Below are positions 1 through 44,814 of a stretch of DNA of 44,814 bases, in pieces. Origin of the DNA: Thermoplasmata archaeon (lineage in GTDB: Archaea; Thermoplasmatota; Thermoplasmata; Thermoplasmatales; Thermoplasmataceae); NCBI GenBank assembly GCA_021818675.1, contig JAKATR010000024.1:1-44814 (forward strand), written 5' to 3'. A model generated the notes under the pieces. The model did no database searches. It worked only from the letters and a program-made list of their open reading frames with translations, and had not been told where the DNA came from. How positions within the stretch are numbered: position 1 is the stretch's first letter; the number at the start of each line of letters is the position of its first letter. Made by a program: the position numbers and the translations under genes.

Positions 1-83
1 TTTAAAATATAAGCTAAAGACATTAATGCGGGTAATAACCCTGCTAATGTTAGGATTAAGTATATTTTCAGATGACTTGACAT
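1..83 (-). CDS. N-terminus of a membrane protein, cut by the window edge
   Basis: On the minus strand an ATG (complement of 81-83) opens a frame that stays open to base 1 and gives 27 residues beginning MSSHLKIYLILTLAG. From about residue 6 the peptide is almost wholly hydrophobic (L, I, A, G, with one P), so it looks like the first membrane helix of an integral membrane protein. It would lie just downstream of the dioxygenase on the same strand, 30 bases after that gene's stop, so they may be cotranscribed. A short N-terminus running straight into a helix fits, among other things, NADH dehydrogenase subunit A, but the piece is too short to assign. Confidence 0.4.
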   Translation of the reverse strand, partial: MSSHLKIYLILTLAGLLPALMSLAYIL

Positions 84-113
84 AATCGCTTATACTTTCA
101 GCCTTTAAATTTT

Positions 114-887
114 TTACGCATCTGCGTTGCAGGCAAAAAGCATCCCAAAATATCGTTCCACATAATACCCCTTAATGTGGAGTTTTATCCCTGCCTCAGA
201 AAGAAAACCACCCAGCACTACCATAATCCAATAACTATCAGGTTTAGCAGACTCAATAAAATCTCTTTTCATCTCATATAATGGACCAAATCTTCCAGTG
301 GTTATGACTTCTTTAACTGTCTTATCATAAACTTTTGCTTCTTCGGTAAAGCCATAGGGCCCTTCCGGATTATGGGTATGTGCCTGATCAGCGCTGAATA
401 TGATCGAATATTTTGTGATTCCAGATGAAAGCACCCTGTAAATATTCCTGCCAAATTCATATAATTTCTGCAAATCCCATAATCTTGCCTGGCCTATTAT
501 TATAGCCGGTTCTATGTTAAAGAATGTTAATGGTATCATTGAACCGAAATCTATTGGAAATGTATTCTGTTCACCTCCTGAAAAAAATGCTTTTGATAAA
601 ACATTCTGGTTTGCCCGGAGAATAAGGTTTGCAAGGTCTAAATCATTATCTAATTTCATCTGTAAATTTTTCCCTCCATCTGTGGTATAATTTCCTGATA
701 AATTTTTATTAAAGGCAATTGAAAAATGGTTCCCAAGTGAAAGCCCATGTGGAGTTAGTATGATTCTGACGCTTGCATTATCCTGGGAAGTCTCCTCTAT
801 TATTGCTTCCCTCATTTCTTTACTTGCCTCATTAGGGAGATCTATTAGTTCATCCCCGTGTGGAATAAGATAGACCCTGTGAATCAT
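114..887 (-). CDS. LigB-type class III extradiol dioxygenase family protein
   Basis: This is a member of the LigB/MEMO fold family, iron-dependent ring-opening dioxygenases and relatives; the substrate cannot be read from sequence. Family features visible are the N-terminal metal-site stretch LIPHGDE (His10), a second TPHG histidine near residue 47, and a signature late in the protein, SADQAHTHNPEGPYGF, matching the family's S-D-x-S/A-H...PYG motif, followed by acidic and lysine-rich residues. The length of 257 residues is normal. I start at the ATG at 887 rather than the GTG at 902: a TATA-like TATTAAATAA lies about 25 bases before the ATG, as for a leaderless message, and the motif then sits at the usual distance from the N-terminus. 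It stands alone next to the divergent MobB-like gene. Confidence 0.75.
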   Translation of the reverse strand: MIHRVYLIPHGDELIDLPNEASKEMREAIIEETSQDNASVRIILTPHGLSLGNHFSIAFNKNLSGNYTTDGGKNLQMKLDNDLDLANLILRANQNVLSKAFFSGGEQNTFPIDFGSMIPLTFFNIEPAIIIGQARLWDLQKLYEFGRNIYRVLSSGITKYSIIFSADQAHTHNPEGPYGFTEEAKVYDKTVKEVITTGRFGPLYEMKRDFIESAKPDSYWIMVVLGGFLSEAGIKLHIKGYYVERYFGMLFACNADA

Positions 888-955
888 AATTAGAGATTGC
901 ACTGAGATTATTTAATACATATCAGGAATTTGGTTTGTGGGAAGAAATTAAATAT

Positions 956-973
956 GAGGCATAAATTTGCCTC
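956..973. repeat. Small hairpin in the divergent intergenic region
   Basis: GAGGCA and TGCCTC form a perfect 6-bp stem with a 6-base loop, between the divergent dioxygenase and MobB-like genes. It has no T-run after it, so it is not an obvious terminator. It could be an operator or chance. Confidence 0.3.
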
Positions 974-1054
974 TTAATTGATAAGTATAGAAATAATAAA
1001 GAATCTATATAAGTCATTGAGGAACAGATATGTATTTATTTACTAAAGTTGATG

Positions 1055-1071
1055 GGATATGACCAATATCC
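1055..1071. promoter_or_regulatory. Palindrome before the MobB-like gene, possible operator
   Basis: GGATAT-N5-ATATCC is a perfect 6+6 inverted repeat 24 bases before the ATG at 1095 and downstream of TATA-like tracts (TCTATATAAG near 1002-1012 and TATTTATTTA near 1032-1041). The two-half-site geometry with a 5-base spacer is typical of a dimeric regulator site. There is no direct evidence for binding. Confidence 0.3.
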
Positions 1072-1094
1072 TGAATTTATAATTTGGTGTGCAT

Positions 1095-1703
1095 ATGGAA
1101 GCTGACGGTGAGGTAAAAAAATCGATAATAAGCATAGTAGGTTTCTCAGGCTCAGGCAATATTTACATAAGTGAGTGGATAGCTGAGAATATCGCATATC
1201 CTTCAGCTTCAGAAGTAATTTATATAAAGAATCTTCCACACGATGAAAGAAAACTGAACGCCATGGGAAACAATATCTCAAAAATCGAGAAGGAAGGGCA
1301 AATAACAGTAATCAATATTGGACCCAGGACTTCATATACCGTTGCTTCAACGGAGGCAAATCTTTCTGATATCCTGCAATCTTACCGGTCAAACAATATG
1401 TTGTTTGTGTTAGATGGTTTTCAGGATATTCCATCTGGAAATTATAGAATTTTCAGAATACTGGTAGTTAGAAACATCAGGGAAATCGACCATTTTTCAT
1501 CTTCATTTACACCTGATCTGGTTGTTCTTAATGGTGAATCAGCAATACATGATGAAACTGTAATCAAATGGCCGGACGGGAAACAGAGTATATTGTATAC
1601 TATCATGTCACATTTTATAAATTCTGTAAAAGCAACAAATTCAAAAATTAATGAAGGCCAGATTTTTGATAAAGGGATTCAAACTAGAGAAAACATCTTA
1701 TAA
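1095..1703 (+). CDS. MobB-like P-loop protein with a degenerate Walker A motif
   Basis: MobB proteins are GTP-binding partners of MobA in molybdenum cofactor nucleotide attachment. This 202-residue protein keeps the MobB layout: beta strand plus loop IVGFSGSGN (residues 14-22), then a strand ending YIKNLPHDE that matches MobB's V-I-K-H...H-D segment, then VINIGPRTSYTVAS, and later FVLDGFQDIP, which matches the E-G-F-K region. The Walker A lysine is replaced by Asn22 and the following Thr/Ser by Ile, so nucleotide binding of the usual type is unlikely. ATG 1095 is chosen over GTG 1089 because GGTGT ends just before it at good spacing. It precedes the EF-1 alpha gene by 82 bases, which contain a separate promoter. 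Identification as MobB-like is by motif order only. Confidence 0.55.
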   Translation: MEADGEVKKSIISIVGFSGSGNIYISEWIAENIAYPSASEVIYIKNLPHDERKLNAMGNNISKIEKEGQITVINIGPRTSYTVASTEANLSDILQSYRSNNMLFVLDGFQDIPSGNYRIFRILVVRNIREIDHFSSSFTPDLVVLNGESAIHDETVIKWPDGKQSILYTIMSHFINSVKATNSKINEGQIFDKGIQTRENIL

Positions 1704-1724
1704 TCTTTATCAATCTCGCACCAA

Positions 1725-1741
1725 AGGGTTTAATAAATAAA
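1725..1741 (+). promoter_or_regulatory. Probable promoter of the EF-1 alpha gene
   Basis: A purine-rich CCAAAGGG (possible BRE) runs into TTTAATAAATAA, a good archaeal TATA box. Transcription would begin near 1760, leaving a short leader with a Shine-Dalgarno AGGTG six bases before the ATG at 1786. This fits the high expression expected of elongation factor 1 alpha. Confidence 0.5.
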
Positions 1742-1785
1742 ATCCTTTTACGGACTACCAGAAAATTAGAAATAAAGGTGTAAAA

Positions 1786-3060
1786 ATGGCATCACAGAAA
1801 CCGCACATAAATTTGGTTACAATAGGACACGTAGATCATGGAAAGTCAACCCTCGTAGGGAGGCTTTTGTTTGAGCACGGAGAAATTCCTCCACACATAA
1901 TTGAGGAATACAAGAAGCAGGCTGAAGAGAAGGGAAAAGCTACTTTTGAATTTGCATGGGTAATGGATAAATTCAAAGAAGAGCGAGAGAGAGGAGTTAC
2001 AATTGAGCTTTCCCACAGGAAATTTGAAACAGGAAAGTATTACTTTACAATTATTGATGCTCCAGGACACAGGGACTTTGTTAAAAACATGATTACAGGA
2101 ACAAGTCAGGCAGATGCTGCTATTCTTGTAATATCATCAAGAGATGGAGACGGTATAATGGCGCAAACAAGAGAGCATGCTTATCTCGCAAAAACTCTCG
2201 GTGTACAGCAGCTTATCGTTGCAATTAACAAGCTGGATGCAACGCAGCCACCTTACAGTGAAAAGAGATTCACTGAGGTAAAGGGAGAAGTTGAAAAATT
2301 CCTTGCATCAATAGGTTACAGAAACATACCAATGGTACCAATCAGTGGATATAAGGGAGACAATATAACAAAGAAGTCGGAAAACCTGAAATGGTATTCC
2401 GGACCAACTTTGCTTGAACTTCTCGACTCACTTAAAGTTCCGGAGAAACCAATTAACAAGCCACTTAGATTACCTGTTCAGGATGTGTATTCTATCACCG
2501 GTATTGGAACAGTTCCAGTTGGAAGAATTGAAACAGGAATACTGAAAAATGGCGACAAGGTCATTTTTAATCCCGCAAATAAGCAAGGGGAAGTTAAGAC
2601 AGTTGAAATGCATCATGAGGCAATGGAACAGGCTGGGCCTGGAGATAATGTAGGGTTTAACGTCAGAGGAATCGCCAAGAACGATATTAAGAGGGGAGAT
2701 GTTTGTGGACCAGTAACAGCCCCGCCATCTGTTGTGAAATCATTCACGGCTCAGATAGTCGTTCTGAATCATCCATCAGTAATCGCCGCAGGCTATAAGC
2801 CAGTATTCCATGTTCACACAGCACAGGTAGCATGCAGATTTGAGGAAATCCTAAAGACAATTAACCCGAAGGATGGAACCACAAAGGAAGAAAAACCTGC
2901 TTATATCAAAACAGGAGATATTGCAGTAGTAAAAGTAGTGCCTGATAAACCTCTCGTAATTGAGAAAGTTGCAGAATTCCCACAGCTTGGAAGATTTGCA
3001 ATAAGGGATATGGGACAGACAGTTGCTGCTGGTCAATGTATCGACATTGAGCTTAAGTAA
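1786..3060 (+). CDS. tuf: Elongation factor 1-alpha (aEF1A)
   Basis: This GTPase delivers aminoacyl-tRNA to the ribosomal A site. All GTP-binding motifs are present: GHVDHGKS (residues 14-21), the switch I stretch [21 protein letters not shown], and a later SGYKGD. Two beta-barrel domains follow ([18 protein letters not shown] opens domain 2). At 424 residues it has the normal archaeal length. The start is an ATG preceded by AGGTG. The S10 gene follows after 10 bases, the usual archaeal partner. The pair lies directly before fusA, while rps12 and rps7, which commonly precede fusA in archaea, are not here. Confidence 0.98.
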
Positions 3061-3070
3061 GGTGACATGA

Positions 3071-3385
3071 GTGGTCTCATATAAAGCCAGAATCTCTTTA
3101 AGCGGTTCAGAACATAAGGTCGTTGACGATGTTTGTGTGGAGATAAAGGCCATTGCCAGCAGAACCGGCGTGGAGGTTCATGGCCCAGTACCACTCCCAA
3201 CTAAAAGACTACAGGTTCCTGTAAGAAAGAGCCCTGATGGAGAAGGTTCCCCAACATGGGACAGATGGGAGATGAGGGTACACAAAAGACTCATCGACGT
3301 GGATGCCGATGAAAGAACGTTGAGGCAGCTCATGAGGATAGCAATACCTGACGGGGTTCAGATCGAGATTCAAATTAAGAGTTAA
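3071..3385 (+). CDS. rpsJ: 30S ribosomal protein S10
   Basis: S10 is a small-subunit head protein. The 104-residue sequence carries the family pattern: KARISLSG near the start, [22 protein letters not shown] in the middle, then [14 protein letters not shown] and a C-terminal VQIEIQIK. The start is a GTG at 3071; an ATG four bases earlier is out of frame and stops after five codons. GGTGA immediately after the EF-1 alpha stop codon is the Shine-Dalgarno site. It is cotranscribed with tuf. Confidence 0.96.
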
Positions 3386-3411
3386 TTTTTTTATTTATTT
3401 TATAATTTTTT
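3386..3411 (+). terminator. T-rich tract after S10, possible terminator
   Basis: Directly after the S10 stop there are three runs of five to seven T within 26 bases, without a preceding hairpin. Archaeal RNA polymerase can terminate at such oligo-T tracts. The same AT-rich stretch could also serve as the TATA region for fusA, whose Shine-Dalgarno AGGTG lies at 3422-3426. Confidence 0.4.
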
Positions 3412-3431
3412 TAAATTTGTAAGGTGTTTTA

Positions 3432-5633
3432 ATGGGACGAAAAGAAGATAACATTGCAAAAGCTTCGAAATTGATAAATCATCCTGAGAAAATAAGAAAT
3501 ATGGGTATCGCTGCTCATATTGATCACGGTAAAACAACATTAAGTGATAATCTAATTGCAGGCGCAGGGATGATGAGTGAGGATTTAGCAGGAAAACAGT
3601 TGATGCTTGATTTTGATGAACAGGAACAGGCAAGAGGTATTACAATTAATGCTGCGGTTGCATCTATGGTTCATGTTCACAACAATGAGGAATTTTTAAT
3701 CAATCTAATAGATACTCCAGGACACGTAGATTTTGGAGGAGATGTTACCAGGGCAATGAGGGCCGTGGATGGAGCGATTATTGTGGTTGACTCTGTGGAA
3801 GGCGTAATGCCACAGACAGAAACTGTCATTAGACAGGCACTTAGAGAAAGGGTAAAGCCGGTTCTATTTATCAACAAGGTTGACAGGCTCATAAACGAAT
3901 TAAGATTAAATTCGGACGAGATGCAGAAGAGGTTTGTTAAGATCATAAATGACGTAAACAAACTTTTGACAAAATACACGCCAAAAGAATTCGTCAAGGA
4001 ATGGCAACTTAATGTGCAGGACGGGAAAGTTGCTTTTGGCTCTGCATATAACAACTGGGCCATATCTGTACCGTCCATGAAGGAAACTAAAATTTCATTC
4101 AAAGACATAGTAGATTATGTAAAAGCAGGGAATCAGAAGGAACTCGCAAAGAAATCGCAGCTTCATACCATTATATTGACAATGGTCATTCAGCATCTTC
4201 CCAATCCAAAGCAGGCACAGGCTTACAGAATACCACAGATATGGAAGGGTAATCTGGAGTCTGTTAACGGGAAGGCAATGATGACCTGTGATCCGGAGGG
4301 CCCCGTTAATATGATGATAACCAAGATAATAGTAGATCCACATGCAGGGGAAATAGCGGTTGGAAGAGTTTTCAGCGGTACATTGAAAAGAGGTCAGGAA
4401 TTATATATCTTGGGCACGTCAGGGAAATTTAAACTACAGACATTAGCAATGATGGTCGGTCCAGATCGAATACAGATAGATAGCATGTCCGCCGGAAATA
4501 TTGCGGCCGTTATAGGTTTAAAGAGCGCAATTGCAGGCTCCACAGTAGCTGCATTGTCTGATATGGAAGCATTTGAACCAATGATGCATTATACTGATCC
4601 GGTAGTCACACTTGCCATAGAAGCAAAGCACACATCGGATCTTCCAAAGCTCATTGAAGTGTTAAAGACCGTTTCAAAGGCAGACCCATCAATACAGGTC
4701 AATATCAATCAGGAAACAGGTGAACATCTTATTTCTGGTATGGGTGAATTGCATCTTGAAATTACTCTTTATCGAGTGAGAAACGATTATAAGGTAGATG
4801 TCACAACATCAGATCCAATAGTTGTTTACAGAGAAACTGTTGAGCATCAGGGCGGCCCCTTTGAAGGTAAATCTCCAAATAAGCACAATAAATTCTACTT
4901 TGAAGTTTCACCTCTTGAAGAATCAATAATAGCGCTAATCAAAGATGGTCAAATTCCACAGGGATCTAAATTCAAGGATAGAAAGGCCATAACAGAACTC
5001 CTTCAGGCAAACGGTCTCGACAGAGAAGAAGCCCGGGGTCTCGAATGCATTGAGGGCGATAACCTAATGACTGACGTCACAAAAGGAATTCAGTACCTTG
5101 ATGAAACAATGGAATTGCTCATCGACTCATTTAAAGAGGTTATGAACAGAGGTCCACTGGCGAACGAAAGAGTTTCTGGTTTAAAAGTCAAGTTAGTTGA
5201 TGCAAAGCTGCATGAAGACAGCATTCACAGAGGTCCAGCACAGGTTATACCTGCGGGGAGAAACTCAATATACGGAGCTATTTGTAGAGGTAAGAGAATT
5301 TTACTTGAGCCTGTACAAAGAGTGTATATCAATGTTCCTCAGGACATTATGGGTTCAGTCACAAATGAAATCCAACAGAGAAGGGGCGTGGTAGAGGAAA
5401 TGAACACTGAAGGGGACGATATTGTGATCATATCCAAAATACCAGTTTCCGGAATGTTTGGCTTTGCTTCGGCAATCAGGAGTGCAACAGGCGGAAAGGT
5501 TCTGTGGAGTTCCGAAAACGAAGGTTATCAGAAGGTTCCATATGAACTGCAGAGCGATATTGTTGCGAAGATCAGAACCAGAAAGGGATTAAAGTCTGAG
5601 CCTTACGACGAGAATTATTACTCATCCCTTTAA
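3432..5633 (+). CDS. fusA: Elongation factor 2 (aEF2)
   Basis: This GTPase drives tRNA-mRNA translocation on the ribosome. GTPase motifs seen are AHIDHGKT (28-35), RGITINAA, DTPGHVDF and NKVDR. Domain IV carries the archaeal/eukaryotic signature IHRGPAQVIPAGR; His599 there is the expected diphthamide residue. The length of 733 residues is typical. ATG 3432 follows AGGTG at five bases' distance. The threonine-synthase-like gene follows after only 6 bases, so they are probably cotranscribed. Confidence 0.98.
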   Translation: MGRKEDNIAKASKLINHPEKIRNMGIAAHIDHGKTTLSDNLIAGAGMMSEDLAGKQLMLDFDEQEQARGITINAAVASMVHVHNNEEFLINLIDTPGHVDFGGDVTRAMRAVDGAIIVVDSVEGVMPQTETVIRQALRERVKPVLFINKVDRLINELRLNSDEMQKRFVKIINDVNKLLTKYTPKEFVKEWQLNVQDGKVAFGSAYNNWAISVPSMKETKISFKDIVDYVKAGNQKELAKKSQLHTIILTMVIQHLPNPKQAQAYRIPQIWKGNLESVNGKAMMTCDPEGPVNMMITKIIVDPHAGEIAVGRVFSGTLKRGQELYILGTSGKFKLQTLAMMVGPDRIQIDSMSAGNIAAVIGLKSAIAGSTVAALSDMEAFEPMMHYTDPVVTLAIEAKHTSDLPKLIEVLKTVSKADPSIQVNINQETGEHLISGMGELHLEITLYRVRNDYKVDVTTSDPIVVYRETVEHQGGPFEGKSPNKHNKFYFEVSPLEESIIALIKDGQIPQGSKFKDRKAITELLQANGLDREEARGLECIEGDNLMTDVTKGIQYLDETMELLIDSFKEVMNRGPLANERVSGLKVKLVDAKLHEDSIHRGPAQVIPAGRNSIYGAICRGKRILLEPVQRVYINVPQDIMGSVTNEIQQRRGVVEEMNTEGDDIVIISKIPVSGMFGFASAIRSATGGKVLWSSENEGYQKVPYELQSDIVAKIRTRKGLKSEPYDENYYSSL

Positions 5634-5639
5634 TTTCTG

Positions 5640-6659
5640 ATGAAACCCGCAATACTATGCAGGAACTGTAAAACACCAAGGGAGAATCTAGAATACATAT
5701 GCCGCAAATGCGGCGGAACATTTTTTCTTAAAGTTAACTGGAAGTATTCTGAAAATTTAGCCAGTAATTTTCCATATATTAATAAATGGATCATGGAACC
5801 AGGGTTCATGACCCCAATTTTGAAATTTGAAAATCTTTCAATGAAATTGGATTATTTTACTCCAACTCTATCCTATAAGGACCGGGGAATGTTAACCCTT
5901 TTCTCCCGAATTAAAGGCACTGAAATGCTGCCTTCCGGATCGCAGGTAACTGAAGATTCATCAGGCAATGCCGGGGCTTCATTCGCATTCTTTGCAAAGA
6001 TTGGAGGATATTCACCCAATATCTTTGTATCATCCAATTCTAATCGAATTAAGTTAGAGCAAATAAAATCCTATGGGGCTAAGATAACACTCATTGAGGG
6101 ATCAAGAGAGGATCTATTCAGAGCGGCCATTTCTTCACAGGGAATATATCTTGGGCATACTTACATGGCAGAATTTATTGATGGGATAAGATCAATTGCA
6201 TATGAGATATTTCAACAGACAGTAAGGGTTCCTGAAAGGATATTTGTCCCGGTTTCAGCTGGCACTTTATTGCTTGGAATCATCTATGGGTTTGAGCATC
6301 TTCTTGATTCAGGTGAGATTGATCATATACCGGAGATTATTGCCGTTCAGCCAGATTCTATTTGCCCTCTCTTCGATTCAGTATATGGTATTGAACAAAG
6401 AAAATATGCAAAGTCCATTGCGGATGCTCTTGTCACAGTAAAGTCACCGCATTTGAAAGAGATGACGGATAAAATAAGAAAATATGGTAGTGTCATAACT
6501 GTTTCAGAAGATGAAATAAAAGATTCCCGTGAAGCATTAATGGGAAAGGGAATTTATACGGAATATAGCTCGGCTACAACGTTAGCCGCATATGAAAAAA
6601 CAGATAAGTCTAAAAATTCGCTGTTGATCCTTACTGGGAATGGAATCAAAAATATTTAA
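5640..6659 (+). CDS. thrC: Threonine synthase-like PLP enzyme with N-terminal zinc ribbon
   Basis: Threonine synthase turns O-phosphohomoserine into threonine. The protein opens with a four-cysteine zinc ribbon (CRNC near residue 7 and CRKC near 21), as in many archaeal threonine synthases. The PLP lysine is Lys80 in LSYKDRGM, the equivalent of the family's S-F-K-D-R-G. The phosphate or carboxylate loop is EDSSGNAGAS, and VSAGTLLLGI is the PLP phosphate-binding region. At 339 residues it is some 40-60 shorter than usual for ThrC. A related family, cysteate synthase, shares these motifs, so the substrate is not certain. It abuts fusA and ends 12 bases before the convergent osmC stop. Confidence 0.8.
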   Translation: MKPAILCRNCKTPRENLEYICRKCGGTFFLKVNWKYSENLASNFPYINKWIMEPGFMTPILKFENLSMKLDYFTPTLSYKDRGMLTLFSRIKGTEMLPSGSQVTEDSSGNAGASFAFFAKIGGYSPNIFVSSNSNRIKLEQIKSYGAKITLIEGSREDLFRAAISSQGIYLGHTYMAEFIDGIRSIAYEIFQQTVRVPERIFVPVSAGTLLLGIIYGFEHLLDSGEIDHIPEIIAVQPDSICPLFDSVYGIEQRKYAKSIADALVTVKSPHLKEMTDKIRKYGSVITVSEDEIKDSREALMGKGIYTEYSSATTLAAYEKTDKSKNSLLILTGNGIKNI

Positions 6660-6671
6660 TTTGTATTAAAA

Positions 6672-7124
6672 TTAAGCCTTTTCATCTTCAGCTATTTTTT
6701 TGCCGTTCAGGGTAAGAGTGTATCGGAGATCAGTTCCTCCTCTTTTTGCAAGGATAGAAACGCTGCAATATTTTGACAGACTAAGCTCTATGGCTTTCCT
6801 TGCTGAATCCTCATCGACTGCTCCATTTATGATGTAATGAATATTTGCATATGTGAGAGTCTTTGGATCCGTCTCAGCTCTTGTTCCGGTTACTTCACAT
6901 CTAAAATCAGACACATCATTCCTTTTCTTTTTGAGAATCAGGAGAATATCATCGCTGGAACATCCTCCCATACCCAAGAGGAGAAGTTCAGTTGGAGTAT
7001 GGTAAATTTCCTTTTTTGTAAACGGGTCTCTAATGCTGATAGGTTCTCTCCCTTTTGTTTCAGTGAGAAACCTTTCATTTGCAGGATCATATTTAAAGCT
7101 GACACTCAATGGCAATTCAATCAA
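6672..7124 (-). CDS. OsmC/Ohr family thiol peroxidase
   Basis: OsmC-family proteins reduce organic hydroperoxides with a pair of redox cysteines. Both are present: Cys55 in GMGGCSSDD, at the start of the long central helix, and Cys120 in SKYCSVS. The 150-residue length is standard. The start is a TTG that lies inside the last codons of the preceding DUF1641 gene (8-base overlap), so translation is probably coupled. It is the last gene of a three-gene minus-strand operon with DUF1641 and a FAD oxidoreductase, which suggests a role in sulfur or thiol redox handling. Confidence 0.85.
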   Translation of the reverse strand: MIELPLSVSFKYDPANERFLTETKGREPISIRDPFTKKEIYHTPTELLLLGMGGCSSDDILLILKKKRNDVSDFRCEVTGTRAETDPKTLTYANIHYIINGAVDEDSARKAIELSLSKYCSVSILAKRGGTDLRYTLTLNGKKIAEDEKA

Positions 7125-7584
7125 CCGTTTTCAGAATTTTTCCAAGTTCCTTAAGCGCATTGAGAACAGCGGTTAACCCCGCAGCCAGTTCTGGATCCTT
7201 AAACATTCCCATTAATCTAAGAAGACTATAGCTATCTGGTTTTTTGGCTCCACTTACCATAGCTTCAACAATCTCGTCGCTATTGTACAGTATGGAATTT
7301 ATTGTTCCAGAGGTTGGTCCCTGAGACAGGGCAGCCATCAGAGCAGTTAATATATCTACCAATTTAAGCATGCCAAGATTCAGTTCATTTGAATTAAACA
7401 GTCTTTCCGCCTGTATTGTACTGCCCGGCATTTTTTTTGAAATCAAACTCTCAAGTAAAAGTAGACCTCCTGAATCTTTCAATCCTGACAGAATCCTCAG
7501 AAGGGATTCCATTGATGTATCATCCTGAACCAATTCTCCCAGCATTCTTTCAATCTCAACCTGTTTATCTTCATTTGTTGTCAT
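7117..7584 (-). CDS. DUF1641 family protein
   Basis: This 155-residue, mainly helical protein has the DUF1641 pattern: alternating hydrophobic helices (LGMLKLVDILTALMAAL) and a C-terminal signature YSLLRLMGMFKDPELAAGL followed by NALKELGK. DUF1641 proteins are commonly found beside sulfide:quinone-oxidoreductase-like flavoproteins and formate dehydrogenase genes; their biochemical role is unknown. Here it follows such a flavoprotein gene by 8 bases. ATG 7584 has an AGGTGAT Shine-Dalgarno site at good spacing. Confidence 0.75.
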   Translation of the reverse strand: MTTNEDKQVEIERMLGELVQDDTSMESLLRILSGLKDSGGLLLLESLISKKMPGSTIQAERLFNSNELNLGMLKLVDILTALMAALSQGPTSGTINSILYNSDEIVEAMVSGAKKPDSYSLLRLMGMFKDPELAAGLTAVLNALKELGKILKTVD

Positions 7585-7592
7585 TTTATCAC

Positions 7593-8735
7593 CTACACAA
7601 ATCCCCTAATCTCCCTTCCAAAGTATGATGAATGGGCATATAATCTAAGAAGGAAATCAGTTTCTGACGCTTTGCCTACTATAAGGGAATCGTCATCTAC
7701 CAGCGCAGATATTGCCAGTTTATTATCTATGAGAGGGTGTAATTCTATTCTCAATTTGAATTGCCCAGGATCTCTGTAACCTGATATCCGGTTTGCAATT
7801 CTGGCTGATACAAATTCTGCCTGATCAAGAGCAGAGTAAATATTTTGTGAGCCTGGAATGCCCAATGAACCTCCTATTAAATATATCTGATCATTATTTT
7901 TTATGGAAAGGGTGCTTTCATCAATATCTATCCTACCATTCTCTGTCTTAGGAAGATGAGATGAAAGAATTGACTTGTGTAAAGATTCAGGAGGCATCAC
8001 CACAGGTAAATCATATTTTATAGTTTTTCCTGCAGAGGAAACAAGTTCTCTGTTCTTCACATTTAAGGAAGTTAATGAAAATCCGCCTATTACCTCTACG
8101 TTATTACTTTTGAGTTCATTTTCGACCCAATTGAATAATTCTGTATTGCCATGAATTTTATCTTCCGGGAAGAAAACCTGAATTTTAATTTTTGAATCCA
8201 GTTTCTTTTCCTTGAAGTATTTTGAGAGCAGAATTGCAATATCACTTGCCAGCGTCTGATTTCCTTTGAAGTTTGGAGCATTACCGATCACTATGGAACC
8301 CTGTTTAAGGTTTTGAATGTCCTCTTTTAAGGATATTGTTGATTGCACTTCATTAACCGATCTTACTTCTTCTTTGAATCCAGGGATTGCATCAGGATCA
8401 GGCACACAATCCATGGCAATAACAAGATATGTGTATCTAATTAAATGACCCTCTTCTGTTAGGATACCATTATTTTCCACATCTATGCTCTTAATATTTT
8501 CATTTACGTGCAATATGGATTTTTTTAACAAGCTCTTAACAGGGGCTGATAAACAAGAACCTTGTAAATAATTTACTGGCAGGAAAACAGATGCTTCATT
8601 AAAATAATGCCTGTTCCCACCAGCTATTAGAATTACTTCTGCATCTTCTTTAGCTATTCTAGTTCTAATTTTATTGGCCACTGTTATGCCAGCTGTGCTA
8701 TTTCCCACAACAACTATTCTTTCCAGTACTTTCAA
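7593..8735 (-). CDS. Degenerate FAD-dependent oxidoreductase, sulfide:quinone-reductase-like
   Basis: The 380-residue protein has the two-dinucleotide-domain layout of the SQR/NDH-2 family: an N-terminal strand and loop VVVGNSTAGITVANKI, a middle segment QGSIVIGNAPN, and a late IYLIGGSLGIPG. Key positions are altered. The first Gly-rich loop reads G-N-S-T-A-G instead of GxGxxG, and the FAD-contacting Gly-Asp late in the protein reads Gly-Gly. Only Cys61 and Cys110 remain, and there is no cysteine in the C-terminal half, so the SQR redox disulfide cannot form. It is therefore not a standard SQR. The start is TTG with GAGGTG five bases before it. It heads the operon with DUF1641 and OsmC. Confidence 0.7.
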   Translation of the reverse strand: MKVLERIVVVGNSTAGITVANKIRTRIAKEDAEVILIAGGNRHYFNEASVFLPVNYLQGSCLSAPVKSLLKKSILHVNENIKSIDVENNGILTEEGHLIRYTYLVIAMDCVPDPDAIPGFKEEVRSVNEVQSTISLKEDIQNLKQGSIVIGNAPNFKGNQTLASDIAILLSKYFKEKKLDSKIKIQVFFPEDKIHGNTELFNWVENELKSNNVEVIGGFSLTSLNVKNRELVSSAGKTIKYDLPVVMPPESLHKSILSSHLPKTENGRIDIDESTLSIKNNDQIYLIGGSLGIPGSQNIYSALDQAEFVSARIANRISGYRDPGQFKLRIELHPLIDNKLAISALVDDDSLIVGKASETDFLLRLYAHSSYFGREIRGFV

Positions 8736-9167
8736 TGTTACACCTCTATACTAGTTTTAAGCATTCATAGAAGCATTTTCAAATAACCCAAGGTCAGGAA
8801 ATTTGTTCTATACCTCTTTCAATCCTCATTTCTATTCAACGAATCACTATTAATCGTTTATGTCATATTATATCTGCAGTGAGTGTTTTCCTCATTTAAC
8901 GATTATTCAACAGCGAAACACTGAACGAGACATGATTAAAGATCGAGTTATAAGACTTTTGCTCAAAAAATAAGGCTCTGCATAAGAAATTGCAATGTTT
9001 CGTATATGATTGTGCTTTCATATTTTAATTTCTCATGAGAAGGCCTTTTTTGAGATTTCCATTTTAGTGTAAATTCAGGCAGGTGGCAAAATAAAAAGTT
9101 CAAAAAACTTTAGTGAAAAACTGGAATTGTTACTACCGTCAACTAAGCGTATTAAGATAAAATTTAA
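8736..9167. other. Gene-poor stretch, left part of the long intergenic region
   Basis: No intact gene is visible in any frame. The part next to 8735 carries the promoter of the minus-strand flavoprotein operon. There are short open pieces between stops (for example near 8970-9050) that may be more of the decayed transposase found just to the right, and an 8-bp inverted repeat (TAATCGTT at 8851-8858, AACGATTA at 8898-8905). Confidence 0.5.
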
Positions 9168-9440
9168 TTTCACAGCAACTTTTTCACAACTATCTCATTC
9201 TTTGTCTGGTCTGTTTTAGCAGATCTCAACCTTCAAACATGTGAGGGGAAAACGAAAGCATTCAAGCAATCATATGGTGCAAAGCTCCACAACATCAGCA
9301 CGTTCAGCAACGACTGCTTGTTGCCGATTCAATTTAATTATCAGTTGAAGTTCAGAAAACAAGATATGGTTTCATGTTTAATTGTAGGCAAATCGAAAGG
9401 AAAATTACCTTACACCATTTTTAGTGCATCACCTTGGTAA
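9168..9440 (+). pseudogene. Decayed transposase-like fragment
   Basis: A 90-codon stretch without stops lies here on the plus strand but has no start codon until late. Its translation includes KQSYGAKLHNISTF followed by a LLPIQF segment, which resembles the Y-G-x-K-L-H...L-P-x region after the first catalytic aspartate of IS4/IS5-type DDE transposases. A stop ends it at 9438, and the reading continues in another frame for about 25 codons. I see no terminal repeats. This is a weak resemblance judged by eye; it could be non-coding. Confidence 0.3.
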
Positions 9441-9518
9441 GCAGATTAAGACTGGTCAGCGACAAACAAGAAAAAATCATGTATTTTGAAACTAAATACG
9501 TCGTGGGTCTCACGCACT

Positions 9519-9537
9519 GAAAAAATTAATATATAAG
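9519..9537 (+). promoter_or_regulatory. BRE/TATA promoter of the hsp20 operon
   Basis: GAAAAAATT (BRE-like purine tract) leads into AATATATAAG, a near-consensus archaeal TATA box centred near 9533. Transcription is expected about 25 bases downstream, near 9558, inside the palindrome at 9551-9573. Confidence 0.65.
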
Positions 9538-9550
9538 AAAGTAATGTATA

Positions 9551-9573
9551 GTTAACAACTATAGGTTGTTAAC
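9551..9573. promoter_or_regulatory. Perfect palindromic operator at the hsp20 start site
   Basis: GTTAACAAC (9551-9559), spacer TATAG, and GTTGTTAAC (9565-9573) form a perfect 9+9 inverted repeat. It covers the predicted transcription start, so a bound protein would block RNA polymerase. The inner half-sites (ACAAC-N5-GTTGT) have the same spacing as, and resemble, the CTAAC-N5-GTTAG site I recall for the heat-shock regulator HSR1 of Archaeoglobus fulgidus. The likely ligand is the winged-helix protein encoded at 10149. Confidence 0.65.
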
Positions 9574-9584
9574 AGGTGATAGAA

Positions 9585-10139
9585 ATGGTGTATAGAAGAA
9601 GAAGAGAAGATGAAGATGACGACGACGACTTCTTTGGAGATATGTTCGACTCATTTGGAATAGACTTTGACAGGTTCAATGAGAGGATGAGAAGAATGTT
9701 TGAAAAGATAGCAAAGGATCCTGAAGCAACTACATTTGGGCCATTTGTATATGGCTTTACATACAAGACAGATCAGAATGGTAAGCCCCTATTCCAGGAA
9801 TTCGGAAACGTTCCGGGTGTACGCAATCCTGGAATAACTCAGGGAGTTGAAAAAGATGTGAGAGAACCAATAACTGATATGAATATCGACGGTTCTAACA
9901 TGTATATAACATATGAACTACCAGGAATCAACAAAAATGACATCGATCTAAAAGTTTCAGATCAGAATGTGGTCTTAAATGTTTCAGGAGGGTCAAGAAA
10001 GTATTACAAAGAGATAGAATCGGAGCACAAATTAAAAGCAGAGAGCACTGAAGCCAAATTCACAAATGGAATCCTCGATGTGAAGATTGCCCTTGATAAA
10101 GCCGACGACCAGAAGGGAAAGAAAATTAAAATAAGTTAG
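9585..10139 (+). CDS. hsp20: Small heat shock protein, Hsp20/alpha-crystallin family
   Basis: Hsp20 proteins form large oligomers that hold unfolding proteins. The 184-residue sequence has a long N-terminal arm with a very acidic patch (EDEDDDDD at residues 8-15) and Phe/Arg-rich helix, then the alpha-crystallin domain from about residue 95 (DMNIDGSNMYITYELPGINK onward), the NGILDVKI strand near the end, and a C-terminal I-K-I motif for oligomer contacts. ATG 9585 is preferred to GTG 9576 because AGGTGA (9574-9579) sits five bases before the ATG and would overlap the GTG. It is transcribed from the palindrome-bearing promoter, with a regulator gene 9 bases downstream. Confidence 0.9.
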   Translation: MVYRRRREDEDDDDDFFGDMFDSFGIDFDRFNERMRRMFEKIAKDPEATTFGPFVYGFTYKTDQNGKPLFQEFGNVPGVRNPGITQGVEKDVREPITDMNIDGSNMYITYELPGINKNDIDLKVSDQNVVLNVSGGSRKYYKEIESEHKLKAESTEAKFTNGILDVKIALDKADDQKGKKIKIS

Positions 10140-10148
10140 GGATTCGAC

Positions 10149-10745
10149 GTGAATGATGATTTCGATCTCATTCTCTCTATTTTTGAAAATTCAACAAGGA
10201 GAGAAATATTGAGGAGGCTCGTGCTGGACGATTCATATGCTCTGGAGATCAGCAGACAAATTGGTCTCTCTCAACAGGCAATAAATAAGCAACTCGAAGT
10301 GCTGGAGAGAGCCAATCTAATTTTTTCAGTGGGAAGAGAACAAAACCCTCAGGGGGCATCCAGAAAAATTTATAGACCCACCGGCTTTTCCACATTAATA
10401 ATTGACTATTCCAGGAATTTTATTGAAACTAAACGATACCCTCTTGAAATTTTTCAAGAGACTGAAAATTATCTTAACGACAACAATGAAAGTTTATTAA
10501 ATTCCCTTCGTGATATCAATAAAAGAATAGACGAATTGATGAAAAATAGGGCATCTTTAATAAGGCAAAAGGACTCGCTGATTTCATCCATAACAAGGAA
10601 GATCAGTGAAAGCGTTCAAGATAATATCTCAAGAGAAATTTTACTGAATTACCTTGAACTGCTGGATACTGAAGAGGTTTCAAAAAAATTATCGCTTCCA
10701 GTTTTTTATGTAAATGATGTTGTTTCCAGATTTTTTAACCTATAA
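10149..10745 (+). CDS. Winged-helix transcriptional regulator with C-terminal coiled coil, probable heat-shock regulator
   Basis: Residues 1-80 form an ArsR-like winged helix: STRREILRRLVLDD (helix 1), then YALEISRQIGLSQQAINKQL (helix-turn-helix) and a wing with RKIYRPTG. The rest, about residues 100-160, is heptad-rich (INKRIDELMKNRASLIRQK), fitting dimerisation, followed by a small helical end. It is the second gene of the hsp20 operon, starting with GTG 9 bases after the hsp20 stop, so it probably controls its own promoter through the palindrome at 9551-9573. Domain layout and context resemble archaeal heat-shock regulators such as HSR1. The last 11 bases overlap the convergent methyltransferase gene. 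Confidence 0.75.
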   Translation: MNDDFDLILSIFENSTRREILRRLVLDDSYALEISRQIGLSQQAINKQLEVLERANLIFSVGREQNPQGASRKIYRPTGFSTLIIDYSRNFIETKRYPLEIFQETENYLNDNNESLLNSLRDINKRIDELMKNRASLIRQKDSLISSITRKISESVQDNISREILLNYLELLDTEEVSKKLSLPVFYVNDVVSRFFNL

Positions 10746-11730
10746 TATTTTTCTTCATCTTAATATAATATCGTGTGAGCGATCTGTGTATAGGTAGTGG
10801 AAGTATGAATAGTGTTGAGAATGAATCATCAAAATCGTGTAGGTATTCAAGAGTGTTTGTTACCAGTATAATAGAGCCATCATCTTTTAAGACCTCGTTC
10901 ATCTTCTCAGGAAGTTTAGAGAAAAGGTCAGCAGTTTCAATTCCTGCCTTTGAGGAACTTCTCCCATAAGGAAGATCTGTTACAATGGCATCTACCTTCA
11001 GTGTGCTGGAATATTCCAGAAAGTTTGCCCTTGTCACAATATAATCATGAATGCCGAAGAATTTCAGGTTAAGCCTGGTCCCTATAACCATCTCCTGTGA
11101 TATATCGATACCTATTACATTGTATTTGAGAAGACCAGCTTCAATGAGCATTCCACCGGTACCGCAAAATGGATCCATTATCGTTCCGCCATCAGGAACG
11201 TCTGCCACATTAATGCAAAATCTTGAAAAACGTGGATCCATGGACGTAGGAGAAAAAAATGGCCTCATTCCCGCTTTCCTGGTCTGAAGTTTTTCGTAAC
11301 TGGCCTGATATATCTGCTTACTTAGATACCAGATTTTTTCCACATGGTACGCAATGAATATGTTATCGGGATTTTTAAAATTAACACGTCCTTTTGCTCC
11401 CAGTTTTTCACCAATATCTTTTTCATCCGGGGTTGAATGGCAATCAGAAGAATCTCTAATTCTTAAATAAAATTGGCCATAAGAAGCATCAAGTGGTTGC
11501 ACTTCATTGAAATTGTTAAACGTGTAAACTATCTCTGTAATTCTCTTGACAAAACTGGATCTTTCAAGTAATTTTGGGCTGCAGTCTATTAAGAGAACAC
11601 CTTCAAACAGCCTCTCAAATTTTGTATTTTTTTCAGATTTTTGAAACGATTCAATCTCCTTAAAAAAGAAATCAGAGAAACCTATCTGATATTCGACTAT
11701 TAATCCATTCTTATTTTGGCTTTTTTTCAC
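10735..11730 (-). CDS. trmG10: tRNA (guanine10-N2)-dimethyltransferase, Trm-G10/Trm11 family
   Basis: This family methylates N2 of G10 in tRNA. The C-terminal half is a class I SAM methyltransferase: MDPFCGTGGMLIEAG (motif I), GIDISQEM (motif II), and VTDLPYGRSS as the catalytic motif (usually D-P-P-Y, here D-L-P-Y as in many archaeal members). The N-terminal half, with VLLIDCSPKLLERSSF and FYLRIRDSS, fits the THUMP-containing domain. The start is uncertain. The GTG at 11730 overlaps the rpoL end by 20 bases and is preferred to the ATG at 11781, which would overlap by 71. It follows rpoL in the same operon. Confidence 0.85.
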   Translation of the reverse strand: MKKSQNKNGLIVEYQIGFSDFFFKEIESFQKSEKNTKFERLFEGVLLIDCSPKLLERSSFVKRITEIVYTFNNFNEVQPLDASYGQFYLRIRDSSDCHSTPDEKDIGEKLGAKGRVNFKNPDNIFIAYHVEKIWYLSKQIYQASYEKLQTRKAGMRPFFSPTSMDPRFSRFCINVADVPDGGTIMDPFCGTGGMLIEAGLLKYNVIGIDISQEMVIGTRLNLKFFGIHDYIVTRANFLEYSSTLKVDAIVTDLPYGRSSSKAGIETADLFSKLPEKMNEVLKDDGSIILVTNTLEYLHDFDDSFSTLFILPLPIHRSLTRYYIKMKKNIIG

Positions 11731-12022
11731 TTTCTTCAAGCCTTTTGAATTCCTTTGAAAGATCTGAAGATAAGCCATCATATATTTTACTCAGTCTGGC
11801 AATAGAACGTTTGACTGCAGCTTGTGGTTTTCCGGATTTTACCTTAACGTATACTCTTGGATTGTCAATTACAGGGTGTTTGATATAATACTTTGATTCC
11901 TCAACCTGTTCATCTTTCAACAGTTCCTCTACTAAAGGTCTTAATAATGTATTATCATAATTTAAAACTTCAAAGGTAATGGAGTTTTTATCCTTCTCTA
12001 TGATCTTTATCTTGCTGTCCAT
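11711..12022 (-). CDS. rpoL: DNA-directed RNA polymerase subunit L
   Basis: RpoL pairs with RpoD to form the alpha-like assembly platform of archaeal RNA polymerase. The 103-residue protein has the family core NTLLRPLVEELLKDEQVE and YYIKHPVIDNPRVYVK (the typical Y-x-x-x-H-P-L region), then a long C-terminal helix with a charged tail somewhat longer than usual. A perfect 12-base palindrome GATTAATTAATC at 12041-12052 lies 25 bases before the ATG, where a leaderless TATA box would be. Confidence 0.9.
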   Translation of the reverse strand: MDSKIKIIEKDKNSITFEVLNYDNTLLRPLVEELLKDEQVEESKYYIKHPVIDNPRVYVKVKSGKPQAAVKRSIARLSKIYDGLSSDLSKEFKRLEESEKKPK

Positions 12023-12150
12023 CTTTCCGTTATAGCTTACGATTAATTAATCTTATTCTCCTTACGCTCTTCTTTTGTAATGTTAGAATAATGTGCTCTA
12101 TGCTTGTTTTTATAATTACTAATTGCACTACTATTAGCCTATCATATATC

Positions 12151-12810
12151 TTAGTTCACTACTTTTTGCTTCTTCCCATTCTTATGTCGATAGTACAAAT
12201 AAATTAGAACCAGGATGAAAGCTGCTACACCTGCATACGTATAGTCGTTGAATGCTCCAAGAATATTTTTCCAGTTTGAACCAAAGATAAATCCAAGGTA
12301 AACAAGTATACTATCCCAGATTATTGTTCCTATTAGTGTATATATTGCAAATGTAGAAAATTTCATTCTGGCAATGCCTGCGGGAATAGAGATGAATGTT
12401 CTGAATATTGGTGTCATTCTTGTAAGAAAAACAGAAATTTTTCCATATTTCATAAACCACTTGTGAGTAATTCTTATTGAATTTTCGTCCAGGCCGACAT
12501 ATTTTCCAAATTTTAAAATACCCGGTTCTCCGCCATAATATCCAATCGCATAAGCAATTGAAGATCCAGCTAAATTTCCAAGGGTACCTGCGGTAATAAC
12601 CAGAATATATGCGGGTACAGGACCAAACGAGGGAAGGCCTCCTGTCAACGCAAGATAACCTCCGAACGCCATTACTACTTCCGATGGTACCGGGAGCAGT
12701 AATCCTTCAAGGAGCATTAGAAAGAAAATGCCCGGATATCCAATTGTTTGAATAATTAGTATGATATCTGATATTATGACATCCAGAATCCCGGTTATGA
12801 AAGAAGTCAT
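12151..12810 (-). CDS. DedA family membrane protein
   Basis: DedA proteins are widespread inner-membrane proteins implicated in lipid scrambling and membrane homeostasis. The 219-residue protein has the family hallmarks: a first re-entrant helix ending in EGLLLPVPSEVVM, then GTLGNLAGSSIAYAIGYYGG, and the second re-entrant motif FLTRMTPIFRTFISIPAGIARM with the conserved Arg residues and Pro. Two or three further helices end in a basic tail. ATG 12810 is chosen over GTG 12825. It begins one base after the dCMP deaminase stop and has GGAG upstream, so it is translationally coupled to that gene. Confidence 0.88.
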   Translation of the reverse strand: MTSFITGILDVIISDIILIIQTIGYPGIFFLMLLEGLLLPVPSEVVMAFGGYLALTGGLPSFGPVPAYILVITAGTLGNLAGSSIAYAIGYYGGEPGILKFGKYVGLDENSIRITHKWFMKYGKISVFLTRMTPIFRTFISIPAGIARMKFSTFAIYTLIGTIIWDSILVYLGFIFGSNWKNILGAFNDYTYAGVAAFILVLIYLYYRHKNGKKQKVVN

Positions 12811-12811
12811 T

Positions 12812-13324
12812 TCAATCTTCTCCACTAACTTTTGAAAACTGTACGCCTATCATTTGCTGAATTTCCTCATTTGACAGTGTAAACTTCCTCTTATTAATAT
12901 TGCTTTCAAGAAGCATAAGCTCTGACAACTCATCTGGATATCCTTCTGCATAAACAATCTCAACTATTTTAGCATTCATGAGCATTTTGGAGCAGACAAC
13001 GCATGGATGGGTAGTGGTATAGATTATTGAATTCCTTATGCTCACGCCATGGACGGCGGCCTGAATTATAGCATTTTGTTCAGCGTGTAATCCTCTGCAG
13101 AGCTCATGTCTTTCCCCTGAAGGTATGTTCATGTCATCCCTGATGCAACCTACAACATCGCAATGGGCTGTATTACTTGGGGGCCCATTGTATCCCGTAG
13201 CCAATATATTTCTATCTCTGACCAAAACAGCCCCAACTTTCCTTCTTATGCAATTTGATCTTGATGCAGCTAAGAAAGCCATTCTCATAAAATACTGGTC
13301 CCATGAAGGCTGTTTTCCATTCAT
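12812..13324 (-). CDS. dCMP deaminase family protein (ComEB-like)
   Basis: This zinc enzyme deaminates dCMP to dUMP to feed thymidylate synthesis. Zinc and catalytic motifs are complete: LHAEQNAI (His and general-base Glu) and HPCVVCSKM (two Cys). The extra insertion with cysteines between them (AHCDVVGC and ELCRGLHAE) is typical of dCMP deaminases with a second zinc site. [10 protein letters not shown] is the substrate-loop signature. The length of 170 residues is normal. The ATG at 13324 is the only good start. Confidence 0.9.
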
Positions 13325-13358
13325 TTATTAAGACTTCAAAAAATAGTAAATGTGGGAA

Positions 13359-14525
13359 TTACTCCACATCAAGAACGGCCTCATGCTTTTTTCCCTTATT
13401 TTTGTTGCCCGGTTGACCTTCCATATCCTGGAATCTTCCTTTTAGTTTTTCCATAACCTTTGGCATGGTGGTGTATTCCATATCCTCTTCCGGGAGTCTG
13501 TGTGGCTCAAAGGGGCCCATTCTCCTAATATAATCGGCTATATCTGAAGCAAGTTTTCTTGCACCATCGAAAGCTGGATCATCAAACATATCAACAGGAC
13601 CAGAGAGTTTTCCATCTTTGTATACAAAACCCAATGCTCCTACTTTCGGCGGGCCATCAAACCTTGACATTTTTGAATATTTCAATCCAACAGGCATAAG
13701 AGGACCATTAAAAGAACCCCTCATCCATCCTGAAACAAGATATGGATGGGAAAAAGCCTCCATTGCTTCCCCTGATGCAGGAAGCCCTGATTGAATTCTC
13801 ACTATGGCTGCAGGGTCGTCTTTACCTACATATTCTCCAGCGATAAATGAAAGCTTGTCTGTTGTAATTACAGCAACATTCTCATCTGGAAGTTTTTGAT
13901 GAGTTTCCTTTGTGAGAACTCTCTTGATGACATATCTGCTTTTCGATCCGATAAGGGAAATTATATCGTACATTTCCTCGGGTGCATCAAGATAAATATT
14001 TTTTCCTTCAATGATATCCCATACTTCGAATCGGAATCCCTCATGCATGTTGTTGTCAATAACAAGTCCTGGAGTATTAAACGGATCTGCAAACATTTTA
14101 AAAATCGGATAGTTGAAAGCGCCCGGTTCGGTTTTATCCATCATATATACAATAAATGGTTCAGATTTCCTTGGTGTTATTTCCATTTCGGCAATGCCCG
14201 GACCCATTCCCTTGATATTACCAGAAAATGAATCCTTTAACAAGTCTTGACCTGCTCCATATAAACCAAGTTTCTTTGCAACTTCAGTTCCTGCCTTGAA
14301 AGCGTCCCATGCAAGCCCGTGTACCTCTTTTGCGTTAATTCCAAGATTGTGGGCCATGGTTATCTGTATGTCGTCCCCGATACTGGAAATGTGAAAATCA
14401 GAAATAATTCCTTTTCCATGATCTTTCACATGACTTCTTACCTGGTTTACTACATCCTCATGAACAGTGGTATGACCGGGAAGGCTACCTATGTCTGCCT
14501 TAATATGGCTCAATGTAACTTTCAT
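13359..14525 (-). CDS. fbp: Bifunctional fructose-1,6-bisphosphate aldolase/phosphatase
   Basis: This archaeal one-enzyme route joins triose phosphates and removes phosphate to give fructose 6-phosphate in gluconeogenesis. The 388-residue sequence matches the family along its length: KADIGSLPGHTTVH at the N-terminus (metal ligands Asp and His), SSIGDDIQITMAH, YGAGQDLL, DKTEPGAFNYP, and ITTDKLSFIAGEYVGKDDPA, which carries the Schiff-base lysine and nearby residues. A C-terminal extension of about 20 residues is charged and probably disordered. A TATA box TATTAATAAA (14547-14556 read on the minus strand) lies 26 bases before the ATG, so the message is probably leaderless. Confidence 0.95.
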   Translation of the reverse strand: MKVTLSHIKADIGSLPGHTTVHEDVVNQVRSHVKDHGKGIISDFHISSIGDDIQITMAHNLGINAKEVHGLAWDAFKAGTEVAKKLGLYGAGQDLLKDSFSGNIKGMGPGIAEMEITPRKSEPFIVYMMDKTEPGAFNYPIFKMFADPFNTPGLVIDNNMHEGFRFEVWDIIEGKNIYLDAPEEMYDIISLIGSKSRYVIKRVLTKETHQKLPDENVAVITTDKLSFIAGEYVGKDDPAAIVRIQSGLPASGEAMEAFSHPYLVSGWMRGSFNGPLMPVGLKYSKMSRFDGPPKVGALGFVYKDGKLSGPVDMFDDPAFDGARKLASDIADYIRRMGPFEPHRLPEEDMEYTTMPKVMEKLKGRFQDMEGQPGNKNKGKKHEAVLDVE

Positions 14526-14624
14526 TGATCATTAATGACTAATTCATATTAATAAATTATCTCACTATAATCTATATATTTTGAAGTAATTGTATTATTT
14601 ATCCAAAGTTGAGGGATAAACACG

Positions 14625-14969
14625 ATTAAAGTTCAGAGGGTTTATGAGGAGATAGAGGAGGCTCCTGATACGGTGTTTGTTCTGGTGGACAGAATCTGGC
14701 CCAGAGGTGTCACAAGGGAACGCCTTAAAAATGTTATATGGATAAAAGATTTATCGCCAAGCAATCAACTAAGAAAATGGTTTTCCCATGAGTCATCAAA
14801 ATGGGACGAGTTCAAAAAACGATACTATATGGAAATAGAAGGAACGCAGGCTATTAAAGATATTATGATGGTAGCAAAACAAAAGAATATTGTTCTTCTT
14901 TATGGTTCAAAAGAAAGAAGTTTTAACAATGCCGTGGCACTGAAAGATTTCATTGAGAGAAATCTATAG
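14625..14969 (+). CDS. DUF488 family protein with an apparent AUU start codon
   Basis: The DUF488 core is clear: VLVDRIWPRGVTRERL, WIKDLSPSNQLRKWFSHE, and LLYGSKERSFNNAVALKDF. The family's N-terminus, normally M-I-K-V-K-R-V-Y-E, is present as IKVQRVYEEIEEAPD, but no ATG, GTG or TTG precedes it in frame before a TGA. The only candidates are ATT at 14625, with GAGGGA (14611-14616) eight bases upstream, or the ATA at 14616. The first usual start codon, GTG at 14673, would delete 16 conserved residues. I place the start at the ATT. The function of the family is unknown; it is about 115 residues long, as usual. Confidence 0.75.
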   Translation: MKVQRVYEEIEEAPDTVFVLVDRIWPRGVTRERLKNVIWIKDLSPSNQLRKWFSHESSKWDEFKKRYYMEIEGTQAIKDIMMVAKQKNIVLLYGSKERSFNNAVALKDFIERNL

Positions 14970-14999
14970 ACAAAAAATAGAAATAATTTTTAATCCATT

Positions 15000-15215
15000 T
15001 TACGCGGGGACTATTCTCACTACATTACTGCCTCTGACCACAACCATTCCTAATTTTTTTGTAACTGTGTCAGAATTTTCTTCCACGTCATCCATGACCA
15101 TATTCATGTATTCATCGTAACCTGTAAGGACTCCCTCTAAGGTCCTGTTGTCCTTCAATAACAAAACTACTTTTCTGTTCAAACTCTCTTCCAACAATTT
15201 CATTGGCATTATCAT
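15000..15215 (-). CDS. Sm-like (LSm) RNA-binding protein
   Basis: Archaeal LSm proteins form heptameric rings that bind U-rich RNA. The 71-residue protein has both motifs: Sm1 (VVLLLKDNRTLEGVLTGYDE followed by MNMVMDD) and Sm2 (GMVVVRGSNVVRIVP). AGGTGA, which overlaps the stop codon of the small gene upstream, serves ATG 15215. It is the last gene of a csl4-small protein-lsm operon, placing it with RNA decay functions. Confidence 0.93.
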   Translation of the reverse strand: MIMPMKLLEESLNRKVVLLLKDNRTLEGVLTGYDEYMNMVMDDVEENSDTVTKKLGMVVVRGSNVVRIVPA

Positions 15216-15223
15216 TTATTCAC

Positions 15224-15361
15224 CTAATTATATTCTTCTCCATCTACGTTCTCTTCTCTGCTCATTATGACCTGAATCAGCCCTTTCAGAACTTCTTTCA
15301 CATCATCCAATTCTCTTCTCATATTGCTTAATTCTGTTGTTAATTTTTTAAAATCTTCCAT
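15224..15361 (-). CDS. Small 45-residue coiled-coil protein between csl4 and lsm
   Basis: Between the Csl4 stop and the LSm start, a complete small gene begins with ATG 4 bases after the Csl4 stop and ends with a TAG that overlaps the LSm Shine-Dalgarno site. The product starts MEDFKKLTTELSNM. Hydrophobic residues at 4, 7, 11, 14, 18, 21, 25, 28 and 32 (F, L, L, M, L, V, L, L, I) give an unbroken 3-4 heptad pattern over four heptads, then an acidic tail. A two- or three-stranded coiled coil is expected. No family is recognised. The tight packing and regular heptads argue that it is real; its role in RNA processing is only inferred from its neighbours. Confidence 0.7.
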   Translation of the reverse strand: MEDFKKLTTELSNMRRELDDVKEVLKGLIQVIMSREENVDGEEYN

Positions 15362-15365
15362 ACTT

Positions 15366-15959
15366 TCACTGTCTGTTTTCAATATCATCACCAAAACTAA
15401 TCATGTCTCCATAATCGTTTGTATATTTTCTCTGCTCTGTTCTCTCGCAGTTCTCGCAATAAAGAGCTCCATTCTTCATTACGAGGAATTCCCTGCATCT
15501 TGAGCATCTTGCTTTGACTACTCCAAGATTTCTTCCCATAATACCCAATTCAAAATTTTGGCCCATTCTCAAGACTTTGCCTCTGATGAAATCTCCAGTT
15601 CTAATGTTGGGAATATCATTGGATCTGCCACGGTCTCCCTGGCCGAATCTTATGTATCCTTCTGCAGTGTAGGGAACAAGTCCATACTTGGGATCACTGA
15701 AACCCCCTATTTTGACTATTGCCTGTCTCTGGTCAACCTTTATCAATTGCCCATAGCAAATGTCTCCTACTCTTGGTTTAAGCCTAACTTTATCGGTTTT
15801 AACGTAAATGATCATTCTGTTATCATCTTTCATGACTCTACCAAACGCCAATGATTTTACATAACCGTCGCTTTCCACTGTATTAACACCAGGAACATAT
15901 TCTTCAGCAGATGAAAGGACTTCACCGGGAAATACTATTTTGTCATCATTATTTGCCAT
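15366..15959 (-). CDS. csl4: Exosome subunit Csl4
   Basis: Csl4 is an RNA-binding cap of the archaeal exosome, which degrades RNA 3' to 5'. The protein has an N-terminal domain (FPGEVLSSAEEYVPG), an S1 domain with VGDICYGQLIKVDQRQA and GDFIRGKVLRMG, and a C-terminal zinc ribbon with CSRC and CENC. I start at ATG 15959 (197 residues, normal for the family), not at 16067, because a TATA box TTATAATC (complement of 15980-15987) lies 24 bases before it and the family N-terminus begins there. It heads the operon with the coiled-coil protein and LSm. ArcS is divergent. Confidence 0.92.
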   Translation of the reverse strand: MANNDDKIVFPGEVLSSAEEYVPGVNTVESDGYVKSLAFGRVMKDDNRMIIYVKTDKVRLKPRVGDICYGQLIKVDQRQAIVKIGGFSDPKYGLVPYTAEGYIRFGQGDRGRSNDIPNIRTGDFIRGKVLRMGQNFELGIMGRNLGVVKARCSRCREFLVMKNGALYCENCERTEQRKYTNDYGDMISFGDDIENRQ

Positions 15960-15979
15960 ATTTAACACGTCTGAACTCT

Positions 15980-15987
15980 GATTATAA
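15980..15987 (-). promoter_or_regulatory. TATA box of the csl4 operon
   Basis: TTATAATC on the minus strand, about 24 bases before the Csl4 ATG at 15959. The spacing fits a leaderless transcript and supports the shorter Csl4 start. Confidence 0.5.
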
Positions 15988-16107
15988 CAATTATAATAGA
16001 ACCAAATCATAATTTGCCTATTAATATTTTCTGACTTGGATAACCAATTCCCAATTAGTCTGCCCACAAAAGCGAAAAAAGTAATTGCTTAGCTGCATTG
16101 ACCTTCT

Positions 16108-17664
16108 GTGATCATCGATGAGGCGTTTTTCGGTTTTTCCAGAACAGGAAGCTTCAAAGGGATAAAATATCCTACGTTCCTGGACTGGAAAGATGACATC
16201 GTAAATGAAGAGTCTTTCTCAATTCTTGGGGAGTCGTTTTCAGAATCGCGGAAAATTAAGATAGAAGGCACTGAGGTTAGGCTAAGAGAATCAGAAAACA
16301 TCCTGATGATTGAAGAAGCAGATTCCATTATTCAAAGACCAAAAAATTTCGTTAGAATTTTAATGGAGGTTCACAAAATAAACAAATTTCATAAGCTCAT
16401 CTACACTCCATTAATTGGTGATCCATATCTTTTTCCAGTATTATCATTGCTTGGCATAACCCTGCAGGATAATTTTATATCATATATGGATGGAGCAGAT
16501 AAGGTAGAATACAGGCATACGGGAAGAATGAAAAGTGACCGTATTTCAATTGATGCCAATTCCATTTTTATTAAAAATCTCTCAGAAGATATTCAGACAT
16601 CAATTAAGAATTACACACTTTTTGATATAGCAGAGAAAATTAATCTGTCATCCAAATCAGTTGAAATTCTCAGAATACTTGTTAACGAACACCAGAAGGA
16701 GTATGAAACGGTCTTCCCTAGAAGAACTCAGGAGATTAGGGCAGTATCAAATATCTCTCTTATGAGGCCCGATATATTGAGATTTCAGGATTATATATCT
16801 CATTATTACGTGAAACCAGAAGCGCGAACTATTTCTCTTTTTATTCCGTGTTCGGCAAGAAAACCTTATTCTGAATCAAAATCGCACAGGCGTCTCATCG
16901 AGGCTATTAGTGATCTCAGAGGTTTTCTTCACGAAGTGATAATTACCTCACCTTTAGGTCTTGTTCCTAGGGAGATTGAGGAGACTTATCCTGCAGCTTT
17001 CTACGATGTTCCTGTAACAGGAAGATGGTCCCCAGAAGAAAAGGAAATGCTCCTTCGTATTACACGTAATTATCTGGATCGAAACAAATATGAAAAATCC
17101 TTTGCTTTATTAACTGAAGACTATATGTTTTCTGCAGAATACTTGCCTGAAGGTGTTGAATTAATAAAATGGGATAAAAGCAATGAAGACAGTCTGATGC
17201 AACTGAGAAATAAGATTGGAGAATACGTAACTGAACATAAACCCACAAGGGTAAAGGATTCAATAAGGGAGAAAATATTTGCCATATGTGAATACCAGTT
17301 TGGGAGCTGGATAATTCCCTATATAAGCAAGGGAAAGATAATTAAAAATTACAATCAATTCATGATAACCGTTGATGGAAAACCTGCACTCATTTATCAG
17401 GAGGATAAGGGTAAAATAGCCATAAACAAGAATTTTACAAAACCATTTATTGACAATTCCAAATTCCTTGTGGAGATAGATGATTTTAAACCAACAGCAA
17501 ATGTATATAGTGTTGGGGTTATCTCGGCAACTCCTGATATAAGAATAGAGGATGAAGTTGTATTGCACAATTCCGGAATCCCTAAAGGTGTCGGAACTTC
17601 AAAAATGCCATTTGAGGCAATGATGGAACTTGAAAAGGGAATAGCTGTGAAGGTTAGAAATTAA
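16108..17664 (+). CDS. arcS: Archaeosine synthase ArcS (TgtA2)
   Basis: ArcS acts on preQ0 at position 15 of archaeal tRNA on the way to archaeosine. The 518-residue protein carries the family's hallmark FIPCSARKPYSESKSHRR (Cys248 in the P-C-S-A motif, residues 245-262) in the core domain, followed by SPLGLVPREIEETYPAAFYDVP, a TGT-related loop. The C-terminal 80 residues form a PUA RNA-binding domain (VGVISATPDIRIEDEVVLHN and a final GIAVKVRN). The N-terminal third is a diverged TGT-like domain. The start is the GTG at 16108, the first codon able to initiate after an in-frame TGA at 16099. It is divergent from csl4. Confidence 0.88.
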   Translation: MIIDEAFFGFSRTGSFKGIKYPTFLDWKDDIVNEESFSILGESFSESRKIKIEGTEVRLRESENILMIEEADSIIQRPKNFVRILMEVHKINKFHKLIYTPLIGDPYLFPVLSLLGITLQDNFISYMDGADKVEYRHTGRMKSDRISIDANSIFIKNLSEDIQTSIKNYTLFDIAEKINLSSKSVEILRILVNEHQKEYETVFPRRTQEIRAVSNISLMRPDILRFQDYISHYYVKPEARTISLFIPCSARKPYSESKSHRRLIEAISDLRGFLHEVIITSPLGLVPREIEETYPAAFYDVPVTGRWSPEEKEMLLRITRNYLDRNKYEKSFALLTEDYMFSAEYLPEGVELIKWDKSNEDSLMQLRNKIGEYVTEHKPTRVKDSIREKIFAICEYQFGSWIIPYISKGKIIKNYNQFMITVDGKPALIYQEDKGKIAINKNFTKPFIDNSKFLVEIDDFKPTANVYSVGVISATPDIRIEDEVVLHNSGIPKGVGTSKMPFEAMMELEKGIAVKVRN

Positions 17665-17779
17665 TATGATTATAGTAGATAATACGACTCAAATCTCAAC
17701 AATATTTCGTTTCATGTTTTCAGTATTGTATCGAAACATTTTATTAGATATAACGTGTATACTAATAGGCTGATAACAC

Positions 17780-20700
17780 ATGGTTAATATATCACCAAAA
17801 GCAATTGCAATAACTATCGCGGCCATTATTATTGCCTCTTCTTCATTCTTTATTTTTCATGTTTCATACTCCACAGAAATTCCAAACCTCAAAATTCCTA
17901 AGATACATCCGCCTCAAATATTTCAGCAGGAAACCCAATTATTGGCCGGATCCACTCTGGGCACATCCTTTTCATTTATCTCCAATGCTACATTTACTCT
18001 GGAAGGGTATATTTATAAAAACTCGGGAAATGGTCCTGTTCCCCTATCAAATAAAGCCGCATACATCTATGTGTTTCCATGGGTAGATGAGGTAACTACA
18101 ACATCCAATGGTTTTTATAGCGTAACAGTGGTTCATTACGGTTCATATTCAGTAGGTTATACCGCACAAAATTTTACGGAGGTAACAAAATCTTTCTCAA
18201 TAATTCAGGGCAGCTCAGACTGGCAGAACGTAACATTATCTTCCGCTACGTTTTACAAAACAACTGGGAGCACTGTTCTTTCCAATGGGAGTTTTGTTCC
18301 TGACGTGCAGATTGTTTTCCATGCTTTCTTTGGAGATTATACAACAGTGTCTGCAAGTAACGGGACCTTTTCTACAAATCTTCCAAGTGCAATGTATATA
18401 TCTCTTACTTTAAAAGGAGGTTATTATAAATTTCCAAAGCCTCTTTTCTTTAATGTCACAGGGGTTACAAATAATTTAATCTTAACCATGAATAAAACCA
18501 ATCAGATTATATATTTCAATGTAAGTGGTTATCTTTTTAACAAGATTGGAAAGCCGGTTAGTGGAGGAATAGTAACTGACCTTTATCTGGGAAATGGGAG
18601 CTCGGCACCTCAGGTTTTAGCAACCACAACTTCTCTGGCTAACGGTTCATATAAAATCAGGGTACCTGAAGGTTACAGTGTGCTCTATGCGAACGGGGCT
18701 TCATATCTTTATAGTGTAATACCGAATGCATTTTCGGGGCTTCAATCTCCAGCGCAGATTATATCAAATTTGCCCGTATTTCCTAAACTCTTGGTGGACA
18801 CTTCATTATACAACGAAAATGCCTCGTTGACAGCAAAGGATCCCTTCACTTTAACGGGTACTGGAAGCAATGGCACACAGGTAATCCCACTATATGACAG
18901 GGGCGAAGTAACTCATTTTCTCAACAAAAATTATTCCACAGTAAATTATGGAAACGGCGTTCCATTATCGACAACAAGTTTGTTAGAGTTTAAAATACTT
19001 AATATTAATGAATCTTACACTCCACTCTCAAATTATCCAGTCGCGGTGATTTCCAATATAAGTGGAACTCCTTATTATGCGACGTTTTTTACAAATAGTA
19101 CGGGAGGACTACAGATTCCTGTTTACTATTATGGTTCTTATTCCATTGTGATTTTTATTCCGGGATTTCATTCTGAACAGTATTTAGTATCAAATGGAGC
19201 TTTTCTTTACGCTTATTTGAATCCACTTAGGGGAGAATACTTTAACATTTCAGGATATATTCTTAACAAGGTCGACGGGGCTCCACTAAATTCAGCTTTT
19301 GTTAACAATAGTCTGTCAGGAATCTTCCCTGTAAATTATTCTCAGTCGTCCGGACTAAAACCCGGTCAATATAGAATATTTGTTTTTTACGATACTTATT
19401 TTCCATTCATGTCAACAAATAATATACCAGAAGAATTCGTAATCAATGCTTCTTATCAGGGTTTTATTTCTGCATCAATCATAATAAATTTCAATAAGGG
19501 CCAAAATCTTACAAATGAAAATATATCACTTGTTCCGGTTCAGGTCATTGGATTCAATTCTAAAGGAGCTCCAATTAGCCAATGGGGCGGTACAACATCG
19601 GGAATTCCAGGCGTCAATGCCGTAAATGTTTCTAAGAACCTTTCTACTTCTGCCGCAGGAGTTGAAATAACCTATAATGGCTATGGGTCAATATCTCCCT
19701 CCATCCTCAATATTACACTATTGAATGAGCAAAATCTAATAAACGGAGTAAATCCACCTATCCCGGGTCTATCAGTGCAGATTTTTATTTTAGTGAATGG
19801 AGTTATCTATAATACAACCGCTACAGCTAATGGTACCGGAGTTGTTCATTTGCGTTTACTATACACTATGTACCTTGGGACTCAAGTATATGGTATAAAT
19901 TACGTAGAATCAGGTGTAAATTCAATATTTTCATCAATTAGTTCACAAAATAATTACAGTGCCAGTATGATTCAAAGAACTTCCGTGCAGGTTACTCTAA
20001 AGCTTCAAAATTCTTTCGCGTTATCTCATAAATTAGCAAATCAAAATATTTCAGTTTCAGAGTCTTCTCTTTCAGTTACTAACTCAACTCTCCCCATAAA
20101 TCCTGTATCTATCTATGAAAACCCTTCTATAGGAACTGAATTCAATTATTCCCTCCCACAGGGAAATTATTCATTTTCATATAGCAACCCCGGTTTTGTA
20201 AGCAGGTCTTTTTACTATTTCAATGACATATCCTCCTCGCAAAGGGTAAAAACAGAATTATTACAGGGATACGGTTTAGTTTTTAGCACATCGACCATAC
20301 TGCCTTACTATATGTATGTAAATTACTCAATAAATAAGCAGGGAATTTATGACAATAACCTAAAATTTTCAACTTTCCAAAACGGAATTCACCTGCTAAA
20401 CTTGAGTGTTAATTCTCCATCTTTGAATTATGCTATTTATTTCAATGCAACAAGACAGAACCCCATACCTTTAAACTTCTGGAATTTTACAGCAAGTGAT
20501 CCGGTTGAATATGTATGGTATAATACAACCTCATTTGTTTTAAGAAATATTCCAACGTCAGGATCACTGAAAAAGCCAAATATATATTATAATACTAGCA
20601 GTTTCAACATTAATGCAATTGGATACATTTATAAATTCCAGTTTAACGGAAGTTTCAATAATGCAGCATACAACTTATCTGCTGAGACAACAATTGACTT

Positions 20701-20896
20701 TATACAGCTAAATGCCCTGTACACACTTACGTCAACCGTAAATAACCTTACTATTGACCCTCTTTATTATAATGGTCAGAATATGGAAATATCTATTAAG
20801 GCACCGGCAAATGCACTTGATGATGCAGCATTTCCATTGACATTGACCTTATGGATGTATGAAACACAACATAATGCAATTCAGGCAAAGGAGTGA
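17780..20896 (+). CDS. Large secreted surface protein with repeated CarboxypepD_reg-like beta domains
   Basis: The 1038-residue protein begins with a single hydrophobic segment (residues 8-28, IAITIAAIIIASSSFFIFHV) acting as a signal or N-terminal anchor, and has no other membrane helix. The rest is rich in Ser, Thr, Asn and aromatics, with dozens of N-x-S/T glycosylation sequons. At least three modules of the form F-x-x-x-G-Y-I/L...G-x-P-V/L...N-G-x-Y, near residues 71, 242 and 486, look like carboxypeptidase-regulatory/Ig-like beta sandwiches. It probably faces the medium. Its stop precedes the ATG of the next gene by 5 bases, and the operon continues through MoxR and DUF58, suggesting that it is the client or product of that module. 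No enzymatic motif was seen. Confidence 0.8.
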   Translation: MVNISPKAIAITIAAIIIASSSFFIFHVSYSTEIPNLKIPKIHPPQIFQQETQLLAGSTLGTSFSFISNATFTLEGYIYKNSGNGPVPLSNKAAYIYVFPWVDEVTTTSNGFYSVTVVHYGSYSVGYTAQNFTEVTKSFSIIQGSSDWQNVTLSSATFYKTTGSTVLSNGSFVPDVQIVFHAFFGDYTTVSASNGTFSTNLPSAMYISLTLKGGYYKFPKPLFFNVTGVTNNLILTMNKTNQIIYFNVSGYLFNKIGKPVSGGIVTDLYLGNGSSAPQVLATTTSLANGSYKIRVPEGYSVLYANGASYLYSVIPNAFSGLQSPAQIISNLPVFPKLLVDTSLYNENASLTAKDPFTLTGTGSNGTQVIPLYDRGEVTHFLNKNYSTVNYGNGVPLSTTSLLEFKILNINESYTPLSNYPVAVISNISGTPYYATFFTNSTGGLQIPVYYYGSYSIVIFIPGFHSEQYLVSNGAFLYAYLNPLRGEYFNISGYILNKVDGAPLNSAFVNNSLSGIFPVNYSQSSGLKPGQYRIFVFYDTYFPFMSTNNIPEEFVINASYQGFISASIIINFNKGQNLTNENISLVPVQVIGFNSKGAPISQWGGTTSGIPGVNAVNVSKNLSTSAAGVEITYNGYGSISPSILNITLLNEQNLINGVNPPIPGLSVQIFILVNGVIYNTTATANGTGVVHLRLLYTMYLGTQVYGINYVESGVNSIFSSISSQNNYSASMIQRTSVQVTLKLQNSFALSHKLANQNISVSESSLSVTNSTLPINPVSIYENPSIGTEFNYSLPQGNYSFSYSNPGFVSRSFYYFNDISSSQRVKTELLQGYGLVFSTSTILPYYMYVNYSINKQGIYDNNLKFSTFQNGIHLLNLSVNSPSLNYAIYFNATRQNPIPLNFWNFTASDPVEYVWYNTTSFVLRNIPTSGSLKKPNIYYNTSSFNINAIGYIYKFQFNGSFNNAAYNLSAETTIDFIQLNALYTLTSTVNNLTIDPLYYNGQNMEISIKAPANALDDAAFPLTLTLWMYETQHNAIQAKE

Positions 20897-20901
20897 AAAA
20901 A

Positions 20902-21678
20902 ATGAACAGTGATGAAAAAAATAATGAAGAAAAAAAATCGGATACTATAGACTTTGAAGTGAAAAACAAAACGCAGGGTATAAAGGACAGCAGTATTCCA
21001 ACAAAGAAAAAGCCAAAGGTCAAAACAAATTCAGAACCAAACAAAGCAGAGCAAATTCCAGAAGAAGTTAGAGTTATAAACAGTTTGGATGAAAGTCCGA
21101 AAATAAAAGATATCGAACAACCAAAGAAGCCTCAGCCTAAAATAGAAGTATATCCAGTTAAACAGAAAAAGTCATGGTGGGGTCGAGGCAAAAAATCCGG
21201 TTCAGATGAAACCAGAACTGTTGTTGAAATAAAGACTCTGGGTGATATACCCCCAATAGTTGAGGTCAGGAAACTTATAGGAAACGGAGATAAAAATGAG
21301 GGCACTGTAAGGGGGTTCAATCTTGCCAAAGCCGATATTGCAAGGTCATTTAATGTAGTTCAAAAGCCAGGTGAAAGCAACAGGAAATTTTTGGTTAGAA
21401 TTCTTCGAGAGGCTGGTATTGAGATTCCAGATGAAGCCTATGTGGATAATACTGCATTAAAAAATGCATTGAAGAACTCACTTTCCAGTTCGGAATCTAA
21501 TAAAATTGATGCGCTAAAAAAATTGACCTTCTTCTATACTGACTATTATGAAAAGGCTAAGTTTTCAAACGAAGTTTATTCCACAGATGATGATATTATC
21601 GACAGGCTTATGGATCTATACAATTATCTTGATGTTGCAAAGCTCTATTATCCATCTCATGAACAGGGACGGAGGTAA
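20902..21678 (+). CDS. Charged cytoplasmic protein with DUF4129-like C-terminal domain
   Basis: The first 110 residues are low-complexity and lysine/glutamate/proline-rich, probably disordered, ending in KKSWWGRGKKSG. The C-terminal part (about residues 150-250) has GESNRKFLVRILREAGIEIP, then LKKLTFFYTDYYEKAKFS and IIDRLMDLYNYLDVAKLYY. This order, a P-G-x-S-x-R-x-F helix followed by L-T-x-x-Y-x-x-A-K/R-Y/F, resembles the cytoplasmic tail domain DUF4129 found with MoxR, DUF58 and transglutaminase-like proteins. The resemblance is by eye. ATG 20902 follows AAGGAG (20888-20893); the GTG at 20893 is too close to that site. It lies between the surface protein and MoxR. Confidence 0.6.
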   Translation: MNSDEKNNEEKKSDTIDFEVKNKTQGIKDSSIPTKKKPKVKTNSEPNKAEQIPEEVRVINSLDESPKIKDIEQPKKPQPKIEVYPVKQKKSWWGRGKKSGSDETRTVVEIKTLGDIPPIVEVRKLIGNGDKNEGTVRGFNLAKADIARSFNVVQKPGESNRKFLVRILREAGIEIPDEAYVDNTALKNALKNSLSSSESNKIDALKKLTFFYTDYYEKAKFSNEVYSTDDDIIDRLMDLYNYLDVAKLYYPSHEQGRR

Positions 21679-21685
21679 AGGGTAA

Positions 21686-22180
21686 TTGAGTATACCTACT
21701 TCTGCTGCTCTAAGTCCTTCACTTATTTTATCAGAGCTAGAAGCAAATCCATACGTATTGCTGGCTTTCGCAGTGCCGATCATAGTAATAATTGCCGGTT
21801 CGCTTGCAATGTCTATCGGTAAGAGTAAAGCCAGATACGATGCAGTTCCAACTTTAGCTCAGAGTAAGGAGCAGTTTAAGGTACCGGCAAGTCCATTTAA
21901 CAGGGAGATGAAATACGTGGAAGATGAAGATATAGATCATTTCTTTACCGCCATCCAAGCAGATATGGGAAAGATTCAGGATGTAATGAAGAAATATGAA
22001 AGGTTACTGAAGTTATATAAGAAGCTGGATTTAAAATCAAAATCAATATCGGAAAGAAGGGCGGAAAAGGCAAAGGAGAAGAGAGAGATAGTTTTTAAGG
22101 ATATAGTGGAGATATACAGATACATAGAAAAATTGAAAACAAAAGGGTTTGCATATGGAGATAAAGGAAAAAAGGCTTGA
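21686..22180 (+). CDS. Single-helix membrane protein with cytoplasmic coiled coil
   Basis: No family is recognised. The 164-residue product has an N-terminal membrane helix (about residues 24-46, YVLLAFAVPIIVIIAGSLAM), then a basic linker and a long charged helical region (DIDHFFTAIQADMGKIQDVMKKYERLL and onward) likely to form a coiled coil. With a short N-terminus outside and the body inside, it could be a membrane anchor for MoxR or the DUF4129-like protein. The start is TTG 21686, after GGAGGTAAAGGG. The 3' end overlaps the MoxR gene by 26 bases. Confidence 0.65.
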   Translation: MSIPTSAALSPSLILSELEANPYVLLAFAVPIIVIIAGSLAMSIGKSKARYDAVPTLAQSKEQFKVPASPFNREMKYVEDEDIDHFFTAIQADMGKIQDVMKKYERLLKLYKKLDLKSKSISERRAEKAKEKREIVFKDIVEIYRYIEKLKTKGFAYGDKGKKA

Positions 22181-23141
22181 AGAAATAAATATGGATTCTC
22201 TGCAAGAGGTTAGAAATATAGTGTACTCTATGCAGAGTGAAATAGGTCAGCGGGTTATAGGTTATGAGAAAATTGTAATGTTTATGCTTATCAGTTTAAT
22301 AAGCAGTAATCATATAATGCTCGAAGGAGTACCTGGGTTAGCAAAAACCTATCTTGCAAACGAATTCTCCAAGCATCTGAACGTGGTTTTTAAGCGAATT
22401 CAGTTCACGCCAGATATGTTGCCATCAGATGTAACCGGCAATATGATATTTAATCTTGAAACCAGAAAGCTGGAGTTCAGACCGGGGCCAGTGTTCTGTA
22501 ATGTACTTTTAGCAGATGAAATAAACAGAACGCCTGCAAAAGTTCAATCAGCATTACTGGAAACAATGGAGGAGAAACAGGTATCAGTATGGGGTGAAAT
22601 CAAGCCTTTGCCAAAACCTTTTCTGGTCATAGCAACCCAGAATCCAGTGGAACAGGAAGGTACATTTCCTGTTGCTGAAGCCTTAATGGATAGATTCCTT
22701 TTCAGGTATATCTTAACTTATCCTACACGGGAACAGGAGCTAAGTATGTTAAGAAGAGATCTGAGACCACTGAGCTCAATGAGTTACCTTGATCCTGACA
22801 AAATTATGCAGTTGAGAGATCTTGTTGATCATGTTTATGTTTCAACAGATTTACAAAGTTATATGGTTGATTTTATAAGACACACAAGAGAAAACAGTAA
22901 GATATATCTTGGTGCAAGTCCAAGAACCACAATGAAGTTTCTTAACGCCGCCAAGGCAAACGCATTAATAAACGGCAGATCATATGTCATCCCTGAAGAC
23001 GTATCATATATGGCCCACGAGCTACTAAACCATCGTATAATACTAAGGCCGGAGGCTTTGGTAGATGCCACAGATAACCCCGTAGAAGCTGCTTATAAGG
23101 TAATAGATGAAGTAATGGCAGAGGTAGAACCACCTAAATGA
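22155..23141 (+). CDS. MoxR family AAA+ ATPase
   Basis: MoxR ATPases act as chaperones that insert cofactors or assemble partner proteins, typically with DUF58 or VWA proteins. Walker A is GVPGLAKT (58-65) and Walker B LLADEINR (about 119-126), followed by the MoxR signature LLETMEEKQVSVWG, sensor 1 ATQNPVEQEGTFPVAEALMDRF and sensor 2 region GASPRTT. The length of 328 residues is normal. I start at ATG 22155, with AAAAGGG (22141-22147) upstream, inside the end of the previous gene; ATG 22191 is an alternative. The TGA overlaps the DUF58 ATG (ATGA), so the two are made together. Confidence 0.93.
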   Translation: MEIKEKRLEEINMDSLQEVRNIVYSMQSEIGQRVIGYEKIVMFMLISLISSNHIMLEGVPGLAKTYLANEFSKHLNVVFKRIQFTPDMLPSDVTGNMIFNLETRKLEFRPGPVFCNVLLADEINRTPAKVQSALLETMEEKQVSVWGEIKPLPKPFLVIATQNPVEQEGTFPVAEALMDRFLFRYILTYPTREQELSMLRRDLRPLSSMSYLDPDKIMQLRDLVDHVYVSTDLQSYMVDFIRHTRENSKIYLGASPRTTMKFLNAAKANALINGRSYVIPEDVSYMAHELLNHRIILRPEALVDATDNPVEAAYKVIDEVMAEVEPPK

Positions 23142-24460
23142 TAAAAAAAACCGGATACGCGGTAATTGCAGCATCGATTTACGGTATTTTTGAATCACTC
23201 ATATACAGCGTATACGGTTTTGAGTTCTTATCTGTCTTCTTTTTGTTCATATTTTTCTCAGTAGCACTTAATATCATATCCTTTAACAACAGAATTGGAA
23301 AAAACCTCAAATATATCAAGGTGCGACGGGAGTTGAATTCTGACGTAATGAAGAAGAAAGAACGTACAAAGGTAAATCTGTATTTTAAGAACGAATCCAG
23401 AACAAAACTATATTTCAATTATTTTGACACGCTTTCAGATGTATTCTCTCTCTACGGTGATTATTCAGGATTCGTAACAATAAAACCAGGAGAAACCATA
23501 GAAAAACATTATGAAATTGCTCCAAATTCCATAGGCAAATACAAGGTAGGACCCATTAAGATATATTCGGAAGATCCTATGAGGCTCTCCTTTGTTCAGG
23601 CAGTATCTGAAATAATTCACGAGGTTAAAGTCGGCCCATCTAATTCAGATACATTTACACAAAGGAGTGAAAGATTAAGCAACTTTATTTTTACAACCGG
23701 AATTCACAGGTCTGCCAGAGCCGGATCAGGTTACAACTTTTTTGGTGTCAGGCAATATAATGATTCAGACGATTTCAGGCACGTAGCGTGGACTAAATAC
23801 GGAATCCTTAACGGCGATGACCTCTATGTAAAGGAATGGGAAGAAGAAAGGCAAATTGATGTTCTATTTCTCATAGACTATAGCAATGGAACAAATATTG
23901 GTGATATCAACCGGAGATTGTACGATACGTTTTTGGCCAGTGTTATAAACGCATCTTATATCATTTTTAAAAATCGTGATGGCGTTGGATATCTATTGCA
24001 CTCAAGCGTGCACAATATCTTTATTCCTCCAGTGAAGTCTTCAAAGGTTGTAAACAAGCTTGAAAGGGCAGTATCAGAGATAAGACCAGATGGCACTTTC
24101 TCAATAACCAGTGCAACAGAATCAATAAAAAAGAACCTGAAAAAAAATGCAATGGTATTTACCCTAATGTCACCGCACTATGCGGTTTTGGATAGTAAAT
24201 TAAAGGCAAAGGATGTGTTATCAGGCAGACAACAATATAATTACATTATGGATCCCAGAGGATATTTTAATGAACCTGAAAATGATGCCATAGTTGAATT
24301 ATCCGAGACACTCTTCACTTCTGAAAGGGTAAGATTGGAAACCGTAGCCAAGGCTTATAATCATCTGGGGTTGAGAGTTCAGGTGACAAACGAAGATACA
24401 ATTTTACAAAAAATGATAGCTGATTATTCCACAGGTAGATTGGCAAACAGAGGTGCATAA
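23138..24460 (+). CDS. DUF58 family protein, MoxR partner
   Basis: DUF58 proteins are membrane-anchored, partly VWA-like partners of MoxR. This 440-residue protein has two N-terminal membrane helices (residues about 6-24 and 27-47), a beta domain, and the DUF58 signature at about 200-225: FFGVRQYNDSDDFRHVAWTKYG, followed by VKEWEEERQIDVLFLIDYSNG. The last contains a degenerate MIDAS-type D-x-S (D-Y-S) as in VWA folds. Its ATG overlaps the MoxR stop. It is presumed to be the adaptor between MoxR and the membrane or surface client. Confidence 0.9.
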   Translation: MIKKTGYAVIAASIYGIFESLIYSVYGFEFLSVFFLFIFFSVALNIISFNNRIGKNLKYIKVRRELNSDVMKKKERTKVNLYFKNESRTKLYFNYFDTLSDVFSLYGDYSGFVTIKPGETIEKHYEIAPNSIGKYKVGPIKIYSEDPMRLSFVQAVSEIIHEVKVGPSNSDTFTQRSERLSNFIFTTGIHRSARAGSGYNFFGVRQYNDSDDFRHVAWTKYGILNGDDLYVKEWEEERQIDVLFLIDYSNGTNIGDINRRLYDTFLASVINASYIIFKNRDGVGYLLHSSVHNIFIPPVKSSKVVNKLERAVSEIRPDGTFSITSATESIKKNLKKNAMVFTLMSPHYAVLDSKLKAKDVLSGRQQYNYIMDPRGYFNEPENDAIVELSETLFTSERVRLETVAKAYNHLGLRVQVTNEDTILQKMIADYSTGRLANRGA

Positions 24461-24464
24461 TCAA

Positions 24465-25346
24465 ATGAAAGGAGAGAGACTCATTCAGATAATTTCAAAT
24501 CTGCTAATTCTTTCACCGGCATTATACTGTTTTTATTATGTTCAGACAAACATAACATTATATGTATTAATTCCGTTAAACTATATAATATTCGCAATAC
24601 CAATTATAAAGAACGTTATTCCAAAGTACGGCAGGTTTGTATATCCCATTACCATTTTGGTAACTTTTTCATATATATTTTTGAGTTTTATCCATCTCAT
24701 AGTGGTAAAAAATTACCTGATTCTTCAATATTTCAATCTGCCTTTAACCAATATGACATATATTGAAAGTCTCTCCTTTACGTTCTTTACTTCTCTACCA
24801 TTTATATTCATAGTTGAGGGTGCCTTTTCACTAAAATTGCAGAGAATATTAAGTTATTTGGTCATCAGTATGGCAGACCTTCTTGATATGGTTGTTTCTA
24901 TTCAGATAAATCCACTCCTTGGAGGCAATCTGATCACCTCATTCACCTATGCTAATGCATTGTTTGGTTTGAATCTGTATACATTATTCTTCTATGGCTA
25001 TGAATTTATCAGTATAGTATTCCACGTCAGTTCGGTTTTTAACAGTTACCTGGATATTACTTTCATATTGTCCATATTAGGAGTTATTTCATACTTTTTC
25101 TTTGTATCTGAAGGAAGAAAAAGGGTACAAATGGATGGAATTTCATATGGATTTCTCTATGGTGGGATTGTCACTGTGGGCATATCATATGCTATGGGAT
25201 TTTTTAACGGTTCTTTTGAGGAATTAATGGTAATAGCCATTTCAATCCTTATTGTATTAATCTGGCTCAGGAGAACAAATAAACAAACAAAAATAAGTCT
25301 TGGTGAGATTCAGGGAGATGCAAGGGAAGACGCTAGCAGTCAATAA
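24465..25346 (+). CDS. Polytopic membrane protein of the MoxR-DUF58 operon
   Basis: No family is recognised. The 293-residue product has about eight hydrophobic helices, alternating with short loops, a conserved-looking FFNGSFEEL loop near the end, and a basic/acidic cytoplasmic tail. AGGTG just before the DUF58 stop places the start at ATG 24465 rather than the GTG within the site. The tail overlaps the start of the deaminase gene. Its position suggests a membrane component working with MoxR and DUF58. Confidence 0.75.
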   Translation: MKGERLIQIISNLLILSPALYCFYYVQTNITLYVLIPLNYIIFAIPIIKNVIPKYGRFVYPITILVTFSYIFLSFIHLIVVKNYLILQYFNLPLTNMTYIESLSFTFFTSLPFIFIVEGAFSLKLQRILSYLVISMADLLDMVVSIQINPLLGGNLITSFTYANALFGLNLYTLFFYGYEFISIVFHVSSVFNSYLDITFILSILGVISYFFFVSEGRKRVQMDGISYGFLYGGIVTVGISYAMGFFNGSFEELMVIAISILIVLIWLRRTNKQTKISLGEIQGDAREDASSQ

Positions 25347-26613
25347 TGCTCAGATTCTTGGGTACAAGGGTAAGGATAAACCAGTAATGGGCAGTTTGCT
25401 CATTGAAGATAACATTATCAAAAAAATTTCGGGTGAACAATTTGATGCCGATAGAATTATAGATGCAAAGAAGAATCTCCTGATTCCGGGATTTATAAAC
25501 ACACATTCCCATGTTGCCATGTCACGATTCAAGGGACTTCTGGACGATATGAAGCTTTCCGAGTTCCTTGAGAAGACTTTTAAACTCGATTCTCAGAGAA
25601 CAGATGAAGACATTTACAACTCTTCCATTATGGGAATCTGCGAGATGATTGATTCTGGTATAACGTCTTTTGCAGATCTATATTATTCGGAGGATATTAT
25701 AGCAAAAGCAGTTGAAGACACAGGAATCAGGGGCTTTCTTTCATGGAACACTCTGGATAAAAAATATACAACACAGACCGGGGAACCCATAGAAAACGCT
25801 GAAAATTTTATTAGGGACTTTTCAAAAAAATCCACATTGATTACACCATCAATAGGGGTTCAGGGAATATATGTAGCATCGGATGACACATATTTGCAGG
25901 CATATGAAATTTCCAAGAAATACGGCACCATAATTCACACACATCTCGCTGAAACCAGAGAGGAAATTACTAATTGTATGAAGGAGAAAGGAAACCGCCC
26001 TGTTGAGCATCTTGAATCAATAGGGTTTCTCAGCAGGAACCTCCTTGCAGCACATACTGTATGGATGAACCTCTCTGAGGTCAGATACCTTGCAAAGAAC
26101 AATGTTAGTGTATCATGGAATTCTGTAAGTAATGAAAAACTTGGAGTTGGAGGAATACCTCCGATTCCTGAATTGATGGCACAGGGAGTTAATGTATCCA
26201 TGGGAACAGATAGTTGCGGTAGCAATAATTCGTTGGACATGTTCTGCGTTATGAAAAATTCTGCATTGTCTTTAAAGAATTCCAGATGGGATCCTTCACT
26301 TCTCAATGCCAATGAACTCTTTCTAATGGCCACGCAAAATGGTTCTTATGCTGTTCACAACAATTCAATCGGTTCCATAGGTGAAAATATGTTCGCAGAC
26401 CTCGTGATTATTGATGTAGAGGCTTCAAACATGTTTCCAACCTCAGACGTTAACGCTGTCAACAATTTGATCTACAGCGCAAATCCTGGCAATATTCATA
26501 CAGTCATCGTTAATGGAAACGTATTAAAACAAAATTTCAGATTATCAAAAGATCTGGAGAAATTAAGAAAAAAGGCCATGAGGTATTTGAGAGAAAATTT
26601 TATTACACCATAA
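25318..26613 (+). CDS. mtaD: Amidohydrolase of the MTA/S-adenosylhomocysteine deaminase family
   Basis: The family deaminates 5'-methylthioadenosine, S-adenosylhomocysteine or related adenosine compounds. Metal and catalytic residues are all visible: NTHSHVAMSRFKG (H-x-H), THLAETREE (His and Glu), AHTVWMN (His), and GTDSCGSNNSLDMF (the metal Asp). The small beta domain surrounds the barrel (NAQILGYKG at the start, DLVIIDVE and VNGNVLK near the end). The length is 431 residues from ATG 25318; a TTG at 25300 and a GTG at 25303 are other options, but the family N-terminus begins at MQGKTLAV. It overlaps the membrane protein gene by 29 bases, an unexpected metabolic gene at the end of the MoxR operon. 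Confidence 0.85.
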   Translation: MQGKTLAVNNAQILGYKGKDKPVMGSLLIEDNIIKKISGEQFDADRIIDAKKNLLIPGFINTHSHVAMSRFKGLLDDMKLSEFLEKTFKLDSQRTDEDIYNSSIMGICEMIDSGITSFADLYYSEDIIAKAVEDTGIRGFLSWNTLDKKYTTQTGEPIENAENFIRDFSKKSTLITPSIGVQGIYVASDDTYLQAYEISKKYGTIIHTHLAETREEITNCMKEKGNRPVEHLESIGFLSRNLLAAHTVWMNLSEVRYLAKNNVSVSWNSVSNEKLGVGGIPPIPELMAQGVNVSMGTDSCGSNNSLDMFCVMKNSALSLKNSRWDPSLLNANELFLMATQNGSYAVHNNSIGSIGENMFADLVIIDVEASNMFPTSDVNAVNNLIYSANPGNIHTVIVNGNVLKQNFRLSKDLEKLRKKAMRYLRENFITP

Positions 26614-26666
26614 CTACACATATTATTTGTAGGCTTCAGCGAATTTATAGAAATTAGTTATGCAAG

Positions 26667-28169
26667 TTATATTTTGATTTTAAAATTTCTTAACCAGTCA
26701 ATGTCGCTTTCATAAAGTTGTCGCAAATCGTTAAGTCCATAGTATATAAGGGCGAGTCTTTCAAGTCCCATGCCCCAGGCCATTACAGGGTACTTTATTC
26801 CAATCGGTTTCAAAACCTCAGGCCTGAAAATACCGGACCCTCCCAATTCTACGTCTTTTCCATTTATTTTAACAATCACATCCATACTTGGTTCAGTGTA
26901 TGGGTAATACGATGGAGCGAGCCGAATATCTTTGAATCCAAGTCGTGCATAAAAATATTTTAAAAACCATTTAAGGGTTGCAAGAGAAGTATCTTTAGAA
27001 TGCACAGCTCCTTCAATTTGATGGAACTCAGCGAGATGTTTCCAGTCAACGCTTTCATGTCTGAACACCTTTTCAACAGAGAAGAATCCCCCCTCAATAT
27101 CCTTATATTTGGATAGATATCTTATTGTGTTTGGCGTTGTATGGGTTCTCAAAACAAGTTTCTCAGATTCATTTAAACTCCAATCGACTCCATACCCCCT
27201 ATATCCCCTTATTCCATTTTTCTGAACGCTACCAAACTTTCTAAAAAGCTTTTCCTCCTCTTTTGAAAAGTTAACTTTACTTTTTGAGGAAAGATAGAAA
27301 GTATCCTGCATGTCTCTTGCTGGATGATCCTGTGGAATAAACAGTGAATCCATGTTCCAGCCTGTTGATTCAATGTAATTTCCTGACATTTCAGTGAATC
27401 CCAGTTCAAGAAAGATGTCCCTAATCTCATTTATCAGATACTTCAGAGGATGCCTGCCAACTCTATGGAATTGTTTTCCCTGCAGGTTCAGATCATACTT
27501 CCTGAATTCTGCAGTTTTCCATGAGCCATCAATCAAAATTTGAGGCGTTAATTCACCAATTGTTAACTTAATAGGTGTTGACCTTGCATACTCTCTTCCT
27601 CTGTCAGTAATAGTCAGATTCCATCTTGTCTTCTTTCTCGAGTATATTACATCGCCACGCTTAAGAAGATTTTGAAGGGTGGTTTCAAACAGTTTATCAA
27701 GCGGCATTTCAGCTTCTATTAATTTAAGGATCTGTTTTCTCCTCTCAATTTCTTCTTTAAATATAGCCCATTTATCCGGATTCATAGATATCTTTCCATT
27801 TACCGGGGCAAAACCGAACTTTGATGCCTGGGCTATGGCAATTCTTGCATTGGAATCACCCATAAGTTTCATAACTGAATCTATAGAGAGTTCTCCCTTA
27901 TCTTTAACCAGCAATAGAAGATTTTCTTCAGGAAATCCATTCTCAAGATATTTTTTACCCTCGTCTCCCAGTTCATATTTTACTTCTTTTACTTCGGATA
28001 AATCTACCAACCCTTTCATTTTAAGCCATGATGACGCACTTCGTATCTCCTCTTCAGTAAGGTTAGATTCTATGCATTCTTCCATAGAAACTGGTTGAGA
28101 GTTTTCTCTGCTGTTTAAAAAGTATAAGAGTTTTGCTTCGTTATTACTTATCTCCACGGTCTGAAACAT
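26667..28169 (-). CDS. pheS: Phenylalanyl-tRNA synthetase alpha subunit
   Basis: PheS charges tRNA-Phe together with PheT. The 500-residue archaeal-type protein has N-terminal winged-helix domains (residues 1-190) and a class II catalytic core: motif 2 is FRHESVDWKHLAEFHQIEG, then SYYPYTEPSMDV and motif 3 GMGLERLALIYYGLNDLRQL. HPARDMQDTFYL is the conserved substrate loop. The start is taken at ATG 28169 (MFQTVEIS) because the family N-terminal helix begins there; an ATG-like start at 28220 would add 17 atypical residues. pheT is not adjacent; downstream lies the convergent deaminase gene. Confidence 0.95.
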   Translation of the reverse strand: MFQTVEISNNEAKLLYFLNSRENSQPVSMEECIESNLTEEEIRSASSWLKMKGLVDLSEVKEVKYELGDEGKKYLENGFPEENLLLLVKDKGELSIDSVMKLMGDSNARIAIAQASKFGFAPVNGKISMNPDKWAIFKEEIERRKQILKLIEAEMPLDKLFETTLQNLLKRGDVIYSRKKTRWNLTITDRGREYARSTPIKLTIGELTPQILIDGSWKTAEFRKYDLNLQGKQFHRVGRHPLKYLINEIRDIFLELGFTEMSGNYIESTGWNMDSLFIPQDHPARDMQDTFYLSSKSKVNFSKEEEKLFRKFGSVQKNGIRGYRGYGVDWSLNESEKLVLRTHTTPNTIRYLSKYKDIEGGFFSVEKVFRHESVDWKHLAEFHQIEGAVHSKDTSLATLKWFLKYFYARLGFKDIRLAPSYYPYTEPSMDVIVKINGKDVELGGSGIFRPEVLKPIGIKYPVMAWGMGLERLALIYYGLNDLRQLYESDIDWLRNFKIKI

Positions 28170-28430
28170 AATATTTTGCTTTAAAAACTTATGGAAGAAA
28201 TTGGAACCAATTAGGTCCATTAATCTTCAGAAAAATTAAGAAGTATTAACTTTCCTCTGACTGTCATATGGGAATTAAAACTGATCGTGATTTATTTTCC
28301 ATATTACTTAATGATTATCTTACCGGTTATGGTTAGAAATTTGGATTTTCAGGGAGCCAGTTTCATTACTTTTTCGTTAAATTTTTTAAACGCACCTAAA
28401 TATTATTAACATCATTTTATTACGGTTTCA

Positions 28431-29822
28431 ATGGATAGTTCCTCTATTAAAAAGAAAATCACTGTTGTCATCCTTATATTAATCTTAACCTCCACTATGT
28501 TTTTATCTTATGATAGTCAGGATACCAATTCATCCAAAACTATTCAGAGAAACGTGGTTATTACATCTTCTAATTCTAGAGTGATCATTTTCGCATACAA
28601 CCAATTTGGGGAGCCTATTTCAGGTCTGGCTGTGTCAATGTTCAATGGGGAAAAAAATGTCACTAATAACAATGGATGCGCTGCTTTTATACCGCATTTT
28701 GGTGGAGTGATATCAGCTGGATACCCTAATTTATTTTATTGCACATTATTTGGAAGCTATCAGTTTAACAATATTTCATGTGTTTCCTCTACCAGCTTTT
28801 ATTTTGCGGCACTTGTCAAGTCTCCCAACAATGTATTAGATCCGGCAATTATGATTCATTCTTTTGCGAACATAAAGCCCCCGCAAAGTCATTCAATATC
28901 CTGTGCTTATTTATGCTATTACGGGAGTAATACAACGATATATAACAATAATGCAGCTAATGAGAATGTTTTGCAGAAATATACAAATTTTACAACAATA
29001 ACAGTTCCATTTTCAAAGTATATGAAATCTGTTGACAATTATGAATTCAGCATTAAAGCGACTGGTTTGGTTACCAGTTTTTATTTTAGCAGTAGCCAGA
29101 TAAAAAATATTACCAGTTCTCAAAGCAGACCCTACACCATGATCTGGGAATCTCTTTTCCAGATTGCATTCATATCCAGTATAATTGCGTTAACCGGAGT
29201 AATTTTTCATTCACAGAATAGTGATAACACGAAAGGAAAGCAATATAGTTCAAAAAGGAAATTTGCTGTAATAAGCCGAGCGTTTTTAAAAAGCTATGCT
29301 TTCGTTGCAATTGCAGTTTTAATTTCAGCTTTTTCGATTGTATTATACTCATATCATACCATGATTAGCCCTAATTTTACGTATTTAATATCCTTAATAT
29401 TTGCATCTTTATTTCTTACAGGGTTCATGACTCTCTTCTATTCTTTTGCATATTTCCGGGGAAAGGAAGAAATCAATGCAATTTTCATTTTAAAGTGGGC
29501 AATAGTAATAGAATTGTTATGGGTAGGAACCGTTACACTAATCGAATTAGCTTTTACAGGTTCATCAGATGTATTCAACCCGAATAGCCATTTGATAAAT
29601 ACGGCCTTAGTAGTCCTCCAGTATTTGAATCCCTTAGAGTATGCAATATCCATAATAGAAGTTATGAACGGCGTTATAATCCTCCCATTAACTCTACCAG
29701 GATCAATGCTCAATTACGGTCTGAATTCAATATTCATAGCTATTGCCGGATTTATATCTCTGATAGCACTTCTCATAGCAAATTTTAAGAGCACAGGTAA
29801 ACGGGAAAGTGAAAAGATATAG
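28431..29822 (+). CDS. Permease-like membrane protein with a large extracytoplasmic domain
   Basis: No family is assigned. After an N-terminal helix (residues 9-27) comes an outside domain of about 210 residues with VIIFAYNQFGEPISGLAVSM, a CarboxypepD_reg/Ig-like opening shared in style with the big surface protein at 17780. It has several cysteines (NGC, YCT, SCV, SCAYLC) that could form disulfides, and N-x-S/T sequons. Five more helices follow between about 240 and 458 in an arrangement like ABC-2 permeases, but no ATPase gene is nearby. The ATG at 28431 has a TATA-like TAAATATTATTAAC centred 28 bases upstream. It stands alone. Confidence 0.65.
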   Translation: MDSSSIKKKITVVILILILTSTMFLSYDSQDTNSSKTIQRNVVITSSNSRVIIFAYNQFGEPISGLAVSMFNGEKNVTNNNGCAAFIPHFGGVISAGYPNLFYCTLFGSYQFNNISCVSSTSFYFAALVKSPNNVLDPAIMIHSFANIKPPQSHSISCAYLCYYGSNTTIYNNNAANENVLQKYTNFTTITVPFSKYMKSVDNYEFSIKATGLVTSFYFSSSQIKNITSSQSRPYTMIWESLFQIAFISSIIALTGVIFHSQNSDNTKGKQYSSKRKFAVISRAFLKSYAFVAIAVLISAFSIVLYSYHTMISPNFTYLISLIFASLFLTGFMTLFYSFAYFRGKEEINAIFILKWAIVIELLWVGTVTLIELAFTGSSDVFNPNSHLINTALVVLQYLNPLEYAISIIEVMNGVIILPLTLPGSMLNYGLNSIFIAIAGFISLIALLIANFKSTGKRESEKI

Positions 29823-29956
29823 GTTAAAACGGGTTAAAATATGACAGTTCTAACCAATCCATTCATTTGTTGCATTGGATCAAATGTGAATAGGTTAACG
29901 GTTCTACATTTTCCACCAACATCAATATATTTAAGCGATTCCACCATGGATGTACA

Positions 29957-30709
29957 TTGAAAGAATTACAGATTGAGGAAAATGTATATTTAAGCGAATT
30001 AGGTTGCATTTATCTGGCAGACGAATCCTCAGTTGTAATATCGGATCTGCACCTTGGATTTGAGGAGGAAATGAATCTACATGGGCTTTATCTTCCAAAA
30101 CTACAAAGGGACCATGTGGAAGGTATCGTGGAAAAAATAATCGAGCGATATGATCCACGAAGAATCATCATCAATGGAGACTTTAAACAGGAATTTTCAA
30201 GAAATCTATCTCAGGAATGGACAGATGTGATTCATTTCATAGATCGGTTTGAAAAGCGATTACAGTTATACTTTGTAAGGGGCAATCATGACAATTATCT
30301 TATGACAATACTCTCAAAAAAGGGTATTGTACTCTCTGAAACATATGAAAATGAACGTTATTATATCTATCATGGGGACTCTGACAGATCATTCAGAAAG
30401 CTTACTATTTTAGGGCATGAGCATCCTTCTGTAGTTCTGAGAGACAAAGTCGGTGGCGTTTTTAAAATACCTGCATTCGTTTATAATGAGGAGGCCAGAA
30501 TAGCAATAACGCCAGCCCTAAGTTTCTTCTCATCGGGAACTGATGTAACTGAATCATTGATCAATCAGGAGCACTTTACTCCTGTATTAAAACACGTTGA
30601 TCCGGATAAATTCAGGATTTTTGGGATAACCGAGGAGTTTGGGATTGTTGATTTTGGATATCTGAAAGATCTGCAGAAGAGTTCCCAAGAGCCTCAATAT
30701 TCTTCTTGA
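29957..30709 (+). CDS. Archaeal metallophosphoesterase
   Basis: This is a calcineurin-like phosphoesterase with all five metal motifs: SDLHLG (D-x-H), NGDFKQ (G-D), RGNHDN (G-N-H-D), YHGD (H), and GHEHPS (G-H-x-H). The 250-residue length and order fit the archaeal SbcD-related phosphoesterase family, whose substrate is not known. The only usable start is TTG 29957; a nearby ATG is out of frame and stops after four codons. A TATA-like ATATATTTAAG lies about 25 bases upstream. Its last 98 bases run through the end of the convergent hemA gene. Confidence 0.87.
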   Translation: MKELQIEENVYLSELGCIYLADESSVVISDLHLGFEEEMNLHGLYLPKLQRDHVEGIVEKIIERYDPRRIIINGDFKQEFSRNLSQEWTDVIHFIDRFEKRLQLYFVRGNHDNYLMTILSKKGIVLSETYENERYYIYHGDSDRSFRKLTILGHEHPSVVLRDKVGGVFKIPAFVYNEEARIAITPALSFFSSGTDVTESLINQEHFTPVLKHVDPDKFRIFGITEEFGIVDFGYLKDLQKSSQEPQYSS

Positions 30710-31886
30710 GATGTTCCTCAAAATTGAGCAGAAATTCCCGCAAGGTATCTATCTTACTATCTCTAATTAGGTCTTTCAGGGCAAACGTTTGAGGGGCCAG
30801 GATTTTGTTTATAAGTGAGTTTCCCATTAGATTTAGCAGTTCTTCCTCATCTCCGCCCTTGCTGACCTCGTGAAGATACCTTTTTATTTCCTGAATTAGT
30901 ATACTTTTCGCCATTTCATAAGTAGTGGAGATAATTTCTTCTGCTTCAGTTTCAAGGATTCGTTCTTGAAGTTCCCTTATCTCCCTAACAATAATCTGTT
31001 TTGAGACAAGTATATCTGCCTCTTTTTTTGCTCTATTTTTCTCCATTATGCTGGAAGCTTTATCTAAATTTATTAGAACAATCTTATCATTTTTGAAGTT
31101 TGTTTCAATATTTTTTGGGTTTGATATATCAACGAGGATTTTTTTATGGGCAATCAGTTCTATATCATCCCTTTCCAGTAAAGCAGTTTTTGATGTTGTA
31201 GCAGTAATGATAACTGTATTGTTATCTATGATATATTTCATATTCAGGGTCTTTTCAAATTTGAGGTTCAACATGGATGCAAGTTCATTCCCGGCCTCAT
31301 CATTTCGTCCATATATTGTAATATTATTATCCTTATTTTTAACGAGATATCTTCCTATGGTAGCAGCCATTTTACCGGTTCCAACGATACCAATCTTCCT
31401 CTGAAGATCGCCAATGCTCTTGTCTATTTCATCGATCATTATTGCCGGTATGGAAACCTTTCCATGGGATATTGCAGTCTTCTGTCTAATCTCCTTTCCC
31501 ACGCTGATAGCCTTTCTGAATATAATTGAAATTTCTTTTCCAATCATACCTTTCTTGATACTGTCCTCGTATGCTTCCTTGACCTGTCTTAGAATCTCCT
31601 GTTCTCCAACAGACATTGATTCAAGTCCTGCAGCCACAGAGAAGAGATGAATCATGGCCTCCTCTCCTTCCAAAATTTTTGCTCCGGGGTCTTCAAAAAT
31701 AACCTCTTCACGAACTTCAACAAAGTAAATTTCCACTCTGTTACAGGTCCTCAATATAATCTTCTGCCTTATGCCGTATTTATCCAGTAAACTTAACCAA
31801 TATTGATCATCTTTAGCCATAATATCCTGGAGAATTTTATCATCATCATGAAAATCCCAGCAAGCAACTTTAAAGATAAACTTCAC
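30612..31886 (-). CDS. hemA: Glutamyl-tRNA reductase
   Basis: HemA reduces glutamyl-tRNA to glutamate-1-semialdehyde, the first committed step of C5 tetrapyrrole synthesis. The catalytic cysteine is Cys48 in RTCNRVEIY; GVGTGKMAATIGRY-like IVGTGKMAATIG is the NADPH loop; VSVGEQEILRQVKEAY-like MSVGEQEILRQVKEAY is the family signature; a C-terminal helical dimerisation domain follows. I start at GTG 31886, with GGGGTG five bases before it (424 residues); the ATG-like start at 31922 adds 12 residues foreign to the family. No other heme genes are in the window. The C-terminus overlaps the convergent phosphoesterase gene. Confidence 0.94.
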   Translation of the reverse strand: MKFIFKVACWDFHDDDKILQDIMAKDDQYWLSLLDKYGIRQKIILRTCNRVEIYFVEVREEVIFEDPGAKILEGEEAMIHLFSVAAGLESMSVGEQEILRQVKEAYEDSIKKGMIGKEISIIFRKAISVGKEIRQKTAISHGKVSIPAIMIDEIDKSIGDLQRKIGIVGTGKMAATIGRYLVKNKDNNITIYGRNDEAGNELASMLNLKFEKTLNMKYIIDNNTVIITATTSKTALLERDDIELIAHKKILVDISNPKNIETNFKNDKIVLINLDKASSIMEKNRAKKEADILVSKQIIVREIRELQERILETEAEEIISTTYEMAKSILIQEIKRYLHEVSKGGDEEELLNLMGNSLINKILAPQTFALKDLIRDSKIDTLREFLLNFEEHLKKNIEALGNSSADLSDIQNQQSQTPRLSQKS

Positions 31887-32013
31887 CAAAGCACCCCAAT
31901 ATTGTATTAAACAATAATCCAAATTGTTTTAACATATTTTAACGTATGTGGTTTGTACCCTGCCTGTTTTATGTCACCTGACGCATTAATGTTTTAATGA
32001 TGAAGAACAAAAA

Positions 32014-33255
32014 ATGAAATCATTATTAGTTTACTCATATACCCTAATCAAGTCAATGCCGAATAATTGGAAGTCAAAAGATCAGATTTTTGAAAAGATC
32101 CTGGAAGAATCTTTGAAAACACAATCAGGATATAAATCATGGAATCTCATGATTAACAATGCAGCACATAAAATTCGTGAGGGAAGAAGCTCAGATATGG
32201 TTGCCAGGGAGCTGAAACTTTCTGACCATGTAGGCAAAATAGTTTTTGACCTTGCAATATCCAGAATAAGAGCGGAGTCTAAGTTTTCAAACTTTAATAA
32301 AATTTGGCTTGACAGCTATTCGTCAAGATATTCAACGCCGGAAATTGTGGCATTGTACAGATCAGAAAGGCTTAAAGGATTCCATATCGCAGATATGGGA
32401 TCAGGGGCAGGAATGCAATCTATTTTCATGGCTAAAAATTCAAAGGTTACTGGAATTGAGATTGAGAAAACAAGATATCTTTTGTCACTTCTAAATTCGA
32501 GAGCTTATGACTGGGAAATGCCTGTATTCATCAACAATGATTTTCATAACGAGGATGTAAGCAATTTACGGCCTTCAATAATATTTTCCGATCCTCTAAG
32601 ACCCGAAAGCGAAAAAGAAAGGAGCATCGAGAGTCTGGTGCCAGACCCCTATGAAATAATGGAACTATATGAGAATAGTACCAAAGAATTTGTATTTGAT
32701 CTTCCGCCTCAAATGAAAAGGAACAAGGTTGAGTTTGATAGCTTTGAATCAGAGTACATTTCCGTTAATGGTTCCTTGAACAGGTTTACAGTATATCTGG
32801 GAAAGCTAAGGAAGAAAAACTTTTCAGCAGTTTTACTTCCGAACATGCTCAGAATAGAATCTGATGTGCAGGAAGAAATAAGAGAATCAGTGAGGAATCA
32901 TCATAAATACATATATTCATTGGACCCAGCAGTGATCTATGCTGGTTTGGAAGGGAACGTTTCCAATAAATTCTCTCTGCCATTTCTGTACAAAGATAAA
33001 AGGAGGATAATTTTAACATCAGATGAGAAAAAAGATCAGTTTCCTGGTGAAACTTTTTTGGTTGTGGGTGAAAGCACCGAAGAACATTTATTGAATTCGC
33101 TCCACAATTTAGGAGCTGGCAAGATAATTCCAAGATATAACCCAACAAATGAGTATTATGTTTTCAAAAGTATGATTGAATCAAAACTCTCAGGGGACCA
33201 GACTTTTTATCTGTTCCACAATGATAGTCAGATATTAATCTGTAAAAAATTGTGA
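32014..33255 (+). CDS. SAM-dependent methyltransferase with THUMP-like C-terminal domain
   Basis: A helical N-terminal region (residues 1-110) leads to a class I methyltransferase core: GFHIADMGSGAGMQSIFMA (motif I), VTGIEIEKTRYL, and FSDPLRPESEK, where a D-P-x-R replaces D-P-P-Y. The C-terminal half has FDLPPQMKRN, ESEYISVNGSLNRFTVYLG and YSLDPAVIYAGLE, a pattern known from the THUMP-like domain of a bacterial and archaeal methyltransferase family of unknown substrate. An RNA substrate is plausible but not shown. It starts at ATG 32014, divergent from hemA, with ribA 48 bases downstream on the same strand. Confidence 0.75.
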   Translation: MKSLLVYSYTLIKSMPNNWKSKDQIFEKILEESLKTQSGYKSWNLMINNAAHKIREGRSSDMVARELKLSDHVGKIVFDLAISRIRAESKFSNFNKIWLDSYSSRYSTPEIVALYRSERLKGFHIADMGSGAGMQSIFMAKNSKVTGIEIEKTRYLLSLLNSRAYDWEMPVFINNDFHNEDVSNLRPSIIFSDPLRPESEKERSIESLVPDPYEIMELYENSTKEFVFDLPPQMKRNKVEFDSFESEYISVNGSLNRFTVYLGKLRKKNFSAVLLPNMLRIESDVQEEIRESVRNHHKYIYSLDPAVIYAGLEGNVSNKFSLPFLYKDKRRIILTSDEKKDQFPGETFLVVGESTEEHLLNSLHNLGAGKIIPRYNPTNEYYVFKSMIESKLSGDQTFYLFHNDSQILICKKL

Positions 33256-33303
33256 AAAAAATTTACATATATGTTAAAATATTAAGACAAAATCTTTGAT
33301 GGT

Positions 33304-33882
33304 ATGATTAAGCTATCCGCAAAGGCGAAATTGCCTACAATAACTGGACTATTTGATATATATACCTTTCAGAATTCAAAGTCCGAGGAACATGCTGTTC
33401 TGGTTAAAGGAGATGTAACCGGGAAGGAGAATGTTCCCGTGAGGATTCATTCAGAATGTCTTACAGGAGACGTATTTGGTTCAAAGAGGTGTGACTGCCG
33501 AGACCAGCTTCTGAGATCTTTGGTTTATCTGGGTGATGAGCCATTTGGTTTGCTTATTTATCTCAGGCAGGAAGGGAGAGGAATCGGTCTTCTGAATAAA
33601 ATTAAAGCTTACAGTCTTCAGGACGAAGGTTATGACACGGTTGAGGCAAATTTAAAGCTGGGTTTGCCGGCAGACAATAGAGATTACAGCTTCGCAGTTG
33701 AGGTAATAAATTACTTTAAAATCAAATCCATAAAATTAATGACCAACAACCCACTGAAGATAGATTTTCTAAAAACGGCAGGTATTAACGTGTCGGGAAG
33801 GATTCCTCTTAAAAGTGCAACAACAGAATACAATAGATTTTATTTAACCACAAAGAAGGAAAAGATGGGGCACCAGTTATGA
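33304..33882 (+). CDS. ribA: GTP cyclohydrolase II
   Basis: RibA opens the GTP ring in riboflavin synthesis. The zinc cysteines are Cys52, Cys63 and Cys65 ([15 protein letters not shown]); [11 protein letters not shown] (87-96) holds the catalytic and GTP-binding residues; [11 protein letters not shown] is the C-terminal signature. At 192 residues it is a stand-alone enzyme, without the RibB half found in many bacteria. Many archaea use the unrelated GTP cyclohydrolase III instead, so this bacterial-type gene may have been acquired laterally by the lineage. The start ATG has no strong Shine-Dalgarno site. Confidence 0.93.
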
Positions 33883-33887
33883 ATAAA

Positions 33888-33907
33888 TTTCCCTTATATA
33901 TGGGAAA
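33888..33907. promoter_or_regulatory. Palindrome flanking a TATA-like core after ribA
   Basis: TTTCCC and GGGAAA flank TTATATAT in a 20-base symmetrical element, 5 bases after the ribA stop and 130 bases before the glucose dehydrogenase ATG. It could be an operator around a promoter, or a transcript-end hairpin of ribA. A second imperfect inverted repeat (GAAGTGG...CCATTTC) follows at 33911-33929. No gene other than glucose dehydrogenase starts nearby. Confidence 0.35.
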
Positions 33908-34037
33908 CTGAAGTGGCTTTTCCATTTCATGGATCCCTGTTTGTGAGGGCGATAAAGACCAGATACAGAAAACATCCTTCGGGAAGTGGTGCTTGAAAAA
34001 AAGCAAAACTATTACAAAAATAAGACCATATCAATGT

Positions 34038-35135
34038 ATGAATGAAACTGGAGCCTTAATAACTCATCCCCCTTCTGAGGGAATTGAATACCGGAAAATC
34101 GATGGCGATATTGGAAAAATAAATGGTATTAAAGTCAGAACACTGTATACTGGAATATGCGGCACTGACAGAGGAATTGTTAAGGGGGCACTAAAATTCG
34201 CTTACTCACCAGAATCTTCAGATTTTCAGGTTCTCGGTCATGAATGTATTGGGCAGGTGGAATCCTCAAGCTCCCCGCTATTTAAAAAAGGTGATCTTGT
34301 AGTGCCAATAGTCAGGAGGCCAGGGGATTGCCCGAACTGCAGAATAGGAAGACCAGATAACTGCTCTGATGGCAAGAAGCATGAAGCAGGGATAACAGGT
34401 TTGCATGGTTTTATGAGAGATTACTTCTACGAATCCCCGGAAAATTTGGTTCTGGTAAAGAACAGGAATCTTTCAGAAATAGGGGTCCTCACAGAGCCTT
34501 TGAAAAATGTGGTTAAGGCATTTGAAGTTTTTGAAAAAGTTTCATCAAGATCAGTTTATCATAATCAGTTCTCGACCTACGAAGGAAAGAAAGCACTCAT
34601 AATAGGAAGTGCCTGCGAAGCGTTTCTATATACGTTTGTTGCCCGGGAATATGGTTTTACCACATATATGGCGAACCGGCATCCCATAGAAGACACCAAA
34701 TTGCAAATGTGTCAAAACTTTGATGTTAATTTCGTTGATTACTCAAAAGAGGTAAATTTTCCCGATGCTTTTGAATTAGACCTTTTAATTGACACGAGTG
34801 GAGATCCTTCAACAATAATCAGATTTTTGCGAAAGGTTAACTATAACGGTGTCGTAATATTATTTGGAACAAACGGAAAAGCACCTGATGGCGCAATAAC
34901 CGGTAGCGATATTGATTGGATAGTGGAACGAAACATAACCGTTTGTGGTTCTGTAGATGCGGCAAGAATCCATTACGAAAAAGCACTTGATTTAATACAA
35001 AAATGGCATCTCGGGCACTCCGGCGTTATGAGCAAAATGATAACTGGAATCTTTAAGCCTACGGATACGTCTCTATTTACAGTTAAGCCCGCTGGTGAAA
35101 TCAAGAGTGTAATTAAATGGAATGAAATAGAATGA
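34038..35135 (+). CDS. gdh: Glucose 1-dehydrogenase, zinc-dependent (Thermoplasma type)
   Basis: The enzyme oxidises glucose to gluconolactone at the head of the archaeal non-phosphorylative Entner-Doudoroff route. Visible are the catalytic zinc residues Cys41 (GICGTDRG), His68 and Glu69 (GHE), a structural lobe with Cys98, Cys101 and Cys109 (CPNCRIGRPDNC), and HEAGITGLHGFMRDY, typical of this subfamily. The coenzyme loop is odd: LIIGSACEAF (187-196) lacks the GxGxxG glycines seen in homologues, though MANRHP after the next strand remains, an NADP-type feature. I start at ATG 34038 (365 residues), which matches the family N-terminus; a TTG at 33993 would add 15 residues. The end overlaps folD (ATGA). 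Confidence 0.88.
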   Translation: MNETGALITHPPSEGIEYRKIDGDIGKINGIKVRTLYTGICGTDRGIVKGALKFAYSPESSDFQVLGHECIGQVESSSSPLFKKGDLVVPIVRRPGDCPNCRIGRPDNCSDGKKHEAGITGLHGFMRDYFYESPENLVLVKNRNLSEIGVLTEPLKNVVKAFEVFEKVSSRSVYHNQFSTYEGKKALIIGSACEAFLYTFVAREYGFTTYMANRHPIEDTKLQMCQNFDVNFVDYSKEVNFPDAFELDLLIDTSGDPSTIIRFLRKVNYNGVVILFGTNGKAPDGAITGSDIDWIVERNITVCGSVDAARIHYEKALDLIQKWHLGHSGVMSKMITGIFKPTDTSLFTVKPAGEIKSVIKWNEIE

Positions 35136-35980
35136 CGCAAATTTTCAACGGCAAGGATTTTTCCAGGAATATTGACGAAAAAACAAAAGAAGACGCGAAG
35201 AAATTCTCTAAGGCTAATGGGAGAAATCCCAAATTGGCAATACTATCTACAATATCGTCGCCAGATCAGGAATCCTATATACGATCCAAGTCAAAAAAGG
35301 CAAGTCTCTTAGGGGTAGATACGGATATTATGAGAATTCCGAATGACATGAAAGAAGTTCAAATAATTGACCAAATAAACAATTTGAATCAATTGAAGGA
35401 CATTGACGGAATAATATTGGAGAGCCCTTTAAGGTCTGATCTAAACCAGTTCGAACTCAGTGCAACCATCAATCCAAAAAAGGACGTTGATTCCCAGAAC
35501 CCTTTTAACGAAGGTCTCTTGTTTATGAACAGAGGATCGGTTTTTCCGGCTACGGCCTCCGCTATTAAGGCAATAATTGAAACGCTAAATCTGGAACAGG
35601 GGTCTGAAATATTAATAGTAAACAGGTCAAATATCATTGGGAGACCTCTATCCATGATGTTGCTCAACTCAAATTATACTGTCACAATATGCCATAGCAA
35701 AACTGTAAATCTTCATAACCTGATGGGCTCAGCAAAAACAGTGGTTACTGCAATAGGAAAATATAATCATTTCTCAAAAAAAGATTTCATTGAAGGTGTT
35801 AACATAGTGGATGCGGCCATTAATTTCAAAGACGGTAAAATGTCGGGAGATTGTGATTTAACATCTTTGCTTGATTATGCAAACTTTATAACTCCTGTTC
35901 CGGGAGGAGTTGGGCCGGTTACTACTTCAATGCTTTTTTCAAACCTGATGAGGTTATTGGAAAACCAAAGCATTGTATAG
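35132..35980 (+). CDS. folD: Methylene-tetrahydrofolate dehydrogenase/cyclohydrolase
   Basis: FolD interconverts methylene-, methenyl- and formyl-folate carriers. The catalytic Y-x-x-x-K is YIRSK (Tyr49, Lys53). SPLRSDLN replaces the usual Q-x-P-L-P; DVDSQNPFNEG matches the K-D-V-D-G-x-x-P-x-N-x-G motif in part, with Ser-Gln instead of Gly-Phe/Leu. The NADP site reads VNRSNIIGRPLSMML, and the C-terminal TPVPGGVGPVTTSML is intact. The length of 282 residues is normal. Its ATG overlaps the glucose dehydrogenase TGA, so both are translated together; the two enzymes share NADP(H), but any functional link is inferred. Confidence 0.92.
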   Translation: MTQIFNGKDFSRNIDEKTKEDAKKFSKANGRNPKLAILSTISSPDQESYIRSKSKKASLLGVDTDIMRIPNDMKEVQIIDQINNLNQLKDIDGIILESPLRSDLNQFELSATINPKKDVDSQNPFNEGLLFMNRGSVFPATASAIKAIIETLNLEQGSEILIVNRSNIIGRPLSMMLLNSNYTVTICHSKTVNLHNLMGSAKTVVTAIGKYNHFSKKDFIEGVNIVDAAINFKDGKMSGDCDLTSLLDYANFITPVPGGVGPVTTSMLFSNLMRLLENQSIV

Positions 35981-36118
35981 GAATAGAATCCAATGTATGT
36001 CTGACACCGTAAGAAGAAATTATGCGTAAATGTATGAGAAGGAGTGATATTTCGTAAATTCATGAAATTGAAATATTAATTAACCTGTTGTGGCATACCT
36101 GAGTAGAGGTTAGTTTCA

Positions 36119-36841
36119 TTGATTCTTGACGGCATAAAACAATTTTTGTCAGACAAGTTAAGTGGCAAAAATGCCGTTATAGGATTGAGCGGTGGAATAG
36201 ACAGTGCGTTTGTGGTAACTTTGCTGGCAGATTCCATAGAAAGGAATCGAATTTTTGCCATTTACATGCCTGATTCAAATTCCCCGAAGGAAGATCTTAT
36301 TGATGTAGAAAAAATTTGTAAATTTAATAATATCTCATTTGAAACTATACCAATAAACGATATCATCATAGAATTTTCAAGAGCATTGAATATTAAAGAT
36401 TTGAAGGTTATTGGAAATTTAAAATCAAGAGTCAGAATGTCAATACTCTATTCGGTTGCAAATCGGAACAATGGCATGGTTGTTGGAACTACAAACAAAT
36501 CTGAGTATCTGACCGGTTATTTCACTAAATTTGGTGACGGGGGGTGTGATCTTGAACCAATAATTGGAATTTATAAAACCCGGATCTGGGAACTTGCAAA
36601 GACCAAGGGATTGCCGCAATCAATAATAGAAAAAAAACCCAGTGCCAGACTGTGGGCTGAACAGACTGATGAGGAAGATCTGGGCATAAGCTATCACGAA
36701 TTGGACAGCATTCTTATTAAATTTGAGCAAAATGGTGAATTCCCAGAAAGTAAGGAGGGGAAAATAGTTTCCAATCTTTATTTTTCCAGTATGCATAAAA
36801 GAAAGTTGCCGTATAGTCTAGGGGAAGATCCCGCACCATGA
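36119..36841 (+). CDS. nadE: NH3-dependent NAD+ synthetase
   Basis: NadE amidates nicotinate adenine dinucleotide to NAD+. The ATP pyrophosphatase loop is SGGIDSA (24-30), and GTTNKSEYLTGYFTKFGDGG followed by DLEPI is the family signature. ARLWAEQTDEEDLGISY is the conserved C-terminal loop. At 240 residues there is no glutaminase domain, so free ammonia is the donor. The start is TTG 36119, with AGAGGT seven bases upstream. It overlaps the antiporter gene by 4 bases (ATGA). Confidence 0.93.
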   Translation: MILDGIKQFLSDKLSGKNAVIGLSGGIDSAFVVTLLADSIERNRIFAIYMPDSNSPKEDLIDVEKICKFNNISFETIPINDIIIEFSRALNIKDLKVIGNLKSRVRMSILYSVANRNNGMVVGTTNKSEYLTGYFTKFGDGGCDLEPIIGIYKTRIWELAKTKGLPQSIIEKKPSARLWAEQTDEEDLGISYHELDSILIKFEQNGEFPESKEGKIVSNLYFSSMHKRKLPYSLGEDPAP

Positions 36842-38130
36842 CAATTGCGAATCTTCAAATTCTGGAGTTCAGTTTCTTACTTATAATTGCAGCTTTTTCT
36901 ATCCCCATTGCGAGAAAAGCGTCAATAGTGGAAATACCGGTATTGATTTTTCTCGGAATTATTTTTGGGCCTGTTCTTGGAATAATCAGTTATAGTTTTT
37001 CGGAAGATTTAATGACCAGTTTTGCAAATTTTGGTGTAGGTATACTTGGCCTGATGATTATCCTTTATTACGAAAGTCACGGTATAAATTTCAGAGTTCT
37101 CCGAAGGCACCTGGGAAGGATAGTTTCATTGAATACGGTGGGAATGATTATAACTGCTTTACTCTCAGGAATACTTTTTTCTCTGTTTACGGGCGCACCC
37201 TTCATAATAGGTTTTCTTTTTGGGGCCATAATATCACCAACTGACCCTGCAACCCTCATACCTCTATTTCACAAGATCAGAATACGGGAAGACTACTCTG
37301 GAACACTGGTAGGGGAGAGTCTCTTCAATGATCCGCTGGCCATTATATTTGTCACGCTGGCAATAGCAATAATCGCTCCACAATCAACGGCAGTTACACT
37401 ATTTCTGTATCTGTCAGGAGCCATAGGATTCATTCCTGCAATTATCACTTTCCTTCTTATTCAGATAATAATACCATCAATTGTAGGTATTGTCATTGGT
37501 TTACTTATTCTCTACTTAAATAAAATATTGAATTTCGAAAATCTCATTGTTGGTCTCCTCCTTGGGGTCATTATATTTGAACTCACATTTCTTGAGGCTT
37601 TGAATATAACTCCATTTCCTGCAATAATTGCAACCGGAGCAATTATTGGTAATCTGTCTGAAAAATCAATATTTTATGAACGAGAGAGAAGCTTTCAGGA
37701 GAATCTTTCATTTCTTGCTCAGGGAGTTATTTTTATATTAATGGGGAGTATGCTGACAATTCCCGACATTGAAAATTACTGGATAATCGGTATTTTGATG
37801 GCTTTATCAGTACTTTTTGTTGTAAGGCCTATTGCAGTCTTTGCCTCAGTATTTAGGATAAGGAAGAATAATCTATCTGCTCCTCCGCTAAACAGGAAAA
37901 TTAAAACATTCTTTTCTCTTGCCGGTCCAAGAGGTGTGGTATCAATTGTTGAATCTACAGTTCCCATTGCCATCGGCACAACACTGGGTATTCCTCTTCT
38001 TCTCACATGGGGGCAAACAATAGAAGTTTCAGTGGCAATCGTGGTAATTTTATCAATAATATTGCAGACGCTTTACATTCCTTACATTGCAAACCGACTT
38101 CTGCCCAAGACAGCAGATGAAAAGGTGTGA
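36838..38130 (+). CDS. Cation/proton antiporter, CPA1/NhaP type
   Basis: A 430-residue membrane protein with about 12 helices. The core motifs of CPA1 antiporters are present: GAIISPTDPATLIPL (T-D-P on the unwound helix) and GESLFNDPLAIIFV (N-D, the ion-binding aspartate). A late GPRGVVSIVESTVP carries the conserved Arg. It probably exchanges Na+ or K+ for H+ across the membrane, important for an acidophile's pH balance. Its ATG overlaps the nadE stop. Confidence 0.88.
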   Translation: MTIANLQILEFSFLLIIAAFSIPIARKASIVEIPVLIFLGIIFGPVLGIISYSFSEDLMTSFANFGVGILGLMIILYYESHGINFRVLRRHLGRIVSLNTVGMIITALLSGILFSLFTGAPFIIGFLFGAIISPTDPATLIPLFHKIRIREDYSGTLVGESLFNDPLAIIFVTLAIAIIAPQSTAVTLFLYLSGAIGFIPAIITFLLIQIIIPSIVGIVIGLLILYLNKILNFENLIVGLLLGVIIFELTFLEALNITPFPAIIATGAIIGNLSEKSIFYERERSFQENLSFLAQGVIFILMGSMLTIPDIENYWIIGILMALSVLFVVRPIAVFASVFRIRKNNLSAPPLNRKIKTFFSLAGPRGVVSIVESTVPIAIGTTLGIPLLLTWGQTIEVSVAIVVILSIILQTLYIPYIANRLLPKTADEKV

Positions 38131-38141
38131 ATGTAAAAAAT

Positions 38142-39704
38142 TTAAGCCATAACTTCCTCAGTCATGTCAAGAGTTTCGAACAGTCTCACTCTATCTTTGT
38201 AGAATAGATTGATCAGGTTATAGAATTCCTTGTAATTGTTTATCTGTCTTTCAATCATTTTATCCAGTATTTTTGCCCGTATTTCCACTTCTTTTTCAAG
38301 GTCAGATTCGTATTTCCCTTCTTTCTCCGCAATTCTTTTAAGGACATAACTGAACCCAGAATAGGGGTTTGTATCGGTTACGGGATTCCATGTGAATGCA
38401 TTATTTACAACTATTTCTGAGCTAAGTTGATCCTGCCCGGTTATTTCGGATACTGTCTGAATTCTCCTGAAAGACCCTTTTTCTGATGTGAGATTTGACA
38501 GGATTATTACCACATCCAGAGTCAAAATCAGATTTCTGGGAATATTGATTGGTTTTGACTCCATTCTATGGATAAAGGTCTGGATATCATCAGCATGGAA
38601 GGTTCCGAATACATATCTGCCTATTGACATTGCCTGAAAGACAGTAAAGGCTTCAGCACCCCTTACCTCTCCTACAACCACATAGTTAGGTCTTTGTCTC
38701 ATTGTGACCGTGAGAAGATCAAACATGTCGATCTCTCCAATTCTCTTTCCCGTCTCTTTATCAAGCTGCCCATACCCGTTCCTTGTGATCATGGCAACCC
38801 AGTTTTCGTGCACCAGATTGATTTCTCTTGTATCCTCAATGGAAACTATCTTTCTCTGCGAGGGGGCAAATAGAAGAAGTGCATTAAGAAACGTTGTCTT
38901 TCCTGTGGCTGTTCCACCAACAACCATAATATTCGCACCGTATTCCACAAGCACCCAGAAATAAGCGAAAACCCTTGAATCACACAATCCTTTCTGAATA
39001 AGATCAAGAGCAGTAAGTGGTTCACTCTTAAATTTCCTAATGGTAAAAGATGGTCCCTTACTGGTAATATGTGTTCCTATTGAGGCGGATATCCTTGATC
39101 CATCAAGGAGTGTTGCATCTACAATTGGATTTGCAATTGATATATGTTTCCCAGCATCCTGAACTATTTTTTTAATAAAATAATTCAGTTCTTCTTCGTC
39201 TTCATATTTCACATTGGTTGGTATATATCCGAAATTTCTGTGAAAGATATATACCGGAGTTTCTTCCCTGTCGCATGATATATCCTCGATATTTGGGTCT
39301 TTTAAAAGTCCGTCGATCTTTTCGAATCCCTTAATATCCCTGTTAATGTAATAGGTCAGCGTGTCGGTATCAGTGGTATTCATTTTATAGCCATCCTCTT
39401 TTAATTTGAGCATAAACAGGGAAGGAATCTGATCCCTCTGAATATCCCCGAATTTTTCTGGTTCCGTTATGGCCCTAATAAAATCTCTTTTCAGTCTTGA
39501 ATATCTTTTGTAGAGAGTTGGGCTTATTTCAGGTTCTATCAATTCATAAACAAAAGTTGATGTCACCCTGTTTAGATAAACTCTAGAATAAACAACTCCC
39601 GGCACAATCTCCTGAAATATAAGGTCTTCAGTTGCCCTTTTAGGAAATATTATCTTGGTGGAAACCTGTGACTTCCTCTTCTTATTTTTCTTAAAAATGC
39701 TCAT
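38142..39704 (-). CDS. Type II/IV secretion system ATPase (GspE/TadA/FlaI superfamily), second copy
   Basis: These hexameric ATPases power pilus, archaellum or secretion machines. The 520-residue protein has an N-terminal domain with a basic start (MSIFKKNKKRKSQ), then the motor domain: Walker A GGTATGKTTFLNA, Asp box SIEDTREINLVHENW, Walker B VVVGEVRGAEAF, and His box GTFHADDIQTFIHR. It ends with a charged helical tail. ATG directly abuts the stop of the upstream platform gene. It shares architecture with the ATPase at 41527 but is clearly diverged, so the locus has two motors. Confidence 0.88.
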   Translation of the reverse strand: MSIFKKNKKRKSQVSTKIIFPKRATEDLIFQEIVPGVVYSRVYLNRVTSTFVYELIEPEISPTLYKRYSRLKRDFIRAITEPEKFGDIQRDQIPSLFMLKLKEDGYKMNTTDTDTLTYYINRDIKGFEKIDGLLKDPNIEDISCDREETPVYIFHRNFGYIPTNVKYEDEEELNYFIKKIVQDAGKHISIANPIVDATLLDGSRISASIGTHITSKGPSFTIRKFKSEPLTALDLIQKGLCDSRVFAYFWVLVEYGANIMVVGGTATGKTTFLNALLLFAPSQRKIVSIEDTREINLVHENWVAMITRNGYGQLDKETGKRIGEIDMFDLLTVTMRQRPNYVVVGEVRGAEAFTVFQAMSIGRYVFGTFHADDIQTFIHRMESKPINIPRNLILTLDVVIILSNLTSEKGSFRRIQTVSEITGQDQLSSEIVVNNAFTWNPVTDTNPYSGFSYVLKRIAEKEGKYESDLEKEVEIRAKILDKMIERQINNYKEFYNLINLFYKDRVRLFETLDMTEEVMA

Positions 39705-40484
39705 CTATATAACACCCGCGAATGTAAGCACTACAAAACTGATTAAAAGGAGAACTCCAGCAATCATTGCACCTGATACAAGTCGACCATCCCTGAAAAC
39801 CCCTGAAATGAGTCCGCTTGTCAAGGACTGAACTATGATTCCCAGACTGAATATCCTCTCAATCACGGGAAAACTTGCCACTCCCGGAGAGAGGGTTGAT
39901 CCTGAAATACCAGATGGTTTTAGCTGAGTGAAAAAGTCCAGATCTAACATCAGGATTACGAAAAGAAAAACACCGTATGAAACAGCCATGACCATTGAAT
40001 AATTCTGCATATCTGCAGCTCTGCTTTCCCTCATCAGGTAAGTTTGAGTGGTGAAACTTGAAATCATGGATATAACATCTGCAGTGTTACTGCCTGATTC
40101 GCTGGCCTTCTTAAGAATTTTTCCTACTCTTGCTATGGTCTGATCACCAAGAATTGTACCGAATCCATCAAGAGCATTTTCAACCGGAACACCAATACTG
40201 ATCAGACTTGCAACATGCCGCACTTCTTCATTCAAAGGTCCATAGTCATTTCCGGAACTTCTAAGGATAGCCTCTGACACGGGGGTTCCAAATGTTGTGT
40301 GGCCTGCAAGATCCCTTAGAAAATCTGGAATCCTTCTTTCAGCCTCCTGCAATTTTTTAGTTTCTGCAAAGTCCGCCATGCCAAATGGAAGAAGAAGAAT
40401 GATCAGCAGGATTGTGGACATGGTTAATGGATGAACTAGAATACTTATTGATGGAACAAATCCTTTGATTCCCAAAAAAATCAA
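39705..40484 (-). CDS. Type II secretion F-domain platform protein (TadC-like)
   Basis: A single T2SSF-domain membrane protein. The core reads RRIPDFLRDLAGHTTFGTPVSEAI, then DYGPLNEEVRHVASLISIGVPVENAL and a SESGSNTADVISMISSF stretch, with helices at both ends. The start is unclear. TTG 40484 has AGGAG eight bases upstream, but it cuts the first membrane helix. Twenty more codons extend to an ATA at 40544 that has an ideal GAGGTG (40550-40555) five bases before it, and this ATA overlaps the previous gene's TAG. If that start is used, the protein is 279 residues with a complete first helix. Confidence 0.82.
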   Translation of the reverse strand: MIFLGIKGFVPSISILVHPLTMSTILLIILLLPFGMADFAETKKLQEAERRIPDFLRDLAGHTTFGTPVSEAILRSSGNDYGPLNEEVRHVASLISIGVPVENALDGFGTILGDQTIARVGKILKKASESGSNTADVISMISSFTTQTYLMRESRAADMQNYSMVMAVSYGVFLFVILMLDLDFFTQLKPSGISGSTLSPGVASFPVIERIFSLGIIVQSLTSGLISGVFRDGRLVSGAMIAGVLLLISFVVLTFAGVI

Positions 40485-40540
40485 TAAGGCATCTCCTGAT
40501 CCAAATGCAGCAAGTACATAATATTTCAGCTTTATTGGCG

Positions 40541-41524
40541 CTATAGTTTCACCTCGTTAATAGTGCTGCTCAATATGAGCGCAAACATTACTGCAATTAC
40601 CGGTATTATAACCAAAACTATAAGGTACAGAACAAGAGAAAGTACAGGACTTGGATCAGGTGTTAAAGAGGCAACAACCCCAATTATGATCATCAGAATT
40701 AGCGGGAAAGTAACTCCTACGATTATGAAACTTTCTGCCATGACCGAGAGTGATTCAGAATTTCTTTTGACCACGGTGCTTAGTTCGGTTTCATATTGAA
40801 GGGCCTTTTGCTTGAAGTATTCTTTCAGATCGCCTCCGGATGTTACAGTAGTTATAATGCCCTGAAGAAACTCAGAGAGTTTGATTGAAGGCGTTAAAGA
40901 TGCGCCTTCCTTAATAGCGGTGACAATATCCTTACCAAACAATTTTGTGGTAATTGAAATACCCTTTGCTTCTCTGGATAGTTCCCCGTATTCTTCGCTC
41001 TTTGATAATTCGTATAGTATACTGTCCACAGAAACATCTGCAGAAGCCATTGTTGCTATATATCCCATTGCTATTGGCAGAACAGCGTCTATCTTTTTTC
41101 TTCGGCTTCCAGCGACAGAATTTGGGAGTTCAACCATCAGGGTAAAATAAACGACGATGGTCATGAACCATATTGCAAATGCCAGAAATGCATAATGCGG
41201 GAGCCTAAGGGCAAATATGTTGGCAAAAATACCTGATACAATGATAAATATGAGAGCACCCATAAATACCCTCGATAAATATTCAACACCTGTAAGAGGC
41301 ATTTTGGCTTTTTGGAGCGTAACATCTACTCTTGAAGTATCTGAATATTTCATGATCATTTCTCCGAAAATTTCCAGAGAAAGCCTGTCAAACATTCCAA
41401 GTCTCTCAACCCTGAGCTTCTTTATTCTCCTGGGATCATCCTTTTTTTCCTTTGTCCCTTTGACTATATTTCCAGTTTTTTTAAGCCCCTTGGTGACTCC
41501 GTCCTTTGAAAATACACTTGACAT
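40541..41524 (-). CDS. Type II secretion F-domain platform protein (TadB-like)
   Basis: The 327-residue protein has a basic, lysine-rich N-terminus (about 60 residues, cytoplasmic), two helices, a central cytoplasmic T2SSF domain (KIDAVLPIAMGYIATMASADVS, then YGELSREAKGIS, DIVTAIKEGASLTPSIKLSEFLQG) and two or three C-terminal helices. It begins two bases after the ATPase stop, so it is made with the first ATPase. Together with the 39705 protein it would provide the two F-domains that in archaellum FlaJ lie in one chain. Confidence 0.86.
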   Translation of the reverse strand: MSSVFSKDGVTKGLKKTGNIVKGTKEKKDDPRRIKKLRVERLGMFDRLSLEIFGEMIMKYSDTSRVDVTLQKAKMPLTGVEYLSRVFMGALIFIIVSGIFANIFALRLPHYAFLAFAIWFMTIVVYFTLMVELPNSVAGSRRKKIDAVLPIAMGYIATMASADVSVDSILYELSKSEEYGELSREAKGISITTKLFGKDIVTAIKEGASLTPSIKLSEFLQGIITTVTSGGDLKEYFKQKALQYETELSTVVKRNSESLSVMAESFIIVGVTFPLILMIIIGVVASLTPDPSPVLSLVLYLIVLVIIPVIAVMFALILSSTINEVKL

Positions 41525-41526
41525 TA

Positions 41527-43110
41527 TTATCCGCTCCCTGCCATCCTTAAGGCAAATGCGGGATCTTTGTAATAAATGTTCACGATTCTGGTTAGATTTG
41601 CATAATCCACGATATTGGCATCAACCATTAATCCCACCAGTTTCTTTCTTCTTTCAAATTCCTCATTAAATTCTTCATCAGTCATTCTTCGAGACTGTTG
41701 TATCTCTTTCAAAATCTTACTATAACCACTATATATCTGTGTATTCAGATTAAAGTCAAAACTGTAAACTTTGTTATATAGTATTTCTCTGGTTTCTGCA
41801 TCAACACCAATAACTTCATCTATTTCAGTTATTTTTCTTACCATCCTGTTACCAATTTTAACGAATTTGTTAAAAATAACGAAATTTAAGGAACTGATGA
41901 GAACCCTGGGTATGTTCAGCGGAGTTGATTCAAGTCTATTCACCAGAGTATCCATGCTATCTGCATGTATTGTTGAATAGGCAGTATGACCAGTGGATAT
42001 TGCCTGAAAGAGTGAATATGATTCCCTGCCCCTTATTTCTCCCAAAAGGATATAAGTTGGTCTTTGTCTCATTGCCATTCTTACAAGCTCAAACATACCA
42101 ATGGGCGCATTATGGCCGGATAAATTACCCTGATTATACACACTCTCCCTGGTTGACGTAGCAACCCAGTTTTCGTGCATTATATTTATTTCACGGGTCT
42201 CCTCAATGCTAAAGACTTTGGTATTAGGCGGAATAAACATCATCATCGCATTTAAGGTAGAGGTTTTTCCAACTCCAGGTACTCCCGCAATTATTCCTGA
42301 CTTCAAATTTTCAACAGCAAACCAGAGATAGGTTACTATATCTGCAGTAGCTGCCCCGTATTTAACTATCTCCACTGGTGTGAAAGGCGTTTCCCGGAAA
42401 AGCCTGAAAGTAAAAGAAGATCCTTTTGTGGATATCTCATTTCCATATGTAATCTGAATCCTGTGACCCTGAGGAAAAGTACCATCCATAATTGGATCGT
42501 TCATGGAAATTTCTTTGCCACAAAGCTGTGCAAGTCTTATTACATACGAATCGAGATCTTTTTCAGAGGCAAACAGTATATTCGTTCTCAATGGGCCATG
42601 CCTCTTATGTTCTATAAATATGGGAATACCTATTCCATTACACGAGATATCTTCAACAAACTGGTCCCTTATTATGGGGTCCAATGGTCCAAAACCTTCA
42701 TAGTCTCTTTGAATGTAATATTTGTATTTTTCTACGGAGGTCTTTGGTATTTTTGTTCTCCTGGAGGTCATATATGAATCTATTATCTGTTCAATATCTT
42801 TTACAGAAAATTCTGTGGGCAGATTATTTGAGCTTCTGACGATTTGTTCCATATTCTTGGAAATGATCTTTACTTCCTGAAGCTCTGCCTCTGAAATTTC
42901 AGGTTCATGGACAATATACAGGGTTTCCATGGTATCCTTATTCCATGCTATTTCAATAGACACCACTCTTGGGATTATATCATATTCATCAACAATTTCA
43001 TATGAACGGTTAATTTGAGGAGCTTCCGGCTGTACTTCTACAGAGGCATTCTTCAACTTATCCTTCTTCTTATTAATTTTCTTGGGAGATACTTTGATTC
43101 CACTTTTCAT
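41527..43110 (-). CDS. Type II/IV secretion system ATPase (GspE/TadA/FlaI superfamily), first copy
   Basis: At 527 residues, with a lysine-rich N-terminus, an N-terminal domain containing YYIQRDYEGFGPLDPI and VEDISCNG, then Walker A GVPGVGKTSTLNA, Asp box SIEETREINIMHENW, Walker B ILLGEIRGRESYS and His box STIHADSMDTLVNRLES. MRQRPTYILLGE is shared with the second copy. It is the first gene of the four-gene motor locus. No pilin or prepilin peptidase gene is visible beside it, so the substrate is unknown. Confidence 0.9.
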   Translation of the reverse strand: MKSGIKVSPKKINKKKDKLKNASVEVQPEAPQINRSYEIVDEYDIIPRVVSIEIAWNKDTMETLYIVHEPEISEAELQEVKIISKNMEQIVRSSNNLPTEFSVKDIEQIIDSYMTSRRTKIPKTSVEKYKYYIQRDYEGFGPLDPIIRDQFVEDISCNGIGIPIFIEHKRHGPLRTNILFASEKDLDSYVIRLAQLCGKEISMNDPIMDGTFPQGHRIQITYGNEISTKGSSFTFRLFRETPFTPVEIVKYGAATADIVTYLWFAVENLKSGIIAGVPGVGKTSTLNAMMMFIPPNTKVFSIEETREINIMHENWVATSTRESVYNQGNLSGHNAPIGMFELVRMAMRQRPTYILLGEIRGRESYSLFQAISTGHTAYSTIHADSMDTLVNRLESTPLNIPRVLISSLNFVIFNKFVKIGNRMVRKITEIDEVIGVDAETREILYNKVYSFDFNLNTQIYSGYSKILKEIQQSRRMTDEEFNEEFERRKKLVGLMVDANIVDYANLTRIVNIYYKDPAFALRMAGSG

Positions 43111-43216
43111 TTGAGATTATCTATCTTATCAGGCAATATAAATTTTTTCGACTCACATTGATTCATCGTCAAAAAGAATGTACTCCCAAAATAAACTTTT
43201 TTGATTCGAACGATAA

Positions 43217-43435
43217 CTATAAATGCTTGTCTTCACCTACAAAAATCACTTTTCTTGAGGAAGTCTTTCCTTTTATGATGGAGACATTTTCAGTTTTATA
43301 TAATCTCCTTATCTGGTAAATAACGTCAGCGTTTGCCCTGCCATTAATTCTTTCTTCATTTGTGAAAATTATGAGCATGTTATCTTTTATAATCGGTTCG
43401 CCATCTCCGGACTTTACCTTTACTGTTAAAAGCAT
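43217..43435 (-). CDS. DUF167/YggU family protein
   Basis: A 72-residue protein with the family's pattern: VKVKSGDGEPIIKDNM at the start, NGRANADVIYQIRRLYK (normally G-x-A-N-x-x-V/L-I-x-x-L) and VSIIKGKTSSRKVIFV. The function of the family is unknown. A TATA-like AATTATATC on the minus strand about 27 bases before the ATG suggests a leaderless message. Confidence 0.82.
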   Translation of the reverse strand: MLLTVKVKSGDGEPIIKDNMLIIFTNEERINGRANADVIYQIRRLYKTENVSIIKGKTSSRKVIFVGEDKHL

Positions 43436-43472
43436 TGATTCTCTTCAATCAAATATAGATATAATTTAATTT

Positions 43473-43521
43473 CCTCCATACGCCGAAAATTGATTTACCA
43501 AGGAATAGAGAAGCATGGAGG
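43473..43521. repeat. Spaced inverted repeat in the gap before the methyltransferase gene
   Basis: CCTCCAT (43473-43479) and ATGGAGG (43515-43521) could pair across 35 bases. A small nested hairpin GAGG-CAA-CCTC overlaps the right arm (43518-43528). The gap 43436-43596 holds no gene that I can see. It may be a transcribed structure or chance. Confidence 0.2.
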
Positions 43522-43596
43522 CAACCTCTGCACCTGCATGATCGCATTAGATAATTGATTCCCAAACTATTTCATTAAAAAGGAATTAAGGATCAT

Positions 43597-44166
43597 ATGC
43601 ATGAACCTCACAGGCACGAATTCGATTATGAAAGAATGCACATTATGAGAGAAAATATAGTTCCAGTTAAGGAATTATTAGATATAATCGAGCCTAAAAA
43701 GGGGGATATAATTATTGATGCAGGCTCAGGAGATGGATATTATGCCATAAAAATGGCTGAAATAGCCCCAAATTCTAGGATAATCGCAATGGAAATCAGC
43801 AAAAAAGGAAATGAGCTACTAAAGAAACAAATCGAAACAAGAAATATAAGGAATATTGTCGTGGAGGAAGCGGACCTTTGTAAGGTAGAGAAATTCCCAG
43901 AATTCAATAAGGTATTTTTTTCCACCGTATTCCACGATTTTAATTGCCATGATACGCTGTTACAAAGACTATCTGGGTCAGCAAAGGAAGGAACAAAATT
44001 CATATTTTTTGAGTTCTTAAAAGATTCTCAATTCGGACCTCCGGCAAACATCAAGCTGTCAGAAAAAGAACTTGAGTCTATCTGTGAAAGAAATGGATTA
44101 AAAAAGGTTTCAGAGAAAATTTTCACTGATCATTATGTGCAAATATATATGATAAAAGAAAATTGA
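43597..44166 (+). CDS. Class I SAM-dependent methyltransferase
   Basis: The 189-residue protein has motif I IIIDAGSGDGYYA (38-50), the acidic residue after strand 2 in IIAMEISKKG, and VEEADLCKV. FFSTVFHDFNCHD, with its H-D-F, is seen in UbiE/arsenite-type small-molecule methyltransferases. The N-terminus is histidine-rich (MHEPHRHEFDYERMH), which may bind a metal. The substrate is unknown. Confidence 0.8.
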   Translation: MHEPHRHEFDYERMHIMRENIVPVKELLDIIEPKKGDIIIDAGSGDGYYAIKMAEIAPNSRIIAMEISKKGNELLKKQIETRNIRNIVVEEADLCKVEKFPEFNKVFFSTVFHDFNCHDTLLQRLSGSAKEGTKFIFFEFLKDSQFGPPANIKLSEKELESICERNGLKKVSEKIFTDHYVQIYMIKEN

Positions 44167-44225
44167 ATAATCCGGTTTTCAAGAAAAAACATTACATACA
44201 ATTAACCAATTAGCATTGGGGAAAT

Positions 44226-44684
44226 ATGACTAGTGTAACACTTGAAACTACCTTAGGAGATATAAAAATAGAACTGTTTGAGAAGGACATGCCAGTGACT
44301 GCCGGCAATTTCAGGAAGCTTGTTGAAAGTGGATTTTATGATGGTATAATATTTCACCGAGTAATCAAGGATTTTATGATTCAGGGCGGGGATCCTACCG
44401 GTAGCGGCTCAGGAGGGCCGGGCTATTCTATTAAGGATGAGTTTGGAAAGAACAATAAAAATAATAGGGGAACAATCTCTATGGCGAACGCAGGTCCCAA
44501 CACGGGCGGAAGTCAATTTTTTATCAATTTAGTGGACAATAATTATCTTGACAAAAAGCATCCGGTCTTTGGAAAGGTCATAGAAGGAATGGAGGTTATA
44601 GATACAATAGGAAATACTAAAACAGATCGAAATGACCGCCCAGTTCAAAAAATTTCAATAATAAAAGCTAGGTACAATAAATAA
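44226..44684 (+). CDS. Cyclophilin-type peptidyl-prolyl cis-trans isomerase
   Basis: A cytoplasmic single-domain cyclophilin that speeds proline isomerisation. Active-site motifs are complete: [22 protein letters not shown] (Arg, Phe, Gln), [16 protein letters not shown], and [11 protein letters not shown]. The 152-residue length is typical of the short prokaryotic form. It starts with ATG 44226, after a weak GGGGAA. The 130 bases after it to the window end show no gene. Confidence 0.95.
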
Positions 44685-44814
44685 TATTAACTGGCACAGT
44701 TTATAATTTCTTTCCACTTTTTACGGGTTTTAATTTTTTTCATGCATTTTTAGAACGCATTAAATCAGCGGAACTTGATGGGATAATAAGGTTATTGTCA
44801 AAATACTGCTTATC

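Follow-up and report, generated by a model that had tools for sequence, protein, structure and literature searches.

The window, a 44,814-nucleotide stretch of DNA from a Thermoplasmata archaeon, has a four-gene unit on its minus strand at 38142-43110 (ATPase U, Fa, Fb and ATPase D). These genes probably encode the motor and platform of a CdiP-type type IV pilus assembly machine, in which two motors divide the labour and the pilins are unlinked. This reading is based on homology, orthology to the CdiP machinery, the ancient paralogy of the two ATPases, their intact catalytic residues, the conserved operon, and the presence, at other sites of the genome, of a pilin gene and a peptidase-like gene. 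That the organism makes a pilus is our inference from the sequences; the composition of the rings and the division of labour are likewise presumptive.

41527..43110, minus strand: ATPase U, a GspE/ArlI-type secretion ATPase of 527 aa (T2SSE E 4.6e-27)
40541..41524, minus strand: Fa, the N-terminal half of the platform (T2SSF/TadC-like), 327 aa (T2SSF E 1e-12)
39705..40544, minus strand: Fb, the C-terminal half of the platform, about 279 aa from the most likely start, ATA at 40544-40542 (T2SSF E 4.2e-12)
38142..39704, minus strand: ATPase D, a GspE/ArlI-type secretion ATPase of 520 aa (T2SSE E 2.1e-29)
43135..43145, minus strand: candidate TATA-like element AAATTTATATT, read from the sequence

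The operon begins with ATPase U and ends with ATPase D, with the platform proteins Fa and Fb in between; these labels are our own and may differ from the CdiPE1/CdiPE2 of PMC12448462. The T2SSE and T2SSF matches of all four proteins are well over the Pfam cut-offs. ATPase U and Fa are separated by 2 bases, Fa and Fb overlap by 4 bases (ATAG) if ATA is the Fb start and are otherwise separated by a 56-base gap, and nothing separates Fb from ATPase D. The four open reading frames, with the order and junctions described in a first-pass annotation of this DNA, are present at these coordinates, and the Pfam domains agree. The 3' end of AAATTTATATT is 24 bases upstream of the ATG at 43110, a spacing that would fit a leaderless transcript. 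On one side the unit is flanked by an antiporter and an NAD-synthetase-like gene, on the other by a methyltransferase and a cyclophilin, as read from their sequences. No pilin, peptidase or archaellum gene adjoins the four genes, and scans for RNA families and tRNAs gave nothing close to them. With an antiporter, a methyltransferase and a cyclophilin as neighbours, the annotation was right that no pilin, prepilin peptidase or flagellar accessory gene is local.

By sequence, the unit is the orthologue of the CdiP pilus machinery of the relative Cuniculiplasma divulgatum, and its kind is already known. In C. divulgatum, Gaines et al. 2025 (PMC12448462) described two ATPases and a platform divided into CdiPFa/CdiPFb, with the pilins encoded about 500 kb from them. 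Its pilus has been solved by cryo-EM, and its dual ATPases were called unique and the second one enigmatic (PMC12448462). The same four loci had already been listed as CPM_0710-0713 (Golyshina et al. 2016, PMC5155288). The comparison genome G048 has two adjacent pilin genes at a spacing of 862 bp (1214340 to 1215202), located about 533 kb from the cassette. Since the pilin spacing and the cassette distance are as published, G048 is C. divulgatum or very near it. The identity to the G048 orthologues is 69% for ATPase U, 60% for Fa, 58% for Fb and 65% for ATPase D. The two ATPases, the two-part platform, the gene order and the distant pilins of CdiP are all as in the window genome. However, C. 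divulgatum lacks archaellum genes, whereas the window genome has them. The C. divulgatum major pilin is also not recognised in the window's assembly, which is 84% complete, and Fb of the window has a non-standard start in contrast to the ATG of C. divulgatum.

The window genome has a type IV pilin gene on another contig (G000 contig C59:162-827, minus strand; Pilin_N E 8.2e-9), with the N-terminus ...EEDAVSPIIATIILIAITIVLAATL. The C59 pilin, the single one found in this 84% complete assembly, matches the C. divulgatum-type major pilin over the N-terminal 57 residues only, and the congener G070 carries a CdiPB-like pilin. A candidate prepilin peptidase is encoded by a 248-residue open reading frame on contig C18 (L178:946-1692), in which both prepilin-peptidase aspartate motifs are present (SDVKKR and GIGDIKG). 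Its Peptidase_A24 match (E 0.0057) is below the cut-off. The Peptidase_A24 scan of five genomes gave no match in the window's own genome, and the open reading frames picked out with the archaeal Arc_PepC_II family were weak but consistent. The genome also has archaellum genes on contig C3, which encode ArlH, an ArlI that exceeds the cut-off with 735 bits, and an ArlJ whose two halves share a single frame. The statement that there is no pilin is therefore correct at the locus but not genome-wide, where a pilin and a prepilin-peptidase-like gene are found on other contigs; the genome search suggested in the annotation returned the C59 pilin and, weakly, the C18 open reading frame.

The searches covered the order (117 genomes) and 300 genomes sampled from the class, and loci were then read. 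The gene order ATPase-Fa-Fb-ATPase is found in 64 loci read (some contigs are counted twice), which include Aciduliprofundum/DHVE2, Methanomassiliicoccales-labelled and haloalkaliphilic Thermoplasmata assemblies. Since it recurs in 64 loci, this order is far beyond chance. The synteny that the annotation proposed to look for in other Thermoplasmata is thus present, but its view of the arrangement as unusual for the lineage has to be given up, since the arrangement is order- and class-wide and has been published for C. divulgatum (PMC12448462). Two ATPases in one T4P locus have also been described in Aciduliprofundum boonei (Makarova et al. 2016, PMC4858521). These are distinct from each other, as in the window, and DHVE2/Aciduliprofundum-type loci share all four genes. 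Several complete genomes of the window's family lack the cassette (genera g2, g5, g10, g13 and g15), and the members of g15 that were read keep an archaellum-type ATPase only. Nearly every genome of at least 95% completeness has either both ATPases or neither, as judged by eye from best E-values; four genomes are unclear in this respect (G162, G190, G232 and G278). Several genomes of family f2 have ATPase U apart from Fa-Fb-ATPase D, and other Thermoplasmatota have a different two-ATPase order, ATPase-ATPase-Fa-Fb.

Outside of the window's family, a protein of about 300 residues with a class-III-like N-terminus (EGVASTVGT...) is encoded beside the cassette in 35 loci. A pilin-like gene adjoins the DHVE2/Aciduliprofundum-type loci, whereas the window has none. 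Two members of this protein group match DUF7289, one of them over the cut-off. A confident model of the protein (pLDDT 88) shows an N-terminal helix of 68 residues and a head that is mostly beta, and this predicted layout is typical of type IV pilins. When the modelled fold was searched against the PDB, nothing meaningful matched. The protein resembles the minor pilin arCOG02911 (PMC4858521) in size and context. No match to it turned up in the window's genome, in two congeners or in C. divulgatum, and in several other members of the window's family the gene is unlinked to the cassette. Since the gene is beside the cassette outside of the family and unmatched or unlinked inside it, the lack of a pilin at the locus appears to be derived in the window's lineage.

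Both ATPases have an intact Walker A, Asp box, Walker B and His box. Their core catalytic residues, in Walker A (G, G, K, T), the Asp box (E), Walker B (G, E) and the His box (H), are invariant in 48 homologues of ATPase U and 46 of ATPase D, which bears out the description of two diverged ATPases with intact Walker motifs. The closest solved structures by sequence are those of archaeal GspE (2OAP/2OAQ; 2OAP at E 8.8e-109 for ATPase U and 2.1e-109 for ATPase D), followed by Sulfolobus FlaI (4II7/4IHQ). The four clearest differences between the two ATPases are at U 216 / D 203 (H vs S), U 222 / D 209 (Y vs L), U 225 / D 212 (E vs H or Y) and U 343 / D 331 (V vs L). Three of these four positions lie between, or next to, the invariant arginines U 217 and U 236. 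We take the stretch U 217-236 to face the neighbouring subunit and its nucleotide, as in GspE-type rings. Since the diverged positions cluster between invariant arginines, the two ATPases look specialised at the ring interface; they appear to have diverged there and not to be dead.

A quick first tree of 138 rows, in which the fast-evolving sequences of the window's family grouped together, hinted at a recent duplication within this family. The longest rows were then removed and the set was thinned, and a careful tree was made from 88 rows. In this second tree, ATPase U forms one clade (support 100/99) and ATPase D another (96/76), and each clade includes the C. divulgatum (G048) orthologue at the same position. 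Constraining the ATPases U and D of the window's family together is rejected (p-AU 0.004, with the longest family rows left out), so the clades and this test rule out the recent duplication. Since a family-specific duplication is rejected, the duplication is, by these trees, ancient and extends across Thermoplasmata. The tandem-type ATPases (ATPase-ATPase-Fa-Fb) are a separate duplication in the 88-row tree. This pattern suggests that ATPase duplication happened at least twice in the phylum. The outcome that the first-pass annotation named as fatal to a two-motor locus, with recent duplicates in one clade and one of them dead, is contradicted by this phylogeny and by the invariant residues.

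In the proposed mechanism, Fa and Fb would together form the platform, which in many archaea is one two-domain protein, and ATPases U and D would be active ring motors on this shared platform. The pilins would be supplied in trans from unlinked genes and cut by an unlinked prepilin peptidase. The two ATPases would most likely form separate rings, used in turn for different steps or conditions; the chances that they are separate rings with distinct roles seem to be evenly balanced. One candidate for such roles is that one ATPase polymerises the pilus and the other depolymerises it, as an archaeal invention parallel to the bacterial PilB/PilT. This reading is possible but somewhat doubtful. It fits two ancient, active-looking paralogues that share one platform and are retained together almost strictly, and the separation of ATPase U from Fa-Fb-ATPase D in f2 is expected of a motor added on to a core assembly unit. 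However, neither ATPase is near PilT (PilT/PilU TIGR01420, 45 and 42 bits, below the cut-off of 319), and no twitching was seen in cells of C. divulgatum, which has both ATPases (PMC12448462). In addition, Sulfolobus pili retract with a single ATPase gene in the operon (PMC11178785), so a second motor is not needed for retraction. Sulfolobus Aap (AapE, AapF) has a T4P ATPase and platform and its pilins can be unlinked, as in the window, but it has one ATPase, one unsplit platform and AapX. Given the one-ATPase retraction of Sulfolobus and the lack of twitching in C. divulgatum, the second motor should not be treated by default as a counterpart of PilT. The annotation's proposal that two motors drive extension and retraction is thus sound as to the two motors, but the role is only possible. 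A wider form of the proposal, which is doubtful, is that one ancient duplication in Thermoplasmata, independent of bacterial PilB/PilT, produced one ATPase dedicated to extension and another to retraction, which share a two-part platform and have been kept together since, and that a separate tandem duplication did the same elsewhere in the phylum.

ATPases U and D might also alternate in one hexamer that matches the two-part Fa/Fb platform. The co-inheritance of two paralogous ATPases and two platform halves in one operon would suit such a mixed ring, as would the clustering of the diverged positions at the presumed subunit interface. It seems unlikely, however, since the split platform is widespread with one ATPase, the asymmetric loss of catalytic residues often shown by mixed rings is not seen, and ATPase U can be encoded apart from the remaining genes. 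Another unlikely reading is that the two ATPases are interchangeable assembly motors for different pilins or conditions, with no role in retraction. C. divulgatum has several pilin genes in its genome, and paralogous ATPase/TadC modules have been argued to share pilins (Makarova 2016, PMC4858521), but a single operon and a single platform serve both ATPases here, and co-retention is near-strict across the class.

The preferred reading, a type IV pilus machine with two motors, also has to be set against known secretion ATPase families. Both ATPases are below the cut-offs of the TadA family TIGR03819 (145 and 150 bits, cut-off 373) and of VirB11 TIGR02788 (118 and 113 bits, cut-off 250). The best NCBIfam model for both is the archaellum ATPase, as would be expected if the unit were an archaellum motor; however, the scores of 389 and 353 bits are below the cut-off of 550, while the separate C3 ATPase beside ArlH and ArlJ scores 735, and ArlI is a distant outgroup in the tree, so an archaellum motor is very improbable and was rejected. 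The archaellum ArlI/ArlJ pair consists of a homologous ATPase and platform, but it has one ATPase, one unsplit ArlJ and an adjoining ArlH, and it is separately encoded in the window genome.

Fa covers positions 5-240 and Fb positions 299-546 of one 555-position ArlJ model. Since these matches are colinear, Fa and Fb are, on this alignment, the two halves of one ordinary archaeal platform protein. Split platforms with a single ATPase are found at loci in Methanosarcinales, Asgard and Bathyarchaeota assemblies, and unsplit platforms in Halobellus, Methanoperedenaceae and Methanolinea. Two tadC genes are present in many euryarchaea (Makarova et al. 2016, PMC4858521). The annotation had likened the split to bacterial Tad systems; the split itself is confirmed, but it is not specially Tad-like, since many one-ATPase archaeal loci have it (our loci; PMC4858521). 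Bacterial Tad (TadA/CpaF, TadB, TadC) has a related ATPase and a platform of two half-size proteins, as in the window, but its one ATPase is bifunctional, and the window has no further Tad genes and its ATPases are under the Tad family cut-off. The end of Fa and the start of Fb are in different frames and Fb has no ATG, as if one FlaJ gene had been broken by a frameshift or an assembly error, but the split is kept in four congeners and throughout the class and C. divulgatum has a clean ATGA overlap at the same junction, so this explanation can be discarded with near certainty.

The Fb frame has no ATG, GTG or TTG upstream of 40484, yet it is open as far as the Fa stop. A start at the TTG at 40484 results in an Fb of 259 aa (39705-40484), as opposed to about 279 aa from the ATA. 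The sequence GAGGTGAAA(C/T)TATAGCG is conserved at the Fa stop in four congeners, with the ATA overlapping the TAG stop, and an upstream GAGGTG is also kept. In the same congeners, the first residues of Fb (IA.IKLKYYV) are invariant but for one, and 48 of the 83 substitutions from the ATA to the first TTG are at third positions. The start of Fb is most likely an AUA coupled to the Fa stop.

In the earlier view, each archaeal pilus is run by one ATPase. The new finding is that the paired ATPases appear to be old, are co-retained across Thermoplasmata with both active sites conserved, and are not unique to C. divulgatum. Many organisms and precise residues are now on offer for asking why an archaeal pilus needs two motors, and what the second motor does can now be put to the test.

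The Fb gene, encoding the C-terminal half of the split platform protein, appears from its sequence to start at an AUA codon that overlaps the stop of Fa, the N-terminal half. This junction and the GAGGTG that precedes it are kept in four congeners.

Window 40484-40556, minus strand: Fb start region, with the AUA codon, the ATAG overlap with the Fa stop and GAGGTG upstream

Fa is enlarged by a long additional part in several genera (481-658 aa compared with about 320), and in some Cuniculiplasma-group genomes the first-gene ATPase lies within a far longer open frame of 736-840 aa, which has a basic N-terminal extension.

L046, L047, L048, L050, L051: enlarged Fa
L021 and L019, L020, L022 (genus g4): first-gene ATPase in the longer frame

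Outside the window's family, a conserved pilin-like gene of about 300 aa adjoins the dual-ATPase cassette, and two of its members match DUF7289. No such gene was found in the window's genus or in C. divulgatum. Several Aciduliprofundum-type cassettes are followed by a large surface protein that contains both CARDB repeats and zinc ribbons.

L055:3508-4425; L109:11214-12050; L069:9474-10316; 32 further loci: pilin-like gene
L056:9607-14238 and relatives, strand opposite to the cassette: large CARDB/zinc-ribbon surface protein

In the window's own genome, a weak T2SSE match (L004, G000:C84:36295-36654) lies in a 602-aa ORF; this ORF probably encodes not a pilus motor but a member of the archaeal PIN-KH-ATPase family. 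Genome G004 carries a very diverged additional ATPase-Fa-Fb-ATPase unit (L065, contig C66) besides ordinary cassette genes. A second two-ATPase layout, with the ATPases in tandem and then Fa-Fb, results from a duplication separate from that of the ATPase-Fa-Fb-ATPase arrangement.

L096, L130, L135, L137, L149, L153: tandem ATPases followed by Fa-Fb
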